Assembly: GCF_900105735.1 (NCBI RefSeq)
Contig: NZ_LT629793.1
Span: 4,278,001 to 4,342,000, forward strand
DNA from: Pseudomonas yamanorum
Lineage (GTDB): Bacteria; Pseudomonadota; Gammaproteobacteria; Pseudomonadales; Pseudomonadaceae
Direction of reading: 5' to 3'
Length of the DNA: 64,000 bases
The number at the start of each line of letters is the position of its first letter. The stretch's first letter is position 1. The translations under genes and the position numbers were made by a program. The notes beneath the pieces were generated by a model, which saw only the letters and a program-made list of their open reading frames with translations, was not told the origin of the DNA and made no database searches. This document shows, in pieces, positions 1 to 64,000 of the stretch.

Positions 1-791
1 CCGAAGGTGCTCAGGTCCGGCGTGACGCCGTAGTAAGCCTGGGCGCCGCCGAGGGCAACGCGGAAACCGGTCATCACTTCATCAAAAATCAGCACGACGC
101 CATGCTTGTCGCACTGTTCCCGCAGGCCTTCCAGGAAACCCGGCGCCGGCGGCACGCAGTTCATGTTGCCGGCCACCGGCTCGACGATGATGCACGCCAC
201 TTCCTGGCCGACTTCGCTGAGCATCTGCTCGACGGCAGCGATGTCGTTGAACGGCAGGGTCAGGGTGTGTTTGGCAAACGCGGCCGGTACACCGGCGGAG
301 CTCGGTACGCCTTGGGTCAGCGCGCCGGAGCCGGCCTTGACCAGCAGGCTGTCGGAGTGGCCGTGGTAGCAGCCTTCGAACTTGATGATGCTGTCGCGAC
401 CGGTAAACCCACGGGCCAGGCGAATCGCACTCATGGTGGCTTCGGTGCCGGAGCTGACCATCCGCACCATCTCCATGGACGGCACGATGGAACAGACCAG
501 GTCGGCCATCTCGGTTTCCATGGCGGTCGGTGCGCCATAGGACAAGCCGTGTTGCAGCTGCTGGCGCACCGCGTCCAGCACGTCGGGATGGCTGTGGCCG
601 AGGATCATCGGGCCCCACGAACCCACGTAGTCGACGTAGCGCTTGTCATCTTCGTCGGTGACGTAGGCGCCTTCGGCGTGTTTGAAGAACAGCGGGGTGC
701 CGCCAACGCTCTTGAACGCTCGCACGGGGGAGTTCACACCGCCGGGGATGTGTTTCTGGGCATTGGCAAACAGGGTTTCGGAACGGGACAT
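1..791 (-). CDS. hemL: Glutamate-1-semialdehyde 2,1-aminomutase (3' end outside window)
   Basis: PLP enzyme that turns glutamate-1-semialdehyde into 5-aminolevulinate, the first committed tetrapyrrole precursor of the C5 pathway; cytoplasmic. About 263 N-terminal codons are visible, beginning [12 protein letters not shown], and the reading frame runs open through the left edge, so the C-terminus with the PLP lysine is probably not fully seen. The conserved [15 protein letters not shown] segment of class III aminotransferases is readable. It lies 21 nt downstream of thiE in the same direction, giving the order thiD-thiE-hemL that I remember from P. aeruginosa. Identity is firm; completeness cannot be judged. 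Confidence 0.95.
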
Positions 792-812
792 GATCGGGCT
801 CTCTGAAATCGA

Positions 813-1439
813 TTATTGAGGCTTGAGCAATTCGTTGAAGGCGCGGGCGCGGCGTGTGACTTCCTGGGTGCTGTCGGCACCAAACAGGCCGTGGACTACC
901 GCCAGCAGGTCGGCACCGTGGGCTACCAATGGCTCGGCGTTTTCCAGGGTGATGCCGCCGATCACGCAGATCGGCAGGTGCAACCGCGCGCGAGCCTGGG
1001 CCAGCAGTTCAACGGTGGCAGCCGGCGCGCCGGGCTTGGTGTTGGAGTTGAAGAAACGGCCGAAGGCGACGTAACTGGCGCCCTCCTTGGCAGCCTGCTC
1101 AGCCAGTTCGATCTGGCTGTGGCAGGTGGAGCCGATGATCGCCTTGGAGCCCAGCAGCGCGCGGGCCGGGGTCAGCGGGCCGTCGGTCTGGCCCAGGTGC
1201 ACGCCGACGCCGAGGCGCGCGGCCAGTTCGGCGTCATCGTTGATGATCAGTTGCGTCTTGTAGCGCGAGCACAGTTCCCGCAGTTTTTCGGCTTCCCGCA
1301 GGCGGCGCGCTTCGTCGCTGCTTTTATCGCGGTATTGCAGCAGGGTCACGCCACCGTCCAACGCCGCTTCGACGTAGGCCAGGAACTTGCCGGCCAACAG
1401 TTGGCTGTCGGTAATGGCATAAAGGCCACGTAGTTTCAT
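813..1439 (-). CDS. thiE: Thiamine-phosphate synthase
   Basis: Joins HMP pyrophosphate and thiazole phosphate to make thiamine monophosphate, in the cytoplasm. 208 aa, normal length for ThiE. The TIM-barrel motifs are in place: QYRDK at 35-39, INDD at 66-69, HLGQTD at 81-86, a GRFFNSNTK phosphate-loop segment near 127-135, and GGIT at 161-164. The ATG at 1439 gives a complete N-terminus ([11 protein letters not shown]). It follows thiD by 18 nt and precedes hemL by 21 nt, so the three are probably one transcript. No TPP riboswitch is seen upstream. Confidence 0.95.
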
Positions 1440-1457
1440 CGGGCAGGCCTCTTGGTG

Positions 1458-2255
1458 TTACGAGCAGAAATCCAACGGCAGACGACGAGGCACGAATTGC
1501 CCCCGGCCGAGTTGTTCAGCGTCACGCAGGGTGCGCCAAGTGTAGTTGAGGGCCGATTGCACCGCGCTGACCAAACCTTCGCCTTGCGCCAGTCGACCGG
1601 CCAATGCGCTGGCCAGGGTGCAGCCGGAACCGTGATAGCTGCCGGGCAGGCGCTGGCAGGTAAAGGTCTGGTGCGTGCCGTCGCGGCTGTAGAGACGGTT
1701 GTGCACTTCGTGCTCGTCGCCATGGCCGCCGGTGATCAGCAGGTGCTTGATGAAAGGCAGCAGTTTCGCGGCGCACTCGTCCGCCGAGCCTTCGGGCAGT
1801 TCGGCGAGGATGCGGGCTTCGGGCAGGTTCGGCGTGGCAATCAGCGACAGCGGCAACAGCCGCTCGCGCATGGCGTAGCCAACCTCGTCCTTGCCCAGGC
1901 TGCCGCCGCCACCGGCGCGCAGCACCGGGTCGCAGACCACCGGCAGATGCGGGTGCGCCTTGAGCAGTTCGACCACAGTGTCGACCATTTCCAGGGAACC
2001 GAGCATGCCCAGTTTCACGGCCGCCACTTCGGAATCGCCGAGCACGGCGTTGGCCTGGGCCAGCACCCACTCGCGGTCCAGCACGCGGAAATCGCTGACG
2101 TTGACGGTGTTCTGCACGGTCAACGCGGTGACGGCCGGGGCCGCATGGCAACCCTGGGCGAGCAGGGCTTCGATATCTGCCTGCAAGCCGGCGCCACCAC
2201 TGGGATCATGGCCGGAGAGACAGAGGACAACGGGGCGAGAGCTGTAGATATTCAT
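1458..2255 (-). CDS. thiD: Hydroxymethylpyrimidine/phosphomethylpyrimidine kinase
   Basis: Phosphorylates HMP and then HMP-phosphate for thiamine synthesis. 265 aa from the ATG at 2255 (MNIYSSRPVVL); an upstream in-frame start at 2276 would add seven residues that do not look like the family. The ribokinase-fold signature GHDPSGGAG lies at 15-23, a DP-VLRAG-GG segment at about 109-119, and the catalytic GSGC anion-hole motif at 209-212. It is the first gene of thiD-thiE-hemL and is divergent from the ladS-type kinase across 286 bp. Confidence 0.94.
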   Translation of the reverse strand: MNIYSSRPVVLCLSGHDPSGGAGLQADIEALLAQGCHAAPAVTALTVQNTVNVSDFRVLDREWVLAQANAVLGDSEVAAVKLGMLGSLEMVDTVVELLKAHPHLPVVCDPVLRAGGGGSLGKDEVGYAMRERLLPLSLIATPNLPEARILAELPEGSADECAAKLLPFIKHLLITGGHGDEHEVHNRLYSRDGTHQTFTCQRLPGSYHGSGCTLASALAGRLAQGEGLVSAVQSALNYTWRTLRDAEQLGRGQFVPRRLPLDFCS

Positions 2256-2374
2256 GGTGCGCGAGCTTACCACCAAACGCTTTTTGGGTGGCTGTCGGGC
2301 GATGGTTGAATTTTTAACGGATGAATAGGCTGAAATGGCTGTTTGCTATCATCGTAGAAAGCAGGTCAAATGCT

Positions 2375-2449
2375 CTGTAATGCCCGCTCTAGAGCCTTTC
2401 AAAAAATTATTTCAATGGTGTCTTTTGGCCTGTAATGGCTATGCTAGAG
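2375..2449. promoter_or_regulatory. Two-copy direct repeat CTGTAATG-N6-CTAGAG between thiD and ladS
   Basis: The 14 defined bases CTGTAATG-N6-CTAGAG occur twice in the same orientation, at 2375-2394 and 2430-2449, with 55 bp between starts (about five helical turns). The six central bases differ between copies (CCCGCT and GCTATG), so conservation is limited to the outer blocks, as expected for a regulator binding site. The copies lie in the 286-bp divergent space between thiD and ladS. The regulator is unknown to me; the repeat itself is directly visible. Confidence 0.45.
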
Positions 2450-2541
2450 TGGATTAAAACCAATAACTGTATCGCCGGTATACGTCTACTCAAAAGGAAT
2501 GGAGGCTTTTGACATAACCGGACAGGTCACGCTGGGGCTCT

Positions 2542-4914
2542 ATGCGCTATTTGCTGATGTTACTGTTGAGCGGGCTGCCGATGCTGGCCGGCGCAGTCGA
2601 GTTCAACGAGTCCACCTCCCGCCTGCCCCTGGGCCAAGTGATGCAAGTCCTTGAAGACCCAACGGGTGCCCTGACGATTGGCGATATCAGCTCCCCGATC
2701 CTGGCCAGCCGCTTCAAACCCCATGACAAAGCCACCCTGAATGCCGGCTATTCACGCTCGGTGTTCTGGCTCAAGATCGACCTTCATTACCGTCCCAAAA
2801 ACCCGGATGCCTCGCGCAACTGGCTGCTGGAACTGGCCTATCCGCCGCTGAACCAACTGGAGCTGTACCAGCCCGACAGCGTCGGCAACTATCGACTGGT
2901 GTCGCGCACCGGCAGCATCCTGCCGTTTTCCAGCCGCGAAATTCGTCAGAGCAACTACCTGTTCAAGCTCGACTTTGCGCCGGACCAACGAGAAACCCTA
3001 TACCTGCGCCTGCAAAGCCAGGGCTCGATCCAGGCGCCGCTGACCCTCTGGTCGACCACCGCGTACCTCGAAGAACAGCCATTGCGCCTCTATGTGCTGG
3101 GTGTGATCTACGGCGTGTTGCTTGGCATGCTGATCTACAACCTGTTCATCTACCTGAGCGTGCGCGACACCAGCTATCTCTATTACATCCTTTATATCGC
3201 CTCGTTCGGCCTGTATCAGCTGTCGGTCAACGGCGTGGCCGTGCAGTACTTCTGGCCCAACAACCCATGGTGGGCGAATGCGGCGGTGCCGTTCCTGATC
3301 GGTTCGGCGGCGCTGTTCGGCAGCCTGTTTGCCCGCAGCTTCCTGCACACCGCGCTTTACAGCCGCTGGATCAACCGGCTGCTGGTGGCGCTGGCCGTCT
3401 GCGGCGCGGGAGTGATGGTGCTGGCGCTGTTCACCAGCTATGCGCTGGCGTTGCGCCTGGCCACCGGGTTGGCGCTGGTGTTCACCGTGACCATCTTTGT
3501 GGCAGCCATCAAGGCCTGGTATTGCGGCCAGCGGATGGCGCGCTATTTCATCATCGCCTGGACCGCGTTCCTGTTGGGCGGTGTGGTCAATACCATGATG
3601 GTCCTGGGCTACCTGCCCAATGTGTTTCTCACGATGTACGCCAGCCAGATCGGCTCGGCACTCGAAGTGGCCTTGCTGTCCCTGGCCCTGGCCGACCGGA
3701 TCAATTCGATGCGCGAGCAACAGGCGCAAATCCTGTTTGATGCCAGCCAGAAGCTCGAAGTGCTCAACACGCAACTGGCTCGCAGCAACCAGCTCAAGGA
3801 CGAATTCCTCGCCACCTTGACCCACGAATTGCGCACTCCGATGAACGGCGTGATCGGCTCCCTGGAGTTGATGCAGACCGAGCCGCTGCCGGGTGACCTT
3901 GCGCAGTACCATCAAACCGCCGCTGGTGCGGCGCGCGAGATGATGCGCATGGTCAACGGCATCCTCACCCTCACCGAATTGCAGGCCGGGCGCCTTAGCC
4001 CGCAACCCCAGGTGTTCAGCCTGCGCGGGTTGCTCGACACCTTGCGTCAGCAGTTTGCCGCCAGCGCCCAGAGCAAGGGCCTGGAGTTCTCCATTGATCT
4101 GGCGGAGGACCTGCCGGACCGCATCAACGGTGACGCCGGCAAGTTGGCGCAATGCCTGGATTGCCTGTTGGACAATGCCTTCAAGTTCACCCACGAGGGT
4201 TCGGTACGTGTGCGGGTGGTTGGCGTGCCCCAGGCGGACGGAACCCTGCGCCTGACCTTTATTGTCACCGACACCGGCATCGGTTTCGCCTACCTCGATG
4301 AAGCGACCCTCTATCAGCGCTTCTTCCAGCTCGATGGCTCGACCACTCGCCGATACGGCGGCATGGGTATTGGCCTGGCGATCTGCCGGCAATTGATCGA
4401 GTTGCTCGGAGGTCGCCTTACGCATAATTCCGAGCCGCGACGCGGCAGTCGCTTCCAGCTGGAGCTGGCCGTCAGCCCGGTGCATCCTGAGCCCGTACGA
4501 CGAGTGCCGCAGGCGCAACGTACGCCTCAGGAGTGCACGGTGTTGCTGGTGGACGACAACAGCGTGGCGCAATTGGTGGTGCGCGGCATGTTGCTCAAGC
4601 TCGGTTACCGCGTGAAAACCGTCGACAACGGACCGGCCGCCCTGGCGCTGTTGCAGAGTGAATCCTTCGATGCGGTGCTGCTGGATGTGCCGGAGGGCGG
4701 GTTCTCGCTGTGTTGCCAGATCCGTGCATTGCCTGGCTGTGGCGAGCTGCCGGTGATCGCCTTGAGCACTTCATTGCAAGCTCCGGAGCGTGAGGGCTGT
4801 CATGGTGTGGGTGTCACTGATCGAGTGGCCAAGCCAGTACGCTTCGAGGCCTTGCAGCTAGTATTGCAACTGCGGTTGTTGCATATGGTCGAGGGTGAAA
4901 GCGCCGCCACTTAG
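2542..4914 (+). CDS. ladS: LadS-type hybrid sensor histidine kinase
   Basis: Membrane hybrid kinase, 790 aa, close to the 795 aa I recall for P. aeruginosa LadS, which feeds the GacS/GacA-Rsm switch. Domain order: signal peptide (1-18), periplasmic 7TMR-DISMED2 sensor (about 20-175), 7TMR-DISM seven-helix region (about 182-385), HisKA with phospho-accepting His428 in the THELRTP motif, HATPase with N box near 543-549 and a GGMGIGLAI G box near 606-614, and a C-terminal receiver (about 665-780) with DD671-672, Asp715 and Lys764. After Asp715 the usual MPxMDG loop is replaced by VPEGG, so the receiver is divergent. Divergent from thiD, as I remember from P. aeruginosa, which supports the assignment. 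Confidence 0.9.
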   Translation: MRYLLMLLLSGLPMLAGAVEFNESTSRLPLGQVMQVLEDPTGALTIGDISSPILASRFKPHDKATLNAGYSRSVFWLKIDLHYRPKNPDASRNWLLELAYPPLNQLELYQPDSVGNYRLVSRTGSILPFSSREIRQSNYLFKLDFAPDQRETLYLRLQSQGSIQAPLTLWSTTAYLEEQPLRLYVLGVIYGVLLGMLIYNLFIYLSVRDTSYLYYILYIASFGLYQLSVNGVAVQYFWPNNPWWANAAVPFLIGSAALFGSLFARSFLHTALYSRWINRLLVALAVCGAGVMVLALFTSYALALRLATGLALVFTVTIFVAAIKAWYCGQRMARYFIIAWTAFLLGGVVNTMMVLGYLPNVFLTMYASQIGSALEVALLSLALADRINSMREQQAQILFDASQKLEVLNTQLARSNQLKDEFLATLTHELRTPMNGVIGSLELMQTEPLPGDLAQYHQTAAGAAREMMRMVNGILTLTELQAGRLSPQPQVFSLRGLLDTLRQQFAASAQSKGLEFSIDLAEDLPDRINGDAGKLAQCLDCLLDNAFKFTHEGSVRVRVVGVPQADGTLRLTFIVTDTGIGFAYLDEATLYQRFFQLDGSTTRRYGGMGIGLAICRQLIELLGGRLTHNSEPRRGSRFQLELAVSPVHPEPVRRVPQAQRTPQECTVLLVDDNSVAQLVVRGMLLKLGYRVKTVDNGPAALALLQSESFDAVLLDVPEGGFSLCCQIRALPGCGELPVIALSTSLQAPEREGCHGVGVTDRVAKPVRFEALQLVLQLRLLHMVEGESAAT

Positions 4915-4963
4915 GCGCTTATGCCACTTTTTTAACCCGGTTGACGGTGCTTAACTGAAATTC

Positions 4964-4989
4964 AGGCCTCAATGAACGTGGCCTTTTTT
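4964..4989 (+). terminator. Hairpin plus T-run between ladS and the AidB-like gene
   Basis: AGGCC at 4964-4968 pairs with GGCCT at 4980-4984 over an 11-nt loop and is followed directly by T residues to 4989. It lies 50 nt after the ladS stop and ends two bases before the AGGAGG ribosome site of the next gene, so it may be the ladS terminator or an attenuator of that gene. The stem is only 5 bp. Confidence 0.45.
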
Positions 4990-5002
4990 CAGGAGGCCCG
5001 TC

Positions 5003-6655
5003 ATGAACCTGCACCAGTTCGCCGAAACCCACGACGTCACCAACCAGCCACCGTCCCTGGACGGCACCAACCTGTACCGTATCGATCTCCCCCTGCAAGA
5101 ATGGTCCCGGCGCTTTGGGGCCGGCTGGGCCGAGCAGCGTATCGATACCTACGGTGCCTTGGCAGGCGGGCCGCTGATGGAGGCCGGTTTCCTGGCCAAC
5201 CAGAACAAGCCGGTGTTCAACAGCCATGACCGTTTTGGTCATCGTATCGACCTGGTGGAATTTCATCCGGCCTACCACGAGCTGATGCGCACCGCCGTCG
5301 AGCATGGCCTGCCGTCGTTGCCGTGGGCCCACCCACAATCCGGCGCCCATGTGGCCCGCGCGTCCATGACTTACCTGCACAGCCAGGCCGAAGCCGGCAC
5401 CGGCTGCCCGCTGACCATGACCTTCGCCTGCGTCCCGGCCCTGCGCTTGCAGCCGGACCTGGCTGAAACCTGGCTGCCGAAAATCCTCGCCACCAAATAC
5501 GACCCGCGCAACGTCGGCATCGCCCACAAGGCCGGCGCCACCATTGGCATGGCCATGACCGAGAAACAAGGCGGCACCGACGTGCGCGCCAACACCACCC
5601 GCGCTTACCCGGTAGGCGCCGGTGGCCCCGGCCAGGCGTATGAGTTGGTGGGGCACAAGTGGTTCTGCTCGGCGCCGATGTGCGATGGCTTCCTGACCCT
5701 GGCCCAGACCGACAAGGGCCTGACCTGTTTCCTGTTGCCCCGGCACCGCCCGGATGACACCCGCAACGAGTTCTACATCCAGCGCCTGAAAAACAAGCTC
5801 GGCAACTGCTCCAACGCTTCCAGTGAAGTGGAGTTTCGCGGGGCGCTGGCCTGGATGATCGGCGAAGAAGGGCGCGGCGTACCGACCATTATCGAAATGG
5901 TGGCCATGACCCGTTTCGATTGCATGGTCGGCTCCAGCGCCTTGATGCGCCAGGCGCTGACCCAGGCCAGCCATCATTGTGCCCACCGTCTGGTGGGCGG
6001 CCGGGTGCTCAGCGAGCAACCACTGATGCAAAACGTACTGGCCGACCTGGCCCTGGAAAGCGAAGCGTCCCTGGCCTTGAGCATGCGCATGGGCCGCGCG
6101 CTGGACCATCTGGATAACGAACAGGAAGCCAAATTCGCCCGTCTGGTAACGGCGGTGGGCAAGTATTGGATCTGCAAACGCGCCCCGGCGATGATCAACG
6201 AAGCCGCCGAGTGCATGGGCGGGGCCGGGTATGTGGAGGACAGCATCCTGCCGCGCCTATACCGTGAGGCACCGGTCAACTCCACGTGGGAAGGTTCCGG
6301 CAATGTGCAGTGCCTGGATGTGCTGCGGGCCTTGTCGAAAGAACCGGGCGTGCTGGAGGCGCTGTTTGTCGAGCTGGGGGATGGTCATGGTCACAAGCAC
6401 CTGGCGCGGCACATCGAGCAGTTGAAGTCGGCCTTTATGGACACCCAGGACATCCAGTACCGTGCCCGACAACTGACCGAGGACATTGCCGTGGCGTTGC
6501 AGGCCAAGTTGTTGCTGGAGGCGGGTAATGCCAGTGTGAGTGATGGTTTTATCGCCAGCCGACTGGGTGAGTCGTCTGGCCGGGTCTATGGCACCTTGCC
6601 GCGCGGTGTGAATGTGGAAGCGATTGTCGCGCGCTCGACACCTCCTTTTTCCTGA
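5003..6655 (+). CDS. AidB-like acyl-CoA dehydrogenase
   Basis: Flavoprotein of the acyl-CoA dehydrogenase fold, 550 aa against about 541 in E. coli AidB. It contains the MTEKQGGTDVRANTT substrate/FAD segment near 192-206 and the C-terminal REAPVNSTWEGSGNV signature of AidB proteins near 425-439, with a helical C-terminal extension. AidB binds DNA and is induced in the adaptive response to alkylation, with weak isovaleryl-CoA dehydrogenase activity; whether this protein has the same role is inference. The start at 5003 is set by an AGGAGG site at 4991-4996. A REPIN follows the stop. Confidence 0.88.
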   Translation: MNLHQFAETHDVTNQPPSLDGTNLYRIDLPLQEWSRRFGAGWAEQRIDTYGALAGGPLMEAGFLANQNKPVFNSHDRFGHRIDLVEFHPAYHELMRTAVEHGLPSLPWAHPQSGAHVARASMTYLHSQAEAGTGCPLTMTFACVPALRLQPDLAETWLPKILATKYDPRNVGIAHKAGATIGMAMTEKQGGTDVRANTTRAYPVGAGGPGQAYELVGHKWFCSAPMCDGFLTLAQTDKGLTCFLLPRHRPDDTRNEFYIQRLKNKLGNCSNASSEVEFRGALAWMIGEEGRGVPTIIEMVAMTRFDCMVGSSALMRQALTQASHHCAHRLVGGRVLSEQPLMQNVLADLALESEASLALSMRMGRALDHLDNEQEAKFARLVTAVGKYWICKRAPAMINEAAECMGGAGYVEDSILPRLYREAPVNSTWEGSGNVQCLDVLRALSKEPGVLEALFVELGDGHGHKHLARHIEQLKSAFMDTQDIQYRARQLTEDIAVALQAKLLLEAGNASVSDGFIASRLGESSGRVYGTLPRGVNVEAIVARSTPPFS

Positions 6656-6670
6656 ACAAACACGGTCAAA

Positions 6671-6763
6671 ATGTGGGAGCGGGCTTGCTCGCGAAGGCGG
6701 TGGATCAGCACAATACATGTGCTGACTGACCTACCGCTTTCGCGAGCAAGCCCGCTCCCACAT
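6671..6763. repeat. REPIN, GCGGGCTTGCTCGCGAA family
   Basis: Two inverted REP units, ATGTGGGAGCGGGCTTGCTC at the left and its complement at the right, around a short variable centre containing GTGCTGACTGACC. It sits between the AidB-like gene and amn. Folded as RNA it makes one long hairpin. Confidence 0.9.
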
Positions 6764-6815
6764 TATTGATCGCATTCCAATTCCGGTGTTCCAGTGCGCC
6801 AGGGATACAGGCAAG

Positions 6816-8315
6816 ATGAAGGCCTGCAAGTCAGAACACAGGATGCTTACCGTGACCGAAGCTTTTGTTGTCGTTCAAACCGCCGAAGAAGCCGTGGATC
6901 GGCTGGCGGCTCTCCATGAGCGTGCCACTGGCGCGCTCAATCAAGCCCTCAAGCGCTACCTCAAAGACCGCGTCGAACCCGACGCCGAACAACGTGCGAT
7001 GTTTCGCTACCCGGAACTTCGCCTGACCTACCTGGTGCAGGGCGAAGTCCCACAGACCACCCGAGCGTATGCCAAGGTCCAGTTGCCGGGGACCTACAGC
7101 GTCACCGTCACCCATCCGTCAGCCTTCCGCAAATACCTGCTGGAGCAATTGGTGCCGTTGATGCACGACTTCACCGTGACGGTGGAAGTGGGCGTCAGCC
7201 AACAGAACATTCCTTACCCGTACGTGGTGGAGCAGGGCGACGAGCTCGCCGGCTCCGGCGTGACCGCCGCCACGCTGGCGCGGGTGTTTCCGAGCACCGA
7301 CCTGTCCGCCGCCACCGATGGCATTGCCGACGGTCTCTACGACTGGGAAAACACCGATCCGCTGCCATTGGCGCTGTTCGATGCCGCCCGTGTCGATTTC
7401 TCCCTGCGCCGCCTGGTGCATTACACCGGCAGCGACTGGCGCCATGTGCAGCCGTGGATTTTGCTGACCAACTACCACCGCTACGTTGACCAGTTCATCG
7501 TGCATGGCCTGGAGCAGTTGCGCAGCGACCCACGCTTTATCCGCATGGTGCTGCCGGGCAACGTGATCATCGACAAGAGCATGGACCACGGCGAAGCGTC
7601 TGCCATCGCCGCGGGCGTGGTCTGGCACCGCTACCAGATGCCGGCCTACCATTTGCAGGCCAGCGATGGCCACGGTGTCACTCTGGTGAACATCGGCGTC
7701 GGCCCGTCCAACGCCAAGAACATCACCGATCACCTGGCGGTACTGCGTCCGCATTGCTGGCTGATGATTGGTCACTGCGGCGGCTTGCGCCAATCCCAGA
7801 CCATCGGCGACTACGTGCTGGCTCACGCCTACATGCGTCGCGACGGGATTCTCGACCGGGTGGTGCCGCCGAACATCCCGATCCCGGCCCTGGCCGAAGT
7901 GCAGATGGCCTTGCAGCAAGCGGCAGCCAACGTCACCGGCGAGAAGGGCGAGGAGCTGAAAAAGCGCCTGCGCACCGGCACCGTGTTGACCTACGACGAC
8001 CGCAACTGGGAGCTGCGTTGGGCCCAGGAGCGTCCGCTGATCAACTTGTCCCGCGCCGTGGCCGTGGACATGGAAAGCGGCACCATCGCCGCCCAGGGCT
8101 ACCGCCTGCGGGTGCCGTACGGCACGTTGCTGTGTGTGTCGGACAAACCGCTGCACAGCGAGATCAAGCTGCCGGGTTCGGCCAACGCGTTCTATGAGCG
8201 TGCGGTCAGCCAGCACTTGAAGATCGGCATCGAGGCGGTGGATCTGTTGCGCACCGAACTCAATTCGTTGCACTCGCGCAAACTGCGCAGCTTCGACGAG
8301 CCGCCGTTCCGCTAA
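6816..8315 (+). CDS. amn: AMP nucleosidase
   Basis: Hydrolyses AMP to adenine and ribose 5-phosphate, balancing adenylate pools in the cytoplasm. About 499 aa. Matches E. coli Amn closely as I remember it: HYTG near 212, the [13 protein letters not shown] nucleoside-binding segment near 290, [20 protein letters not shown], and the C-terminal IKLPG and [12 protein letters not shown]. Three starts are possible: 6786, 6816 and 6843. I prefer 6816 because AGG stands four bases upstream; 6843 also has AGG but too close. Bounded upstream by a REPIN and downstream by a 10-bp inverted repeat. Confidence 0.93.
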
Positions 8316-8334
8316 ACGGTTGGGATGGTTATTT

Positions 8335-8371
8335 AACGGTCAGGCCACTAGCATTGTCGGTCCTGACCGTT
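8335..8371. promoter_or_regulatory. Perfect 10-bp inverted repeat ahead of rluE
   Basis: AACGGTCAGG (8335-8344) and CCTGACCGTT (8362-8371) form a perfect inverted repeat over 17 nt, ending 15 nt before the rluE ATG. There is no T-run after it on the plus strand, so it is not a standard terminator. It could be an operator, or an RNA hairpin that hides or presents the rluE start. Confidence 0.5.
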
Positions 8372-8386
8372 AGATGTTCCTTTGCC

Positions 8387-9028
8387 ATGTCCCGTCCTGC
8401 CCGTCCCGTTTCCCGCCGCCCTGGTGTGAAAAGTCCGCAAACTTCGTCAGCCCCGCGTCGTGTCGCCAAGGCGCCACCGGCTGAGCCCAAGTTGGTCCTG
8501 TTCAATAAACCCTTCGATGTGCTGACCCAGTTCAGCGACGAAGGCGGGCGCGCGACCCTCAAGGATTTCATCGACATCCCCGGTATTTACCCGGCCGGAC
8601 GCCTGGACCGTGACAGTGAAGGCCTGTTGCTGCTGACCAATGACGGGCAGTTGCAGGCGCGCATCGCGGACCCCAAGCACAAGCTGGCGAAAACCTACTG
8701 GGTGCAGGTGGAAGGTGAGCCGACCGAGGAACAGCTGCAACGCCTGCGCGACGGCGTGGAACTCAACGACGGCATGACCCTGCCCGCCGAAGCCCGACAA
8801 CTGGACGAGCCGCAACTGTGGCCGCGCAACCCGCCGGTGCGGTTTCGCAAAAGCGTGCCCACCTATTGGCTGGAGTTGGTGATTCGGGAAGGGCGTAACC
8901 GCCAGGTGCGGCGCATGACGGCCGCGGTTGGTTTGCCGACGTTGCGTCTGGTGCGGGTGCGCATTGGTGACTGGTCGATCGACGGCCTGGATCAAGGCCA
9001 ATGGAAGGAAGTGCCGGCGCGCTTATAA
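8387..9028 (+). CDS. rluE: 23S rRNA pseudouridine synthase RluE-type
   Basis: Pseudouridine synthase of the RsuA/RluE family; E. coli RluE modifies U2457 of 23S rRNA. From the ATG at 8387 the protein is 213 aa with a basic, unstructured N-terminus, then [13 protein letters not shown], the catalytic [18 protein letters not shown] loop with its essential Asp, and the C-terminal [10 protein letters not shown] segment. No S4 domain is visible, as in RluE. A TTG 33 nt upstream stays in frame but falls inside the inverted repeat. The gene ends convergently with the DUF2788 gene, overlapping it by 6 nt. Confidence 0.9.
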
Positions 9029-9241
9029 GGCGCCGGACTCGATCAGGCCGATGACCACGCTCTTGATGATGAACGCGGCGACGCCCAGGCCCAGCACGAA
9101 GAACAGGATCATCGAGCCAAAGCGCCCGGCCTTGGATTTCTTCGCCAGGTCCCAGACGATAAAGCCCATGAAAATGATCAGGATGCTGACCAGGCCGGTC
9201 ATCATCCATTCTTCAAACACGGCGGGATCAATCGAGTTCAT
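9023..9241 (-). CDS. DUF2788 small membrane protein
   Basis: 72-aa protein starting [13 protein letters not shown] at 9241. Two hydrophobic helices are visible, about 12-30 ([15 protein letters not shown]) and 42-65, separated by a basic [10 protein letters not shown] loop, so it is an inner-membrane hairpin protein. I recognise the DUF2788 pattern found in this same neighbourhood in other pseudomonads; function is unknown. Stop region overlaps rluE by 6 nt on the opposite strand. Confidence 0.75.
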
Positions 9242-9352
9242 TGGGTGGTTTCCGGCTAGGACAGGGCGGGAAGTATACGCCAGCATCATCAGCTCATCAT
9301 TGACCTGCGTCGGTCTGCCGCAGACTTATCACTCTGCTGAAACACAGTCGAA

Positions 9353-9444
9353 ATGTGGGAGCGGGCTTGCTCGCGAATGCGGTGGATCAGTCAGCACATT
9401 CGGCGCCTGGCACACCGCATTCGCGAGCAAGCCCGCTCCCACAT
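9353..9444. repeat. REPIN, GCGGGCTTGCTCGCGAA family
   Basis: Inverted REP pair, ATGTGGGAGCGGGCTTGCTC at left and its complement at right, around a variable centre. It lies between the DUF2788 gene and the 3' end of the Lrp-family gene. Confidence 0.9.
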
Positions 9445-9460
9445 TTGTTCCGCGCTGGTC

Positions 9461-9940
9461 TTAGGTACGCAAGTGGGTCAGCGGCAACTCGGTGCTGTTG
9501 AGCACCTGGTTCAGCACAAAGCTCGAGCGCACGCTGGTGACGCCTTCGATGCGGGTCAGGTGCCCCAGCAGCAGTTTCTGGTAGTGATCCATGTCTGGCA
9601 CCACCACCTTCAGTTGATAGTCGGCGTCCATCCCGGTCACGAGGCTGCACTCCAGCACTTGCGGCAAGGTGCGGATGGCGGCTTCGAAGTTCTCGAAACG
9701 CTCGGGTGTGTGTCGGTCCATGCCGATCAGTACGTAGGCCGTGAGACTCAGGCCAAGCATCTTGCGGTCGAGCAAGGCGACCTGGCGGGCAATGTAGCCG
9801 TCGTCTTCCAATTGCTTGACCCGGCGTGAGCACGGCGAAGGCGACAGGCCGATCCGCTCGGCCAACTCCTGGTTGGAGATCCTCGCGTCGCGCTGCAATT
9901 CCGCCAAAATACTCAGGTCGTATCGGTCAAGTTTGCTCAT
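9461..9940 (-). CDS. Lrp/AsnC-family transcriptional regulator
   Basis: 159 aa, standard for the family. N-terminal winged HTH (about 5-60; LDRYDLSILAELQRDARISN then LSPSPCSRRVKQLEDDGYI) followed by an RAM/AsnC ligand-binding beta-alpha-beta domain (about 65-150) with the G-D-A-D-Y effector-loop pattern at GMDADYQL. Such proteins are octamer-forming regulators that sense amino acids. The promoter is plausibly at 9973-10002 on the minus strand (TTGCGC, 18 nt, GATAAT). Its targets cannot be told from context. Confidence 0.9.
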   Translation of the reverse strand: MSKLDRYDLSILAELQRDARISNQELAERIGLSPSPCSRRVKQLEDDGYIARQVALLDRKMLGLSLTAYVLIGMDRHTPERFENFEAAIRTLPQVLECSLVTGMDADYQLKVVVPDMDHYQKLLLGHLTRIEGVTSVRSSFVLNQVLNSTELPLTHLRT

Positions 9941-10079
9941 GGGGCTGGCCTTTGTCGTAACTATTGCGGCGAATTATCTATCCAGGGTTAAAAATTGCGC
10001 AAGCACTGTTTATTGACGCAATCTTCGCAATCATCTGCTCGGGCTTGGCGCGTAAAGTTATCAACAGAATCACCGCCCG

Positions 10080-10253
10080 GACATACAGTCCACTGCAGCC
10101 CGCTCATACCGCCGGCTGCGGCCGCCAACCCCACAGGGTTGCCCCGGCCCCCGGGCTGCACACTGTCCACAAGACGGCGTGAGGTGAGCCAACGTCAAAA
10201 GCGTTGAGCCAGGACGAAGTTCTCAAGGGGCGACCGACGGGTCGCCCCTTTTT
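10080..10253 (+). ncRNA. Candidate small RNA ending at an orphan terminator
   Basis: A very strong intrinsic terminator on the plus strand has no coding gene before it; the upstream neighbour is on the other strand. This implies a plus-strand transcript beginning somewhere between about 9990 and 10150. It would carry a GC-rich folded part, a CAACG/CGTTG hairpin and one GGA motif (CAGGACGAAG near 10211). I do not recognise it as RsmX/Y/Z, 6S, SRP RNA or tmRNA. The alternative is an attenuated leader of the downstream gene. The 5' end given is only approximate. Confidence 0.3.
10225..10253 (+). terminator. Strong intrinsic terminator
   Basis: AAGGGGCGACC (10225-10235) pairs perfectly with GGTCGCCCCTT (10240-10250) over a GACG tetraloop and runs into TTTTT. 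The minus-strand reading lacks a T-run, so it acts on plus-strand transcription. Confidence 0.85.
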
Positions 10254-10354
10254 ATTGCCTGCGAAAATAGTTCTCGTGACTGATAACCTGTCGCAGAACC
10301 GGGCCCCGGTTTTCCAGTCTTACGTGTAGGCCCTAATCCGCAGTGAGGAATAGC

Positions 10355-11473
10355 ATGAAGCGCATCTGGCGTTTGGCAGGTGTTGGTTTGCTGATGGTCA
10401 CCGTTGGTGCGCAAGTGATGGCCGACGAACAGCCACGCCCTGAAGGCGGTGGCCAGCATGAAAAAGGCCCGGAAGGGCATCCAGGCAATAATCAGCCTCG
10501 GCCGCAGAACAACCAGCCTCGACCGCAAAATAATCAACCGCGTCCCGAAGCCCCTCGTCCCGAGAACAATCAGCCGCGTCCGCAGAACCCGCATTTCGAA
10601 AATAATCAGCCACGGCCGCAGAATGAGCATTTTGAGCGGCCTAATGGGGGTGGCCAGTGGCAAGGTCGCCCGCAAGGCAACCAGCAGCAACCCCCGCACC
10701 CGGCACCTCAGCCGGCGAATAACCTGCCGATTCAGGGGCGCCCGGATACCGTGCGCCAGACCCAGGAACCACGTCCCGGCAACTATCAGGACATTCCGCG
10801 TCGCAACGATGGCAATCAGCATTGGCAGGCCGGCAATGGTGGCCAGGGTGGCCCCGGCCGGCCCGGCTTCAATGGCGGTGGCAATAACCATCCCAACGAT
10901 CACCGCTGGCCAGGTCGCCCCGACGGGCACGGCAATGGCTGGGGGCCCGGCCCGCAATACCGTCCGGGTTATATCGTCGACCGCTTCCCCGACCGCAATT
11001 ACCGCGTGCCGTACCGTGGCCAGGACTACTTCTTCTCGGGTGGCTACTGGTATCGCCCACAAGGCCCGCGTTATGTCGTAGTGGCGCCACCTTACGGGAT
11101 CCGCGTGCAATACCTGCCGGACTACGCGCGGGAAGTATGGGTAGGCAGTGCGCTGTTTTTCCTCGCCGCCGGAGCCTATTACACCTACGAAGAAAGCACT
11201 CAGCAGTACGTGGTGGTCGAGCCTCCGCCTGCCGCGCCAGCGCCGCAGCCAGTGCCCCAGGGCAATGGGTATGACGTGGTGGCTTACCCGGCCAACGGCC
11301 AGTCACCGGCGCAAGTCCAGCAAGATGGTTACGACTGCTATCGCTGGGCCGTGCAACAAAGTGGTTTTGACCCGAGAACCGTCACCTACGCGCCAGACCC
11401 GGCCGTGGTGCAAACCTACCGCCAGGCCCAGGGCAACTGCCTGAGCAGTCGCGGGTATCAGGTGCAGTACTAG
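10355..11473 (+). CDS. DUF6515-type secreted protein with NQPRPQ repeats
   Basis: 372 aa from the ATG at 10355, set by GAGGA five bases before. Signal peptide (about 1-24, ending VMA-DEQ), then a low-complexity Asn/Gln/Pro/Arg/Gly region (about 25-220) with repeated NNQPRPQ and PHFENNQPRPQ units, then a folded C-terminal part: a Tyr-rich PGYIVDRFPDRNYRVPYRG segment, a short hydrophobic stretch (about 263-273) and a DGYDCYRWAVQQSGFDPRTV motif seen in DUF6515 proteins. Probably periplasmic or outer-membrane associated; function unknown. It overlaps the convergent cation efflux gene by 4 nt. Confidence 0.75.
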   Translation: MKRIWRLAGVGLLMVTVGAQVMADEQPRPEGGGQHEKGPEGHPGNNQPRPQNNQPRPQNNQPRPEAPRPENNQPRPQNPHFENNQPRPQNEHFERPNGGGQWQGRPQGNQQQPPHPAPQPANNLPIQGRPDTVRQTQEPRPGNYQDIPRRNDGNQHWQAGNGGQGGPGRPGFNGGGNNHPNDHRWPGRPDGHGNGWGPGPQYRPGYIVDRFPDRNYRVPYRGQDYFFSGGYWYRPQGPRYVVVAPPYGIRVQYLPDYAREVWVGSALFFLAAGAYYTYEESTQQYVVVEPPPAAPAPQPVPQGNGYDVVAYPANGQSPAQVQQDGYDCYRWAVQQSGFDPRTVTYAPDPAVVQTYRQAQGNCLSSRGYQVQY

Positions 11474-12363
11474 GGCTTCTCGCCCTTGACCACTTCCTGC
11501 GGGTCGGCGTGCACCAGCACCTCGGCTCGCGGGTAGGCTTTGTGGATGGCATCGGCGGCCTGGTCGCTGATGCCGTGCGCCACGGACAGACTCAATTCCC
11601 CCGGTAACTCCAGGTGCAACTGCACAAACCAGTGGTTGCCGGAAATCCGCGTGCGCAAGTCATGGGCACCCAGTACGCCGGGCACGCTGCACGCCAGCTC
11701 CAGCATGTGCTGGCTGACATCCGGCGGCAGTTCCTCGTCCATCAACACCGAAAAACTTTCCCGGGCGATCTGGATGGCGCTCCACAAGATGTAGGCCGCG
11801 ATGCCCAGGCCGAACCAGGCGTCCACCTGGTGAAAACCGAATGCCGCCATCACCAGCGCCACCAGGATACTGCCGTTAAGCATCATGTCTGAGCGGTAGT
11901 GCAGCGAGTCGGCGCGGATGGCGTTGGAGCCGGTTTCGCGGATCACCCGGTGTTGCAGGATCAGCAGCGCCGCGGTCAGCGCCAGGGACAGAATGATCAC
12001 GCCGATGCTCAGCCACGGCGCGCCCACAGGTTCCGGATGCTGCAGGCGCTGGAACGCCTGGAAGGCGATCAACACCGCACTGCCGGCGATAAACAGTGCC
12101 TGCGCCATACCCGCCAGGGACTCCGCTTTGCCGTGGCCATAACGGTGATCGTCATCGGCCGGGCGCAACGCGTAGTGCACTGCCAGCAAGTTGAGCAGCG
12201 AGGTGATGCCGTCGAGCAGCGAGTCGGTCAGCCCGGCGAGCATGCTCACCGAGCCGCTGAGCCACCAGGCGATGGCCTTGGTCACAATCAGCACACAGGC
12301 CACGCCGACAGAAGCGCGGGTGGCCAGGCGCAACAGCCGGGCGTGTTCGGGACTGGTGGTCAT
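11470..12363 (-). CDS. Cation diffusion facilitator (FieF/YiiP type)
   Basis: Inner-membrane proton-coupled exporter of divalent metal (Zn2+/Fe2+ in FieF). 297 aa. Six helices are visible with the metal-site pattern DSLLD (Asp47, Asp51) in TM2 and HYRSD (His155, Asp159) in TM5, equivalent to FieF D45/D49/H153/D157, and a cytoplasmic C-terminal dimerisation domain (about 205-290) with H-rich loops (GNHWFVQLHLELP). The DHRYGHGKAES loop matches the family. It follows the small lipoprotein gene by 15 nt, likely the same transcript. Confidence 0.92.
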   Translation of the reverse strand: MTTSPEHARLLRLATRASVGVACVLIVTKAIAWWLSGSVSMLAGLTDSLLDGITSLLNLLAVHYALRPADDDHRYGHGKAESLAGMAQALFIAGSAVLIAFQAFQRLQHPEPVGAPWLSIGVIILSLALTAALLILQHRVIRETGSNAIRADSLHYRSDMMLNGSILVALVMAAFGFHQVDAWFGLGIAAYILWSAIQIARESFSVLMDEELPPDVSQHMLELACSVPGVLGAHDLRTRISGNHWFVQLHLELPGELSLSVAHGISDQAADAIHKAYPRAEVLVHADPQEVVKGEKP

Positions 12364-12378
12364 GGGGTCAGTCAGTCC

Positions 12379-12798
12379 TTAAGCGGCAGGTCGCAGGCCC
12401 AGGGTGGCGAGCTGTTGCACGCTGCCCTTGAACTGGATCATGCGTGGGTCGTCCAGCGGCAGGTTATGGCCGGTTTCTTTCTGAATGATGGTTTGCAGCT
12501 TGGCGTTGTCGACCTTGCCGTCGGCGCCGATGGCTTGCTGGAGTTTTTCCGGGGCCACCTGGGCGGTCTTGCCAGGCTCGAAGTAAATCGCGCCGGTGGC
12601 GAAGTCGACACCGAAGGCGATCAGGCCCGGGATCACGTAGAACAGCAGGCCGACCGCATCGAGCACGGCAATTGCCGGGTCGATCTTGCCATCGATCTGG
12701 CCACGGCGGTCGGGGTAGAAAATCGAGCCGCACGCCGTCAACTGGCTCAGCAGGGTGACGGCCAGAACACCGCCGATGACACGGGAAGCAACACGCAT
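12379..12798 (-). CDS. YceK/YidQ-like lipoprotein
   Basis: 139 aa from the ATG at 12798, which has AAGGAG six bases upstream. A lipobox LTACG is at about 20-24, so it is a membrane-anchored lipoprotein. The segment after the Cys (GSIFYPDRRGQIDGKIDPA) and a hydrophobic stretch (VGLLFYVIPGLIAFGVDFAT) resemble the YceK/YidQ (DUF1375) family, which sits at the cell envelope. The C-terminal part, with many charged residues, is extra. Function is unknown. It precedes the cation efflux gene. Confidence 0.65.
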   Translation of the reverse strand: MRVASRVIGGVLAVTLLSQLTACGSIFYPDRRGQIDGKIDPAIAVLDAVGLLFYVIPGLIAFGVDFATGAIYFEPGKTAQVAPEKLQQAIGADGKVDNAKLQTIIQKETGHNLPLDDPRMIQFKGSVQQLATLGLRPAA

Positions 12799-12860
12799 GG
12801 GACTCTCCTTGAACATAATGAAAGTGACTATAAGCCAGTCTACAAGGCGATGATGATCAA

Positions 12861-12950
12861 ATGTGGGAGCTGGCTTGCCTGCGATGGCGGTCGTTCAGTG
12901 TCAGGTGTGTTGGCTGACACACCGCTATCGCAGGCAAGCCAGCTCCCACC
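12861..12950. repeat. REPIN, GCTGGCTTGCCTGCGAT family
   Basis: Inverted REP pair, ATGTGGGAGCTGGCTTGCCT at left and the complement ending AGCTCCCACC at right, around a variable centre with the short palindrome TGTCAGGTGTGTTGGCTGACA. Same architecture as the other REPINs but of a second sequence family. Confidence 0.9.
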
Positions 12951-13048
12951 TTTGACCGCATTCCAGTCAGGACAGGGCCGTGTCGTTGAGACCACCACCG
13001 GCACCCGGCAGTTCGCCGTTATACTCGCCGCTCTGCTTTGGAGCCAGT

Positions 13049-15556
13049 ATGAATTCGTTGCCAATCGATGATGTTTTACCCGCCCTGCGTGACGCCTTGG
13101 CGACGCGCCATGAAGCCGTGCTCGAAGCTCCGCCCGGCGCCGGTAAAACCACACGGGTGCCGTTGGCGCTGTTGAATGAACCCTGGCTGGCCGGGCAAAC
13201 CATCTTGATGCTCGAACCCCGCCGCCTGGCCGCCCGCGCAGCGGCAGAAAGGCTGGCCAGCGAGTTGGGGGAAAAGGTCGGCGAAACCGTCGGCTACCGC
13301 ATTCGCCTGGACAGTAAAGTCGGCCCCAATACGCGGATCGAAGTGGTCACCGAAGGCATCCTCACCCGCCGCTTGCAGGATGACCCGGCGCTGGACGGTG
13401 TAGGTTTGTTGATCTTCGACGAATTCCACGAGCGCAGCCTGGACGCCGACCTGGCGCTGGCCCTGAGCCTCAATGGCCGAGACCTGTTTCGCGACGAGCA
13501 GCCACTGAAGATCCTGCTGATGTCCGCCACCCTGGAAGGCGAGCGCCTGGCCGGGTTGCTGGACGACGCACCGATCCTGCGCAGCGAAGGGCGCATGTAC
13601 CCGGTGCAAATGCGCTGGGGTCGGCCATTCCAGCCCGGCGAATTTATCGAGCCACGGTTGGTGCAGACCATCCTTGAAGCCCTGCATGATGAAACCGGCA
13701 GCGTGCTGGTTTTCCTGCCGGGGCAGGCCGAGATTCGTCGGGTTCATCAGCAATTGGCTGACGCGCTGGGCGATAACACCGAGGTGCTGCTATGCCCGCT
13801 GCACGGCGAACTGGACCTGGCCGCCCAACGTGCCGCCATCGACCCGGCGCCCGCCGGCAAGCGCAAAGTGGTGCTGGCCACCAACATTGCCGAGACCAGC
13901 CTGACCATCAACGGAGTGCGGGTGGTGATCGATGCCGGGCTGGCGCGGGTCCCGCGTTTTGACCCGGGCAGCGGCATGACCCGCCTGGACACCCAGCGCA
14001 TCTCCCGCGCCAGCGCCACTCAGCGTGCCGGCCGGGCAGGGCGACTGGAGCCGGGGGTGTGTTATCGGTTGTGGTCCGAGGATCAGCATGAAGGACTGGC
14101 GGCCTATTCCAGCGCGGAAATTCTCTCGGCGGATCTTTCCGGTCTGGCGCTGCAATTGGGCCGCTGGGGCGTGGCGCCGACTCAGTTGGTGTGGCTCGAC
14201 GTGCCGCCCACCGCCGCTTATGCACAGGCTCAGGATTTGCTTGAGCGATTGGGCGCATTGAGCGATGCCAAGCTGACCCCCCACGGCCAGAAAATGGCCG
14301 GGTTACCCGCGCACCCGCGTATCGCTCATTTGCTGTTGCGAGGTCAGGATTTGGGCCTGGCTAACATGGCCTGTGACGTGGCGGCACTGTTGGGGGAGCG
14401 CGATATCTTGCGCGGCGCCGGTGCGGATTTGCACAGTCGCCTGGCGTTGTTATCCGGCGAGGAAAAAGCCCGTGGCACCCAGGGTGGCGTGCAGCGCGCC
14501 AAGCAACTGGCCCGGCAATACCGTAGTTATTTAAGAGGCAAGGCTGAGCAACCGGTCGCTGATCCCGATCACCCGCGCTGGCTCGGCGCGTTGCTGGCGC
14601 TGGCCTACCCGGACCGTGTCGCACAGCAGCGCCGTGCCGGCGGTGCCGAATACCGCCTCGCCAACGGCCGCGCCGCGCTGTTCGCCGAAGCCGACAGCCT
14701 GATGAAACAACCCTGGCTGGTGATCGCCGATCTGGGCAGCCGCCAGGGCCAGCGCGAAGAACGGATTTACCTCGCGGCGGATTTTGATCCGGCACTGTTT
14801 GACTCGGTGTTGGCCGAGCAGGTGCGTAATGTCGACCAGCTTGACTGGGATGAGCGCGAAGGCGTGCTGCGGGCCGAACGCCAGCGCAAGGTCGGCGAAC
14901 TGGTGCTCAGCCGCGAGCCGCTGACCGGCCTCGACGAATCCGCCCGCAGCCAGGCGCTGGTTAACCTGGTGCGGCGCAAAGGCCTGGAACTGTTGCCCTG
15001 GACCCCGGAGCTGCGCCAATGGCAGGCGCGGGTGATGCTGCTGCGTGATCTGGATACCGGCAAGGCCAGTGAATGGCCGGATGTCAGCGACAGCGCCCTG
15101 CTCGCCAGCCTGGAACACTGGTTGATGCCGTACCTGGGCAAGGTGTCGCGCCTGAGCCATTTTTCCAATCTGGATATTTCCAGCTTCCTGCATAACCTGC
15201 TGCCGTGGCCGTTGCCTGCGCAGTTGGACGAGTTGGCGCCGCACCATCTGAAGGTGCCGTCGGGCTCGTCGGTGCGGCTGGACTACAGCGAGCAGCCGCC
15301 GATTCTGGCGGTGCGTTTGCAGGAGTTGTTCGGCCTGGCGGACACCCCACGGATCGCCGGCGGGCGGCAGGTGGTCAAGCTGCACCTGCTGTCACCGGCA
15401 AGGCGCCCGGTGCAGGTAACCCAGGACCTGGCCAACTTCTGGCGCAGTACTTATGCCGAGGTGAAGAAGGACTTGAAGGGGCGGTATCCGAAGCATTATT
15501 GGCCGGATGATCCGTTGATCGCTGAGCCGACGGCCCGGATCAAGCCGAGAAAGTAA
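13049..15556 (+). CDS. hrpB: ATP-dependent helicase HrpB
   Basis: DEAH-type helicase, 835 aa from the ATG at 13049 (GGAG six bases upstream). Walker A PPGAGKTT at 28-35, motif II DEFH at 124-127, SAT motif (LMSATLEG) near 175, motif VI QRAGRAGR near 330-337, then the HA2/OB-like region and the C-terminal HrpB domain ending with RYPKHYWPDDPL near 810-821. HrpB proteins are common in proteobacteria; the RNA substrate is not well defined. Upstream in-frame starts would run into the REPIN-flanking DNA and are not used. Length fits the family. Confidence 0.93.
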   Translation: MNSLPIDDVLPALRDALATRHEAVLEAPPGAGKTTRVPLALLNEPWLAGQTILMLEPRRLAARAAAERLASELGEKVGETVGYRIRLDSKVGPNTRIEVVTEGILTRRLQDDPALDGVGLLIFDEFHERSLDADLALALSLNGRDLFRDEQPLKILLMSATLEGERLAGLLDDAPILRSEGRMYPVQMRWGRPFQPGEFIEPRLVQTILEALHDETGSVLVFLPGQAEIRRVHQQLADALGDNTEVLLCPLHGELDLAAQRAAIDPAPAGKRKVVLATNIAETSLTINGVRVVIDAGLARVPRFDPGSGMTRLDTQRISRASATQRAGRAGRLEPGVCYRLWSEDQHEGLAAYSSAEILSADLSGLALQLGRWGVAPTQLVWLDVPPTAAYAQAQDLLERLGALSDAKLTPHGQKMAGLPAHPRIAHLLLRGQDLGLANMACDVAALLGERDILRGAGADLHSRLALLSGEEKARGTQGGVQRAKQLARQYRSYLRGKAEQPVADPDHPRWLGALLALAYPDRVAQQRRAGGAEYRLANGRAALFAEADSLMKQPWLVIADLGSRQGQREERIYLAADFDPALFDSVLAEQVRNVDQLDWDEREGVLRAERQRKVGELVLSREPLTGLDESARSQALVNLVRRKGLELLPWTPELRQWQARVMLLRDLDTGKASEWPDVSDSALLASLEHWLMPYLGKVSRLSHFSNLDISSFLHNLLPWPLPAQLDELAPHHLKVPSGSSVRLDYSEQPPILAVRLQELFGLADTPRIAGGRQVVKLHLLSPARRPVQVTQDLANFWRSTYAEVKKDLKGRYPKHYWPDDPLIAEPTARIKPRK

Positions 15557-15572
15557 GCGCGATGAAGATCAA

Positions 15573-15660
15573 CTGTGGGAGCTGGCTTGCCTGCGATGCA
15601 GGCAACTCGGTTTTTCAGTGGCACCGCGGCCATGCTATCGCAGGCAAGCCAGCTCCCACA
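15573..15660. repeat. REPIN, GCTGGCTTGCCTGCGAT family
   Basis: Inverted REP pair from CTGTGGGAGCTGGCTTGCCT to AGCTCCCACA, between the convergent 3' ends of hrpB and the EEP-fold gene. A secondary palindrome in the centre (CCGCGGCC area) helps a long hairpin. Confidence 0.9.
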
Positions 15661-15677
15661 CCATTTTGCAGTGTTAG

Positions 15678-16766
15678 TTACTGCGCGGCCGGCAACAGGA
15701 ATCGCGCAATCACCGGCAAGTGATTGGAGATAAGCACCGTATCGCTCTGCCGCACCGTGCTCTCGACCTTTTTGATACGCGAACTGTAGAACAGGTAGTC
15801 CAGCGTACGATCCGGTCCGTCCACGGTCGGGTCATTCGGGAAATACGTCAGCCATTTATCCCGATCAATGCCGCTGGATTGGCTGTTGCTCGGGACCATC
15901 GGGTACTTTTCCCACAGCAGGTGCAGCTCACTGTCCGGTGAATATTGCCCGCGTTTGCCGGCGTCCAGGCGCAGGAATTGCCCCAGCGGCAACAGGTTGA
16001 AATCCCCACCCATCAGCCATGGCGTGCCACGGCTTTCGAATTTATCCACCAGCTTGACGGTCGCCTTCACTTGTTCCAGCACCGCGTTGTGCCCGGGGGC
16101 CGTGCCGTCCAGGCGGGTATTGAGCACGGCCAACTGGCCGCCGTCGCTCAACGGCAGGTAGGTCAGCAATAATGCGGGTTTGGCCTGGAATTGACGGCTG
16201 ATCAGGTTGGCGCGGGCCACGGGCAATTGCAGGCGCTCGGCGTGTTCGATCTGGTAGCGGCTCATGGTCACCAGCTTGCGGCCGACGCTGCCGAAGATGT
16301 GCAGGTCGGGCACGAAGTCGGCTTTCCAGTCGAAGGCCTGGGCGCTGCACGGGTAGAGGTCGGCCAGGCGTTCCTGGAGCAAGGCCAGTTGGTCCTGGTA
16401 GCTGGACGGCTTTGCGCCTTCGTCGACTTCCTGCAACAGCAGGATGTCGGGCTGTTCGTCGCGGATCACCCGGGCCACTTCGTCCAGGCTTGAAGCCATG
16501 TCTTCAACGGTAGGGCGGTCGTCCGGGCCGCTGCCGTCCGGGGTGTCGTACCAGAACACGTAGTTCTTGCCGGCCAGGTACTGCACGTTCCAGGTCATGA
16601 CTTTGAGCGCCTGGCCCGGCAACAGCGTCGGCGCTCGGGGCGCGACGCAGCGGATGGGCAGGGTTTCCTTGTCGGCAGGGCGCCAGGTCAGGCTGTAGAT
16701 CAAGCCGGTCAGCAGGGCCGCGAGGATCAGCAGGCCCAGCAAGGTAATGCGCAGTAGTCGGGTCAT
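15678..16766 (-). CDS. Endonuclease/exonuclease/phosphatase-fold protein, membrane-anchored
   Basis: 362 aa. An N-terminal hydrophobic segment (about 4-27) anchors or exports it; the rest has the EEP (DNase I-like) motifs: TWNVQYL near 59-65, LLQEVD near 110-115 with the metal-binding Glu, GGDFNLLP near 252-259, RTLDYLFYS near 321-329 and SNHLPV near 347-352 with the catalytic His. So Mg-dependent phosphodiester or phosphomonoester cleavage outside the cytoplasm is likely; the substrate (nucleic acid, lipid or other) cannot be told. Convergent with hrpB and transcribed away from the YciC-like gene side. Confidence 0.8.
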   Translation of the reverse strand: MTRLLRITLLGLLILAALLTGLIYSLTWRPADKETLPIRCVAPRAPTLLPGQALKVMTWNVQYLAGKNYVFWYDTPDGSGPDDRPTVEDMASSLDEVARVIRDEQPDILLLQEVDEGAKPSSYQDQLALLQERLADLYPCSAQAFDWKADFVPDLHIFGSVGRKLVTMSRYQIEHAERLQLPVARANLISRQFQAKPALLLTYLPLSDGGQLAVLNTRLDGTAPGHNAVLEQVKATVKLVDKFESRGTPWLMGGDFNLLPLGQFLRLDAGKRGQYSPDSELHLLWEKYPMVPSNSQSSGIDRDKWLTYFPNDPTVDGPDRTLDYLFYSSRIKKVESTVRQSDTVLISNHLPVIARFLLPAAQ

Positions 16767-16807
16767 CGGCTCGGCTTATGGCGTTGCAGGACAAGGCCCG
16801 GAGCATA

Positions 16808-17467
16808 TCACCGCGCGTCGGCGTCGCCACCAATCAACATGAACAGGCGGAACAACACTACGCTGGTGAACAGCTGCAAAAAGCTTTGCGCGCTGTCCAT
16901 CAGCAGGCCAAGCAGCGGGTTTGGGTCCGGGTAGACTGCCACGCTGGCGCCCTTGAGCAACCACAGTGGGGTCATGACGCACAGCAGGCACACCAGGATG
17001 CGCCAGAAATGCCCACGGGTCAGACGCATGCTTTCCTTCATGGCCGACAGCGCCGACATGCCCCGCAGTACCAGCAAGTATTCGGCGAAGGCCAGCACCA
17101 CCATCAGCCACAAGCCCGGCAGGAAATACAGAGACAGGCCCAGCAGGATCAGCAGCGTGCTGACTGCCGTCAGCAAGGCGAAGCGCGGCCACAGGGTCAG
17201 GGCCATGGCCAGCACATCCAGGGTGCGCGGCGATTCGCCCCGGGTGCGGGCGTCGAGGAACAGGATCAGTGCGCCGGTGTACAGCGGATACACCAGCAGC
17301 CCGACGATCACGCTGTAGCCGGGAAATGCATCAGGGCCGAGGGTGTGGTCGAGCACCTGTTGCAGCAGGGCCTCGAGGATCACCAATGGCAGGCACAACT
17401 GCACGATGGCGCCCAGGTTGCGCTTGAAAAAGAAGAAGGAGTCGCGCAGTACGTCTAACGGATTCAT
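16808..17467 (-). CDS. YciC-family membrane protein
   Basis: 219 aa from the ATG at 17467; a GTG four codons upstream (17479) is an alternative since neither has a clear ribosome site. Five to six hydrophobic helices are visible (about 20-40, 50-75, 95-140, 155-180, 195-212), beginning with NPLDVLRDSFFFFKRN, the typical start of UPF0259/YciC proteins. Inner-membrane protein of unknown function. Located 41 nt before the EEP-fold gene in the same direction, so the two are probably cotranscribed. Confidence 0.75.
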   Translation of the reverse strand: MNPLDVLRDSFFFFKRNLGAIVQLCLPLVILEALLQQVLDHTLGPDAFPGYSVIVGLLVYPLYTGALILFLDARTRGESPRTLDVLAMALTLWPRFALLTAVSTLLILLGLSLYFLPGLWLMVVLAFAEYLLVLRGMSALSAMKESMRLTRGHFWRILVCLLCVMTPLWLLKGASVAVYPDPNPLLGLLMDSAQSFLQLFTSVVLFRLFMLIGGDADAR

Positions 17468-17646
17468 CAGGGTCTTCACAGGCCGAAAAGCAAGGGCGTT
17501 ACTTTAACCGATCATGAGCAGATGCAAGCAAACGTAAACCTTGCGTAAAGACCATTGAAACAATCAGTAACAGCCCCATAACTAGGCTGTACCTTGCACA
17601 TCGTGCGCAAGGCGAAGATTTCTACCGGCAATCTAACGAGGTCGCC

Positions 17647-18417
17647 ATGAACAGCGAAGAGCAAACCCTGATCGATGGACTGTTTTCACGGTTGCAGCAA
17701 GCCGAAACGGACTCAGCCCCCCGCGACGCCCAGGCTGAAGCGCGGATCAAGGAGCACGTCACTCGCCAACCGGCCGCTGCGTACTACATGACCCAGTCGA
17801 TTCTGGTGCAAGAGCATGCAATCAAGAGCCTTGATGCGCAGAACAAGCAGCAGGCCCAACAAATCCAGCAATTGCAGGACGAACTGCAACAGGCCAGGTC
17901 CCAGGCGGCGCAGCCTGCACCGAGCAGTGGCGGTTTCCTGTCGAGCATCTTTGGTGGTGGCTCCCGCGACCCGCAGCCTGCCCAGAGTGCGCCTGCATCT
18001 TCCGAGGGTGGCTGGCGTGAACCGGCGCGTCCGTCGTTTGGTGGCCAACCCGCGCCACAGCAGAACTACGGTGCCCCACAGCAGAATTACCAGCAGCCAC
18101 AACAGGCCCCCGCAGCGCCAATCGGCAGCGGCTTCCTCGGCGGCGCACTGAAAACTGCAGCCGGCGTGGCCGGTGGTGTGATGCTGGCAGAGGGCATCAG
18201 CAGCCTGTTCAACCACAACTCGCAGCAGCCGCAAGTGGTGGAAGAAATCATCCGCGAAGAACCGGCGCCGGCCAGCGACAACGGCAATTGGGGTAACGAC
18301 GACCAGAAATTTGCCGGCAACGACAGCTGGGGCAGCGACAACGGCTCCGACAGCTTCGCCGACAACGACTATTCCGACGACTCCTCCTCCTTTGGCGACG
18401 ACGATTCCTTCGTCTGA
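17647..18417 (+). CDS. DUF2076 domain protein
   Basis: 256 aa. The N-terminal EEQTLIDGLFSRLQQAE and DAQAEARIKEHV segments are the usual DUF2076 opening; a coiled coil follows (about 55-95, rich in Gln: KQQAQQIQQLQDELQQ), then a Gly/Gln/Pro/Asn-rich linker, a GSGFLGGALKTAAGVAGG hydrophobic glycine motif near 159-176, and a highly acidic Asp/Ser/Asn tail (about 200-256). No signal peptide. DUF2076 proteins are putative periplasmic ligand-binding sensors in the databases; I cannot add to this. A strong terminator follows at once. Confidence 0.8.
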   Translation: MNSEEQTLIDGLFSRLQQAETDSAPRDAQAEARIKEHVTRQPAAAYYMTQSILVQEHAIKSLDAQNKQQAQQIQQLQDELQQARSQAAQPAPSSGGFLSSIFGGGSRDPQPAQSAPASSEGGWREPARPSFGGQPAPQQNYGAPQQNYQQPQQAPAAPIGSGFLGGALKTAAGVAGGVMLAEGISSLFNHNSQQPQVVEEIIREEPAPASDNGNWGNDDQKFAGNDSWGSDNGSDSFADNDYSDDSSSFGDDDSFV

Positions 18418-18425
18418 CCCACACT

Positions 18426-18460
18426 CAGCCGGGGCGCTTCGTCGCCCCGGGCTGATTTTT
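18426..18460 (+). terminator. Intrinsic terminator after the DUF2076 gene
   Basis: CAGCC-GGGGCG pairs with CGCCCC-GGGCTG around a short loop, followed by TTTTT at 18456-18460. It isolates the DUF2076 gene from the NYN gene 87 nt further on. Confidence 0.8.
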
Positions 18461-18546
18461 CTCGGAAACTGCCTTGTGGCTGGCATACTGGCAACCTTTC
18501 CGGGCCTTTGAGCCCGGGGTCCATGCGCGTGTCATGAGGATTTGCG

Positions 18547-19023
18547 GTGAAAAAGATAGCCGTGTTCGCCGATGTACAAAACCTCTACTACACCGTGCGC
18601 CAGGCGTACGGCTGTCACTTCAACTACGCCGCCCTGTGGGCTGACATCAGCCAGCGCGGGCAGATTGTCGAGGCGTACGCCTATGCCATCGACCGTGGCG
18701 ACAGCAAGCAGCAGCAGTTCCAGCAAATCCTGCGCAACCTCGGTTTTACCGTGAAGCTCAAGCCTTACATCCAGCGCAGCGACGGCTCGGCCAAGGGTGA
18801 CTGGGACGTGGGCATCACCATCGACATCATGGACGCCGCCGCCCATGTCGACGAAGTGGTGCTGGCTTCCGGTGACGGTGATTTCGACATGCTGCTGGAC
18901 CGCATCATCAACAAGCACGGCGTCGAGGCTGTGGCCTACGGCGTGCCGGGGCTGACGGCCAACTCACTGATACGCGCCGCCAGCCGCTACGTGCCGATCG
19001 AAGGCGCGTTGCTGCTTAAATAG
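18547..19023 (+). CDS. NYN domain (LabA/DUF88-like) putative ribonuclease
   Basis: 158 aa with a GTG start at 18547 and GAGGA six to eight bases before. NYN/PIN-like fold: AVFADVQNL (Asp9 and Asn12), a central GDWDVGITIDIM segment near 96-107 and the ASGDGDFDML motif near 118-127 give the acidic metal cluster of this nuclease family, and the C-terminal VEAVAYG-PGLTANSLIRAA follows. Likely a metal-dependent RNA endonuclease; no substrate is known to me. The stop is 24 nt before a DnaQ-like exonuclease gene, so the two are probably an operon. Confidence 0.82.
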   Translation: MKKIAVFADVQNLYYTVRQAYGCHFNYAALWADISQRGQIVEAYAYAIDRGDSKQQQFQQILRNLGFTVKLKPYIQRSDGSAKGDWDVGITIDIMDAAAHVDEVVLASGDGDFDMLLDRIINKHGVEAVAYGVPGLTANSLIRAASRYVPIEGALLLK

Positions 19024-19047
19024 ATTTACGACGGAGTTGGAACAGGT

Positions 19048-19659
19048 TTGGAACGTATAGCGGTCATCGACTTTGAAACCACCGGCATCCAGCCGAGCAG
19101 CAGCTGCCGGGCCACGGAAATCGCCGTGGTCATCCTGGAGCAGGGCCAGATAGTGGACCGCTACCAGAGCCTGATGAACGCCGGCGTGCGCGTGCCGGGG
19201 TTTATCGAACAACTGACCGGCATCAGCAACGCCATGCTGCGCACCGCGCCGACGGCGGAGCGGGTGATGAATGAGGTGAACGAGTTTGTCGGCACCACAC
19301 CGCTGCTGGCCCACAACGCCGCGTTTGACCAGAAGTTCTGGGATTTCGAGTTGGGGTTGATCCGGCGCACCCGTTTGCAGAAGTTTGCCTGTTCGTTGTT
19401 GCTGGCGCGACGCTTGATGCCGGCGGCACCGAACCACAAGCTGGGCACCCTGACCTCATTTGCCCAACTGCCCCACACCGGCAAGGCTCACCGGGCGATG
19501 GCGGATGCGGAGATGGCGGCGAACCTTACCGCGCATTTAGCCCAGGAACTGCGCCGCACCCACGGGTTGCGGGAGCTGTCGCACGAATTGCTGTGCAGCT
19601 TGCAGAAGGTTCCGGCGGCGAAGATCAATGATCATTTGAAGAAGCATCGCGGGTTCTAA
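19048..19659 (+). CDS. DnaQ-like 3'-5' exonuclease
   Basis: 203 aa from a TTG at 19048 (GGAG 15 bases upstream, AGG nearer). ExoI DFETTG at 8-13, ExoII HNAAFDQKFWDFE near 91-103, and ExoIII HRAMADAEMAA near 147-157, so all five catalytic acid/His positions of the DEDDh family are present. The ExoII-to-ExoIII spacing is normal. The C-terminal tail (about 165-203) is basic. Could trim RNA or DNA; it is similar to PolC/DnaQ-type stand-alone exonucleases. It follows the NYN gene closely. Confidence 0.85.
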   Translation: MERIAVIDFETTGIQPSSSCRATEIAVVILEQGQIVDRYQSLMNAGVRVPGFIEQLTGISNAMLRTAPTAERVMNEVNEFVGTTPLLAHNAAFDQKFWDFELGLIRRTRLQKFACSLLLARRLMPAAPNHKLGTLTSFAQLPHTGKAHRAMADAEMAANLTAHLAQELRRTHGLRELSHELLCSLQKVPAAKINDHLKKHRGF

Positions 19660-19702
19660 GGCGCTCAAGCCGAATGCCCTCTTCAACATGGCGAAGATCC
19701 AA

Positions 19703-19794
19703 ATGTGGGAGCGGGCTTGCTCGCGAATGCGCCGTGTCAGTCAGCACATGTGTCTACTGACACACCGCTTTCGCGAGCAAGCCCGCTCCCACAT
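19703..19794. repeat. REPIN, GCGGGCTTGCTCGCGAA family
   Basis: Inverted REP pair from ATGTGGGAGCGGGCTTGCTC to its complement ending GCTCCCACAT, around a centre with TCAGTCAGCACATGTGT. Confidence 0.9.
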
Positions 19795-19936
19795 TAGTTT
19801 TGCGGTGTTATCGAGGCTGTAAGCAGTCCAGCGACCGATCCACCACCACCTTCGCCATCCCCACCAAAGCATCACCGCCCGCTGCTGCCCGTGCCAGGCA
19901 GCTTCGAACAAAGGGAAGTGGTGACGCTACTGACAT

Positions 19937-20020
19937 CATCGCAGGCAAGCCAGCTCCCACAGTTGAGCGCGGGTGTTTCAGGCAACTCGGTCAACTGTGG
20001 GAGTCGGGCTTGCCCGCGAT
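19937..20020. repeat. REP pair in tail-to-tail arrangement
   Basis: The left unit reads ATCGCAGGCAAGCCAGCTCC-CACA and the right unit CTGTGGGAGTCGGGCTTGCCCGCGAT, so the TGTGGGAG ends face inward, opposite to all other REPINs here. The two units also differ in sequence family (GCTGGCTTGCCTGC against GTCGGGCTTGCCCGC). It lies just beyond the stop of the second Lrp gene. Confidence 0.75.
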
Positions 20021-20029
20021 GGGGATAGA

Positions 20030-20491
20030 TCAGCCACCATTCTTCCCATTCCCCTCCAACTGCCCCAACGGCACCCGCCGCTCTATCGCGCTCGACAAGA
20101 TGATCGAGGTCTTGCTGAACCCGAACTTCGCCACCCGATTGATCAGGCTCTCCAGCTCCGGCATCGACCCCACCGCCGCCTGCATGATCACGCACGGATC
20201 CCCGGTCACCCGATGGCATTCAGTCAACTCGGGGATTTCCGCCAGGGCGTCGTACACCTTCTGACTCCCATGATTGGTCAACCGCAACTCAATCACGCAC
20301 TGGATCGGCAGCCCCACCTTCGAAAGGTCGACTTTGGCCTGATACCCGGTAATCACACCACTGGCTTCCAGTTTCGCCACCCGCTCGGCCACGGCGGGCG
20401 CCGAGAGGTTCACGGTGCGCGCCAATTGCGCGTAGGACGCGCGGCCGTCTTCCAGCAGGGCGCTGAGAAGCATGCGGTCGTATTTGTCCAT
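20030..20491 (-). CDS. Lrp/AsnC-family transcriptional regulator
   Basis: 153 aa from the ATG at 20491 (GGAG seven bases upstream; in-frame ATGs at 20512 and 20527 lack this). Winged HTH (about 1-55, DKYDRMLLSALLEDGRASYA, then LSAPAVAERVAKLEASGVI) and ligand-binding domain with GDPCVIMQAAV at the effector loop. It is divergent from the YedA-like exporter across 160 bp; Lrp regulators next to EamA or LysE exporters commonly control them, so that exporter is its probable target. Confidence 0.9.
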   Translation of the reverse strand: MDKYDRMLLSALLEDGRASYAQLARTVNLSAPAVAERVAKLEASGVITGYQAKVDLSKVGLPIQCVIELRLTNHGSQKVYDALAEIPELTECHRVTGDPCVIMQAAVGSMPELESLINRVAKFGFSKTSIILSSAIERRVPLGQLEGNGKNGG

Positions 20492-20651
20492 GATAAGGCT
20501 CCGGGAATCCATAGCTTTCGAAAGCACGGTTTATAGCCTTGATAACCGTGTTTTGAAAAGTGTACTGGCGCTTTAAACAGGTTTTGTAACTTATGTTTAC
20601 GGCCGGAGATTTCTAAAATAACGCTCCCTTGTCCTGCCGCAGAGCTGCCCA

Positions 20652-21548
20652 ATGCCTGGCCCACGTCGCTTTCCCTTACCGTTGATCGCCGCCTTTTTTG
20701 CGCTGTATGTGATCTGGGGGTCTACCTACCTGGTGATTCGCATTGGTGTGGAGTACTGGCCGCCGTTGTTGCTGGCGGGGATTCGCTTTATGACAGCGGG
20801 TGCGCTGATGTATGCCTTCCTGCGCTGGCGCGGGGCGCCGGCGCCGACTTGGGTGCAGTGGAAGGCTGCCGCGAAGATCGGCATTTTGCTGCTGACCTTC
20901 GGTAACGGTGCGGTCAGTGTGGCCGAACATACGGGCGTGGCGTCCGGGGTTGCCGCGTTGGCGGTGGCGACGGTGCCGTTGTTCACCTTGCTCTGTGGTT
21001 ATTTCTGGGGCGCGCGTAATACCCGTCTGGAATGGGCCGGGGTGGTGCTGGGGATTATCGGAATCGCCATGCTCAACATGGGCTCCAACCTGCAATCGAG
21101 CCCCACCGGTGCGGCCTTGCTGATTTTTGCCGCGGCGGCCTGGGCGTTCGGGTCGGTGTGGAGCAAGCATTTGCCGCTGCCGCAAGGCGCCATGGCCAGT
21201 GCGGCGGAGATGCTGATTGCCGGTGTAGTGCTGCTGGTGCTGAGTGCCGTCAGCGGTGAACACCTGCAAGCCATGCCACCGCTGGAAGGCTGGCTGGCCC
21301 TGGCGTACTTGACCGTGTTCGGTTCGATCATCGCCTTCAATGCCTATATGTATCTGCTCAAGCACGTACGCCCGGCGGCGGCCACCAGCTATGCCTACGT
21401 CAACCCGGCGGTGGCGGTGTTGCTCGGGATTGTGTTTGTCGGCGAGACCATCGGCATGGAAGAAGCTCTGGCAATGTTGGTGATCATCAGCGCCGTGCTG
21501 CTGATCAGCCTGCCACAGTGGCGAAAGCCGAAACCGGAAATAAGGTAA
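20652..21548 (+). CDS. yedA: EamA/DMT exporter, YedA-like
   Basis: 298 aa inner-membrane transporter of the drug/metabolite superfamily with ten predicted helices as two EamA halves (about 10-137 and 150-290). The IWGSTYLVIRIGVEYWPP opening and the VAEHTGVASGVAALAVATVP and YAYVNPAVAVLLG motifs are those of YedA. Substrate unknown; amino acid or amine export is the usual guess. It is divergent from an Lrp regulator. A short 48-nt gap separates it from rhlE; no terminator is seen between. Confidence 0.85.
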   Translation: MPGPRRFPLPLIAAFFALYVIWGSTYLVIRIGVEYWPPLLLAGIRFMTAGALMYAFLRWRGAPAPTWVQWKAAAKIGILLLTFGNGAVSVAEHTGVASGVAALAVATVPLFTLLCGYFWGARNTRLEWAGVVLGIIGIAMLNMGSNLQSSPTGAALLIFAAAAWAFGSVWSKHLPLPQGAMASAAEMLIAGVVLLVLSAVSGEHLQAMPPLEGWLALAYLTVFGSIIAFNAYMYLLKHVRPAAATSYAYVNPAVAVLLGIVFVGETIGMEEALAMLVIISAVLLISLPQWRKPKPEIR

Positions 21549-21596
21549 ACTGCCGCGCATTGCGACCTTGCGCTGACTTTTTCCTACGGTATTTCC

Positions 21597-22928
21597 ATGA
21601 CTTTCGCCACACTTGGCCTGATCGAACCCTTGCTGCGCGCCCTTGAGACGCTTGGCTACCAGACCCCGACGCCGGTGCAGGCGCAAGCCATTCCGGCGGT
21701 GCTGGCCGGTCGCGACCTGATGGCTGCGGCCCAGACCGGCACCGGCAAGACCGCCGGTTTCGCCGTGCCGCTGCTGCAGCTGCTGACCATGGAAGGGCCG
21801 AAAGTCAGCGCCAACTCGGTGCGCGCGCTGATCCTGTGCCCGACTCGCGAGTTGGCCGAGCAGGTTCACGCCAGCGTCGCCGAGTACGCCCAACACCTGC
21901 CGCTGACCACGTACGCCGTATACGGCGGCGTGAGCATCAACCCGCAGATGATGAAGCTGCGCAAGGGTGTTGATGTGCTGGTCGCCACCCCTGGCCGCCT
22001 GATCGACCTGTTCCGCCAGAACGCGCTGAAACTCAACCAGCTGCAAACCCTGGTGCTGGACGAAGCCGACCGCATGCTCGACCTGGGCTTCTCCGAAGAA
22101 CTGGCGAACATCTACCGCATGCTGCCGAAAAAGCGCCAGACCTTGCTGTTCTCCGCGACCTTCTCCGACGAGATCCGCCAGTTGGCGGGGCAGATGCTGA
22201 TTGATCCGCTGACCGTCGAAGTCAGCCCGCGCAACGTTGCCGCCAATACTGTTAAGCAGTGGGTGGTGCCGGTGGACAAGAAGCGCAAGGCGGAACTGTT
22301 TGTGCACCTGATGCGCAAGGGCCGCTGGAAGCAGGTGCTGGTGTTCGCCAAGACCCGCAACGGCGTGGATGCGCTGGTAGAGAAGCTCCAAGGCCTGGGC
22401 ATCAATGCCGACGGGATTCACGGCGACAAACCACAAGCCACTCGCCAGCGCGCGCTGGATCGCTTCAAGAGCAGTGACGTGCAGATTCTGGTGGCTACTG
22501 ACGTGGCGGCCCGTGGCCTGGACATCGAAGACTTGCCACTGGTGGTCAACTTTGACCTGCCGATCGTGGCCGAGGATTACATCCACCGCATCGGCCGTAC
22601 TGGTCGTGCGGGCAACACCGGTGAGGCGATTTCCCTGGTGTGTGCGGATGAAGTAAACATGCTGTCGGCCATCGAGATGCTGACCCGTCAGACATTGACC
22701 CGGAAGATGGAGCAGGACTTCGAACCGGAGCATCGCGTGCCGGATACCGATGCCACTGGCCAGGTGGTGAAGAAGCCGAAAAAGCCGAAGAAACCCAAGG
22801 CGTCCGGTGGCGGCAAGCGCAACCTGGGCAAGTGGGTGGAGAGCGGTGAAGTGTCGGTGGCGGAGCCGTCGATCAAGCCGGTGCGCAAGGTTCCTGCGTT
22901 TAATACTGGGCCGCGTAAGAAGAAGTAA
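21597..22928 (+). CDS. rhlE: DEAD-box RNA helicase RhlE
   Basis: 443 aa. Motifs in order: Q motif (GYQTPTPVQAQAIP) near 20-33, I AQTGTGKT near 45-52, Ia PTRELAEQ near 82-89, II DEAD near 151-154, III SAT near 183-185, IV-VI to HRIGRTGRAG near 331-340. Then a basic Lys-rich tail (KKPKKPKKPKASGGGKRN near 389-406) as in RhlE proteins that bind ribosome precursors and help degradosome or cold response. Cytoplasmic. Starts 48 nt after the YedA-like gene. Confidence 0.92.
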   Translation: MTFATLGLIEPLLRALETLGYQTPTPVQAQAIPAVLAGRDLMAAAQTGTGKTAGFAVPLLQLLTMEGPKVSANSVRALILCPTRELAEQVHASVAEYAQHLPLTTYAVYGGVSINPQMMKLRKGVDVLVATPGRLIDLFRQNALKLNQLQTLVLDEADRMLDLGFSEELANIYRMLPKKRQTLLFSATFSDEIRQLAGQMLIDPLTVEVSPRNVAANTVKQWVVPVDKKRKAELFVHLMRKGRWKQVLVFAKTRNGVDALVEKLQGLGINADGIHGDKPQATRQRALDRFKSSDVQILVATDVAARGLDIEDLPLVVNFDLPIVAEDYIHRIGRTGRAGNTGEAISLVCADEVNMLSAIEMLTRQTLTRKMEQDFEPEHRVPDTDATGQVVKKPKKPKKPKASGGGKRNLGKWVESGEVSVAEPSIKPVRKVPAFNTGPRKKK

Positions 22929-22936
22929 GCCTTAAG

Positions 22937-23047
22937 GATCGTTCCCACGCTCTGCGTGGGAATGCATCCTGTGACGCTCTGCGTCAGCTTCAGAAGCGGA
23001 CGCGGAGCGTCCTGAGCGGCGTTCCCACGCGGAGCGTGGGAACGATC
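22937..23047. repeat. Long palindromic intergenic repeat (GATCGTTCCCACGC type)
   Basis: The left end GATCGTTCCCACGCTCTGCG and right end GGAGCGTGGGAACGATC are inverted copies; inside are further nested repeats CTCTGCGT and ACGCGGAGCGT. The whole 111 bp can fold as one cruciform. It fills the space between convergent rhlE and the flavoprotein gene and overlaps the latter's stop codon by two bases. The same sequence family is widespread in Pseudomonas intergenic regions as I recall. Confidence 0.85.
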
Positions 23048-24278
23048 AGTTCTTCAGCCATTCCAGCATGCCGCGCCCAGCCACTCGCCCGCTGGCAAAA
23101 CACCCCGTCAGTAAGTACCCGCCCGTCGGTGCTTCCCAATCCAGCATCTCGCCTGCGCAAAACACACCCGGCAATTGCTTGATCATCAAGCGTTCATCCA
23201 GTACCTCAAACGGCACACCGCCCGCCGTACTGATGGCTTCGTCCATCGGCCGGGTTTTCACCAGCGTCAGCGGCAACGCCTTGATATCCGCCGCCAACTG
23301 AGCTGGATCGTTGAAATGCTCGGCCGGGGTCAATTCCCGCAGCAGCGCCGCCTTCACCCCGTCCACTCCCAACTGACTGTGCAAATGCTTGCTCATCGAG
23401 CGTGAGCCACGTGGCTTGCTCAACGCCGCAATCACCTTGTCCAGCGGCTTGCCCGGCAACAGGTCGATATGCACCGTGGCTGATCCATCCCGGTTGATCG
23501 CCTCACGAATCGGCGCCGACAACGCGTAGATCAGGCTGCCTTCGATGCCCGTGGCGGTGATCACGCATTCACCCAGCCGAGGTTTATCGTCCGCTAACCC
23601 GATGGCGACGTTTTTCAACGGTGCCCCGGCGAATTTGCTGACCATCAACTCGCTCCAGGCTGAGACCTCGAAGCCACAGTTACTCGGTTGCAATGCTGCG
23701 TAAGGCACGCCTTTGTCTTCCAGCAATTTCAACCATGCCCCGTCCGAGCCCAGCCGCGACCAGCTGCCGCCGCCCAACGCCAGCAGCACCGCATCACCGT
23801 GCACACTTTTGTCGCCCTCGGGGCTGTGGATAAGCAGGCTACCGTCGGGATTCCAGCCCAGCCAGCGATGACGGGTGTGGATAACTACGCCCTGGTCTCG
23901 CAGTCGCTTGAGCCAGGCGCGCAGCAGCGGGGCGGCTTTCATGTCGGTAGGAAACACCCGGCCGGAGCTGCCGACAAAGGTTTCAATCCCCAGCCCATGT
24001 ATCCATTCGCACAACGCTTCGGCACCGAACTGACGCAGCAATGGCGCCATGAACGGCGCGCGCTCGGCGTAGCGCGACAAAAACGCCGGGTAGGCTTCGG
24101 AATGGGTGATGTTCATGCCGCCGACGCCCGCCAGCAGAAACTTGCGGCCCACCGACGGCATACCGTCGTACACGTCGACCCGGACCCCGGCCTGGATCAA
24201 CACTTCCGCGGCCATCAGCCCGGCGGGGCCGCCGCCGATGATGATGACGTGTTGAGGTGAGGTTTGAGTCTGGGGCAT
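23046..24278 (-). CDS. TIGR03862-type NAD(P)/FAD-dependent flavoprotein (HI0933-like)
   Basis: 410 aa from the ATG at 24278. N-terminal dinucleotide fold VIIIGGGPAGLMAAE near 12-26, the GGMNITHSE motif near 55-63, a second FAD motif in ALGGGSWSRLGSDG near 186-199, and a C-terminal FCAGEMLDWEAPTGGYLLTG segment near 375-394, all typical of the BaiN/HI0933 flavoprotein group. Substrate unknown; probably an oxidoreductase. A GTG/ATG 12 codons upstream would add an unrelated sequence, so the shorter start is used. Confidence 0.85.
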   Translation of the reverse strand: MPQTQTSPQHVIIIGGGPAGLMAAEVLIQAGVRVDVYDGMPSVGRKFLLAGVGGMNITHSEAYPAFLSRYAERAPFMAPLLRQFGAEALCEWIHGLGIETFVGSSGRVFPTDMKAAPLLRAWLKRLRDQGVVIHTRHRWLGWNPDGSLLIHSPEGDKSVHGDAVLLALGGGSWSRLGSDGAWLKLLEDKGVPYAALQPSNCGFEVSAWSELMVSKFAGAPLKNVAIGLADDKPRLGECVITATGIEGSLIYALSAPIREAINRDGSATVHIDLLPGKPLDKVIAALSKPRGSRSMSKHLHSQLGVDGVKAALLRELTPAEHFNDPAQLAADIKALPLTLVKTRPMDEAISTAGGVPFEVLDERLMIKQLPGVFCAGEMLDWEAPTGGYLLTGCFASGRVAGRGMLEWLKN

Positions 24279-24450
24279 GGGGATAACTGCGGTTCGGCAA
24301 AGTAGGCCGAGCATTCTACCCGAGGACGGCGAACCTGCCTGATCAAAAAATGAACAGCCTTCTGCAGGCCATACAGCTTATGGCTTGCAGAGGCTTTCAC
24401 TCAGGTTATCCACAGGCAGTTCCACAGCGATTGTGGGTAAGGTGCATAAC

Positions 24451-25371
24451 TCAATGACAACCTGATGACGTCCAGACCCGCTGCGCGCTGTGGTGCAGGA
24501 TTCCGTGGCGACGGGCCAGGGCAGGGCGGTCTTTGCTGTAGCCGCCGCCGATCACGCCGACCACCGGAATATCGCGGCCCAGGCAGTGGCGCATCACGCT
24601 TTCATCGCGGGCGGCGACGCCTTGGTCTGTCAGCTTGAGGTAGCCGAGGGCGTCGTCCTTGTGCACATCTACGCCGGCGTCATACAGCACCAGGTCGGGC
24701 TGATACAGCGGCAGCAGGTAATTGAGGGCATCGTCGACCACCTTGAGGTAGTCCGCGTCGCCCATGCCCATCGGCAGCGGGATGTCCCAGTCGCTTTCGG
24801 CCTTGCGGGCGGGGAAGTTCTTTTCGCAGTGCAGGGACACGGTGATCGCGTCCGGGGTGTCGTGCAAGATGCGCGCGGTGCCGTCGCCCTGGTGCACGTC
24901 GCAATCGAAGATCAGCACCCGGTTGACCCGGCCGCTGGCCAGCAGGTAATGGCTGATCACCGCCAGGTCATTGAAGATGCAGAAACCCGCCGGGTAATCG
25001 TAGTGGGCGTGGTGGGTGCCGCCGGCCAGGTGGCAGGCCAGACCATGCTCAAGGGCCTGCTCGGCCGCCAGCAACGAGCCGCCCACCGCGCGCACGGTGC
25101 GCCGGGCCAGGGCTTCGCTCCAGGGCAGGCCGAGGCGCCGCTGGTCTTCGCGGGACAACTCGCCGCTCATGTAGCGTTCGATATACCGAGGTTCATGGGC
25201 CAGGGCCAGAATCTCGGCAGGGCAGAGTTCCGGTCGCAGCAGTTGGCTGTCCCGGGTCAGGCCGCTCTCCACCAGATGGTCACGCAACAGGCGGAATTTA
25301 TCCATGGGGAAGCGGTGGTCCGCCGGGAACTCGGGGCTGTAGTCGTCGTGGTAGATCAGTGGCAAAGGCAT
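24451..25371 (-). CDS. Histone-deacetylase-like amidohydrolase
   Basis: 306 aa, zinc amidohydrolase of the HDAC/acetylpolyamine/acetoin family. GTHHAHYD carries the His pair near 120-121, DCDVHQGDG gives zinc ligands Asp158 and His160, YDAGVDVHKDDALG gives Asp235, and GGGYSK supplies the catalytic Tyr near 276. It deacetylates small acetylated amines or proteins; the physiological substrate cannot be deduced. It is divergent from the GNAT acetyltransferase gene by 76 bp, which places an acetyl-remover beside an acetyl-transferase. Confidence 0.85.
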   Translation of the reverse strand: MPLPLIYHDDYSPEFPADHRFPMDKFRLLRDHLVESGLTRDSQLLRPELCPAEILALAHEPRYIERYMSGELSREDQRRLGLPWSEALARRTVRAVGGSLLAAEQALEHGLACHLAGGTHHAHYDYPAGFCIFNDLAVISHYLLASGRVNRVLIFDCDVHQGDGTARILHDTPDAITVSLHCEKNFPARKAESDWDIPLPMGMGDADYLKVVDDALNYLLPLYQPDLVLYDAGVDVHKDDALGYLKLTDQGVAARDESVMRHCLGRDIPVVGVIGGGYSKDRPALARRHGILHHSAQRVWTSSGCH

Positions 25372-25447
25372 GGCGATTTCTGACGGGAACCAGCGACGGA
25401 TCTTAACAGCGCGTTACACTCACGCACATGGCAAGGGAGGGGGATCA

Positions 25448-26017
25448 ATGGAGCCAATACTGCAATTGGAAAGCGCACGCTTGGTGCTGCGCCAATGGAG
25501 CGATGCCGACTTGCCGGAGTTTGCGCGCATGTGCGCCGACCCGCAGGTGATGCGTTATTTCCCGGCCACCTTGAGCCGCCTGGAAAGCGCTGCGCTGATC
25601 GGGCGTATTCGCGGCCATTTTGCCGAATACGGTTTTGGCCTGTGGGCGTTGCAGCGTAAAGATAGCGGCGAATTCATCGGCCTCACCGGCTTGCTGAATG
25701 TCAGCTTCGAGGCGCCGTTCACCCCGGCGGTGGAAATCGGCTGGCGCCTGGCCAAGGAACACTGGGGCCTGGGCTACGCCAGCGAAGCCGCCTGGACCGC
25801 CCTGCGCTGTGGTTTCGACCGGCTGAAGCTGGACGAGATCGTTTCGTTTACCACTGAAGCCAATCTGCCATCACAAAAAGTCATGCAGGCCATCGGTATG
25901 CATTACGATCCCCTGGCAGATTTTGAACACCCCAAGGTCGCAGCGGATGACCCGGTGCGGCATCATGTGTTGTATCGCATCACCCGCGCCCAATGGTTGG
26001 ACACGCTGCACGGATAA
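25448..26017 (+). CDS. GNAT-family N-acetyltransferase (RimJ/RimL-like)
   Basis: 189 aa from the ATG at 25448, with a GGGAGGGGG purine run just before it. Acetyl-CoA-binding motif WGLGYASEAAWTALRCGF near 103-120, preceded by the IGWRLAKEHW strand and followed by EANLPSQKVMQAIGM, so this is a RimJ/RimL-type GNAT that acetylates N-terminal or small amines. Substrate unknown. Divergent from the HDAC-like gene and 41 nt upstream of tesB. Confidence 0.85.
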   Translation: MEPILQLESARLVLRQWSDADLPEFARMCADPQVMRYFPATLSRLESAALIGRIRGHFAEYGFGLWALQRKDSGEFIGLTGLLNVSFEAPFTPAVEIGWRLAKEHWGLGYASEAAWTALRCGFDRLKLDEIVSFTTEANLPSQKVMQAIGMHYDPLADFEHPKVAADDPVRHHVLYRITRAQWLDTLHG

Positions 26018-26058
26018 GCAGCCCGGAATGCCCAATAGATTGTTGTAGGAGATGCTCT

Positions 26059-26928
26059 ATGAGCCAAGTGTTGGAAGATCTGGTGGACCTGCTGACCCTG
26101 GAGCCGATCGAGGAAAACCTCTTTCGCGGCCGCAGCCAGGACCTGGGCTTTCGCCAGCTGTTTGGCGGCCAAGTGCTCGGCCAGTCGCTGTCGGCGGCCA
26201 GCCAGACCGTTGAAGAGGCGCGGCATGTGCATTCGTTGCACGGTTACTTCCTGCGCCCGGGCGATGCGGCGTTGCCGGTGGTGTATTCGGTCGACCGGGT
26301 GCGCGATGGCGGCAGTTTCAGCACGCGCCGGGTGACGGCGATCCAGAAGGGCAACCCGATCTTCACCTGCAGCGCTTCGTTCCAGTACGACGAAGCAGGC
26401 TTCGAGCATCAGACCACCATGCCCGTGGTGGTCGGCCCGGAAAACCTGCCCTCGGAGCTGGAGCTGACCCAGCAGCGCGCGCACCTGATTCCTGAGCACA
26501 TGCGCGAAAAACTGCTGTGCCCCAAGCCGATCGAAGTGCGGCCGGTGACCGAGAAAGACCCGTACAACCCGCAGCCGTCCGACCCGGTCAAATACGTGTG
26601 GTTTCGTGCGGATGGCGCGTTGGCTGACTCACCGGCGCTGCACAAATACCTGCTGGCTTACGCCTCGGATTTCGGCCTGCTGACCACTTCGCTGCTGCCC
26701 CATGGCAAGACGGTTTGGCAGAAAGACATGCAAGTCGCCAGCCTCGACCACGCGCTGTGGTTCCACGCCGACCTGCGTGCCGATGACTGGTTGCTCTACG
26801 CCATGGACAGCCCGTGGGCCGGCAATTCCCGTGGGTTCTCCCGGGGCAGCGTGTACAACCGCGCCGGGCAACTGGTGGCGTCGGTCACCCAGGAAGGCTT
26901 GATTCGTCATCGCAAGGATTGGGCATGA
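26059..26928 (+). CDS. tesB: Acyl-CoA thioesterase II
   Basis: Hydrolyses medium- and long-chain acyl-CoA. 289 aa with two tandem hotdog folds. Start 26059 is set by AGGAG seven bases upstream. Recognisable segments: FRGRSQDLGFRQLFGGQVLGQ near 22-42, HSLHGYFLRPGD near 57-68, and the second-fold LDHALWFHADLRADDWLLY near 230-248 with the catalytic Asp/His context (E. coli D204 equivalent). Its TGA overlaps the ATG of the HAD phosphatase gene by 4 nt, so the two are translationally coupled. Confidence 0.93.
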   Translation: MSQVLEDLVDLLTLEPIEENLFRGRSQDLGFRQLFGGQVLGQSLSAASQTVEEARHVHSLHGYFLRPGDAALPVVYSVDRVRDGGSFSTRRVTAIQKGNPIFTCSASFQYDEAGFEHQTTMPVVVGPENLPSELELTQQRAHLIPEHMREKLLCPKPIEVRPVTEKDPYNPQPSDPVKYVWFRADGALADSPALHKYLLAYASDFGLLTTSLLPHGKTVWQKDMQVASLDHALWFHADLRADDWLLYAMDSPWAGNSRGFSRGSVYNRAGQLVASVTQEGLIRHRKDWA

Positions 26929-27512
26929 GCCTGAGTGATGTGAAGCATTGGGTGTTCGACATGGATGGCACCCTGACGGTGGCCGTGCATGACTTTGCGG
27001 CGATTCGCGTAGCGTTGGATATTCCGGCGACTGACGACATTCTTACCCACCTGGCGGCATTGCCCGCCGACGAAGCAGCAGCCAAGCATGCGTGGCTGCT
27101 GGAGCATGAGCGCGAGTTGGCGCTGGGCTCGGTGGCGGCGACCGGTGCGGTGGAGTTGGTGCGGGAATTGGCCGGGCGCGGTTATCGGCTGGGCATCCTG
27201 ACGCGCAATGCGTGGGAGCTGGCCCATGTGACGTTGCAGGCGATCGGCCTGGCGGACTGCTTTGCGGTTGAGGATGTGTTGGGGCGCGATGATGCGCCGC
27301 CCAAGCCTGATCCGGGTGGTTTGTTGAAGCTGGCGCGAGCGTGGGAAGTGACGCCGCAAGAGATGGTGATGGTCGGTGATTACCGCTTTGATCTGGATTG
27401 TGGGCGGGCGGCGGGGACCAAGACGGTGTTGGTTAACTTGCCGGATAACCCGTGGCCGGAGCTCGCGGATTGGCATGCCGAAGATTGCGCGGTATTGCGC
27501 CGGATGCTCTAA
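26925..27512 (+). CDS. HAD-family phosphatase
   Basis: 195 aa, phosphoglycolate-phosphatase-like HAD. Motif I DMDGTL at 12-17 (nucleophile Asp12), motif II LTRNAW near 93-98, motif III lysine at PPKPDPG near 125-131, and motif IV VGDYRFDLDCGRA near 146-158. Small cap domain (about 20-85). Cytoplasmic small-metabolite phosphatase of unknown substrate. The start ATG lies inside the tesB stop (ATGA), so translation is coupled. Confidence 0.9.
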   Translation: MSLSDVKHWVFDMDGTLTVAVHDFAAIRVALDIPATDDILTHLAALPADEAAAKHAWLLEHERELALGSVAATGAVELVRELAGRGYRLGILTRNAWELAHVTLQAIGLADCFAVEDVLGRDDAPPKPDPGGLLKLARAWEVTPQEMVMVGDYRFDLDCGRAAGTKTVLVNLPDNPWPELADWHAEDCAVLRRML

Positions 27513-27532
27513 CCCCAGGCAATGAAGATCAA

Positions 27533-27621
27533 ATGTGGGAGCTGGCTTGCCTGCGATGCAGACACCGCGGTGTATCAGTAACACCCAGGTGATGCCATCG
27601 CAGGCAAGCCAGCTCCCACAT
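27533..27621. repeat. REPIN, GCTGGCTTGCCTGCGAT family
   Basis: Inverted REP pair from ATGTGGGAGCTGGCTTGCCT to its complement ending AGCTCCCACAT, around a centre with CACCGCGGTG. Located between the convergent HAD and alpha/beta-hydrolase genes. Confidence 0.9.
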
Positions 27622-27644
27622 TTTTGATCCGGTTTCTTCAGTGG

Positions 27645-28622
27645 TTATGGAAACAACACCTTCTGCCCTTCAGGCGACGTAAACATCTTGTCCCCGTCAT
27701 GCCCAACCCCCGGCACTTCCACCAGCTTGTGGCCCAACTGCGGGTGCCGCTGCTTGAGGTAGTCAAAGTAGTTGTGCCCGCGAATCAAGCGATACGCGCC
27801 CTGGGTTTCAGCCCCGCAGCTCTTATCCAGCGCCGGGTGATTCGGGTCGGTGTCCTGCTGGCCCAGCAGGTAAGTGACATTACGCGAAACGTAAGCCTGC
27901 TCGAGTTGCTCGGCACTTTGCCCCTTGGCATAGGCCGGCAGGTTTTGCATGCCGTATTTCCAGTCATTGAAATCAGGGCAACTGGAAACATCGAACTTCA
28001 CCGGACGCTGCGGGCTGAAGTAGGCGTAGGACGAAGGGTTCGCCACCACGTAGCGCAAGCTGATGCCTTCGGTTTGCAGCAGCGGGTGATCATGCCCGGT
28101 CAGGGCAAAACGCTGCACCACCTGGCCGCCGCCGGAATGACCGGCCACCACGATTTCCTTCAGGTTCGGGAACAGCTTGCGGTTGCCCAGGTGCTTGATG
28201 ATCTGGTCCAGCGCGCCGTAGGAGCTGATCTGGCCCGGGCCGGTGGACGGCTCGCCGGCCATCCAGTCATTGCTGTTCCAGCGCAGGGTCTGGTTGTCGA
28301 CCTGGTTGCGCTTGATGTCGGTCTGGTTGAGAAACTGCGGCGCAATTACCAGGGTGTTGGCGTTTTGTCCTGCGTCTTTGGCGGCCTTTTCGCCGCTGTC
28401 CAGGTAGGTCATGGCGTTGCGCAAGCGGCCATGCACGATGATCAGCGCGCGGGTGACTTGAGGCAGCGGCTGGCGCCAGTCCTGGCTCAAGCCGACGCTC
28501 AGGTCGCCGGCATCCAGGTGAAAACGATCGGGGCTGACCACCTTTACGCCGTGCTCGGCGGCCCAGGTGGAGGAGGAACAGGTGATCAACAAACCTAACA
28601 GCAGACCCAGTCGTTTATTCAT
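27645..28622 (-). CDS. Secreted alpha/beta-hydrolase-like protein
   Basis: 325 aa with a signal peptide (MNKRLGLLLGLLITCSS..., about 1-22). The nucleophile elbow GHSGGG lies near 164-169; IIVHGRLRNAM near 61-71 marks the early strand, and the GVGHDGDKMF segment near 303-312 probably holds the catalytic His. The acid residue is not assigned. Likely periplasmic esterase or hydrolase. It begins on the base after the metallopeptidase gene ends, so both are one transcript. Confidence 0.72.
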   Translation of the reverse strand: MNKRLGLLLGLLITCSSSTWAAEHGVKVVSPDRFHLDAGDLSVGLSQDWRQPLPQVTRALIIVHGRLRNAMTYLDSGEKAAKDAGQNANTLVIAPQFLNQTDIKRNQVDNQTLRWNSNDWMAGEPSTGPGQISSYGALDQIIKHLGNRKLFPNLKEIVVAGHSGGGQVVQRFALTGHDHPLLQTEGISLRYVVANPSSYAYFSPQRPVKFDVSSCPDFNDWKYGMQNLPAYAKGQSAEQLEQAYVSRNVTYLLGQQDTDPNHPALDKSCGAETQGAYRLIRGHNYFDYLKQRHPQLGHKLVEVPGVGHDGDKMFTSPEGQKVLFP

Positions 28623-29513
28623 TTAAAGGCTCTTGGCGGTAAAGGTGTCGCATTGAGTGATCTGGCCCTGGGCGAAGCCGGTCTTAAACCAGCGAACCCG
28701 CTGTGCCGAGGTACCGTGGGTAAACGAGTCAGGTACCACGCGGCCCTGGCCCTGTTGCTGCAAGCGGTCATCGCCGATGGCGTTGGCCGCATTCAATGCT
28801 TCTTCAATGTCGCCAGGCTCCAGCCAGTTCAGGCGCTTTTGCGCCCGGTTGGCCCACACACCGGCGAAGCAGTCGGCTTGCAGTTCCTGGCGCACCAACA
28901 GGCCGCCGTCGCCTTGCATCTGCCGGCCTTGCTGGCGGGCTGCCTGAATCTTCGCCGAGATGCCCAGCAGCGTCTGAACGTGGTGTCCGACTTCATGGGC
29001 AATCACGTAGGCCTGGGCGAAATCCCCGGCGGCCTTGAAGCGTTGGGACATTTCCCGGAAGAAATCCAGGTCCAGGTATACCTGTTGGTCTGCCGGGCAA
29101 TAGAACGGCCCGCTGGCGGAGGTGGCGCCACCGCAGGCGGAGTTCACCCGACCGCGGAACAGGATCAATTTGGGGTTCTTGTAGGTCAGGCCGTTTTCCT
29201 GGAACACCTGGGCCCAGGTGTCTTCGGTGTCGCCGAGGACGGCGCGCACGAAGTCGGCCTGTTCATCATTGGCCGGTGGCGCCTGGCGGGTTTGCGGGCT
29301 GACGGAGGGCGCTTGCTCGGTGAGCTGGCCGCTGAGTTGCCCGAGGATCTGCATCGGGTCCTGGCCGGTCAGCCAGCCGATGCCGACGATCAGCACGATG
29401 GCCGTCAGGCTCAGGCCCTTGCCGCCGCCAAAACGCATGCCACCGCCACCGCCGCCACTGTCATCGCGGGCGTCCACCACGTTGTCGCTGCGTCGGCCTT
29501 TTTTCCATAGCAT
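28623..29513 (-). CDS. Neutral zinc metallopeptidase, YpfJ family
   Basis: 296 aa. N-terminal Gly-rich cytoplasmic tail (GGGGGGMRFGGG near 20-31), one membrane segment (about 34-49), then the periplasmic peptidase domain with the zincin motif HEVGHH near 169-174 and the downstream QELQADCFAG third ligand region near 208-217. Four cysteines (SACGG, FYCPADQ and others) are as in the family. Membrane-anchored; substrate unknown. It abuts the following alpha/beta-hydrolase gene with no gap. Confidence 0.88.
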   Translation of the reverse strand: MLWKKGRRSDNVVDARDDSGGGGGGMRFGGGKGLSLTAIVLIVGIGWLTGQDPMQILGQLSGQLTEQAPSVSPQTRQAPPANDEQADFVRAVLGDTEDTWAQVFQENGLTYKNPKLILFRGRVNSACGGATSASGPFYCPADQQVYLDLDFFREMSQRFKAAGDFAQAYVIAHEVGHHVQTLLGISAKIQAARQQGRQMQGDGGLLVRQELQADCFAGVWANRAQKRLNWLEPGDIEEALNAANAIGDDRLQQQGQGRVVPDSFTHGTSAQRVRWFKTGFAQGQITQCDTFTAKSL

Positions 29514-29628
29514 GTGGCAATCCTCTTGATGGTTCTGCAGCTCAGTGTTGTTGGTGTGTAGGGTTGGCGCCAGTCCGGCTGTCTGACGATGCTAAACGCT
29601 GTGTCGGCCGGCCTGTATGAAGCTTCTG

Positions 29629-30045
29629 TCAGTCGCGGCAATAGCCTTCGCCGGTGTCGACGATCAGGCAGTCCTTCTTGTCGGCCAGCCATTTCAGGCC
29701 AGTGGCTTCGCCGTCGCCGGCGCTCAGGATCTGCGGGCCGTCCGGGCGTTCAAAGGTGATGCCGTCTTCGGATGCCTGGCCCTTGAAGGTGCCGGAATCA
29801 TCGTCATCCAGGCCGTATTTCATGGTCAGTACATAGTGGCCGCGGCCGATGCTGTCGTCCTTGGCGATGGTCAGGTTCAGGCCTTCGACACCAATCCATT
29901 TGCCGACCCATTTGTCGGTGGGCAGCACTTCCGGTACCAGCGTCGCTTGGACGGAGGGCGGTGCCGGCGCCTTGGCGGTCTCGGCTTGCTTGTCGCAGGC
30001 GCTGAGCAGCGCCAGGGTCGAAAGAATCAACAGGGTTTTTTTCAT
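29629..30045 (-). CDS. Small lipoprotein with C-terminal DUF-like domain
   Basis: 138 aa. Lipobox LLSAC with Cys17 as the anchor, then a Ala/Pro linker (about 18-40) and a small beta-rich domain (about 45-138) with GKWIGVEGLNLTIAKDD, GHYVLTMKYGLDDD and a C-terminal KDCLIVDTGEGYCRD having a likely Cys-Cys pair. Exported lipoprotein of unknown function. It follows no gene closely; a promoter for it would be in the 186 bp upstream. Confidence 0.7.
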   Translation of the reverse strand: MKKTLLILSTLALLSACDKQAETAKAPAPPSVQATLVPEVLPTDKWVGKWIGVEGLNLTIAKDDSIGRGHYVLTMKYGLDDDDSGTFKGQASEDGITFERPDGPQILSAGDGEATGLKWLADKKDCLIVDTGEGYCRD

Positions 30046-30231
30046 GGTACGAAGGCCTTGGTTAAAAAACGCGCAGTGGGCGGGGCGGCGTGAAGCGTTG
30101 GACTGGAAAACCGCAATTTAGTGCGCTGTTCGAACAGTGTTTGGTTATGCTCTTGAGCGAGGCGCTTTACCCGTTCTAGATTATGCCGCGGTATGCGGCG
30201 GTCATTTCAGCCTGCCACTCAAGAGAATGCA

Positions 30232-31110
30232 ATGACCCTCAGCACCCCACTTTCCGGCGTCAACCACCCCCTCAAAGGCATTTTGCTGATTGTGGTGGCC
30301 ACTTTTCTGTTTTCCAGCCACGACGCGCTGTCCAAATACCTGGCCGGGTTCTACCCGATCGTGATGGTGGTGTGGGCCCGTTACCTGGTGCACACACTCT
30401 TGATGGCCGGGATTTTCCTGCCGCAATCAGGGCTGCGGGTACTGCGCAGTAAACGACCGTTGCTGCAGGTGGCGCGGGCCTTGTGCCTGCTGGGCACCAG
30501 CCTGTTTTTCACGGCGGCGTTGCACTTTATCCCGTTGGCCGAGGCCACGGCGGTCAACTTTCTTGCGCCGATTCTGGTCACCGCCTTGTCGGTGCCGCTG
30601 CTGGGTGAGCACGTGACCCGTGGCCAATGGCTGGCGGTGATTTGCGGGTTCATCGGGGTGTTGATCATTGTGCACCCCGGCGGTGAGCTGTTCACCCCGG
30701 CGGTGTTGTTGCCTCTGACGTCCGCGCTGTTCTTCTGCTTCTACCAACTGCTTACCCGCATCCTCAGCAAGTACGACACGTCCACCACCAGCAACTTCTT
30801 CGCCGGGCTGTGCAACACCTTGGTGATGAGTGCGCTGGTGCCGTTCTTCTGGCAAGTGCCGAGCCTGTGGCATGGGGTGTTGATGCTGGCGCTGGGCAGT
30901 TGCGGGATGACCGCGCACTTGATGCTGACCCAGGCCTTCCGCTTCGCGGCGCCGGCCTTGCTGGCGCCGTTCGGCTATTGCCAGATCGTGTTTGCGGGGT
31001 TGTTGGGCTGGCTGGTGTTCAATCACACCCCGGACCTGACCACGGTGGTCGGGATCGGGGTGATTTGCCTGAGCGGGTTGGCCGCTGCCTGGCAGCAGCG
31101 GCGCAGGTAG
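30232..31110 (+). CDS. EamA/DMT family transporter (RhaT/PecM-like)
   Basis: 292 aa from the ATG at 30232 (AGAG eight to ten bases upstream; an earlier in-frame start lacks a site). Ten hydrophobic helices as two EamA repeats: LLIVVATFLFSSHDALSKYL, LAEATAVNFLAPILVTALSV and AFRFAAPALLAPFGYCQIV are typical. Inner-membrane permease of unknown substrate. It ends five bases before the convergent MFS gene of the quinate cluster; no terminator is visible between. Confidence 0.82.
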   Translation: MTLSTPLSGVNHPLKGILLIVVATFLFSSHDALSKYLAGFYPIVMVVWARYLVHTLLMAGIFLPQSGLRVLRSKRPLLQVARALCLLGTSLFFTAALHFIPLAEATAVNFLAPILVTALSVPLLGEHVTRGQWLAVICGFIGVLIIVHPGGELFTPAVLLPLTSALFFCFYQLLTRILSKYDTSTTSNFFAGLCNTLVMSALVPFFWQVPSLWHGVLMLALGSCGMTAHLMLTQAFRFAAPALLAPFGYCQIVFAGLLGWLVFNHTPDLTTVVGIGVICLSGLAAAWQQRRR

Positions 31111-31115
31111 GAAAT

Positions 31116-32450
31116 TCAGACCTCGACGGTCGGAATCTTGCGCGGCGCCATGAAGTACATCCAGATCAGCGCGATGAAGTACATCGCCGGAATCAGGGTG
31201 AACAGCACGGTGTAGTTGTTGTTGGTCACGGTCAGGATATGGCCGACGATCTGGGTCATGAACATCCCGCCGATGGCCGCGCACATGCCGCCAAAACCAA
31301 ACACCGTACTCATCATGTGCTTGGGCGTGTAGTCCATCACCAGGCTCCAGATGTTGGCCGTCCAGGCCTGGTGCGCGCCGATGGCCAGGGAGATGGCAAA
31401 CACCGCGACCCACAGCTGGCTGGAACCGGCGGCCATGATCACCCCGACGATGCAGCAGGCGAACAGCAGCATCGACAACAACCGCGCCTTGATCGGATTC
31501 ATCCCACGGCCGATCAGGAACGAAGACAGAATCCCGCCGCCAATGCTGCCGAAGTCCGCCGTCAGATAAATGATGATCAGCGGGATGCCCATCTGGGTCA
31601 CGTTGATGCCCAGGTTGTATTGCTGATTCAGGAACGGCGGCAACCAATACAGGTAGAACCAGAACACCGGTGCGGTCATCGAGTAGGCGAGGGCGAAGGC
31701 CCAGGTGCCGCGCATCCGCAGGATGCGGCTGAACGGCACGCGGGGTTGTTCCGGTTCGACTTCCTGCTGCACGTAGTCCAGTTCCGATTGCTTCACGCTC
31801 GGATGGTCTTCCGGGTTGTAGTACTTGAGGCCCCAGAACAGCAGCCAGATCCCGCCCAGTGCCGACATGCACAGGAAGGCGGCCTGCCAACCCCACACGT
31901 GAAGGATCAGCGGCAGCAGCATCGGCGTCATCATCGCGCCGACGTTGGTGCCGGCATTGAAGATCCCGGTGGCCACGGCACGCTCGCCGGCAGGGAACCA
32001 CAAGCGGGTGGTCTTGACGCAGGCCGGGTAGTTGGCGGCTTCGGTCAAACCGAGAATGAACCGGCAGACCATAAAGCCCACCGCCGAGGTGGCCAGGCCG
32101 TGGGCGCCGGTGGCCAGGCTCCACAGCAGCACCGCGCAGAAGAACACGCGCTTGACGCCTACCCGGTCGATCAGCCGGCCTTGCAGCACAAAGCCGATGG
32201 CGTAACCCACCTGGAACCAGAAGTTGATGTTGGCGTAGTCCATCGCCGTCCAGCTCATTTCCTTGGCCAGGATCGGTTGCATCACGCCGAGGGCGGCGCG
32301 GTCGATGTAGTTCAGGGTGGTGGCGAAAAACACCAGGGCCAGCATGCCCCAGCGGGTTTTACCGACAGCCATGGCGCCACGGATTTTGTCGCCGATGCCG
32401 CTATGGGGATTGCTGTGGCGCACGGCCACGGCGGGATTTTGCGAAGGCAT
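31116..32450 (-). CDS. MFS transporter, ACS family, probably for quinate/shikimate
   Basis: 444 aa with twelve hydrophobic helices. MFS signature NYIDRAALGVMQP in TM1 and RLIDRVGVKRVFF after TM2, with the anion:cation symporter family layout (ExuT/GudP relatives). It is divergent from quiC and shares its promoter region of 256 bp, where PcaR-like and second-motif sites lie. Adjacent dehydroshikimate, quinate and AroQ genes make quinate, shikimate or dehydroshikimate the most likely cargo, inference from context. I recall the same gene order in P. aeruginosa PA0241-PA0245. Confidence 0.75.
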   Translation of the reverse strand: MPSQNPAVAVRHSNPHSGIGDKIRGAMAVGKTRWGMLALVFFATTLNYIDRAALGVMQPILAKEMSWTAMDYANINFWFQVGYAIGFVLQGRLIDRVGVKRVFFCAVLLWSLATGAHGLATSAVGFMVCRFILGLTEAANYPACVKTTRLWFPAGERAVATGIFNAGTNVGAMMTPMLLPLILHVWGWQAAFLCMSALGGIWLLFWGLKYYNPEDHPSVKQSELDYVQQEVEPEQPRVPFSRILRMRGTWAFALAYSMTAPVFWFYLYWLPPFLNQQYNLGINVTQMGIPLIIIYLTADFGSIGGGILSSFLIGRGMNPIKARLLSMLLFACCIVGVIMAAGSSQLWVAVFAISLAIGAHQAWTANIWSLVMDYTPKHMMSTVFGFGGMCAAIGGMFMTQIVGHILTVTNNNYTVLFTLIPAMYFIALIWMYFMAPRKIPTVEV

Positions 32451-32592
32451 GAGGAAGTACCCGTTTTTTTTGAAATTTTTATGGTGTGTTCAGGGTCTTG
32501 GTTAACCGAGGCCACTCAACCCGAGCGGGACTCAATGTGCTGTCGATGGTGCGCAGAGGCTAAAAAATCGTCAATTCGCCGATTGCCATTCT

Positions 32593-32607
32593 GTTCGATA
32601 ATCGCCC
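32593..32607. promoter_or_regulatory. PcaR/IclR-type operator-like site, quiC/MFS promoter
   Basis: GTTCGATAATCGCCC, with the CGAT-A-ATCG core, matches from memory the GTTCGATAATCGCAC box described for PcaR in P. putida, differing in one base of 15. It lies between the divergent MFS and quiC genes. It is inference that an IclR regulator binds here. Confidence 0.5.
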
Positions 32608-32609
32608 AT

Positions 32610-32633
32610 AAAACTAACCGGTTCGTACATTTC
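32610..32633 (-). promoter_or_regulatory. Shared motif AAATGTAC-N5-GGTTA-N-TTT (copy 1)
   Basis: Minus strand reads AAATGTAC, five bases, GGTTA, one base, TTT. The same pattern occurs at 36804-36827 in front of aroQ. It includes the 8-bp palindrome AACCGGTT at 32616-32623. It starts two bases after the PcaR-like box. The TetR-family protein of this cluster is the obvious candidate binder. Confidence 0.45.
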
Positions 32634-32706
32634 AATTGCTGTGATGAACCTGGCGGCCAATAATTTGCCGTAAATAAGACCTGCTTCATCTGCCGGGAGT
32701 CGCCCC

Positions 32707-34605
32707 ATGCAACGCTCCATCGCCACCGTTTCCTTGAGCGGAACCTTGCCGGAAAAACTCGAAGCCATCGCGGCTGCCGGGTTTGATGGCGTGGAAATCT
32801 TCGAAAACGATCTGCTGTATTACGACGGCAGCCCGCGTGAAGTCAGGCAAATGTGCGCCGACCTCGGCATTGCCATCACCTTGTTCCAGCCGTTCCGGGA
32901 TTTTGAAGGCTGCCGCCGCGACCGCCTGGCGCGCAACCTTGAACGAGCCGAGCGCAAGTTCGACTTGATGCAGGAGTTGGGCACCGACCTGGTGCTGGTG
33001 TGCAGTAACGCGTCAGCCGATTCCGTTGGCGATGAAAGCATTCTACTGGATGACCTGAGCCTGCTGGCCGAACACGCTGGCCGCCGTGGCCTGCGCATTG
33101 GCTATGAAGCGTTGGCCTGGGGCCGACACGTCAACACCTGGCAACAGGTGTGGAACCTGGTGCGCAAGATCGATCATCCGAGCCTGGGCGTGTTGCTCGA
33201 CAGCTTCCACACCCTGTCCCTCAAGGGCGACCCGAGCGCTATTGCCGAAATCCCCGGCGACAAGATTTTCTTTGTGCAGATGGCCGACGCGCCGATCCTG
33301 GCGATGGATGTACTGGAGTGGAGCCGGCATTTCCGCTGCTTCCCAGGCCAGGGCGAGTTCGACCTGGCGGGCTTCCTCGCCCCCATCATCAAGAGCGGCT
33401 ACACCGGGCCGTTGTCGTTGGAAATCTTCAACGACGGCTTCCGCGCCGCACCGACCCGGGCCAACGCCGCCGACGGCCTGCGCTCGCTGCTGTACCTCGA
33501 AGAGAAGACTCGCCAACGGTTGGCGGAGGAAGCCAAACCGGTCCCCGAGATTCTGTTCGAAACCCCGGCCGCCAGCGAATACGACGGCATTGAATTCCTG
33601 GAATTTGCCGTGGATGAAAACCTCGGTGCCAAGCTCACTTCATGGCTGGAGCGTCTGGGCTTCGTCAAGGCCGGGCAGCATCGCTCCAAGAGCGTGAGCC
33701 TGCTGCGCCAGGGCGATATCAACCTGATCCTCAACTGTGAACCCTATTCCTTCGCCCACAACTTCTTCGAGGCCCACGGCCCGTCGTTGTGCGCCACGGC
33801 GATCCGCGTGAAGGACAGCGCCAAAGCCCTGGAGCGGGCGGTGGCTTACAAGGGCCAGCCGTATCGCGGGCTGGTCGGCCCCAACGAGCTGGAGCTGGCG
33901 GCCGTTCGTGCACCAGATGGCAGCCTGATCTACCTCGTCGACCAGAACGAAGGCGGCCTCTACGACACCGACTTCAACCTGCAACCTGCAAGCGCTGCCA
34001 GCGGCGGCCTGCTGCGCATCGACCACATGGCGATGGCCTTGCCCGCCGACAGCCTCGACAGCTGGGTGCTGTTCTACAAAAGCCTGCTGGATTTCGAAGC
34101 CGATGACGAAGTGGTGCTGCCCGACCCCTACGGCCTGGTGAAAAGCCGGGCACTGCGCAGTCGCTGCAGCTCGATTCGCCTGCCGCTGAATATTTCCGAG
34201 AACCGCAACACCGCGATTTCCCACGCGTTGTCGAGCTATCGCGGCTCGGGCGTGCACCACATTGCCTTCGACTGCGCGGACATTTTCGCCGAGGTCAGCC
34301 GGGCCAAGGACGCCGGTGTGCCGCTGCTGGATATCCCGCTCAACTACTACGATGACCTGGCGGCGCGGTTTGATTTCGACGACGAGTTCCTCAGCCAGTT
34401 GGCCTACTACAACGTGCTGTACGACCGCGATGCCCAGGGCGGTGAACTGTTTCACGTCTACACCGAGCCGTTCGAAGGCCGGTTTTTCTTCGAGATCATC
34501 CAGCGCAAGAACGGTTACACCGGTTACGGCGCGGCCAACGTGGCGGTGCGCCTGGCGGCCATGGCCAAGTCCCGCAGCGGTGCGGTGCGCCAGGCCAGGT
34601 TGTAA
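32707..34605 (+). CDS. quiC: 3-dehydroshikimate dehydratase with HPPD-like C-terminal half
   Basis: Converts 3-dehydroshikimate to protocatechuate. 632 aa. The N-terminal TIM barrel (about 1-280, AP-endonuclease-2-like) has all four metal ligands that I know for P. putida QuiC: Glu134 (YEALAWG), Asp165 (LLDSFH), Gln191 (VQMADA) and Glu239 (SLEIFND). The C-terminal half (about 295-610) is a two-lobe VOC/4-hydroxyphenylpyruvate-dioxygenase-like domain with His, His and Glu in RIDHMAM, GVHHIAFDC and FFEIIQRK, so its iron site is also retained. GGGAG stands before the ATG. Divergent from the MFS gene, followed by the TetR gene after 71 nt. Confidence 0.94.
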   Translation: MQRSIATVSLSGTLPEKLEAIAAAGFDGVEIFENDLLYYDGSPREVRQMCADLGIAITLFQPFRDFEGCRRDRLARNLERAERKFDLMQELGTDLVLVCSNASADSVGDESILLDDLSLLAEHAGRRGLRIGYEALAWGRHVNTWQQVWNLVRKIDHPSLGVLLDSFHTLSLKGDPSAIAEIPGDKIFFVQMADAPILAMDVLEWSRHFRCFPGQGEFDLAGFLAPIIKSGYTGPLSLEIFNDGFRAAPTRANAADGLRSLLYLEEKTRQRLAEEAKPVPEILFETPAASEYDGIEFLEFAVDENLGAKLTSWLERLGFVKAGQHRSKSVSLLRQGDINLILNCEPYSFAHNFFEAHGPSLCATAIRVKDSAKALERAVAYKGQPYRGLVGPNELELAAVRAPDGSLIYLVDQNEGGLYDTDFNLQPASAASGGLLRIDHMAMALPADSLDSWVLFYKSLLDFEADDEVVLPDPYGLVKSRALRSRCSSIRLPLNISENRNTAISHALSSYRGSGVHHIAFDCADIFAEVSRAKDAGVPLLDIPLNYYDDLAARFDFDDEFLSQLAYYNVLYDRDAQGGELFHVYTEPFEGRFFFEIIQRKNGYTGYGAANVAVRLAAMAKSRSGAVRQARL

Positions 34606-34676
34606 GGTGCTGGCGCTTCCTTCGGCGTGCGGCGCGGCCCATAATCACCGCCTGCACCTAAGGCCGTGAGCGCACC

Positions 34677-35342
34677 ATGACCCTGACTTCCGAGCTTCCC
34701 GCCGCGGCCACTGCGCCGCGCAAGAGCCGCAAGAACAACCCGGAAAAGACCCGCGAGAACATTCTCCAGGAAGCCATCGTCGAGTTTGTTCAGCAGGGCC
34801 TGTCCGGCGCCCGAGTGGACGCGATCGCGGAGCGTATCCAGACCTCCAAGCGCATGATCTATTACTACTTCGGCAGCAAGGAGCAGCTCTACGTCGAGGT
34901 GCTGGAGAAGCTTTACGGCGACATTCGCAACACCGAGACCCGGATGAACCTGACGGCCCTGGAGCCCCGGGAAGCGATTCGCCGGCTGGTGGAATTCACC
35001 TTTGATCACCACGATCAGAACGTGGATTTTGTGCGGATAGTGAGCATCGAGAACATTCACAACGCCGAGTACGTAAAGCAGTCGACGTCCATCAAGGCGA
35101 TGAACAGCAACATCCTCGAGGCCCTCGGCACTACGTTGCTCCGCGGGGCGGAGATGGGGCTGTTCCGCGAAGGGCTGGAGCCGCTGGACGTGCACCTGCT
35201 GATCAACTCGTTCAGTTTTTACCGGGTGTCGAACCGCCACACCTTCAGCGAGATCTTTCAGATCGAGTTGTCGGATGAGTCGGTCAAGCAGCGGCATCGG
35301 GCGATGATCTGCGAGTCGGTGTTGCGCTATTTGCAGGCCTGA
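34677..35342 (+). CDS. TetR-family transcriptional regulator of the quinate cluster
   Basis: 221 aa. A basic, flexible N-terminus (about 1-25) precedes the TetR HTH with SGARVDAIAERIQTSKRMIY followed by YYFGSKEQLY near 41-70, and the rest is helical ligand-binding domain (about 80-215). Sitting 71 nt after quiC in the same direction, it probably regulates this cluster in response to a quinate-pathway compound. A repeated motif in both promoter regions (32610-32633, 36804-36827) could be its operator. No ribosome site is obvious before the ATG, suggesting weak translation. Confidence 0.85.
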   Translation: MTLTSELPAAATAPRKSRKNNPEKTRENILQEAIVEFVQQGLSGARVDAIAERIQTSKRMIYYYFGSKEQLYVEVLEKLYGDIRNTETRMNLTALEPREAIRRLVEFTFDHHDQNVDFVRIVSIENIHNAEYVKQSTSIKAMNSNILEALGTTLLRGAEMGLFREGLEPLDVHLLINSFSFYRVSNRHTFSEIFQIELSDESVKQRHRAMICESVLRYLQA

Positions 35343-35358
35343 GTTCAACACTGAGCAA

Positions 35359-35449
35359 ATGTGGGAGCGGGCTTGCTCGCGAAGGCGGTGGGTCAGTAAA
35401 ACATCCGGTGGCTGACACTCCGCATTCGCGAGCAAGCCCGCTCCCACAT
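35359..35449. repeat. REPIN, GCGGGCTTGCTCGCGAA family
   Basis: Inverted REP pair from ATGTGGGAGCGGGCTTGCTC to its complement ending GCTCCCACAT, between the convergent TetR and dehydrogenase genes. Confidence 0.9.
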
Positions 35450-35469
35450 TTTTGATCCCGTTTCTGCAG

Positions 35470-36330
35470 TTAGATGTTCATGCTTCGGAAGTGCGCGAGC
35501 ATTCTCTCGGCATCCGCCACTTCGCCACTGAACAACTCAAACGCCTTCACCGCCTGAAACACCGCCATGTTGCCGCCATCCAGGGTGCGGCAACCCAGGG
35601 CGCGGGCGTTGCGCAGCAGTTCGGTTTCCAGCGGGAAATACACAATCTCCGCCACCCACAAGTCGGCGCGCAAGGTGTCCAGTGGTACGGGCATGCCCGG
35701 CAGCTTGGCCATGCCCATCGGTGTGGTATTCACCAGGCCGTCGGCTTCGGCCATGGCGCTTTCCAAGTCATTGCCTGCCTGAGCCCGACCGGCACCAAAA
35801 TGCTGGTTGAGGTTATCCGCCAGGCTGCGGGCGCGCTCGGCGTCCACGTCAAAAATACTCAAGCGTTCCACGCCTTCGCCCAGCAGCGCATGGGCCACTG
35901 CCGCGCCGGCACCGCCTGCGCCCATTTGCACCACGAACTTTCGAGCCACATCACTTAAGCCCCGGCGAAAGCCTTCGGCAAAGCCCAGGCAGTCGGTGTT
36001 GTGGCCGATGCGTTTACCGTCGCAAAGCACCACGGTATTCACCGCGCCGATGCCCCGCGCTTCGGGCGACAGTTCGTCCAGCAGCGGCAGGATCGCCTGC
36101 TTGCACGGGTAGGTGATGTTCAAGCCGGTGAAGTTCATCTGCTCGGCGGCCATCAACAGGTCGGGCAGGGCGCGGGTATCTGTTTGCAACTGGTCGAGGT
36201 CGATCAGGCGATACAGGTAACGCAGGCCCTGTGCATCGCCTTCGCGCTCGTGCAAGGCCGGAGTACGGGAAGCCTGGATGCCGGCGCCTATCAGGCCGGC
36301 GAGAATTCGACGTTTGGACACCGGGCTCAT
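35470..36330 (-). CDS. NAD-linked quinate/shikimate dehydrogenase (AroE family)
   Basis: 286 aa AroE-fold enzyme. Substrate domain has [12 protein letters not shown] near 17-28 and NITYPCK near 71-77 with the catalytic Lys, and NTDCLGF near 110-116 with the Asp. The nucleotide motif [10 protein letters not shown] near 137-146 is followed by IFDVDAERA, where an Asp at the end of the second strand favours NAD over NADP; biosynthetic AroE usually has a basic NRT there. So it is a catabolic quinate/shikimate dehydrogenase (YdiB/QSDH type), oxidising quinate to dehydroquinate. Its ATG overlaps the aroQ stop by four bases. Confidence 0.88.
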
Positions 36331-36767
36331 CCCTTCAAGGTCTTGCTGAAATGTTCGAGGGCCAGGTGGTAACCATGGCTGCCAAATCCGGCCAGCACCG
36401 CCTTGGCAATCGGTGAGACAAAGGAGTGATGACGGAAGGCTTCCCGGGCATGCACGTTGGACAAATGCACTTCGATCACCGGCACTTCACTGGCCACCAG
36501 CGCGTCGCGGATCGCCACCGAGGTGTGGGTCCAGGCCGCCGGGTTGATCACGATGCCGGCGCAACGGGTGCGGGCGCCATGGATCCAGTCCAGCAATTCG
36601 CCCTCGTGGTTGGTCTGGCGGAATTCGACTTTCAGTCCCAGCTGTTCGGCGCTGCGGCCACACAGGGCGGCGACGTCGGCCAGGGTTTCGTGGCCATAAG
36701 TGGCGGGCTCGCGAGTGCCGAGCAGGTTGAGATTGGGGCCGTTGAGCACCAGCACGATGGGCGGCAT
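36327..36767 (-). CDS. aroQ: Type II 3-dehydroquinate dehydratase
   Basis: Dehydrates 3-dehydroquinate to 3-dehydroshikimate; dodecameric flavodoxin-like fold. 146 aa from the ATG at 36767, with GGAG eight bases upstream. [18 protein letters not shown] near 8-25 has the catalytic Arg19 and Tyr24; [17 protein letters not shown] near 75-91 and [17 protein letters not shown] near 99-115 complete the active site. It is the first gene of aroQ-dehydrogenase, overlapping it by 4 nt. A second, biosynthetic aroQ presumably lies elsewhere. Confidence 0.94.
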
Positions 36768-36803
36768 ACAGGGTTCTCCACTGTTGTTTTTATGTATGTC
36801 GAT

Positions 36804-36827
36804 AAAATGTACTGGATGGTTAATTTG
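36804..36827 (+). promoter_or_regulatory. Shared motif AAATGTAC-N5-GGTTA-N-TTT (copy 2)
   Basis: Plus strand AAATGTAC, five bases, GGTTA, one base, TTT, 37 nt upstream of the aroQ start. Same pattern as at 32610-32633, in opposite orientation relative to the window. Twenty bases separate it from the perfect palindrome at 36848-36866. Confidence 0.45.
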
Positions 36828-36847
36828 GTCAATCACCTGGGTGGGAA

Positions 36848-36866
36848 GCGTTCGATTATCGAACGC
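36848..36866. promoter_or_regulatory. Perfect 19-bp palindrome GCGTTCGAT-T-ATCGAACGC upstream of aroQ
   Basis: Nine-base perfect arms around one T. The core GTTCGAT-T-ATCGAAC is close to the PcaR/IclR consensus. It lies between aroQ (start 36767) and the has sigma factor gene, near the aroQ side. Confidence 0.55.
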
Positions 36867-36903
36867 AGAATGAAAACCACCGTTATGCAGATCAGAGTTG
36901 ATA

Positions 36904-36922
36904 TCAATTGAAAATCATTCTC
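36904..36922. promoter_or_regulatory. Fur box upstream of hasI
   Basis: TCAATTGAAAATCATTCTC matches 13 of 19 bases of the consensus GATAATGATAATCATTATC, with an intact right half, 50 nt before the sigma factor start. Control of has genes by iron through Fur is established in other bacteria; binding here is inferred. Confidence 0.65.
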
Positions 36923-36972
36923 GACAACGCTTAAGATGCCCGCCTGTTTCCTTTACATTCCAGGGAGTCGGT

Positions 36973-37494
36973 TTGTCGGACGTGGATCTCAAAGGCCTGT
37001 TTCTCAAGCACGCCGATACCCTGCGCGGGTATCTCGCGCGCAAGGTACGGGACCCGCAGTTGGCCGCAGACCTGGTGCAGGAGAGTTTCCTGCGCCTGGC
37101 GCAAAAGCCGGTCGGCGAGCGCATCGACAACTCCCAGGGCTATCTCTATCGCACGGCCAGCAATCTGCTGATCGACCATATTCGCCAGGAAGCACGGCGC
37201 AAGACCGACTCCGTGCCCCATGAGGCGCTGGCCGAGATTGAAGACGAAATGGCCGGGTTGGAGGCTCAGGCAATGGCGCAGCAACAGCGGCAGGCATTGA
37301 AGCAGGCACTGGCGGAATTGCCGGAGCGTACCCGACAGATTTTCCGTCTCAACCGCATCGAGGGCATGACCCATGCCCAGGTCGCACGGCACCTGGATAT
37401 TTCCGACAGCTCGGTACAAAAGCACCTGGCCAAGGCGCTGGCGTATGTCATGCAGCGTTTGCAGGAAGGCGAGGCGGGGCCATCCGACGAATGA
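36973..37494 (+). CDS. hasI: ECF sigma factor of the FecI type (HasI)
   Basis: 173 aa with a TTG start at 36973, chosen because GGGAG stands six bases before it; earlier in-frame codons give a different sequence. Sigma region 2 (about 10-80; DTLRGYLARKVRDPQLAADLVQ and GYLYRTASNLLIDHIRQEAR) and region 4 (about 115-165; ALAELPERTRQIFRLNRIEG and HAQVARHLDISDSSVQKHL) are typical. Directs transcription of hasR when haem-bound HasA signals through HasR and HasS. A Fur-like box precedes it. 63 nt to hasS. Confidence 0.92.
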   Translation: MSDVDLKGLFLKHADTLRGYLARKVRDPQLAADLVQESFLRLAQKPVGERIDNSQGYLYRTASNLLIDHIRQEARRKTDSVPHEALAEIEDEMAGLEAQAMAQQQRQALKQALAELPERTRQIFRLNRIEGMTHAQVARHLDISDSSVQKHLAKALAYVMQRLQEGEAGPSDE

Positions 37495-37557
37495 ATTACC
37501 GACAAACCTGGGGTCAGACGTCACAGCGTTACATAACGAAAAATTCGAGATTCACAC

Positions 37558-38547
37558 GTGAATAGCCCAGGTCCGCAACAGCACAGCATTACCGAGGCGG
37601 CTGCCGATTGGGCGGTGCGCCTGCACGCCGGCGCCCTGACCGATCAGGAACAGGCCGAGTTGCGCCAATGGATCGCCAGGGACAGCCGCCATGAAGCTGC
37701 GCTGCGTTTTGCCGAGCAGACGTGGGCGGCGCTGGGCGAGGTGCATCGCGATGAGACGGTGCATCGCCAGCGGCCAGCCGCCGCTTCTGCGCCGGTGCGC
37801 GGCTCCCGCCGCCGCAAGCCGTGGCGCGTGGCAGCGAGTGTCGCGCTGTTGCTGGTGGCGGCCGGCGTCGGTTGGGTGCGCGGGCCCGAAGCGTTGCTGC
37901 ACCTGCAGGCCGATTACGTCACCCACAAGGGCGAAGTGCGCACCGTACACCTGGCCGACGGCAGCAGCGTGCAACTGGATTCCGCGAGTGCAATCAAGCT
38001 GGAGTTTGACGGCGTGCAGCGGCGCATCAGCCTGATCAAGGGCTCGGCGATCTTTGATGTGGCGCCGATGGCCGGCGAGGAAAAGCGGCCGTTCGTGGTG
38101 CAGAGCGCCAGCGGGCAAACCCGCGCCCTTGGCACGCGGTTTGTGGTCGAGCGGGAAGATGACCGGCAGGCCTGGGTCGGCGTGTTGCAGCACAGTGTGG
38201 CAGTGACGCTCCAGGCGCTGCCGCAGAAAGAAACCGTGCTCAAGGAAGGCCAGGCTGCGCGCTACAGTCCCGAAAACGGCGTGGTCGCCCTTGATGACCT
38301 CGATCTGGAGCGCGCCACCAGTTGGCGTCGGGGCGTGCTGATCTTCGACCGGTTGCCACTGGCCAAGGTCATCGAGCAACTCAACCGCTACCGGCCTGGC
38401 AAGGTGGTGCTGACCGACGCCGACCTGGGCACCCGTGAAGTCAGCGGCGTGTTCCGTCTCGACATGCTCGACACCGCCCTCGGTACCCTGACCGAAGAAT
38501 TGCAGGTGCAGCGCTTCGATCTGGCGGGGCTGAGCCTGATCTATTGA
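37558..38547 (+). CDS. hasS: FecR-type anti-sigma factor (HasS)
   Basis: 329 aa from a GTG start at 37558. N-terminal cytoplasmic region (about 1-85, AADWAVRLHAGALTDQE and HEAALRFAEQTWAALGEV), a single membrane helix (about 91-107) and a periplasmic FecR domain (about 120-290, TVHLADGSSVQLDSASAIKL and GTRFVVEREDD), with a C-terminal FecR/STN-like tail (about 275-329). It holds HasI inactive until the receptor signal arrives. Gene order hasI-hasS-hasR is that of Serratia and Pseudomonas. Confidence 0.92.
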   Translation: MNSPGPQQHSITEAAADWAVRLHAGALTDQEQAELRQWIARDSRHEAALRFAEQTWAALGEVHRDETVHRQRPAAASAPVRGSRRRKPWRVAASVALLLVAAGVGWVRGPEALLHLQADYVTHKGEVRTVHLADGSSVQLDSASAIKLEFDGVQRRISLIKGSAIFDVAPMAGEEKRPFVVQSASGQTRALGTRFVVEREDDRQAWVGVLQHSVAVTLQALPQKETVLKEGQAARYSPENGVVALDDLDLERATSWRRGVLIFDRLPLAKVIEQLNRYRPGKVVLTDADLGTREVSGVFRLDMLDTALGTLTEELQVQRFDLAGLSLIY

Positions 38548-38633
38548 TGGGGTCGCCGGGCCCCATTTACGCCCTTCGAAAAAACTTTCAAAAAAACCTT
38601 ACTGAGTTCCGACGCCTGACACGTCCTGTTAAG

Positions 38634-38648
38634 TGAGAAGTATTCGCA
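38634..38648. promoter_or_regulatory. Second Fur-like site before hasR
   Basis: TGAGAAGTATTCGCA agrees with the 7-1-7 Fur consensus TGATAAT-N-ATTATCA at 10 of 14 positions. Lies 34 nt before the hasR ATG. The region is also where a HasI-dependent promoter is expected. Confidence 0.4.
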
Positions 38649-38681
38649 TAAACAAGAATGGTCAGCGAAGGGATAACGTCG

Positions 38682-41342
38682 ATGTCTGCAATCACCAAGG
38701 GGCGCAATACCGGTAGCCGGTTGGCCTTTGCCATTCACTTGGGGCTGTTCGCCTCTGCCTGCCAGGTGCAGGCCGCCGAGGCGCCGGCTGGTGCGTCGCA
38801 GCCCGCTACCTTGATGTTCGACATCGCCGCGCAACCCTTGGGCAGCGCCGTGCTGAGCTTCGCCGACCAGGCAGGCTTGCAGGTGCTGTTCGACAGCCAG
38901 CGCCTGCAAGGGTTGAGCAGCACCGCGCTCAAGGGCAGCTTCAGTGTGCACGAAGGCCTGGGCCGTTTGCTCGGTGCCGCCCCGGTGGAATACCGCTTTA
39001 CCGGCGCCCGCCAGGTCACCCTGACCCGGGTTGAACAGCCGGGCAACGCTGCGCTGGCATTGGCGACGACCACGATCACTGGCCAGCACAAGAATGACTG
39101 GGTGTACTCATCGCCGCGTTCGGTCAGTGTGGTGGGGCGCGAACAGTTGGATCGCAACCCGCCGCGCCATGCCGCCGAGATGCTGGAAGAGGCCCCTGGG
39201 GTCTACTCGGCGGTCAGTCAGCAGGACCCAGGCCTGTCGGTGAATATCCGCGGAATCCAGGACTATGGCCGGGTCAACATGTCGGTCGACGGCATGCGCC
39301 AGAATTATCAGCAGAGCGGTCACCAGCAACGTAACGGCACGCTGTATGTCGACCCTGAGTTGCTGTCCGAGGTGGTGATCGAAAAGGGCGCGACCTCCAC
39401 CATGGGCGGTGCGGGAGTGATTGGCGGGATTGCCAACTTTCGTACCGTGGAGGCGGCTGACCTGCTCAAGGACGGCAAGCAAATCGGCGGGCGCATTCGT
39501 GTCACCACGGGCCTCGGCGGGCTCAGCAACGGTACGCACTTTATCGGCAGTTCGGCGTTTGCCGTCGGCACCGATGTGTGGGACATGCTGGTGGCGGCCA
39601 GTGAGCGGCATCTGGGGGATTACGACCCCGGCACCCAGGGCAGCATCGGCGACCTGCGTACCGGCACGGCGTTCATACCGGCCAGCCAGGATCGCATCAA
39701 GAATACCCAGGTCGCCTATTCGGGCTCGGTGATGCGTTCGCGTCTGCTCAAGCTCGGTCTCAACTTGCCGGCTGATCAACGTTTGCAACTGAGCTACCTG
39801 TTGACCGAAGTCGACTACGACGACGTCAACATGATGACCGCCGAAAAACCTCAATTATGGGAAAAGCTCGGCAGCAGCAACGTCAAGGCACAGAACCTCG
39901 CGCTGGACTACAGCTACACGCCGGACAATCCGCTGATCGACTTCAAGGCCAAGCTCTACGCCGTCGACACCCGCAATGACCAGTCCACGCTGGCCCGCGG
40001 CCGCACACCCGGCTATGACGTGACCTATCAAACCGACACCTATGGTGTTCAGGCGCAGAACACCTCGACCTTTGCCTTGAGCGAGCTGTCCGTGCTCAAG
40101 GCTAACTATGGGCTGGAGTTTTTCTACGACAAGGTCCGGCCGGACTCCAATCAACCGGTGGAGGCTGGCTCTGCGGTTGAGGCTTCCGCGCTGGAAAGCA
40201 TCACCCCCAAAGGTGACCGGGCGATGGGCAGCCTGTTCGGTCGCCTGGATTACGACTACGACGACTGGCTGAACCTGAATGCCGGGCTGCGTTACGACCG
40301 CTATCGGTTGCGGGGCGAAACCGGCTTGAACACCCGCACCTTCATCATCGGCACTACCCGCCAGATCGGCGTACCCGTGGCCTATGACGTTGACCGGGAG
40401 GAGGGGCATTTCTCGCCGACCTTCGGCCTGTCGATCAAGCCGGGTGTCGACTGGCTGCAGCTGTTCGCCACGTACGGCAAGGGCTGGCGCCCTCCGGCGG
40501 TGACCGAAACCCTGGTCAGCGGCCGGCCCCATGGCGGCGGTTCGGAATCGATCCTGCCCAACCCTTACTTGAAGCCCGAGAAGTCCACGGCGTGGGAGGT
40601 CGGATTCAACGTGCTTAAGGAAGACCTGCTGTTCGCAGACGACCGTGTGGGCGTGAAAGTGTCCTACTTCAACACCCGCGTCGATGACTTCTCCTATATG
40701 GCCTTGGGGGTGCAGCCGCCCGGTTATGGCATCGCCAACATTGGCAATGCGGCGTATGTGAACAACCTGGAGACCACCCGTTTTCGCGGTCTCGAGTACC
40801 AACTGGATTACGACGCCGGGTTTGCCTATGGCCAGGTCAACTACACCCGCATGCTCGGCAGCAACAAGTTCTGCAGCAACACCGCCTGGCTCGGCGGCGT
40901 GACCAAGATCCAGAGCCGGCCAGGTAACCGTAGGCCGGTGGACGCCATGGTGCCGGACGACGTGGCCAATGCCGCCGTGGGTTGCAACGCCATCCTCGGT
41001 TCCTCCGAGCACATGCCGATGGACCGTGGCACCGCGACACTGGGCGCGCGTTTCTTCGAGCGCAAGCTGGATGTGGGTGTCCGCGCCCGCTACAGCGCCG
41101 GTTACTACGTAAAAGGCGGCGTCGGCGTGACCACCTCGCAAACCGGCGTTTACCCCGCTGACTGGAAACCCTACACCGTCTACGACCTTTACAGCAGCTA
41201 CCGCGCTACTGATCAGTTGACGCTGCGCCTGGCCATGGAAAACGTCACCGACCGCGCGTACCTGGTGCCGCTGGGCGACGTGCTGGCCTTCACCCTCGGC
41301 CGTGGGCGCACCCTGCAGGGCACCGTTGAATATCAGTTCTGA
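38682..41342 (+). CDS. hasR: TonB-dependent haem/hemophore receptor HasR
   Basis: 886 aa. Signal peptide (about 1-32), STN signalling domain (about 45-105; FDIAAQPLGSAVLSFADQAG), TonB box-like segment and plug (about 120-260; SVSVVGREQLDRNPPRHAAE), then the 22-strand barrel ending in VEYQF with C-terminal Phe for outer-membrane insertion. The motif PPAVTETLVSGRPHGGG near 602-618 is typical of HasR. It takes haem from HasA and passes it to the periplasm, signalling to HasS via the STN domain. The start at 38682 follows GAAGGGA; a second ATG 24 nt upstream is possible. Confidence 0.95.
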   Translation: MSAITKGRNTGSRLAFAIHLGLFASACQVQAAEAPAGASQPATLMFDIAAQPLGSAVLSFADQAGLQVLFDSQRLQGLSSTALKGSFSVHEGLGRLLGAAPVEYRFTGARQVTLTRVEQPGNAALALATTTITGQHKNDWVYSSPRSVSVVGREQLDRNPPRHAAEMLEEAPGVYSAVSQQDPGLSVNIRGIQDYGRVNMSVDGMRQNYQQSGHQQRNGTLYVDPELLSEVVIEKGATSTMGGAGVIGGIANFRTVEAADLLKDGKQIGGRIRVTTGLGGLSNGTHFIGSSAFAVGTDVWDMLVAASERHLGDYDPGTQGSIGDLRTGTAFIPASQDRIKNTQVAYSGSVMRSRLLKLGLNLPADQRLQLSYLLTEVDYDDVNMMTAEKPQLWEKLGSSNVKAQNLALDYSYTPDNPLIDFKAKLYAVDTRNDQSTLARGRTPGYDVTYQTDTYGVQAQNTSTFALSELSVLKANYGLEFFYDKVRPDSNQPVEAGSAVEASALESITPKGDRAMGSLFGRLDYDYDDWLNLNAGLRYDRYRLRGETGLNTRTFIIGTTRQIGVPVAYDVDREEGHFSPTFGLSIKPGVDWLQLFATYGKGWRPPAVTETLVSGRPHGGGSESILPNPYLKPEKSTAWEVGFNVLKEDLLFADDRVGVKVSYFNTRVDDFSYMALGVQPPGYGIANIGNAAYVNNLETTRFRGLEYQLDYDAGFAYGQVNYTRMLGSNKFCSNTAWLGGVTKIQSRPGNRRPVDAMVPDDVANAAVGCNAILGSSEHMPMDRGTATLGARFFERKLDVGVRARYSAGYYVKGGVGVTTSQTGVYPADWKPYTVYDLYSSYRATDQLTLRLAMENVTDRAYLVPLGDVLAFTLGRGRTLQGTVEYQF

Positions 41343-41423
41343 CCGATTTTGCCCAGTGACGGGCAAAGCCACAGCAGGCACTGGCTTGCTGCGGAGTTAC
41401 CACCCCATGACTTGGAGTTTTGC

Positions 41424-42044
41424 ATGAGCATTTCTATTTCATACAGCACGGCCTATGCCGCTAATACCGTTGCCGAGTACCTGAGCGACTGGTCGGCTTA
41501 CTTTGGCGACCTGAACCACCGTGAAGGCTCGGTCAAAGAGGGTTCGAACACTGGTGGTTTCAATCCTGGGCCGTTCGACGGTACCCAATATGGCGTGTCC
41601 AGCACGGTCAGCAATGCGGCGGTGGTCGCTGACGGCGACCTGCATTACACCCTGTTCAACCCGCCGTCGCACACGTTGTGGGGTTCGCTCGACGCCCTCA
41701 ACCTGGGCACTGTCCTGACGGGCGGCGCTGCCGGCGGTAGCTACAGCCTCGCCAACCAGGAAGTCAGCTTTACCAACCTGGGCCTTGAGAGCCTGCAGTC
41801 CGAAGGTCGTGCTGGCCAGGTGCACCAGATCGTCTACGGCCTGATGAGCGGCGACAGTTCGGCACTCGCCTCGGCGATCGATTCCCTGCTCAAGGACATC
41901 GACCCAAGCCTGTCGGTCAACTCCACCTTCGACCAACTGGCCGCAGCGGGTGTGGCGCATGCGGATTCGACGTCGTTCGCGGCGGCCGACGTGGCCCTGG
42001 TAGGTGTGCAAGACGTGCCTCAGGACTTTGCCCTGGCCGCCTGA
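41424..42044 (+). CDS. hasA: Hemophore HasA
   Basis: 206 aa secreted haem-binding protein. From the ATG at 41424, His32 (NHREGS), Tyr75 (LHYTLF) and His83 (PSHTLWG) occupy exactly the Serratia HasA ligand positions, so haem ligation by His32/Tyr75 is expected. No N-terminal signal peptide; the C-terminal tail (VALVGVQDVPQDFALAA) is the type I secretion signal recognised by HasDEF. Length is slightly above the 188 aa of Serratia. It lies 81 nt after hasR. A 13-bp hairpin follows before hasD. Confidence 0.96.
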   Translation: MSISISYSTAYAANTVAEYLSDWSAYFGDLNHREGSVKEGSNTGGFNPGPFDGTQYGVSSTVSNAAVVADGDLHYTLFNPPSHTLWGSLDALNLGTVLTGGAAGGSYSLANQEVSFTNLGLESLQSEGRAGQVHQIVYGLMSGDSSALASAIDSLLKDIDPSLSVNSTFDQLAAAGVAHADSTSFAAADVALVGVQDVPQDFALAA

Positions 42045-42063
42045 CGCCTTGGCTGCATGAAAC

Positions 42064-42095
42064 AAGCCGATGAAGGATCACGCCTTCATCGGCTT
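42064..42095 (+). terminator. 13-bp hairpin between hasA and hasD
   Basis: AAGCCGATGAAGG (42064-42076) pairs perfectly with CCTTCATCGGCTT (42083-42095) over a six-base loop, starting 20 nt after the hasA stop. There are only three Ts after it, so it probably slows transcription or protects the 3' end of hasA mRNA rather than terminating all reads. It would lower hasDEF relative to hasA. Confidence 0.6.
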
Positions 42096-42131
42096 TCGGT
42101 GTTTCCCGATTTCCCCCATGAGAATTCCCCG

Positions 42132-43874
42132 ATGCGCCATGCCGGCAACGAAACCCTGGCCGCCCTCACCGCCTATAAAAGCGGCTTCCTTAACATCGGC
42201 CTGTTCTCGGCGGTGATCAACCTGCTGATGCTGGCCCCGGCGCTGTACATGTTGCAGGTCTATGACCGGGTGCTGGCCTCCGGCAACGAGATGACCCTGT
42301 TGATGCTGACGCTGATGATCCTCGGCTTGTTCGGCTTGATGGGCGCGCTGGAGTGGGTGCGCAGCCAGGTGGTGATCCGCCTCGGCACGCAGATGGACAT
42401 GCGCCTGAACCAGCGGGTGTACGACGCCGCGTTCGAGGCGCAACTGAAAGGCGGCACCCAGGCGGCGGGGCAAGCGCTCAGCGACTTGACGGCCTTGCGC
42501 CAGTTCGCCACCGGCCAGGCGCTGTTCGCGTTTTTTGATGCGCCGTGGTTCCCGGTGTACCTGCTGGTGATCTTCCTGTTCCACCCTTGGCTCGGCCTGC
42601 TGGCCCTGGCCGGCGCGGTGATCCTGGTGGTCTTCGCCTGGGTTAACCAGCACATCTGCCAGGCGCCGTTGGCCCAGGCCACGCAACTGTCCATCAGCGC
42701 CAGTCAGCAGGCCACGTCCAACCTGCGCAACGCCGAAACCATCGAAGCCATGGGCATGCTGGCGACCTTGCGCGCACGCTGGTTTGCCCAGCACCAGGCG
42801 TTTCTGGCGGCGCAGAACCTGGCCAGTGAAAAGACTGCGGCCATCAGTGCCTGGTCCAAGGGCGTGCGCCTGGCGTTGCAGTCATTGGTCCTCGGTTTGG
42901 GCGCGTTGCTGGCGGTGCAAGGGGCGATTACGCCGGGGATGATGATCGCCGGTTCGATCCTGATGGGCCGGGTACTGAGCCCCATCGACCAGTTGATCGG
43001 CGTGTGGAAACAGTGGAGTTCGGCACGCCTGGCCTATGAGCGTTTGTCATTGATGCTGGCGGCCAACCCCGCACGTACGGAGCGCATGAGCTTGCCGACG
43101 CCCAGCGGCCAGTTGACGGTCGAGCAGGTGAGCGCGTGTGCGCCGGGCAGTCGTCGACCTGCGTTGGCCAACCTCGGCTTCAGTCTTCCCTCCGGTGAAG
43201 TGCTGGGCGTGATTGGGCCGTCCGGTTGTGGCAAGTCGACGCTGGCGCGCCTGCTGGTGGGGGCCTGGGCGCCAATGTCTGGCAAGGTGCGGCTGGACGG
43301 CGCGGACCTGGCGCAGTGGGACAAGCAGCAACTCGGCCCGCACATTGGTTATCTGCCACAGGACATCCAGCTGTTCGCCGGCAGTATCGCCGACAACATC
43401 GCGCGTTTCGGCACCGTGGATTCGGACAAGGTCCTGGCCGCCGCGCAAATGGCCGGGGTGCATCACCTGATCCTGCAACTGCCCCAAGGCTACGATACCC
43501 AGTTGGGTGAGGGCGGTGCCGGCTTGTCCGGCGGGCAGAAGCAACGTGTCGCACTGGCGCGGGCGCTGTACGGCTTGCCCGCGCTGATCGTGCTGGACGA
43601 GCCCAACTCCAATCTCGACGAAGCCGGCGAGCAGGCCTTGTTGCAGGCCATCACCTCGCTCAAGGCGCAGCGCCGCACGCTGGTGTTGATCACCCACAAG
43701 ACCAACGTGCTGACCCTGACCGATCAATTGTTGATTCTGCGGGACGGCCAGCTGCAAGCGTTCGGGCCGACTGCTCGGGTGTTGGAGGCCACGCAGAAAC
43801 CTGCGGCAGCGCCGCCCAAACCGGTGTCGACGATGAGCATGAGCTACCGCCTCGGTGAAGGAAAAAAAGCATGA
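42132..43874 (+). CDS. hasD: Type I secretion ABC transporter HasD
   Basis: 580 aa inner-membrane ABC exporter. Membrane domain with six helices (about 20-300), then the ATPase: Walker [10 protein letters not shown] near 362-370, signature [15 protein letters not shown] near 465-479, Walker B LIVLDEPN near 483-490, and a HKTNVL switch near 522. Start 42132 is chosen from homology; no strong ribosome site is visible. It exports HasA with HasE and HasF, and its stop overlaps hasE by four bases. Confidence 0.93.
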
Positions 43875-45202
43875 ACCGACCTGTGCTTGTGGCGGACAAC
43901 GGCGTGCCGCCCGTGAATAACGTACTGGCGCTGGACGATAAAAAATACGCGCGCCTGGGCTGGTGGCTGGTGCTCGGCGGGTTTGCCGGGTTTCTCGGCT
44001 GGGCCGCACTGGCGCCGTTGGACAAAGGCGTGGCGGTGTCGGGCAAGGTCATGGTCTCGGGGCACCGCAAGACGGTGCAGCACCCGGCGGGCGGGATCGT
44101 CGAGCGGATCGAAGTGCGCGATGGCGAGGTGGTGAGCGCCGGTCAGGTATTGATCCGCTTGAAGGAGACACCGTTGCGCGGGCAGATGCAGTCGTTGCGC
44201 AGCCAGTTTATTGCGTCCCAGGCCAGCGAAGCGCGCTTGAGTGCGGAGAGTGAAGGCTTGTCGGCCATCGTCTTCGCTCCCGAACTGCTGAACGATCCGG
44301 AGGCTGCCGCCACCTTGAGCCTGCAACGGCAACTGTTCAGCAGTCGCGCCCAGGCACTGGCCACGGAGCAGCAAGGCCTGCGGGAAACCATCGCCGGGGC
44401 CGAGGCGCAACTGCGCGGCACGCGGGATTCCCAGGCCAGCAAAGTGCTGCAACGCACCGCGATGAATGAACAACTGCAGGGCCTGCGGGAGCTGGCGCGG
44501 GACGGCTATATCCCGCGCAATCGGCTGCTGGAAAGTGAGCGCCTTTACGCCCAGCTCGACGGCGCGATTGCCGAGGATTTCGGCCGCATCGGCCAGTTGC
44601 AACGGCAAGTCCTCGAACTGCGCTTGCGCATCCGCCAGCTTGGCGAAGACTTCCAGAAAGACCTGCGTGGCCAACTGGCGGAAACCCGTACCCGCAGTGA
44701 CGACCTGCGCAATCGCCTGGCCTCGGCTGAGTTCGAACTGGCCAACAGCCTGGTGCGCGCGCCGGCGGCCGGCGTGGTGGTTGGGCTGGATGTGTACACA
44801 GAGGGCGGTGTGATCAAGCCCGGCCAGGCGTTGATGGATATCGTGCCCCAGGGCGAACCGTTGCTGGTGGAAGCGCGGGTGCCGGTACAGATGGTCGACA
44901 AAGTGCACCCGGGCTTGCCGGTGGAACTGCTGTTCTCGGCCTTCAACCAGAGCACCACGCCGCGCATCGCCGGGGAAGTGACGCTGGTGTCGGCCGACCG
45001 CCAGGTCGACGAGCGCACCGATGAACCGTATTACACCGTACGCGCCCAAGTCAGCGCCGCCGGCATGCGCCAGCTCGATGGCTTGCAGATTCGCCCGGGG
45101 ATGCCGGTGGAAGCCTTCGTCAAAACCGGTGAGCGCTCGATGCTCAACTACCTGTTCAAACCTTTGCTGGATCGGACTCACATGGCGTTGGTGGAAGAAT
45201 GA
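43871..45202 (+). CDS. hasE: Membrane fusion protein HasE
   Basis: 443 aa periplasmic adaptor of the HlyD/PrtE group. One N-terminal membrane helix (about 30-50; [16 protein letters not shown]), a lipoyl-like part ([21 protein letters not shown] near 57-77), a long coiled coil (about 90-280) and a beta-barrel end. It links HasD to HasF. ATG overlaps the hasD stop and its own stop overlaps the hasF ATG (ATGA), so the three are translationally coupled. Confidence 0.93.
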
Positions 45203-46527
45203 AGGCGCTGGTATTCAGCCTGTGCTGTGCCTGTAGCGGTTCGGTCCAGGCGCTGGGATTGCTTGATGCCTATGACCTGGCGCTGCGTAATGATCCGACG
45301 TTCCAGGCAGCGATCCAGGAACGCGAGGCCGGCGAGGAAAACCGCATCATCGGTCGCGCCGGACTGCTGCCGAACCTGTCCTGGAGCTACAACAACTCGC
45401 GCAACGCGTCCGAAGTCACCCAGTCGACAGCGCTGGGCAATGTCACCAGTGACCGCGATTACCGCAGCTATGCGTCGACCCTGACCTTGCAGCAACCGCT
45501 GCTCGATTACGAAGCCTATGCGCGCTATCGCCAGGGCGCGGCGCAGGCGCTGTTTGCCGATGAACGCTTTCGCGGCAAGAGCCAGGAGCTGGCGGTACGG
45601 GTGTTGAGCGCCTACAGCCAGGCGTTGCTGGCCCAGGAGCGGATCGAACTGAGCCGCGCCCAGAAACGCGCGTATGCCGAGCGCCTGCAACTCAATGAAC
45701 GGCTGCTCAAAGGCGGCGAGGGCACCCGCACCGATCTGCTGGAAACCCAGGCGCGCCTGAGCCTGGCCCAGGCCGAAGAGATCGAATCGTTGGACACCCA
45801 GGACGCTGCCTTGCGCGAACTCGAAGCGATAGTCGGTGAGCCGTTACAGATAGAAGAGCTGGCGCCTCTGACCCGACAGTTCGCCATCCCGCCGCTGGAA
45901 CCCAATCGCTTCGAAACCTGGCGGGATATGGCGATGGCCAACAACCCGGAACTCAAATCCCAGCACCACGCGCTGGACGCCGCCGAGTACGAAGTGGAGC
46001 GCAAGCGCGCAGGGCACATGCCCAAGGTCAGCCTGTACGCGAGCAGCCGCCAGACCAGTTCCGATTCGGAAAGCAGCTACAACCAAAAGTACGACACCAA
46101 CAGCGTCGGCATCCAGGTCAGCCTGCCGTTGTTCGCCGGCGGCTCGGTGTCGGCGTCAACCCGCCAGGCCGCCAATCAACTATCCCAGGCGCAATATGAA
46201 CTGGACGCGCAAACCGCCAGGACGCTGATCGAACTGCGCAAGCAATTCAACCTCAACACCAGCGGCGCGGCCAAAGTGCGGGCGTATGAAATGGCAGTCA
46301 GCTCGGCCACCGCCCTGGTGACGGCAACGAAGAAAAGCGTAACGGGTGGTGAACGGGTCAACCTCGATGTACTGGATGCCGAGCAGCAACTGTTCACGGC
46401 ACGCCGCGACCTGGCGGATGCGCGGCATGCGTATCTGCTGGCGCGGATACAGCTGAAGTATTTTGCGGGGTTGCTGAACGAGCAGGACCTGCGGGCGTTG
46501 GCGGGGTATTTCCAGCCATCGGCATGA
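45199..46527 (+). CDS. hasF: TolC-family outer-membrane protein HasF
   Basis: 442 aa. Signal peptide (about 1-18, ...SVQALG), then two TolC half repeats of coiled-coil helices and strands, with SLAQAEEIESLDTQDAALRE and NVDVLDAEQQLF-like NLDVLDAEQQLFTARRDLAD near 389-408. It is the outer-membrane channel of the HasDE export complex. The last 52 codons (from 46372) are the first copy of a 394-bp tandem triplication whose two further copies follow downstream as fragments; this first copy is the functional one because it is fused to the intact gene. Confidence 0.93.
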   Translation: MKALVFSLCCACSGSVQALGLLDAYDLALRNDPTFQAAIQEREAGEENRIIGRAGLLPNLSWSYNNSRNASEVTQSTALGNVTSDRDYRSYASTLTLQQPLLDYEAYARYRQGAAQALFADERFRGKSQELAVRVLSAYSQALLAQERIELSRAQKRAYAERLQLNERLLKGGEGTRTDLLETQARLSLAQAEEIESLDTQDAALRELEAIVGEPLQIEELAPLTRQFAIPPLEPNRFETWRDMAMANNPELKSQHHALDAAEYEVERKRAGHMPKVSLYASSRQTSSDSESSYNQKYDTNSVGIQVSLPLFAGGSVSASTRQAANQLSQAQYELDAQTARTLIELRKQFNLNTSGAAKVRAYEMAVSSATALVTATKKSVTGGERVNLDVLDAEQQLFTARRDLADARHAYLLARIQLKYFAGLLNEQDLRALAGYFQPSA

Positions 46528-46556
46528 TGGCGATATTTGCCAACACACCGATCCAT

Positions 46557-46665
46557 TGTAGGAGCTGTCGAGCCTTGGCGAGGCTGCGATGGCGGCGGGA
46601 CTGATGACATTTTTTTGCCTGACCCACCGCCATCGCGGCCTCGCCAAGGCTCGACGGCTCCCACA
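46557..46665. repeat. REPIN of the TGTCGAGCCTTGGCGAGGC family, copy 1
   Basis: Inverted pair starting TGTAGGAGCTGTCGAGCCTT and ending in its complement with GGCTCCCACA, around GGGACTGATGACATTTTTTT. Copies 2 and 3 stand at 46951 and 47345 within the tandem repeat. Confidence 0.88.
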
Positions 46666-46723
46666 TTTTGATCTTTGCAGTCCTGGGGATTTAACGCCGG
46701 GTCAGTAACACACCCGATTCCAT

Positions 46724-46921
46724 GTGGTGCGTTCAGGGGAACTGGTCAAACAGCGCGCACTTGTGCTGGATGCCGAGCAGCAACTGTTCACGGCACGCCG
46801 CGACCTGGCGGATGCGCGGCACGCGTACCTGCTGGCGCGGATACAGCTGAAGTATTTTGCGGGGTTGCTGAACGAGCAGGATCTGCGGGCGTTGGCGGGG
46901 TATTTCCAGCCGTCGGCATGA
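46724..46921 (+). pseudogene. hasF 3' fragment fused to antisense trmA fragment, copy 2
   Basis: A 65-codon frame opening with a GTG in trmA-derived sequence and continuing into the last 52 codons of hasF (LDAEQQLFTARRDLADARHA through GYFQPSA). It lacks the signal peptide and channel domains of HasF and is a by-product of duplication, not a functional protein. It is unlikely to be expressed. Confidence 0.8.
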
Positions 46922-46950
46922 TGGCGATATTTGCCAACAGACCGATCCAT

Positions 46951-47059
46951 TGTAGGAGCTGTCGAGCCTTGGCGAGGCTGCGATGGCGGCGGGACTGATG
47001 ACATTTTTCTGTCTGACCTACCGCCATCGCGGCCTCGCTAAGGCTCGACGGCTCCCACA
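46951..47059. repeat. REPIN of the TGTCGAGCCTTGGCGAGGC family, copy 2
   Basis: Same layout as the copy at 46557, within unit 2 of the tandem repeat; differs at a few bases (for example GATCCATTGTAGG preceded by AACAGACC). Confidence 0.88.
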
Positions 47060-47117
47060 TTTTGATCTGTGCAGTGCTGGGGATTTAACGCCGGGTCAGT
47101 AACACACCCGATTCCAT

Positions 47118-47315
47118 GTGGTGCGTTCAGGGGAACTGGTCAAACAGCGCGCCCTTGTGCTGGATGCCGAGCAGCAACTGTTCACGGCACGCCGCGACTT
47201 GGCGGATGCGCGGCATGCGTATCTACTGGCGCGGATACAGCTGAAGTATTTTGCGGGGTTGCTGAACGAGCAGGACCTGCGGGCGTTGGCGGGGTATTTC
47301 CAGCCGTCGGCATGA
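47118..47315 (+). pseudogene. hasF 3' fragment fused to antisense trmA fragment, copy 3
   Basis: Same structure as the fragment at 46724, with a 65-codon frame and the same hasF-derived C-terminus. Differs by a few substitutions. Not a functional gene. Confidence 0.8.
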
Positions 47316-47344
47316 TGGAGATATTTGCCAACACACCGGTCGAT

Positions 47345-47453
47345 TGTGGGAGCTGTCGAGCCTTGGCGAGGCTGCGATGGCGGCGGGACTGATGACATTT
47401 TTCTGTCTGACCTACCGCCATCGCGGCCTCGCTAAAGCTCGACGGCTCCCACA
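47345..47453. repeat. REPIN of the TGTCGAGCCTTGGCGAGGC family, copy 3
   Basis: Begins TGTGGGAGCTGTCGAGCCTT; the first arm starts with TGTGGG rather than TGTAGG, and the right arm has GCTAAAGCTCG instead of GCCAAGGCTCG. It stands beside the trmA stop. Confidence 0.88.
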
Positions 47454-47478
47454 TTTTGATCTGTGCAGTGCTGGGGAT

Positions 47479-48558
47479 TTAACGCCGGGTCAGTAACACA
47501 CCCGATTCCATGTGGTGCGTCCAAGGGAACTGGTCAAACAGCGCGCACTGGGTAATCCGGTGCGTGTCATGCAGTTGCGCAATGTTTGCCGCCAAGGTTT
47601 CCGGGTTGCAGGAAATGTAGAGGATGTTCTCGAAGCGCCGGGTCAGTTCGCAGGTGTCCGGGTCCATCCCGGCACGCGGCGGGTCGACGAACACGCTGCC
47701 AAATTCGTAGCTCTTGAGGTCGATGCCGTGCAGGCGTCGGAACGGCCGCACTTCGTTCAGGGCTTCGGTCAGTTCTTCGGCAGACAAGCGCACCAGGGTG
47801 ACGTTATCCACCGCGTTTTCATCGAGGTTGCTCAGGGCCGCATTCACCGAGGTCTTGCTGATTTCGGTGGCCAGCACCTTGCGCACGCGGGTGGCCAGGG
47901 GCAGGGTGAAGTTGCCGTTGCCGCAATACAGTTCCAGTAAGTCATCACTGCGATCGCCCAGGGCTTCGTACGCCCAGTTGAGCATCTTCTGGTTCACGGT
48001 GCCGTTGGGCTGGGTGAATGCGCCTTCGGGCTGGCGATAGCTGAATATGCGACCGCCGACGTCGAGTTTCTCGACCACGTAATCGCGGCCGATCACATCG
48101 CGCTTGCCCTTGGAGCGGCCGATGATGCTGACGTTCAGGTCCGCCGCCAGCTTGTTCGCCGCCGTATGCCAATGCTCGTCCAGCGGGCGGTGATAGCACA
48201 GGGTGATCATCGCGTCGCCGGCCAGGGTGGTGAGGAACTCCACCTGGAACAGCTTGTGGCTCAGGGCGGCGCTGGCTTGCCAGGCGGCCTTGAGTTGCGG
48301 CATCAACTGGTTGATGCGCAGGCTGGCAATCGGGAACTCTTCGATGAGGATCGGCGTGCGCTTGTCGTCCTGGGAGAACATTGCGTAGTGGCGCTGACCC
48401 TCTTCGCGCCACAGGCGGAACTCCGCCCGCAGGCGGAAGTTCTGCAACGGCGAGTCGAAAACCTGAGGCTCTGGCGCGTCGAACGGCGCCAGCAGGTCAC
48501 GCAAGCGCGTGACCTTTTCTTCCAGTTGAACGGTGTAGCTTGCGGCGTCAAAAGTCAT
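47479..48558 (-). CDS. trmA: tRNA (uracil-5-)-methyltransferase
   Basis: Makes m5U54 in tRNA T-loops using SAM; 359 aa. Motifs: [19 protein letters not shown]-binding segment near 209-224, [16 protein letters not shown] near 291-306, and the catalytic Cys in [15 protein letters not shown] near 316-330. No Fe-S TRAM domain, as in TrmA. It overlaps the permease gene stop by four bases. About 70-75 nt of its 3' end also occurs in the two upstream tandem units, there with TGA in place of the Trp codon before THHME. Confidence 0.94.
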
Positions 48559-49850
48559 GCGTTGAACCAGCCCAGCTTGATCACAAACAGAATCGACAGG
48601 ATCACCAGCGCCGGGTTCAGCTCACGGTAGCGGCCCGAAAGCAGCTTGATGGCGGTCCAGGCGATGAAACCGAAGGCAATGCCGTTGGCGATGGAATAAG
48701 TGAATGGCATCGCCAGGGCGGTGATCACCACCGGCGCGGCGACGGTGATGTCGTCCCAGTCGATTTCGGCCAGGCCCGAGGTCATCAGTACGGCAACAAA
48801 CAGCAGCGCCGGCGCGGTGGCGAAGGCCGGAACGCTGGCCGCCAGTGGCGAGAAGAACAGCGCCAGCAGGAACAGGATCGCGACCACAACGGCGGTCAAA
48901 CCGGTACGGCCACCGGCGCTCACGCCTGCAGCCGATTCGATGTAGCTGGTGGTGGTCGAGGTGCCCAGCAGCGAGCCGGCCATGGCCGCCGTACTGTCAG
49001 CGATCAGCGCACGGCCCATTTTCGGCATGTGGCCGTCCTTGCCCATGAGACCCGCGCGCTTGGCGACGCCGATCAGGGTGCCGGAGTTGTCGAACAGGTC
49101 GACGAACAGGAACGCGAAGATCACGCTCACCAGGCCGATGTCCAGGGCGCCTTTGATGTCCAATTGCAGGAAGGTTGGGGCCAGCGAAGGTGGCATCGAC
49201 ATCACGCCGCCGAACGGCGTAAAGCCCAGCACGATGGAGGCGATGGTCACCACCAGGATGCCGATCAACACCGCGCCGCGTACTTTCAGGGCTTCCAGCG
49301 CAACGATCAGCGCGAAGCCGAGGGTGGCGAGGATCGGTGCCGGTTGTTTCAGGTCGCCCAGGCCCACCATGGTGGCCGGGTTGCTGACCACGATGCCGGC
49401 GTTGTGCAGGGCGATCAACGCCAGGAACAGGCCGATACCCGCCGCAATCGCCGAGCGCAGGGGCAGCGGGATGCTGTTGATGATCCATTCACGGATGCGG
49501 AAGATCGACAGCAGGAAGAACAGCACCGCCGAGATGAACACGGCACCCAGCGCCACTTGCCAGGTATGGCCCATGTGCAGGACGACGGTGTAGGTGAAGA
49601 ACGCGTTGAGGCCCATGCCCGGTGCCAGGGCAATCGGGTAGTTGGCGATCAGGCCCATCACGGTGGAACCGATGGCCGCCGCGAGGCAGGTCGCGACAAA
49701 GACCGCGCCCTTGTCCATGCCGGTCTCACCGAGGATGCTCGGGTTGACGAACAGGATGTAGGCCATGGCCAGGAAGGTGGTGACGCCCGCGAGAATCTCG
49801 GTGCGCACATTCGTGTTGTGTGCCTTGAGTTGAAACAGCTTTTCCAGCAT
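48555..49850 (-). CDS. Guanine/hypoxanthine permease (AzgA/NCS2 family)
   Basis: 431 aa with about 12-14 hydrophobic helices. Motifs: [41 protein letters not shown] near 69-89 and [20 protein letters not shown] near 249-268, as in the GhxP/PbuG-AzgA group of purine transporters. It probably brings guanine and hypoxanthine in with protons. The leader from 49851 to about 49905 has two inverted repeats, possible regulator sites. It overlaps trmA by four bases on the same strand. Confidence 0.88.
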
Positions 49851-49863
49851 GCCTGCTCCCTGT

Positions 49864-49903
49864 GACGCTATTTTGCGTCGTTATTTGTTGACCTCTAAGT
49901 CAA
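49864..49903. promoter_or_regulatory. Two inverted repeats in the permease leader
   Basis: GACGC-N6-GCGTC at 49864-49879 and TTGAC-N6-GTCAA at 49888-49903 lie 14-53 nt before the permease ATG. The first resembles a pur box (ACGCAAA...GCGT) in part. They are candidate purine-regulator sites; no regulator is identified in this window. Confidence 0.3.
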
Positions 49904-50050
49904 AGCACAAACTGCGCCAAGCGGCTGTGGTTCCAGAGAGGATCGGAAAAAGCGGCGCATCATACCAGCAGCCGAGGGCCAGTGGCGCATAGGCTTGATC
50001 ATGGCCTTGAGGCATACTGCGCCGACGTTTATTACAGGGTCATCGACAGC

Positions 50051-50497
50051 ATGAAAAAAGCCAGCGCCTGGAGTCTAGCTCTGTTCGGTTGTATCGGCCT
50101 GTGGCTCGGTGCAGCACCGGCGTGGGGCGCGCCTGCACCGGCGTTGAGCGAGGTGCGGGTGTTCAAGGTGCAGTCGGCCAATTGCACGGAAACCATCCCT
50201 GAACGGGCGGCCAGCACCCAGATGTGCACGCACCGTGGGCAGACGCTGGTGTACGTGATGGAAGTCGGCCTGGGCAACAGCTCCCAGGCGTTTTTCGACG
50301 GCGCGCCGGTGTCCGGCACCAGCACTGCCATCTGCCAGGTGGGTTCCACCAGCCAGGCATGCAGCGGCGCTGGCACGTTGATGGGCTACATCTATACGTT
50401 CCAGCTGGATGTCGAAGCCGGCGGCACGTTTCAGTACAGCAACACCTCGATCAACCCGCCGCGCAACCAGTTGGTCACCACCCTCAGCATTCGTTGA
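50051..50497 (+). CDS. Small secreted protein, possibly DUF4879
   Basis: 148 aa from the ATG at 50051. Signal peptide (about 1-26, ...PAWGA) then a mature part beginning PAPALSEVRVFKVQSANC with three to four cysteines (positions near 44, 58, 94, 103) that may form disulfides, and repeated Ser/Thr-rich beta-like stretches. It has some likeness to DUF4879 proteins, which I am not sure of. Secreted or periplasmic; function unknown. It precedes the molybdenum hydroxylase genes by 106 nt, but may be independent. Confidence 0.5.
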   Translation: MKKASAWSLALFGCIGLWLGAAPAWGAPAPALSEVRVFKVQSANCTETIPERAASTQMCTHRGQTLVYVMEVGLGNSSQAFFDGAPVSGTSTAICQVGSTSQACSGAGTLMGYIYTFQLDVEAGGTFQYSNTSINPPRNQLVTTLSIR

Positions 50498-50603
50498 TCG
50501 CCACCCATCAATTGTCTTGAACGCTCATAACCTGCGGAAGTCGGACCGCTAAGACGGCGACTTTCCTGAACGCCGCGATTGCACACCAATCCGTGAGGTG
50601 TTT

Positions 50604-51128
50604 ATGAGCGCGACCCACACCGGCGCGGCGGCCAAGCCGTTCGTCAGCCATCCGATACGCCTGACTCTCAATCGTCGAGACATCCAACTGGATGTATTGC
50701 CCTGGACCACCCTGCTGGACCTGCTGCGCGAGCAACTGGACCTGACCGGCACCAAGAAGGGCTGCGACCACGGCCAGTGCGGCGCCTGCACCGTGTTGCT
50801 CAACGGTAAACGGGTGAACGCCTGCCTGACCCTGGCGGTGATGTGCGACGGTGCCGAATTGACCACCATCGAAGGCCTGGCCTCGGGGGAAAACCTGCAC
50901 CCGATGCAGCAGGCGTTTATCAAACACGACGCCTTCCAGTGCGGCTATTGCACGCCGGGGCAGATTTGCTCGGCGGTGGGCCTGGCCCGGGAAGGCCGTG
51001 CCCACGACACCGCGCAAATCCAGGAACTGATGAGCGGCAACCTGTGCCGCTGCGGCGCCTACAACAACATCCGCGATGCCATCGAAGAAGCCTTGCCTGC
51101 GTGCCGTACCCAGGGAGGTGAGCAATGA
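50604..51128 (+). CDS. Molybdenum hydroxylase [2Fe-2S] subunit (YagT/PaoA-like)
   Basis: 174 aa. Plant-type cluster CDHGQCGAC with a downstream Cys near 73, and helical-domain cluster CGYCTPG...CRCGAY near 111-151. Electron-transfer subunit of a xanthine-oxidase-family hydroxylase. No twin-arginine signal precedes it, unlike E. coli PaoA, so the complex is probably cytoplasmic. Start at 50604, GAGG six bases upstream. Its stop overlaps the next ATG by four bases. Confidence 0.9.
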   Translation: MSATHTGAAAKPFVSHPIRLTLNRRDIQLDVLPWTTLLDLLREQLDLTGTKKGCDHGQCGACTVLLNGKRVNACLTLAVMCDGAELTTIEGLASGENLHPMQQAFIKHDAFQCGYCTPGQICSAVGLAREGRAHDTAQIQELMSGNLCRCGAYNNIRDAIEEALPACRTQGGEQ

Positions 51129-52114
51129 ATCCCTTCCATTACAGCAAGCCGGTGGACGTGCAGGAGGCGGTGCACCTAGTCAGCCCGGCATCGCGGTTTA
51201 TTGCCGGTGGTACCAACCTGTTGGACCTGATGAAAGAAAACATCAGCCGCCCCGAGCACCTGATCGATATCACCGGCCTGCCGCTTCGCGATGTGGAAGA
51301 AACCACCGAAGGCGGCCTGATGATCGGCGCCCTGGTGAGCAACGCCGACCTCGCGTGGCACCCACTGATCGAGCAACGCTACCCGTTGCTGTCCCAAGCC
51401 ATACTCGCCGGCGCCTCGCCGCAATTGCGCAACATGGCCAGCACTGGCGGCAACCTGTTGCAACGCACCCGTTGCTATTACTTTTATGACGCCGCTGTGC
51501 CCTGTAACAAGCGCGAGCCCGGCAGCGGTTGCCCGGCGCGGGTCGGCTTGAATCGCATTCACGCGATTCTCGGCGCCAGCGATCAGTGCGTGGCCACCCA
51601 TCCTTCGGACATGTGCGTCGCCCTGGCCGCGCTGGATGCCCGGGTGCATGTGCAGGGCCGGGGCGGTGCGCGGGTGATCGAGTTTGCCGACTTCCATCGG
51701 TTGCCGGGGGATGCGCCCCAGCGGGATAACCAGTTGGCCGATGATGAGTTGATCACCGCCATCGAGTTACCCGCCGACCACCTGGCAGCCCATAGCCACT
51801 ACCTGAAGATCCGTGATCGGGCCTCCTATGCGTTTGCGCTGGTTTCCATCGCGGCGGCGCTGGAGCTGGACGGCGATGTGATCGTCGACGCCCGCCTGGC
51901 CCTGGGCGGCGTCGCCCACAAACCCTGGCGTGATCGCGCGGTGGAAGCCGCGCTGATCGGCCAGTCCGTCAGCCGCGAAACCTTTAGCAGCGCCGCCGAA
52001 GCCTTGCTGCAGGACGCCGAGCCTTTGGAACACAACGGCTTCAAGATCAAACTGGCACGCCGCGCGATCGTTCGCGCCCTGAGCGATGCCGCTGTTGCGG
52101 GAGCCACATCATGA
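51125..52114 (+). CDS. Molybdenum hydroxylase FAD subunit (YagS/PaoB-like)
   Basis: 329 aa. FAD-binding segment RFIAGGTNLLDLMKE near 23-37 and ASTGGNLLQRTRCYYFYD near 105-122. Cysteines near 117 and 130-140 (PCNKREPGSGCPA) occupy the insert that in PaoB carries an extra [4Fe-4S] cluster. Second domain (about 220-325) is CO-dehydrogenase-flavoprotein C-terminal. Middle gene of three, with 4-nt overlaps on both sides. Confidence 0.88.
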   Translation: MNPFHYSKPVDVQEAVHLVSPASRFIAGGTNLLDLMKENISRPEHLIDITGLPLRDVEETTEGGLMIGALVSNADLAWHPLIEQRYPLLSQAILAGASPQLRNMASTGGNLLQRTRCYYFYDAAVPCNKREPGSGCPARVGLNRIHAILGASDQCVATHPSDMCVALAALDARVHVQGRGGARVIEFADFHRLPGDAPQRDNQLADDELITAIELPADHLAAHSHYLKIRDRASYAFALVSIAAALELDGDVIVDARLALGGVAHKPWRDRAVEAALIGQSVSRETFSSAAEALLQDAEPLEHNGFKIKLARRAIVRALSDAAVAGATS

Positions 52115-54294
52115 GCGCGATCGGCAAACCGTTGGACCGGGTCGACGGTCTGCTCAAGGTAACCGGGCAAGCGCGATATGCCGGGGAATTTCCCGAAGAC
52201 GGCCTGCTGCACGGCAGTGTGGTGTCGAGCAACATCGCCAAGGGCCGGGTCATCCGCATTGACGCTTCCAAAGCCCTGGCGCTGCCGGGCGTGGTGATGG
52301 TGCTCGATCACCTCAACCGCCCGAAACTGGCCAGCTACGACGACAGCTACGCCGATGCCGATGCCGCCGACGGCTCGCCATTTCGCCCGCTGTACAACGA
52401 CCGCGTGCTGTACAGCGGCCAGCCGTTGGCATTGGTGATTGCCGATAACCTGGAGCTGGCGCGTCATGCCGGCTCTTTGGTTGAGATCGAATACACAGCC
52501 GAACCTTCCGAGACCGACCTGCTGGCCTTGCAGGACCAGGCGCACCCTTCGCCACAAACACCGCCCAAGCCGCGCGGCAACTTCCAGGCCGAATGGACCG
52601 GCGCCGCCACGAGCCTGGATCTGCACTACAGCACGCCCATCGAACACCACAACCCGATGGAGCCCCACGCCAGCACCGTGCTGTACCAGCCGGACGGCAC
52701 CCTGCATATCCACGACAAGACCCAGGGCCCGCAGAACTGCCAGGCCTACGTGCAGAAAGTCTTCGGCTTGGATAAAAGCCAGGTGCGAATCTTCGCTGCA
52801 TTTGTCGGTGGTGCCTTTGGTTCAGGCTTGCGGCCGCAGTACCAGTTGCCGCTGGCGGTGATGGCATCGCTGGCCTTGAAGCGTTCGGTGCGCGTCACCC
52901 TCACGCGTCAGCAGATGTTCACCTTCGGCTATCGCCCGCGCACTTTGCAGCGTCTGCAACTGGGCGCGGCCGCCAATGGTCGCTTGCTCGCCCTGGGCCA
53001 CACCGCGATCGGCCAGACCTCGCGCTTCGAGGACTTCAGCGAGCACGTGGTGGAATGGAGCGGCATGCTCTATCACTGCGATAACGTGCTGCTGACCTAC
53101 AAACTGGTGCCACTGGATGTGTTCACGCCGTTGGACATGCGCGCGCCTGGAGCGGCGCTCGGGGTGATCGGCCTGGAGTGCGCGATGGACGAACTGGCCT
53201 GCGCCCTGGGCATCGACCCGGTGCAACTGCGGCTGATCAACTACGCCGAGCGCAATCAGAACGAAGACAAGCCCTGGTCCAGCAAAGCCTTGCGCGAGTG
53301 TTACAGCGAAGGTGCCGAGCGTTTCGGCTGGAGCCAGCGCAACCCGGAACCGCGAAGCATGCGTGATGGCCGCCAACTGATCGGCTGGGGCATGGCCGGC
53401 GGTGTGTGGGAGGCCTTGCAAATGAAGGCCAGCGCAAAGGCGCGGATCGATCACCTGGGCAAGCTCACGGTCAGCAGTGCCACCACCGATATCGGCACCG
53501 GCACTTACACGGTCATGGCCCAGATTGCGGCCCAGGCCAGTGGCGTTCCGGTGAGTGACGTGACGTTCCTGTTGGGGGACTCCTCACTGCCGACGGCGCC
53601 GCTGCAGGGTGGCTCGTTTACCGTGTCGTCGGTGGGCAGTGCGGTGCAGCAGGCGTGTGAGGCGTTGAATGCCAAGCTGCTGGAGATTGCGCGCAAGACT
53701 TATCCGGCTTTTAAAGATGCAGAGTCGGCGCGGTTCGAAAATGGCCAGCTGCATGCTGGTGACCAGCGCATCTCCCTGGCGCAACTGGTACAGGACAGCG
53801 GTGAGCAGGCGCTGGAGGTTCAGGTGGATTGTGAACCGGGCAAACAGCGCGAAGGCTACGCCTCAGCCACGCATTCGGCAGTGTTTGTCGAAGTGCGGGT
53901 GGATGAAGACCTGGGCACCATCAAGGTCAGTCGGGTGGTCAGTGCGATTGCGGCCGGGCGGGTGGTTAATCCGAAGATGGCCCGCAGCCAGATTCTCGGC
54001 GGTGTGGTCTGGGGTATTGGCATGGCGTTGCATGAAGAGACCCAGATTGATCATGCATTGGGTCGCTACATGAACCACAGCCTGGCCGAGTACCACATCC
54101 CGGTAAACGCGGATATCGGCGAGATTGACGTGCTGTTTGTCGAAGAACACGACGAGATCGTCAACGCGCTGGGTTCCAAGGGCGTCGGCGAGATCGGGAT
54201 CGTCGGGGTCGCGGCGGCGGTGGCCAACGCGGTGTATCACGCCACCGGCAAGCGGGTGCGGGACTTTCCCATCACCCTCGATAAGGTCTTCTAA
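52111..54294 (+). CDS. Molybdenum hydroxylase catalytic subunit (YagR/PaoC-like)
   Basis: 727 aa. Aldehyde oxidase/xanthine dehydrogenase fold with the Moco-binding AAFVGGAFGSGLRPQ near 229-243, RAPGAALG near 346-353 and the catalytic Glu in LGSKGVGEIGIVG near 688-700. PaoABC oxidises aromatic aldehydes; whether this enzyme does so is inference. No dedicated chaperone of the PaoD/XdhC type is found in the window. The next gene is convergent and overlaps by four bases. Confidence 0.88.
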   Translation: MSAIGKPLDRVDGLLKVTGQARYAGEFPEDGLLHGSVVSSNIAKGRVIRIDASKALALPGVVMVLDHLNRPKLASYDDSYADADAADGSPFRPLYNDRVLYSGQPLALVIADNLELARHAGSLVEIEYTAEPSETDLLALQDQAHPSPQTPPKPRGNFQAEWTGAATSLDLHYSTPIEHHNPMEPHASTVLYQPDGTLHIHDKTQGPQNCQAYVQKVFGLDKSQVRIFAAFVGGAFGSGLRPQYQLPLAVMASLALKRSVRVTLTRQQMFTFGYRPRTLQRLQLGAAANGRLLALGHTAIGQTSRFEDFSEHVVEWSGMLYHCDNVLLTYKLVPLDVFTPLDMRAPGAALGVIGLECAMDELACALGIDPVQLRLINYAERNQNEDKPWSSKALRECYSEGAERFGWSQRNPEPRSMRDGRQLIGWGMAGGVWEALQMKASAKARIDHLGKLTVSSATTDIGTGTYTVMAQIAAQASGVPVSDVTFLLGDSSLPTAPLQGGSFTVSSVGSAVQQACEALNAKLLEIARKTYPAFKDAESARFENGQLHAGDQRISLAQLVQDSGEQALEVQVDCEPGKQREGYASATHSAVFVEVRVDEDLGTIKVSRVVSAIAAGRVVNPKMARSQILGGVVWGIGMALHEETQIDHALGRYMNHSLAEYHIPVNADIGEIDVLFVEEHDEIVNALGSKGVGEIGIVGVAAAVANAVYHATGKRVRDFPITLDKVF

Positions 54295-55532
54295 ACCTTG
54301 GCGGGTTCTTCCACCGGCACATGCATGCGGTCGCGGTTGGCCAGGGTCGGGAACAGTTTGATCCAGACCCCGGTCACCACCAGCGTGCCGATGCCGCCCA
54401 TGACCACGGCGGGGACGGTGCCGAACCAGTGGGCGGTGATTCCGGACTCAAACTCGCCCAACTGATTCGACGCGCCGATAAACAGCCCGTTGACCGCGCT
54501 GACCCGGCCGCGCATTTCATCCGGGGTTTCCAGCTGTACGAACGAGGCGCGGATCACCATGCTGATCATGTTCGCGGCGCCCAGCACCACCAGCACGGCC
54601 AAGGAGAACCAGAACGAGGTCGACAGGCCGAACGCGATGGTGGCCACGCCAAACACCCCAACCGCCGTAAACATGATCCGCCCGACGTGCCGGTCTACGG
54701 CAAACCGCGCCAGCCACAACGACATCAGCAACGCCCCGACTGCCGGCGCCGACCGCAGCAGCCCGAGCCCCCACGGCCCGGTCAGCAGGATGTCCTTGGC
54801 AAACACCGGCAGCAACGCCGTGGCGCCGCCCAGCAGTACGGCAAACAGGTCCAGGGAAATCGCCCCGAGGATGTCCGGCCGGCTGCGGATAAAACGAATC
54901 CCGGCCAGCAGCGAATCCATGGTCGCCTTGGCCTTGTTCAAGGGCGTCTGGCGTGCGGGCAGGTTCAGGGTCAGCACGCAGGCAATCAGGTACAGCACCA
55001 CCGTAGGGCCGTACACCCAGACGCTGCCGAAGGCGTATAACAAACCGCCCAACGCTGGCGCCACGATGGTGGCCAGTTGCTGTGCCGACTGCGACGACGC
55101 CACGGCGCGGGGGAACAGCGCAGTGGGCACGATGCTCGGCAGCAGGGCCTGGGTGGTGGGCATTTCAAACGAACGCGCCGCGCCTAGCAGGAACGCCAAG
55201 ATAAAAATCATTTCGCGGGTGACGTTGCCGGTCAGCCCGCCAATCGCCAGGGACAGCGCGATCAAGGCTTGAACGGTCTGGCAGATGGCCGCAACCTTGC
55301 GCCGTTCATAGCGGTCGGCCACATGGCCGGTGTGCAGCATGAACAGCACCCGTGGCACGAATTCCACCAGGCCGACCAAGCCCAGGTCCAGCACGTTGCC
55401 GGTCAGTTGGTAGAGGTTCCAGCCGATGGCCACGGTGAGCATCTGGAAGCCGCTGGCGGTGAAGATCCGCGCCAGCCAGAACGCGATGAAAGGGCGGTGG
55501 TGACGTAGTAGCAGCGCGGGTTCACTGGGCAT
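54291..55532 (-). CDS. MFS exporter, EntS-like
   Basis: 413 aa from the ATG at 55532. Twelve helices; GHVADRYERRKVAAICQTVQ after TM2 is the MFS loop and the layout (two tightly packed halves, ARSFEMPTTQALLPSIVP) is that of the EntS/DHA3 group. Possible exporter of siderophores or drugs. In-frame extension to 55664 gives Pro-rich sequence and is not used. The upstream region is the repeat island. Confidence 0.8.
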   Translation of the reverse strand: MPSEPALLLRHHRPFIAFWLARIFTASGFQMLTVAIGWNLYQLTGNVLDLGLVGLVEFVPRVLFMLHTGHVADRYERRKVAAICQTVQALIALSLAIGGLTGNVTREMIFILAFLLGAARSFEMPTTQALLPSIVPTALFPRAVASSQSAQQLATIVAPALGGLLYAFGSVWVYGPTVVLYLIACVLTLNLPARQTPLNKAKATMDSLLAGIRFIRSRPDILGAISLDLFAVLLGGATALLPVFAKDILLTGPWGLGLLRSAPAVGALLMSLWLARFAVDRHVGRIMFTAVGVFGVATIAFGLSTSFWFSLAVLVVLGAANMISMVIRASFVQLETPDEMRGRVSAVNGLFIGASNQLGEFESGITAHWFGTVPAVVMGGIGTLVVTGVWIKLFPTLANRDRMHVPVEEPAKV

Positions 55533-55638
55533 CGGGGAGACGGGTCTGGGTGGGGGAAGGGTGAGGTTATCACCAACTTGTAACCAATAGTTGCGTGGTG
55601 GGTTGGGGGGGGGAGATATGTTCAGTCTGGCTGAGTAC

Positions 55639-55928
55639 ATATCCGTTTCTTCGGTAACGGCCACTTATGGTTCCGCTCTTACAGCGGGTCACTTTTGGCA
55701 AACGCCCCAAAAGTAACCAAAAGGTCTTTGCCCCACCACTCGGTGCCTCGCCTAGGCTCGGCATGCCCGCACTCCGGCACGGCTCCGCGGGCCGCCGCGA
55801 CGGGCCATCCATGGCCCGGCGCGGCTAAATCGGCATCCCTGCCGATTTACCCGCTCCACCGTGCCTACTTGCGGCCATCGTGGTTGACGGGGCCTACAGA
55901 TCAAAATCAAAAGCAGATCAAGATCAAA
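55639..55928 (+). repeat. Long intergenic element, left copy
   Basis: Starts ATATCCGTT, contains GGTTCCGCTCTTACAGCGG near 55669-55687 and CCCCACCACTCGGTGCCTCG, and ends with a run of GATCAAAATCAAAAGC. It is the inverted counterpart of 56157-56438. It looks like a Pseudomonas-specific repeat known in many genomes as I remember. Confidence 0.75.
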
Positions 55929-55985
55929 GGCACGCAGCCTCGCTGGCGCTCGACAGCTGCTACGGGCGGGGTGGCTCTGCTTTTC

Positions 55986-56086
55986 TGTGGGAGCGGGCTT
56001 GCTCGCGAAAAACCTGAGAGCGCCGCGTTCATTCAGAATGCCCGCGTCATCGTTAACGACCTTCGCGAGCAAGCCCGCTCCCACAT
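55986..56086. repeat. REPIN, GCGGGCTTGCTCGCGAA family
   Basis: Inverted REP pair from CTGTGGGAGCGGGCTTGCTC to AGCCCGCTCCCACA, lying between the two long inverted elements. Confidence 0.88.
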
Positions 56087-56156
56087 TTGGACCGTGCCCG
56101 CTTTAGATTTTGACTTTGCTTTTAACACTCAAGCCGGCCGGTAGGCCGCTGTGCTG

Positions 56157-56438
56157 TTGCTTTTGATCTTGATTTTGATCTTAGGCGCCCCGTTAAACCA
56201 CGCTGGCCGAACGCAGGCTTTGGAGCGTGGGTAACCTGGCAGGACGCCAGGTTAGCCGTCCTGGGCCAGGGATGGCCCATGACGGCGGCCCACGGTCCAA
56301 AGCCGGAGTGAGGGCACTCCGAGCCTAGGCGAGGAGCCGAGTGGTGGGGCAAGAGCGTTTTGCTTACTTTTGCGCTGTTCAAAAGTGAGCCGCTGTAAGA
56401 GCGGAACCAATACCAGCCATCACCCAAATAACGGATAT
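56157..56438 (-). repeat. Long intergenic element, right copy (inverted)
   Basis: Reads in reverse the same features as the left copy: CCGCTGTAAGAGCGGAACC near its right end, GGCGAGGAGCCGAGTGGTGGGGC, and a TTGATCTTGATTTTGATC left end. Sequence identity with the left copy is high in blocks but not perfect. Confidence 0.75.
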
Positions 56439-56558
56439 ACACCCAAAGCACGCCCAATCTCACCAGAGGCAACGCCCAGTGACCACTGAGGCAACCTGTC
56501 ACGCGGCAAAAGACCACGCCTTGCTCTCTCGAAAATGGGACTACTCTTTCAGCAATGC

Positions 56559-56572
56559 TTGATCCAGATCAA
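56559..56572. promoter_or_regulatory. ANR/FNR box upstream of cioA
   Basis: TTGATCCAGATCAA is a perfect TTGAT-N4-ATCAA palindrome, 158 nt before the cioA start. In P. aeruginosa ANR represses the cio genes at low oxygen; such a role here is inference. Confidence 0.7.
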
Positions 56573-56730
56573 AACCTTCGCCGGGATTGCTCTGGCGGCC
56601 GCAAGGCCAGAATCCCTGCGTGGTTGGTTATAAAAAGAAACGAATTTGAATTCGCCACACTCCATATCCGTGGGGGCAGTGGGTGCAGGCCTCCAGCCAG
56701 CATTCGGTATTACCTGACAGAGGAAGACTT

Positions 56731-58170
56731 ATGTTCGGTTTGGAGGCGCTAGATCTCGCCCGAATTCAATTCGCGTTCACCATCTCATTCCATATCCTGT
56801 TCCCGGCCATCACCATTGGCCTGGCCAGTTACCTTGCGGTGCTGGAAGGCCTGTGGCTCAAGACCCACAACGACACCTACCGTGACCTCTACCATTTCTG
56901 GTCGAAGATCTTTGCCGTCAACTTCGGCATGGGCGTGGTCTCCGGTCTGGTGATGGCCTATCAGTTCGGCACCAACTGGAGCCGCTTCTCGGACTTCGCC
57001 GGCGCTGTCACCGGGCCGTTGCTGACCTATGAAGTGCTCACGGCGTTCTTCCTCGAAGCCGGCTTCCTTGGGGTCATGCTGTTCGGCTGGAACAAGGTCG
57101 GGCGCAAGCTGCACTTCTTTGCCACCGTGATGGTGGCCGTCGGCACGCTGATCTCGACCTTCTGGATTCTCGCCTCCAACAGCTGGATGCAGACACCACA
57201 GGGTTTTGAAATCATTGATGGCCGGGTGATTCCTACCGACTGGCTGGCCGTGATTTTCAACCCGTCGTTCCCTTACCGCCTGATGCATATGGCCACGGCA
57301 GCCTTCGTCGCGACCGCGTTCTTCGTCGGTTCTTCGGCAGCCTGGCACTTGCTGCGCGGCAAGGACAACCCGGCGATCCGCACCATGCTGTCGATGGCGA
57401 TGTGGATGGCGCTGATTGTCGCGCCGATCCAGGCGGTCATCGGTGACTTCCACGGCCTGAATACCCTGAAGCATCAGCCGGCGAAGATCGCCGCGATTGA
57501 AGGCCACTGGGAAAATATCGGCAACGAGCCCACGCCGCTGATCCTGTTCGGCTGGCCGGACATGAAGGCTGAAAAAACCAAGTTCGCGGTGGAAATCCCC
57601 TACCTGGGCAGCCTGATCCTGACCCACTCCCTGGACAAGCAGGTGCCGGCCCTCAAGGAGTTCCCGCCTGAGGATCGTCCCAACTCGACCATCGTGTTCT
57701 GGTCCTTCCGGGTCATGGTGGGCCTGGGCTTCCTGATGATTTTCACCGGCCTGTTCAGCCTCTGGCTGCGCAAGGGCGACAAGATGTACACGTCCAAGCC
57801 GTTCCTGTACCTGGCGCTGTGGATGGGCCCGTCCGGTCTGATCGCAATTCTCGCCGGCTGGTTCACCACCGAAATCGGCCGACAGCCGTGGGTGGTCTAC
57901 GGGCTGATGCGCACGGCGGACGCCTCGTCCAACCACAGCTTTGCGCAGATGAGCATTACGTTGGTGTTGTTTGTGGTGGTGTATTTCGCGCTGTTCGGCG
58001 CGGGCCTGGGCTACATGATGCGCCTGGTGCGCAAAGGGCCTGTGACCCACGAAAGCACCGAGCCTACTCACGGTGGCCCTGGGCAGAAACGCACACCGGC
58101 CCGTCCGTTGTCGGCGGCTGATGACAGTGCCGATGCCGATCACGGCGACACCTTGAACAAGGGGAACTGA
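56731..58170 (+). CDS. cioA: Cyanide-insensitive quinol oxidase subunit I
   Basis: Bd-type terminal oxidase subunit I, 479 aa. Nine or so helices. His21 (FHILFP) and His186 (YRLMHMAT) match CydA haem ligands H19 and H186, and GRQPWVVYG near 396-404 is the conserved C-terminal motif. The Q-loop is short, as in CioA. It oxidises ubiquinol and reduces oxygen without proton pumping and resists cyanide. ATG at 56731 follows GAGGA. Followed by cioB after three bases. Confidence 0.93.
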   Translation: MFGLEALDLARIQFAFTISFHILFPAITIGLASYLAVLEGLWLKTHNDTYRDLYHFWSKIFAVNFGMGVVSGLVMAYQFGTNWSRFSDFAGAVTGPLLTYEVLTAFFLEAGFLGVMLFGWNKVGRKLHFFATVMVAVGTLISTFWILASNSWMQTPQGFEIIDGRVIPTDWLAVIFNPSFPYRLMHMATAAFVATAFFVGSSAAWHLLRGKDNPAIRTMLSMAMWMALIVAPIQAVIGDFHGLNTLKHQPAKIAAIEGHWENIGNEPTPLILFGWPDMKAEKTKFAVEIPYLGSLILTHSLDKQVPALKEFPPEDRPNSTIVFWSFRVMVGLGFLMIFTGLFSLWLRKGDKMYTSKPFLYLALWMGPSGLIAILAGWFTTEIGRQPWVVYGLMRTADASSNHSFAQMSITLVLFVVVYFALFGAGLGYMMRLVRKGPVTHESTEPTHGGPGQKRTPARPLSAADDSADADHGDTLNKGN

Positions 58171-58173
58171 GCC

Positions 58174-59181
58174 ATGGGTATTGATCTTCCGCTGATCTGG
58201 GCCGTGATCATCATCTTCGGCATCATGATGTACGTGGTCATGGACGGCTTTGACCTGGGGATCGGCATTCTCTTCCCGTTCATCCCGGGCAAGACCGACC
58301 GTGACGTGATGATGAACACCGTCGCCCCCGTGTGGGACGGCAACGAAACCTGGCTGGTACTCGGCGGCGCGGCGTTGTTTGGCGCGTTCCCGCTGGCCTA
58401 TTCGGTGGTGCTCTCGGCGCTGTACCTGCCACTGATGCTGATGCTGATCGGGCTGATCTTTCGAGGCGTGGCGTTTGAATTCCGCTTCAAGGCCAAGGAC
58501 GACAAGCGTCACTTGTGGGACAAGGCCTTCATCGGCGGCTCGCTGGCGGCGACGTTCTTCCAGGGCGTAGCGCTGGGGGCGTTCATCGATGGCATTCCGG
58601 TGGTCGACCGCCAGTTTGCCGGTGGCTCACTGGATTGGCTGACGCCGTTCACGATGTTCTGCGGCGTGGCCCTGATCGTGGCGTATGCGCTGCTGGGTTG
58701 CACCTGGCTGATCATGAAGACCGAAGGCAGTTTGCAGGAGAAGATGCATAACCTGGCGCGGCCCCTGGCCTTCGTGGTGCTGGCGGTGATCGGTATCGTC
58801 AGCCTCTGGACGCCGCTGGCCCACCCGGAAATCGCGTCGCGCTGGTTCACTCTGCCTAACCTGTTCTGGTTCCTGCCGGTGCCGATCCTGGTACTGGTGA
58901 CCATGTACGGACTGATTCGCGCCGTGGCCCGCAATGCGCACTACACGCCGTTCCTGCTGACGCTGGTGCTGATCTTCCTCGGCTACAGCGGTCTGGGGAT
59001 CAGCCTGTGGCCGAATATCATCCCGCCATCGGTATCGATCTGGGACGCCGCCGCGCCGCCGCAAAGCCAGGGCTTCATGCTGGTGGGCACCCTGTTCATC
59101 ATCCCGTTCATCCTGGGCTACACCTTCTGGAGCTACTACGTGTTCCGCGGCAAGGTCACCCACGAAGACGGTTATCACTAG
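58174..59181 (+). CDS. cioB: Cyanide-insensitive quinol oxidase subunit II
   Basis: 335 aa CydB-like membrane protein with eight or nine helices. MDGFDLGIGILFPF near 24-37 and the WDGNETWLVLGGAALF motif near 55-70 are diagnostic. It pairs with CioA to form the oxidase. It starts three bases after cioA and is followed by a 55-aa DUF2474 gene 12 nt on, which matches the accessory subunit CydX/YnhF arrangement. Confidence 0.93.
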   Translation: MGIDLPLIWAVIIIFGIMMYVVMDGFDLGIGILFPFIPGKTDRDVMMNTVAPVWDGNETWLVLGGAALFGAFPLAYSVVLSALYLPLMLMLIGLIFRGVAFEFRFKAKDDKRHLWDKAFIGGSLAATFFQGVALGAFIDGIPVVDRQFAGGSLDWLTPFTMFCGVALIVAYALLGCTWLIMKTEGSLQEKMHNLARPLAFVVLAVIGIVSLWTPLAHPEIASRWFTLPNLFWFLPVPILVLVTMYGLIRAVARNAHYTPFLLTLVLIFLGYSGLGISLWPNIIPPSVSIWDAAAPPQSQGFMLVGTLFIIPFILGYTFWSYYVFRGKVTHEDGYH

Positions 59182-59193
59182 GAGGATTGACTC

Positions 59194-59361
59194 ATGTCCG
59201 GCAAACCTTCGTTGCACGACATCGAACAGGCCGAGAAAAAGCCGCTCTGGCAGCGCCTGGGCTGGCTGGCGATGATCTGGACCGGCAGCGTCCTGGCCCT
59301 GTTCGTGGTGGCCAGCCTGATGCGCATGTTCATGAATGCCGCGGGCCTGACCACCCACTGA
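59194..59361 (+). CDS. DUF2474 small membrane protein, third subunit of the oxidase
   Basis: 55 aa, starting MSGKPSLHDIEQAEKK with AGGAGG eight bases before the ATG. One hydrophobic helix (about 23-43; GWLAMIWTGSVLALFVVASL) and short tails. DUF2474/CydX-like small proteins stabilise bd-type oxidases. It is cotranscribed with cioAB and ends just before a bidirectional terminator. Confidence 0.88.
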   Translation: MSGKPSLHDIEQAEKKPLWQRLGWLAMIWTGSVLALFVVASLMRMFMNAAGLTTH

Positions 59362-59379
59362 CATCCCGTTGTAACTATT

Positions 59380-59405
59380 GCCCTCCTTTATGGAGGGCTT
59401 TTTTA
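59380..59405. terminator. Bidirectional terminator after the cio operon
   Basis: GCCCTCC (59380-59386) pairs with GGAGGGC (59392-59398) with a five-base loop and T residues follow on the plus strand. The rlmG stop lies inside the T-run region. Confidence 0.8.
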
Positions 59406-60527
59406 TTTGCGCGCCTTGAGAATCACGAACTTCGGTGTGGTCGCCACTTGCTCGACGCCGCGGAACAACCGCGCCAACTTGGTGTGATAACCCAAGTGAC
59501 GGTTGCCGACGATATACAGGGCGCCGCCCACTACCAACGCTTCCCGCGCCTGCTGGAACATGCGCCAGGCGAGGAAATCACCCACCACTTGCTGCTGGTG
59601 GAACGGCGGGTTGCACAGCACCACCTCCAGTGATTGCGGTTCTTGATCGGCCAGTCCGTCGCCGGGGCGAACCAGCACCTCGCGTTCACCCAGGGCGGCG
59701 CGCCAGTTTTCGGCCGCCGATTGCACGGCCATATAGGACTCATCCACCAACGTGTACTGCGCTTGCGGATTCTGCAGTGCGCTGGCAATCGCCAACACGC
59801 CGTTGCCGCAGCCAAGGTCCGCCACGCGGGCGTCCCCCAGGTTTGCCGGAAGGTGCGGCAGGAAGGCTCGGGTGCCGATGTCGAGGCCTTCGCGGCAGAA
59901 CACGTTGGCGTGGTTGAGCAGTTCGATGGCCGGGGTTTCCAGGCGGTAGCGCGTAGGGTAGGGCGATACGGCGTGTGGCCGATCGGCCTGGGTGGCGATC
60001 AGCAAGCGGGCCTTTTTTACCGCCAGTGAGGCGTGCATCGGGCCGACATAGCGCTCCAGCAATTCGCCGGCGGCCCGTGGCAAGTGCTTGACCATCGCCC
60101 CGGCAATCACCTCGGCGCCGGGTGCCAGTTGGCCTTGCAGGCGAATCAGTTGTTCTTCGAGCAGGGCCAGGGTTTTCGGCACGCGGATCAGTACACGGTC
60201 GAACGGCCCGGTCGGCGTCTGGCTGGCGGGCAGGAGCGTTACCGCGTCGAAAGCCTTGCCGTTGCGCGCGAGGTTTTTCTCCAGGCCCAGGGCGCCGAGG
60301 AACGAGTCACCGCTGGAGGTGACCTGCACATGTCCTTCGAGGCTGGCCGCCAGCGCGCCGAAACTGTCGTTGAGCACCAATACGCGGGTCGCAGGCGTCG
60401 GCTGTTGTTCCGCCAGATAGCTGAGCAAATACTCATCGGCTGCATCAAACGCTTGCAGCGGGTCGTTGTGCTGTTCTGGCTGACGGATCAGGTCGAGTTG
60501 GGCGAAGGGGCTGTCGAGCAGGGGCAT
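59403..60527 (-). CDS. rlmG: 23S rRNA (guanine-N2)-methyltransferase RlmG-type
   Basis: 374 aa from the ATG at 60527. Two Rossmann folds; the C-terminal one has VADLGCGNGVLAIASALQNP near 231-250 (SAM site) and the CNPPFHQQ catalytic motif near 298-305, as in RlmG/RsmC methyltransferases that make m2G (G1835 for RlmG). Convergent with the cio operon. An in-frame start at 60584 would add a Pro-rich extension and is not used. Confidence 0.86.
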   Translation of the reverse strand: MPLLDSPFAQLDLIRQPEQHNDPLQAFDAADEYLLSYLAEQQPTPATRVLVLNDSFGALAASLEGHVQVTSSGDSFLGALGLEKNLARNGKAFDAVTLLPASQTPTGPFDRVLIRVPKTLALLEEQLIRLQGQLAPGAEVIAGAMVKHLPRAAGELLERYVGPMHASLAVKKARLLIATQADRPHAVSPYPTRYRLETPAIELLNHANVFCREGLDIGTRAFLPHLPANLGDARVADLGCGNGVLAIASALQNPQAQYTLVDESYMAVQSAAENWRAALGEREVLVRPGDGLADQEPQSLEVVLCNPPFHQQQVVGDFLAWRMFQQAREALVVGGALYIVGNRHLGYHTKLARLFRGVEQVATTPKFVILKARK

Positions 60528-60655
60528 GGCGGGGGAGACTCTGGGTAAGCGAACCATCGGGGTGAGCGGCGACGCGAGGCGCATCAGGGGCTCGCGTCAT
60601 CACCCGGAACTGGCCGCAAATGTTACTTTTTTTTCCCCTGGATTACATGCGGTGT

Positions 60656-61366
60656 TTAAAACAACCCGCATTTTACTGCCGTGATCACCGCGGCAATCTT
60701 GTTACTGACTCCCAGCTTCTTCATCGCACTGCTGATATGGAAGCCGACCGTGCGTTCGGACAGGCACAGGATGGTGGCGATGTCCGAGGCGGTCTTGCCC
60801 ATGGCTGACCATTGCAGGATTTCGGTTTCACGCGGGGTCAATTTGCTGGGCGCTTGCGGACTGGGCTTGTCTGCATATTTTTTGGCCACCACCGCGTGCA
60901 TGGCGTGGCAAATCCAGAGTACTTGTCCGGCTTTTTCATAGAGTTCTTCAGGGCCCACTGGGCCGATGGTGCGCCCCAGGCTCAACATGCTGAAAACACC
61001 CTGGAAGTCATGAACCGATTGGGTCCATCCGAAATTCAATCCGTTGGACTGGGCATGAGCCCATAAGTCCGGTACCGAGGAAAAGGTTTTCTCGTCCCAT
61101 ACGATCGGTAGAACCGAGCGTTTGCAATGCGCAACCACAGGGTCGAAATCAAAGTAGTGCTCTTGTCTGTACAGCGTATTCCACTCATTTGAATAGTTGT
61201 TTAGGTTGACGGTTTTCGTTTGGTTGTTGGGTAGATGAGAACTAAGGGTGAATGCGCAGTATTGGAAGCCAAGCTCGTAGGTAAGGTTGAGGGCAGCTTC
61301 GTACATGCTGGTTATTTCGCTTTCCCCTTCGAGTTTGGGCAGGCGAGTGTTGTGCCAGTTGACCAT
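60656..61366 (-). CDS. LuxR-family quorum-sensing regulator (solo)
   Basis: 236 aa. Autoinducer-binding domain (about 15-165) keeps the residues known for AHL contact: Trp62, Tyr66, Asp75, Pro76, Trp90 and a Gly near 123 (TraR W57, Y61, D70, P71, W85, G113). C-terminal LuxR HTH (about 172-232; LTPRETEILQWSAMGKTASD and ERTVGFHISSAMKKLGVSNK). No luxI-like gene lies beside it, so it is an AHL solo; the ligand is unknown. Divergent from fprB across 403 bp. Confidence 0.86.
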   Translation of the reverse strand: MVNWHNTRLPKLEGESEITSMYEAALNLTYELGFQYCAFTLSSHLPNNQTKTVNLNNYSNEWNTLYRQEHYFDFDPVVAHCKRSVLPIVWDEKTFSSVPDLWAHAQSNGLNFGWTQSVHDFQGVFSMLSLGRTIGPVGPEELYEKAGQVLWICHAMHAVVAKKYADKPSPQAPSKLTPRETEILQWSAMGKTASDIATILCLSERTVGFHISSAMKKLGVSNKIAAVITAVKCGLF

Positions 61367-61769
61367 CGGTAACTCTCCATGTGCACGTTTTTTACATGGG
61401 GTACTTCCAAGGCCCCCGTTTACGGCATGAAAAAATAGTGTAGGACAACGGCTATAGCTCGAAATGAAAATTTGGTTATGTTCGGCTGAGTGGTGGATGA
61501 GGAGTATTTGTACAAACTAACTACGGTGTACAAGTTGCAGGTGCTCGATAAGATTTTTCTATTTTTTTTAACGACTTGCTGTGAATGCCGCTTGTTAATA
61601 TTTAATTGCTTTCCGTCATCTAATGGCTTGTTGAAAGGAGGCTAATAGCCAAATATTTAGTACTGCCCAGCGGTTGCCCATGGGCGCAGCGGCAATGCCA
61701 GCACAAACCATCGGTGTTTCCAGGAGGCGCTTTGAGGGACACTAGGGGCCTCTGCAAATGGAGTTTCCC
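61367..61769. other. 403-bp region between the LuxR solo and fprB
   Basis: AT-rich around 61420-61620. It holds an inverted repeat TTGTACA-N12-TGTACAA at 61508-61533, a possible plus-strand promoter TTGCAG-N17-TCTATT overlapping the right arm at about 61534-61562, and GGAG before the fprB ATG. No lux-box of the ACCTGCCAGT type is seen and no gene. Confidence 0.6.
61508..61533. promoter_or_regulatory. Inverted repeat TTGTACA-N12-TGTACAA
   Basis: Perfect 7-bp arms at 61508-61514 and 61527-61533, 19 bp between arm starts, about two helical turns. It lies between the divergent LuxR gene and fprB and is placed to control either. Regulator unknown. Confidence 0.4.
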
Positions 61770-62546
61770 ATGACGGCCAGTGCTGAAAAATACACCCGCC
61801 AGACCTTGCTCGACGTGCAATCGCTGACCCCCAGCCTGTTTACCCTGCGCACTACCCGAGATCCGGGCTTTCGCTTTCGCGCCGGACAATTCGTGCGCCT
61901 GGGGGTGACCAAGGCCGATGGCAGCATTGTGTGGCGTGCTTATTCAGTGGTGTCCTCGCCCTTTGACGAGCACCTGGATTTCTTTTCTATCGTTGTGCCG
62001 GGTGGCGAGTTCACCAGTGAACTCAGCCGCCTGCGCGAGGGCGATACCCTGCTGGTGGAACGCCAGGCCACGGGCTTTTTGACTCTGGACCGGTTTGTGG
62101 ATGGTCGCGATCTGTGGCTGCTGGGCACCGGGACCGGAATTGCGCCGTTTCTGTCGATCCTGCAGGACTTCGAGGTGTGGGAAAAATTCGAGCGGATCAT
62201 CCTCGTCTATAGCGCCCGCGAAGCAAGGGAGTTGGCTTACCAGTCGTTGATCCATGAGCTGGGCGAACGAGAGTACCTGGCGGAGCACGCCCACAAGCTC
62301 ACCTACATTCCTATCGTGACCCGTGAGCAACATCCGGGCGCGCTGAATGGGCGGATTACCACCCTGATCGAGAACGGCGAATTGGAACGCGCCGCAGGCA
62401 TCGAGCTGACCCCTGAGCATTCCAGAGTGATGATTTGCGGCAACCCGCAGATGATCGACGACACGCGCCAGTTGCTGAAACAGCGTGACATGCAACTGAG
62501 CCTGACCCGTCGCCCGGGCCAGGTCGCGGTAGAAAACTACTGGTAA
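61770..62546 (+). CDS. fprB: Ferredoxin--NADP(+) reductase, FprB type
   Basis: 258 aa from the ATG at 61770, with GGAG seven bases before it. FAD motif RAYSVVSSP near 57-65, NADP-binding GTGTGIAPFLSIL near 121-133, and C-terminal VMICGNPQMI near 222-231; the end is VENYW instead of the -VEK of the other Fpr. Electron transfer between NADPH and ferredoxin or flavodoxin in oxidative stress and Fe-S work. It lies next to mscL and katB, an order I recall in P. aeruginosa PA4615-PA4613. Confidence 0.85.
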   Translation: MTASAEKYTRQTLLDVQSLTPSLFTLRTTRDPGFRFRAGQFVRLGVTKADGSIVWRAYSVVSSPFDEHLDFFSIVVPGGEFTSELSRLREGDTLLVERQATGFLTLDRFVDGRDLWLLGTGTGIAPFLSILQDFEVWEKFERIILVYSAREARELAYQSLIHELGEREYLAEHAHKLTYIPIVTREQHPGALNGRITTLIENGELERAAGIELTPEHSRVMICGNPQMIDDTRQLLKQRDMQLSLTRRPGQVAVENYW

Positions 62547-62577
62547 AACAAAGGCGCCCTTAAGGCGCCTTTGTTTT
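62545..62577. terminator. Bidirectional terminator between fprB and mscL
   Basis: AAAACAAAGGCGCC (62545-62558) and GGCGCCTTTGTTTT (62564-62577) form a 14-bp stem with five loop bases. A- and T-runs on both sides allow termination in both directions. Confidence 0.9.
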
Positions 62578-62588
62578 GTTTGCCGAGC

Positions 62589-63005
62589 TTACTCGGGCTT
62601 GCTGTTCTGTGCCTTGAGCAGATCGCGGATCTCCCCCAGCAGCTCTTCTTCCTTGGTCGGAACCGGCGGCAAGGTGGGCGCCACGGCCTCTTCGCGCTTC
62701 AGGCGGTTGATGGCCTTCACACCCATGAAGATCGCAAACGCAACGATCACAAAGTCGATCACGCTCTGGATGAACTTGCCGTACGCCAGCACCACGGCAG
62801 GGGCATCGCCCTGGGCGGCCTTGAGCGTCACGGCCAAGTCGCCAAAATCGACTCCCCCGATCAACAGGCCGATGGGGGGCATCACCACGTCGCCTACAAA
62901 GGAGGAAACGATTTTGCCGAAGGCGGCGCCGATGATAATACCGACGGCCATGTCGACCACATTACCTTTGACCGCGAAGGCCTTGAACTCACTTAACACG
63001 CCCAT
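62589..63005 (-). CDS. mscL: Large-conductance mechanosensitive channel
   Basis: 138 aa inner-membrane channel that opens under membrane tension and protects from hypo-osmotic shock. [20 protein letters not shown] near 6-25 begins TM1, and [21 protein letters not shown] near 85-105 is TM2, with the helical C-terminal bundle (about 115-138). Length fits the family. Convergent with fprB. Confidence 0.96.
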
Positions 63006-63291
63006 AGGTTATTCCCTGTTACAGATGAGGAGGTAGAAGCCAGTGTAAGACAGTGTGGCGCGGCTTGCGCGACACAACTGCTTACAGTGTCCGTTTTTAT
63101 CGACACATTAAATCGCAAATAGTTTGCAAAGTGCCATCAATCGCGCGCGGAATACCCGCTATTTCAGGGGGTTACCACACTATTTTCTTAATCGGGTTGG
63201 TACGGCTTTTCTATTTATCTTCTGACTCCCGGGTCACTAGCCTCTGGCAAGCACAACTCAATGTGCACTAAAAAAACCAGAGGATACCTCG

Positions 63292-64000
63292 ATGAAAAAC
63301 CCTATTAGCCGCGGGCCTATTTCTGCGCGACAGGTGCTGTTTGTAGTGAGCGCCAGTCTTCTTTCGCTGTCCGTACACGCCGCCAACCTCACGCGCGACA
63401 ATGGCGCGGCGGTCGGTGACAATCAGAACTCGCAAACCGCCGGTGCGAATGGCCCGGTCCTGTTGCAAGACGTGCAACTGATCCAGAAACTGCAGCGCTT
63501 TGATCGCGAGCGTATTCCGGAGCGCGTTGTGCATGCCCGTGGCACTGGCGCTCACGGTACCTTCACCGTCACCGATAACCTCAGCGACCTGACAAAGGCC
63601 AAGGTATTTGCCGCCGGTGAAGCCACGCCGGTATTTGTGCGGTTTTCTGCGGTCGTTCACGGCAACCATTCGCCGGAAACCCTGCGTGACCCACGCGGCT
63701 TTGCCACCAAGTTCTACACCGCCGAAGGTAATTGGGACCTGGTCGGTAATAACTTCCCGACGTTCTTCATTCGCGATGCGATCAAGTTTCCGGACATGGT
63801 TCACGCCTTTAAACCAGACCCGCGCACTAACCTGGATGATGATTCCCGTCGCTTTGACTTCTTCTCCCATGTTCCGGAGTCCACTCGTACGTTGACCGAG
63901 TTGTACTCGGACTCCGGTACTCCAGCCAGTTACCGGGAAATGGACGGTAACGGTGTACACGCCTACAAGTTGATTAACGCCAAGGGCGAAGTGCACTACG
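63292..64000 (+). CDS. katB: Periplasmic catalase KatB-type (3' end outside window)
   Basis: First 236 codons of a monofunctional haem catalase. A signal peptide is present (about 1-30, ...SLSVHA). The catalytic His81 (RVVHARG) and Asn154 (VGNNFPTFF) are present, as is the [20 protein letters not shown] segment near 119-138. Breaks down hydrogen peroxide in the periplasm. I recall katB adjacent to mscL and fprB-like genes in P. aeruginosa, where katB responds to OxyR; I could not find a clear OxyR site in the 286 bp upstream. Cut by the right edge. Confidence 0.93.

Follow-up and report, generated by a model that had tools for sequence, protein, structure and literature searches.

A three-unit tandem REPIN array spanning the convergent ends of hasF and trmA in Pseudomonas yamanorum

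Between the convergent genes hasF and trmA of Pseudomonas yamanorum, the ends of both genes occur three times together with the REPIN that separates them, and the question is how a repeat reaching into two genes came about. The window, by which we mean the whole stretch of 64,000 nucleotides that was analysed, belongs to a host genome assembled as a single contig of 7.09 Mb. Tandem Repeats Finder (period 394) reports three head-to-tail units of 394 bp at 46368-47549, with 3.0 copies, 96% matches and no indels, which confirms that the triplication is real, and a three-copy repeat of this length and identity lies far outside what chance would give. Each unit holds the last 160 nt of hasF (46368-46527, stop codon included), the REPIN-bearing gap and, on the opposite strand, the last 71 nt of trmA (47479-47549 in the genic copy). 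Unit 1 (U1, 46368..46761, plus strand) carries the genic hasF tail and an orphan trmA tail (46691..46761, minus strand), unit 2 (U2, 46762..47155, plus strand) carries orphan tails of both genes, with that of trmA at 47085..47155 on the minus strand, and unit 3 (U3, 47156..47549, plus strand) carries an orphan hasF tail and the genic trmA tail. The array thereby accounts for 788 bp of extra sequence between the two genes. The spacing of 394 bp and the joint copying of both gene ends with the REPIN, as an earlier note on this DNA had described them, are borne out, as is the TGA that replaces a Trp codon of trmA in U1 and U2 (the codon being read by eye from the bases). The unit starts given there (46372, 46766 and 47160) do carry CTGGATGCC, but the true starts are at TGTG on 46368, 46762 and 47156; likewise its 70-75 nt for the trmA end agree with the 71 nt found, and its 156 nt for the hasF end give way to 160 nt.

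Both flanking genes have come through the event whole. The hasF gene (45199..46527, plus strand) encodes a TolC-type outer-membrane channel of a type I secretion system of 442 aa (TIGR01844, 397 bits), and trmA (47479..48558, minus strand) encodes a tRNA (uridine-54-C5)-methyltransferase of 359 aa (TIGR02143, 593 bits, profile 1-352 of 352). Since these matches span nearly the whole of either profile and the lengths are those of the counterparts in G261, the closest relative found, both genes are intact. The gene name hasF is taken over from the earlier note; a HasA-like ORF, recognised by eye only, lies near hasF of G261 (L139).

All three units contain an inverted REP pair that forms a long hairpin (z from -11.5 to -12.5). 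The REPIN of U1 lies at 46557..46665 (46556-46667 folded as DNA, -52 kcal/mol, z -12.5), that of U2 at 46951..47059 (46950-47061, -48.6, z -11.5) and that of U3 at 47345..47453 (47344-47455, -48.8, z -11.6). With a unit as query, 123 BLAST matches were obtained in the host genome (both strands, self-matches counted), and all except the three unit matches fall at query positions 173-313, where the REPIN occupies 186-294; the REP sequence is thus multi-copy in this genome. While the REPINs themselves are intergenic, the repeated unit nonetheless takes in coding sequence on both sides. The 12 Rfam matches at E up to 1 all remain under their gathering scores, and these matches, to 11 microRNA models and isrG, are taken for hairpin look-alikes of the REPIN. 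A terminator scan found none (shuffle mean 1.7).

The join between the units can be read base by base. At junction 1 (46760..46763, break between 46761 and 46762), trmA sequence ending in GCACT is joined to hasF sequence starting with TGTGCTGG, and junction 2 (47154..47157) is the same with one nearby base changed (GCCCT / TGTG). The corresponding sequences of G261 are TCGATGTGCTGG in hasF and GCGCACTGGG in trmA, and the junction in the window, GCGCGCACT-TGTGCTGG, is their end-to-end join. Because hasF of G261 has TGTGCTGG, the junction is a blunt trmA/hasF join without filler, and with these parents the number of bases shared at the joint is zero. Both junctions display one and the same join, as is expected of a single illegitimate event followed by homologous exchange. 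Among 398 genomes of the genus, the junction pattern with 3 mismatches allowed was found in one genome only, that of the window, where it occurs twice.

These observations bear on the earlier proposal of a recent duplication driven by ACTGG microhomology with a TTGTG filler, a course of events that we now hold to be very unlikely. The period is kept exactly and without indels, as a recent event would have it, and ACTGG is present in both of today's parental sites. On the other hand, G261 and most relatives carry TGTGCTGG or another G form, so that no filler is needed, and the joint shares no base. Position 46371 is G in G261 and in 83 of the 101 relative loci counted, and A in 16 (102 loci had a match; L039 was omitted as a double of L011, and other doubles from the same species remain in the count). 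The A at 46371 in hasF, which makes ACTGG, is probably a derived silent change, and its presence in U1 probably misled the earlier reading. The supposed recency fares no better, as pairs of units differ by 3.3-4.3% and each unit differs from G261 by 4.8-5.6%. Over the 394 positions we count 13 differences for U1-U2, 17 for U1-U3 and 14 for U2-U3, with 22 variable columns in all, so that 13-17 differences per pair replace the few bases of the earlier note; against G261, U1, U2 and U3 show 19, 22 and 19 differences. Since the divergence between units comes close to that from G261, the duplication, measured against the separation from G261, is probably not a recent one, unless the units differed from the outset.

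The ancestral state is indicated by the relatives. The genus search covered the 398 genomes, the window's own among them, drawn from a larger group in collections of one genome per species, and apart from the own genome it was G261 that matched hasF best (96% over 428 nt). Between hasF and trmA, G261 carries a single unit with its REPIN. None of 109 relative loci (29 unnamed and 80 named, with species partly overlapping) has more than one match to the hasF tail: 105 have one, and 4 have none at the threshold used. In steps of 500 bp, the array region (46000 to 48000) diverges from G261 by 4.4-6.2% and the other steps compared in 28000-64000 by 1.2-11.4%, a range that leaves out 39000-40500 (27-35%) and about 40.7-42.1 kb (not aligning). 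That a diverged tract surrounding the array had been imported was considered and set aside, the divergence from G261 showing no clear peak there. As a separate observation, the rise to 27-35% at 39000-40500 is followed by a stretch, at about 40694-42096, that fails to align with G261.

Could the array be an assembly artefact? This is unlikely, as each unit has substitutions of its own, which a spurious repetition of one sequence would not produce, and a database protein spans the same junction. The two fused frames of 65 codons reported earlier, in which antisense trmA runs into the hasF tail, were found at 46724..46921 and 47118..47315 (both on the plus strand) and translate into identical peptides. 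A protein search with the 65-aa frame returned 5 proteins from 6 candidates. By script comparison, P0001 (78 aa) equals the fused frame minus 10 nt, with one G-to-R difference in addition; it lies on a contig of 25,381 bases whose source field reads '-', as against the 7.09 Mb of the window's contig. This form is absent from both junction copies of the own genome and is not encoded by the window, so that at least one further sequence carries this trmA/hasF junction. Among the other proteins returned, the 40-aa frame P0005 (named for Pseudomonas sp. CBSPBW29) resembles, on inspection by eye, a hasF tail in decay, and P0002 to P0004 are further pieces resembling the HasF tail. With the 107-codon frame that crosses the junction (47069-47389) as protein query, none of 13 candidates matched at E up to 0.001. 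That the fused frames are expressed and under selection is scarcely credible: their hasF part does differ by synonymous changes only, but the promoter scan found no promoter-like site in 46200-47700 (shuffle mean 0.4), inspection by eye shows no Shine-Dalgarno sequence ahead of the GTG, both a deletion and a non-synonymous change are present in P0001, and P0005 resembles a decayed tail. The fused frames look like by-products of the duplication.

We consider it probable that this is a tandem REPIN cluster in which the unit extends, by happenstance, into the convergent genes on either side. The units, the join and the single-unit relative are directly observed, and from them we infer the following order of events. 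An ancestor would have had a single unit, as in G261, with one REPIN between hasF and trmA. One blunt illegitimate event would then have linked trmA, 71 nt inside the gene, to hasF, 160 nt inside the gene, leaving two units A-B and both genes whole; as for its trigger, one may guess at end joining or at a fork running into difficulty at the REPIN hairpin, and the genome encodes a Ku-family protein (161.6 bits). Unequal homologous crossing-over between A and B, the likely second step from two units to three, would have given A, B/A, B, after which the orphan tails and the REPINs would have drifted. The exchange between units by which the array might expand or shrink, as suggested earlier, is plausible. 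The array most likely has no function beyond that of one REPIN at a 3' end, which is likewise our inference, and the view of Bertels and Rainey (2011; PMC3116915), in the part of their paper drawn on here, that ordered clusters suggest functional roles counts against it.

The middle unit bears on the proposed crossing-over. Polarised against G261 as the outgroup, U2 has derived states in common with U3 at unit positions 151, 258 and 308, and in common with U1 at 366, and this pattern is suggestive, though not firm, of a mosaic U2 with a U3-like left and a U1-like right part, the exchange falling between 308 and 366. Position 366 is the only clean site at which U1 equals U2 on the right side of the unit. 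At 369, where U1 and U2 agree on G, the base is A in U3 and C in G261; this site is not clean and weakens the preferred scheme a little in favour of units born different. Furthermore, at sites 193 and 281, which lie in the arms of the REPIN, U1 goes with U2 against the simple mosaic order; since these sites alternate with the others, the scheme also requires conversion between REPINs or repeated change.

A pattern that fits plain drift in the preferred scheme poorly is found in the orphan hasF tails, where all six polarised changes are synonymous (61, 67 and 121 in U2; 44 and 70 in U3; 151 in both). Under random change, six out of six has a probability of about 0.0003-0.0019 for transition weights of 1-8 and of 0.0036 for transitions only, the test resting on six events that were counted after the pattern had been noticed. 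Array C1:4501081 of the same genome has 2 synonymous and 0 non-synonymous differences in its extra tail, and in array C1:5897540 the 5 extra tails (36 nt each), compared with unit 1, show 6 synonymous and 12 non-synonymous differences. Judged by the latter array, purifying selection on orphan tails is not a general rule; selection is also countered by the G-to-R change of P0001 and the TGA codons in the trmA tails of U1 and U2. Exchange with functional alleles of other strains would explain a silent-only pattern. The units may have been born different, either because a homologous fragment from another strain entered through one homologous and one illegitimate end or because incoming alleles keep overwriting units of the array, so that the silent variants would have been selected elsewhere as parts of a functional hasF. 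Taken jointly, these two forms are unlikely, yet they deserve to be weighed: the divergence between units resembles that between lineages, the orphan changes are all silent, every variant base is also present in hasF of some relatives, and transformation is documented to yield merodiploids in Streptococcus pneumoniae (PMC3784515, in the portion cited here). Against them, the tails of U2 and U3 are 5 silent changes apart, so that a single import is insufficient, no clear peak of divergence from G261 is seen at the array, and the non-synonymous change in P0001 indicates that orphan tails can drift. A bolder and quite unlikely reading is that REPIN arrays lying where two genes converge swap the tails of those genes, with units occupying the genic position in turn as a result of unequal exchange or of recombination with other strains; the spare hasF tails would thereby stay silent-only and the end of HasF would be rewritable from the array. 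Should tails really come to sit in the genic position, the C-termini of convergent genes would have REPIN arrays as one route of evolution.

Production of the copies by REPIN/RAYT transposase activity strikes us as highly improbable. RAYTs are thought to mobilise REPINs (PMC3116915, as far as the passages cited go), and the genome has one ORF of the Y1_Tnp family (28.6 bits), but the breakpoints lie about 189 and 96 bases beyond the REPIN, in hasF and trmA, and not at the REPIN ends, and the sole Y1_Tnp match is flanked by another REP class. This RAYT-like locus (L140, G000:C1:5384234-5384440), the only such match found, is adjoined by inverted REPs of that other class, and no REP head of the array's class was found in it within two mismatches; the REPIN class of the array may be without a transposase of its own in the host genome.

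Returning to the preferred reading of a tandem REPIN cluster, the array has company. Within 12 stretches with REPIN hits, the genome holds five further tandem REPIN arrays (periods 173-243, 2.0-7.8 copies), of which at least two, C1:4501081-4501567 and C1:5897540-5898577, repeat the end of an ORF; the array at C1:1060368 also seems to do so, its tails being altered at the protein level by eye. With these arrays, and with such clusters already published, the triplication loses the status of an unusual event that it had been given. The other arrays were found through the REPIN query and do not prove that the REPIN caused the duplication. An evenly spaced sample of 400 kb of the genome contained no tandem array with a period of at least 50, REPIN or not. 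In the two-copy, 243-bp array at C1:4501081-4501567 (L131), the last 125 nt of an ORF, by eye a FadR/GntR-type regulator, are repeated, and the copies differ at 2 silent sites in the coding part and at 10 sites in the remaining 118 nt. Elsewhere in the window, 10487-10632 holds an imperfect 36-bp tandem repeat with the consensus NNQPRPQNPHPE in one frame.

Across the 109 relative loci, which all surround hasF and together make up 839 kb, every tandem array with a period of at least 60 and a score of at least 80 sits in the hasF-trmA gap. By eye these are REP-type repeats, and they occur in four other Pseudomonas: P. aylmerensis (L041, also L032), P. protegens 14B2 (L061), Pseudomonas sp. PH1b (L062, also L038) and Fl4BN1 (L064), L032/L041 and L038/L062 each being taken as one species from their equal arrays. 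The convergent gap between hasF and trmA is thus a place where REP amplification has occurred repeatedly. L061, L062 and L064 have a tandem REP of the GTAGGAGC type (period 109-112, 2.8-4.8 copies), and P. aylmerensis (L041:5314-6514, also L032) has a different REP array with periods 152, 265 and 417. The latter reaches a few bases into hasF, whose product there ends in QPPPLP instead of QPSA; the last bases match the array unit by eye, and this unit appears to supply the last codons and the stop of hasF. As to the gap itself, it measures 1007-1162 nt in 37 of the 72 relative loci with both genes (for example L039, L012, L013 and L015), and two further loci with a gap of 1229 nt are those of the P. 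aylmerensis array. The gap of L039 holds two ORFs, a pair that the window and G261 lack and that looks by eye like a small gene pair of the DUF4160/DUF2442 type.

Altogether, we regard the array as a good specimen of a known kind of REPIN repeat cluster, to which it adds a readable join and a single-copy relative; no published work on the hasF-trmA array locus was found in the open-licence literature. It offers a readable case of the passage from a REPIN singlet to an ordered array, with a blunt junction legible to the single nucleotide and a middle unit that may preserve the trace of an exchange. In P. fluorescens SBW25, Bertels and Rainey (2011; PMC3116915) describe, in the part of the paper used here, 16 ordered tandem REPIN clusters with flanking sequence and infer a "second mechanism" of cluster formation. 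The present array shares with such clusters the head-to-tail units that include flanking sequence, but its flanks are the coding ends of two convergent genes and its 394-bp units abut directly. Likewise, most large REP clusters are reported to contain elements that recur in tandem along with flanking DNA, the length of which varies (PMC3733652), and the array resembles them in that REP elements are repeated in tandem together with neighbouring DNA, while the capture of two gene ends is not mentioned in the passages of that paper considered here. The closest likeness within the genome is with C1:4501081-4501567 and C1:5897540-5898577, where a REPIN and the end of a neighbouring ORF are also repeated in tandem, but with a single gene end only and with periods of 243 and 183.
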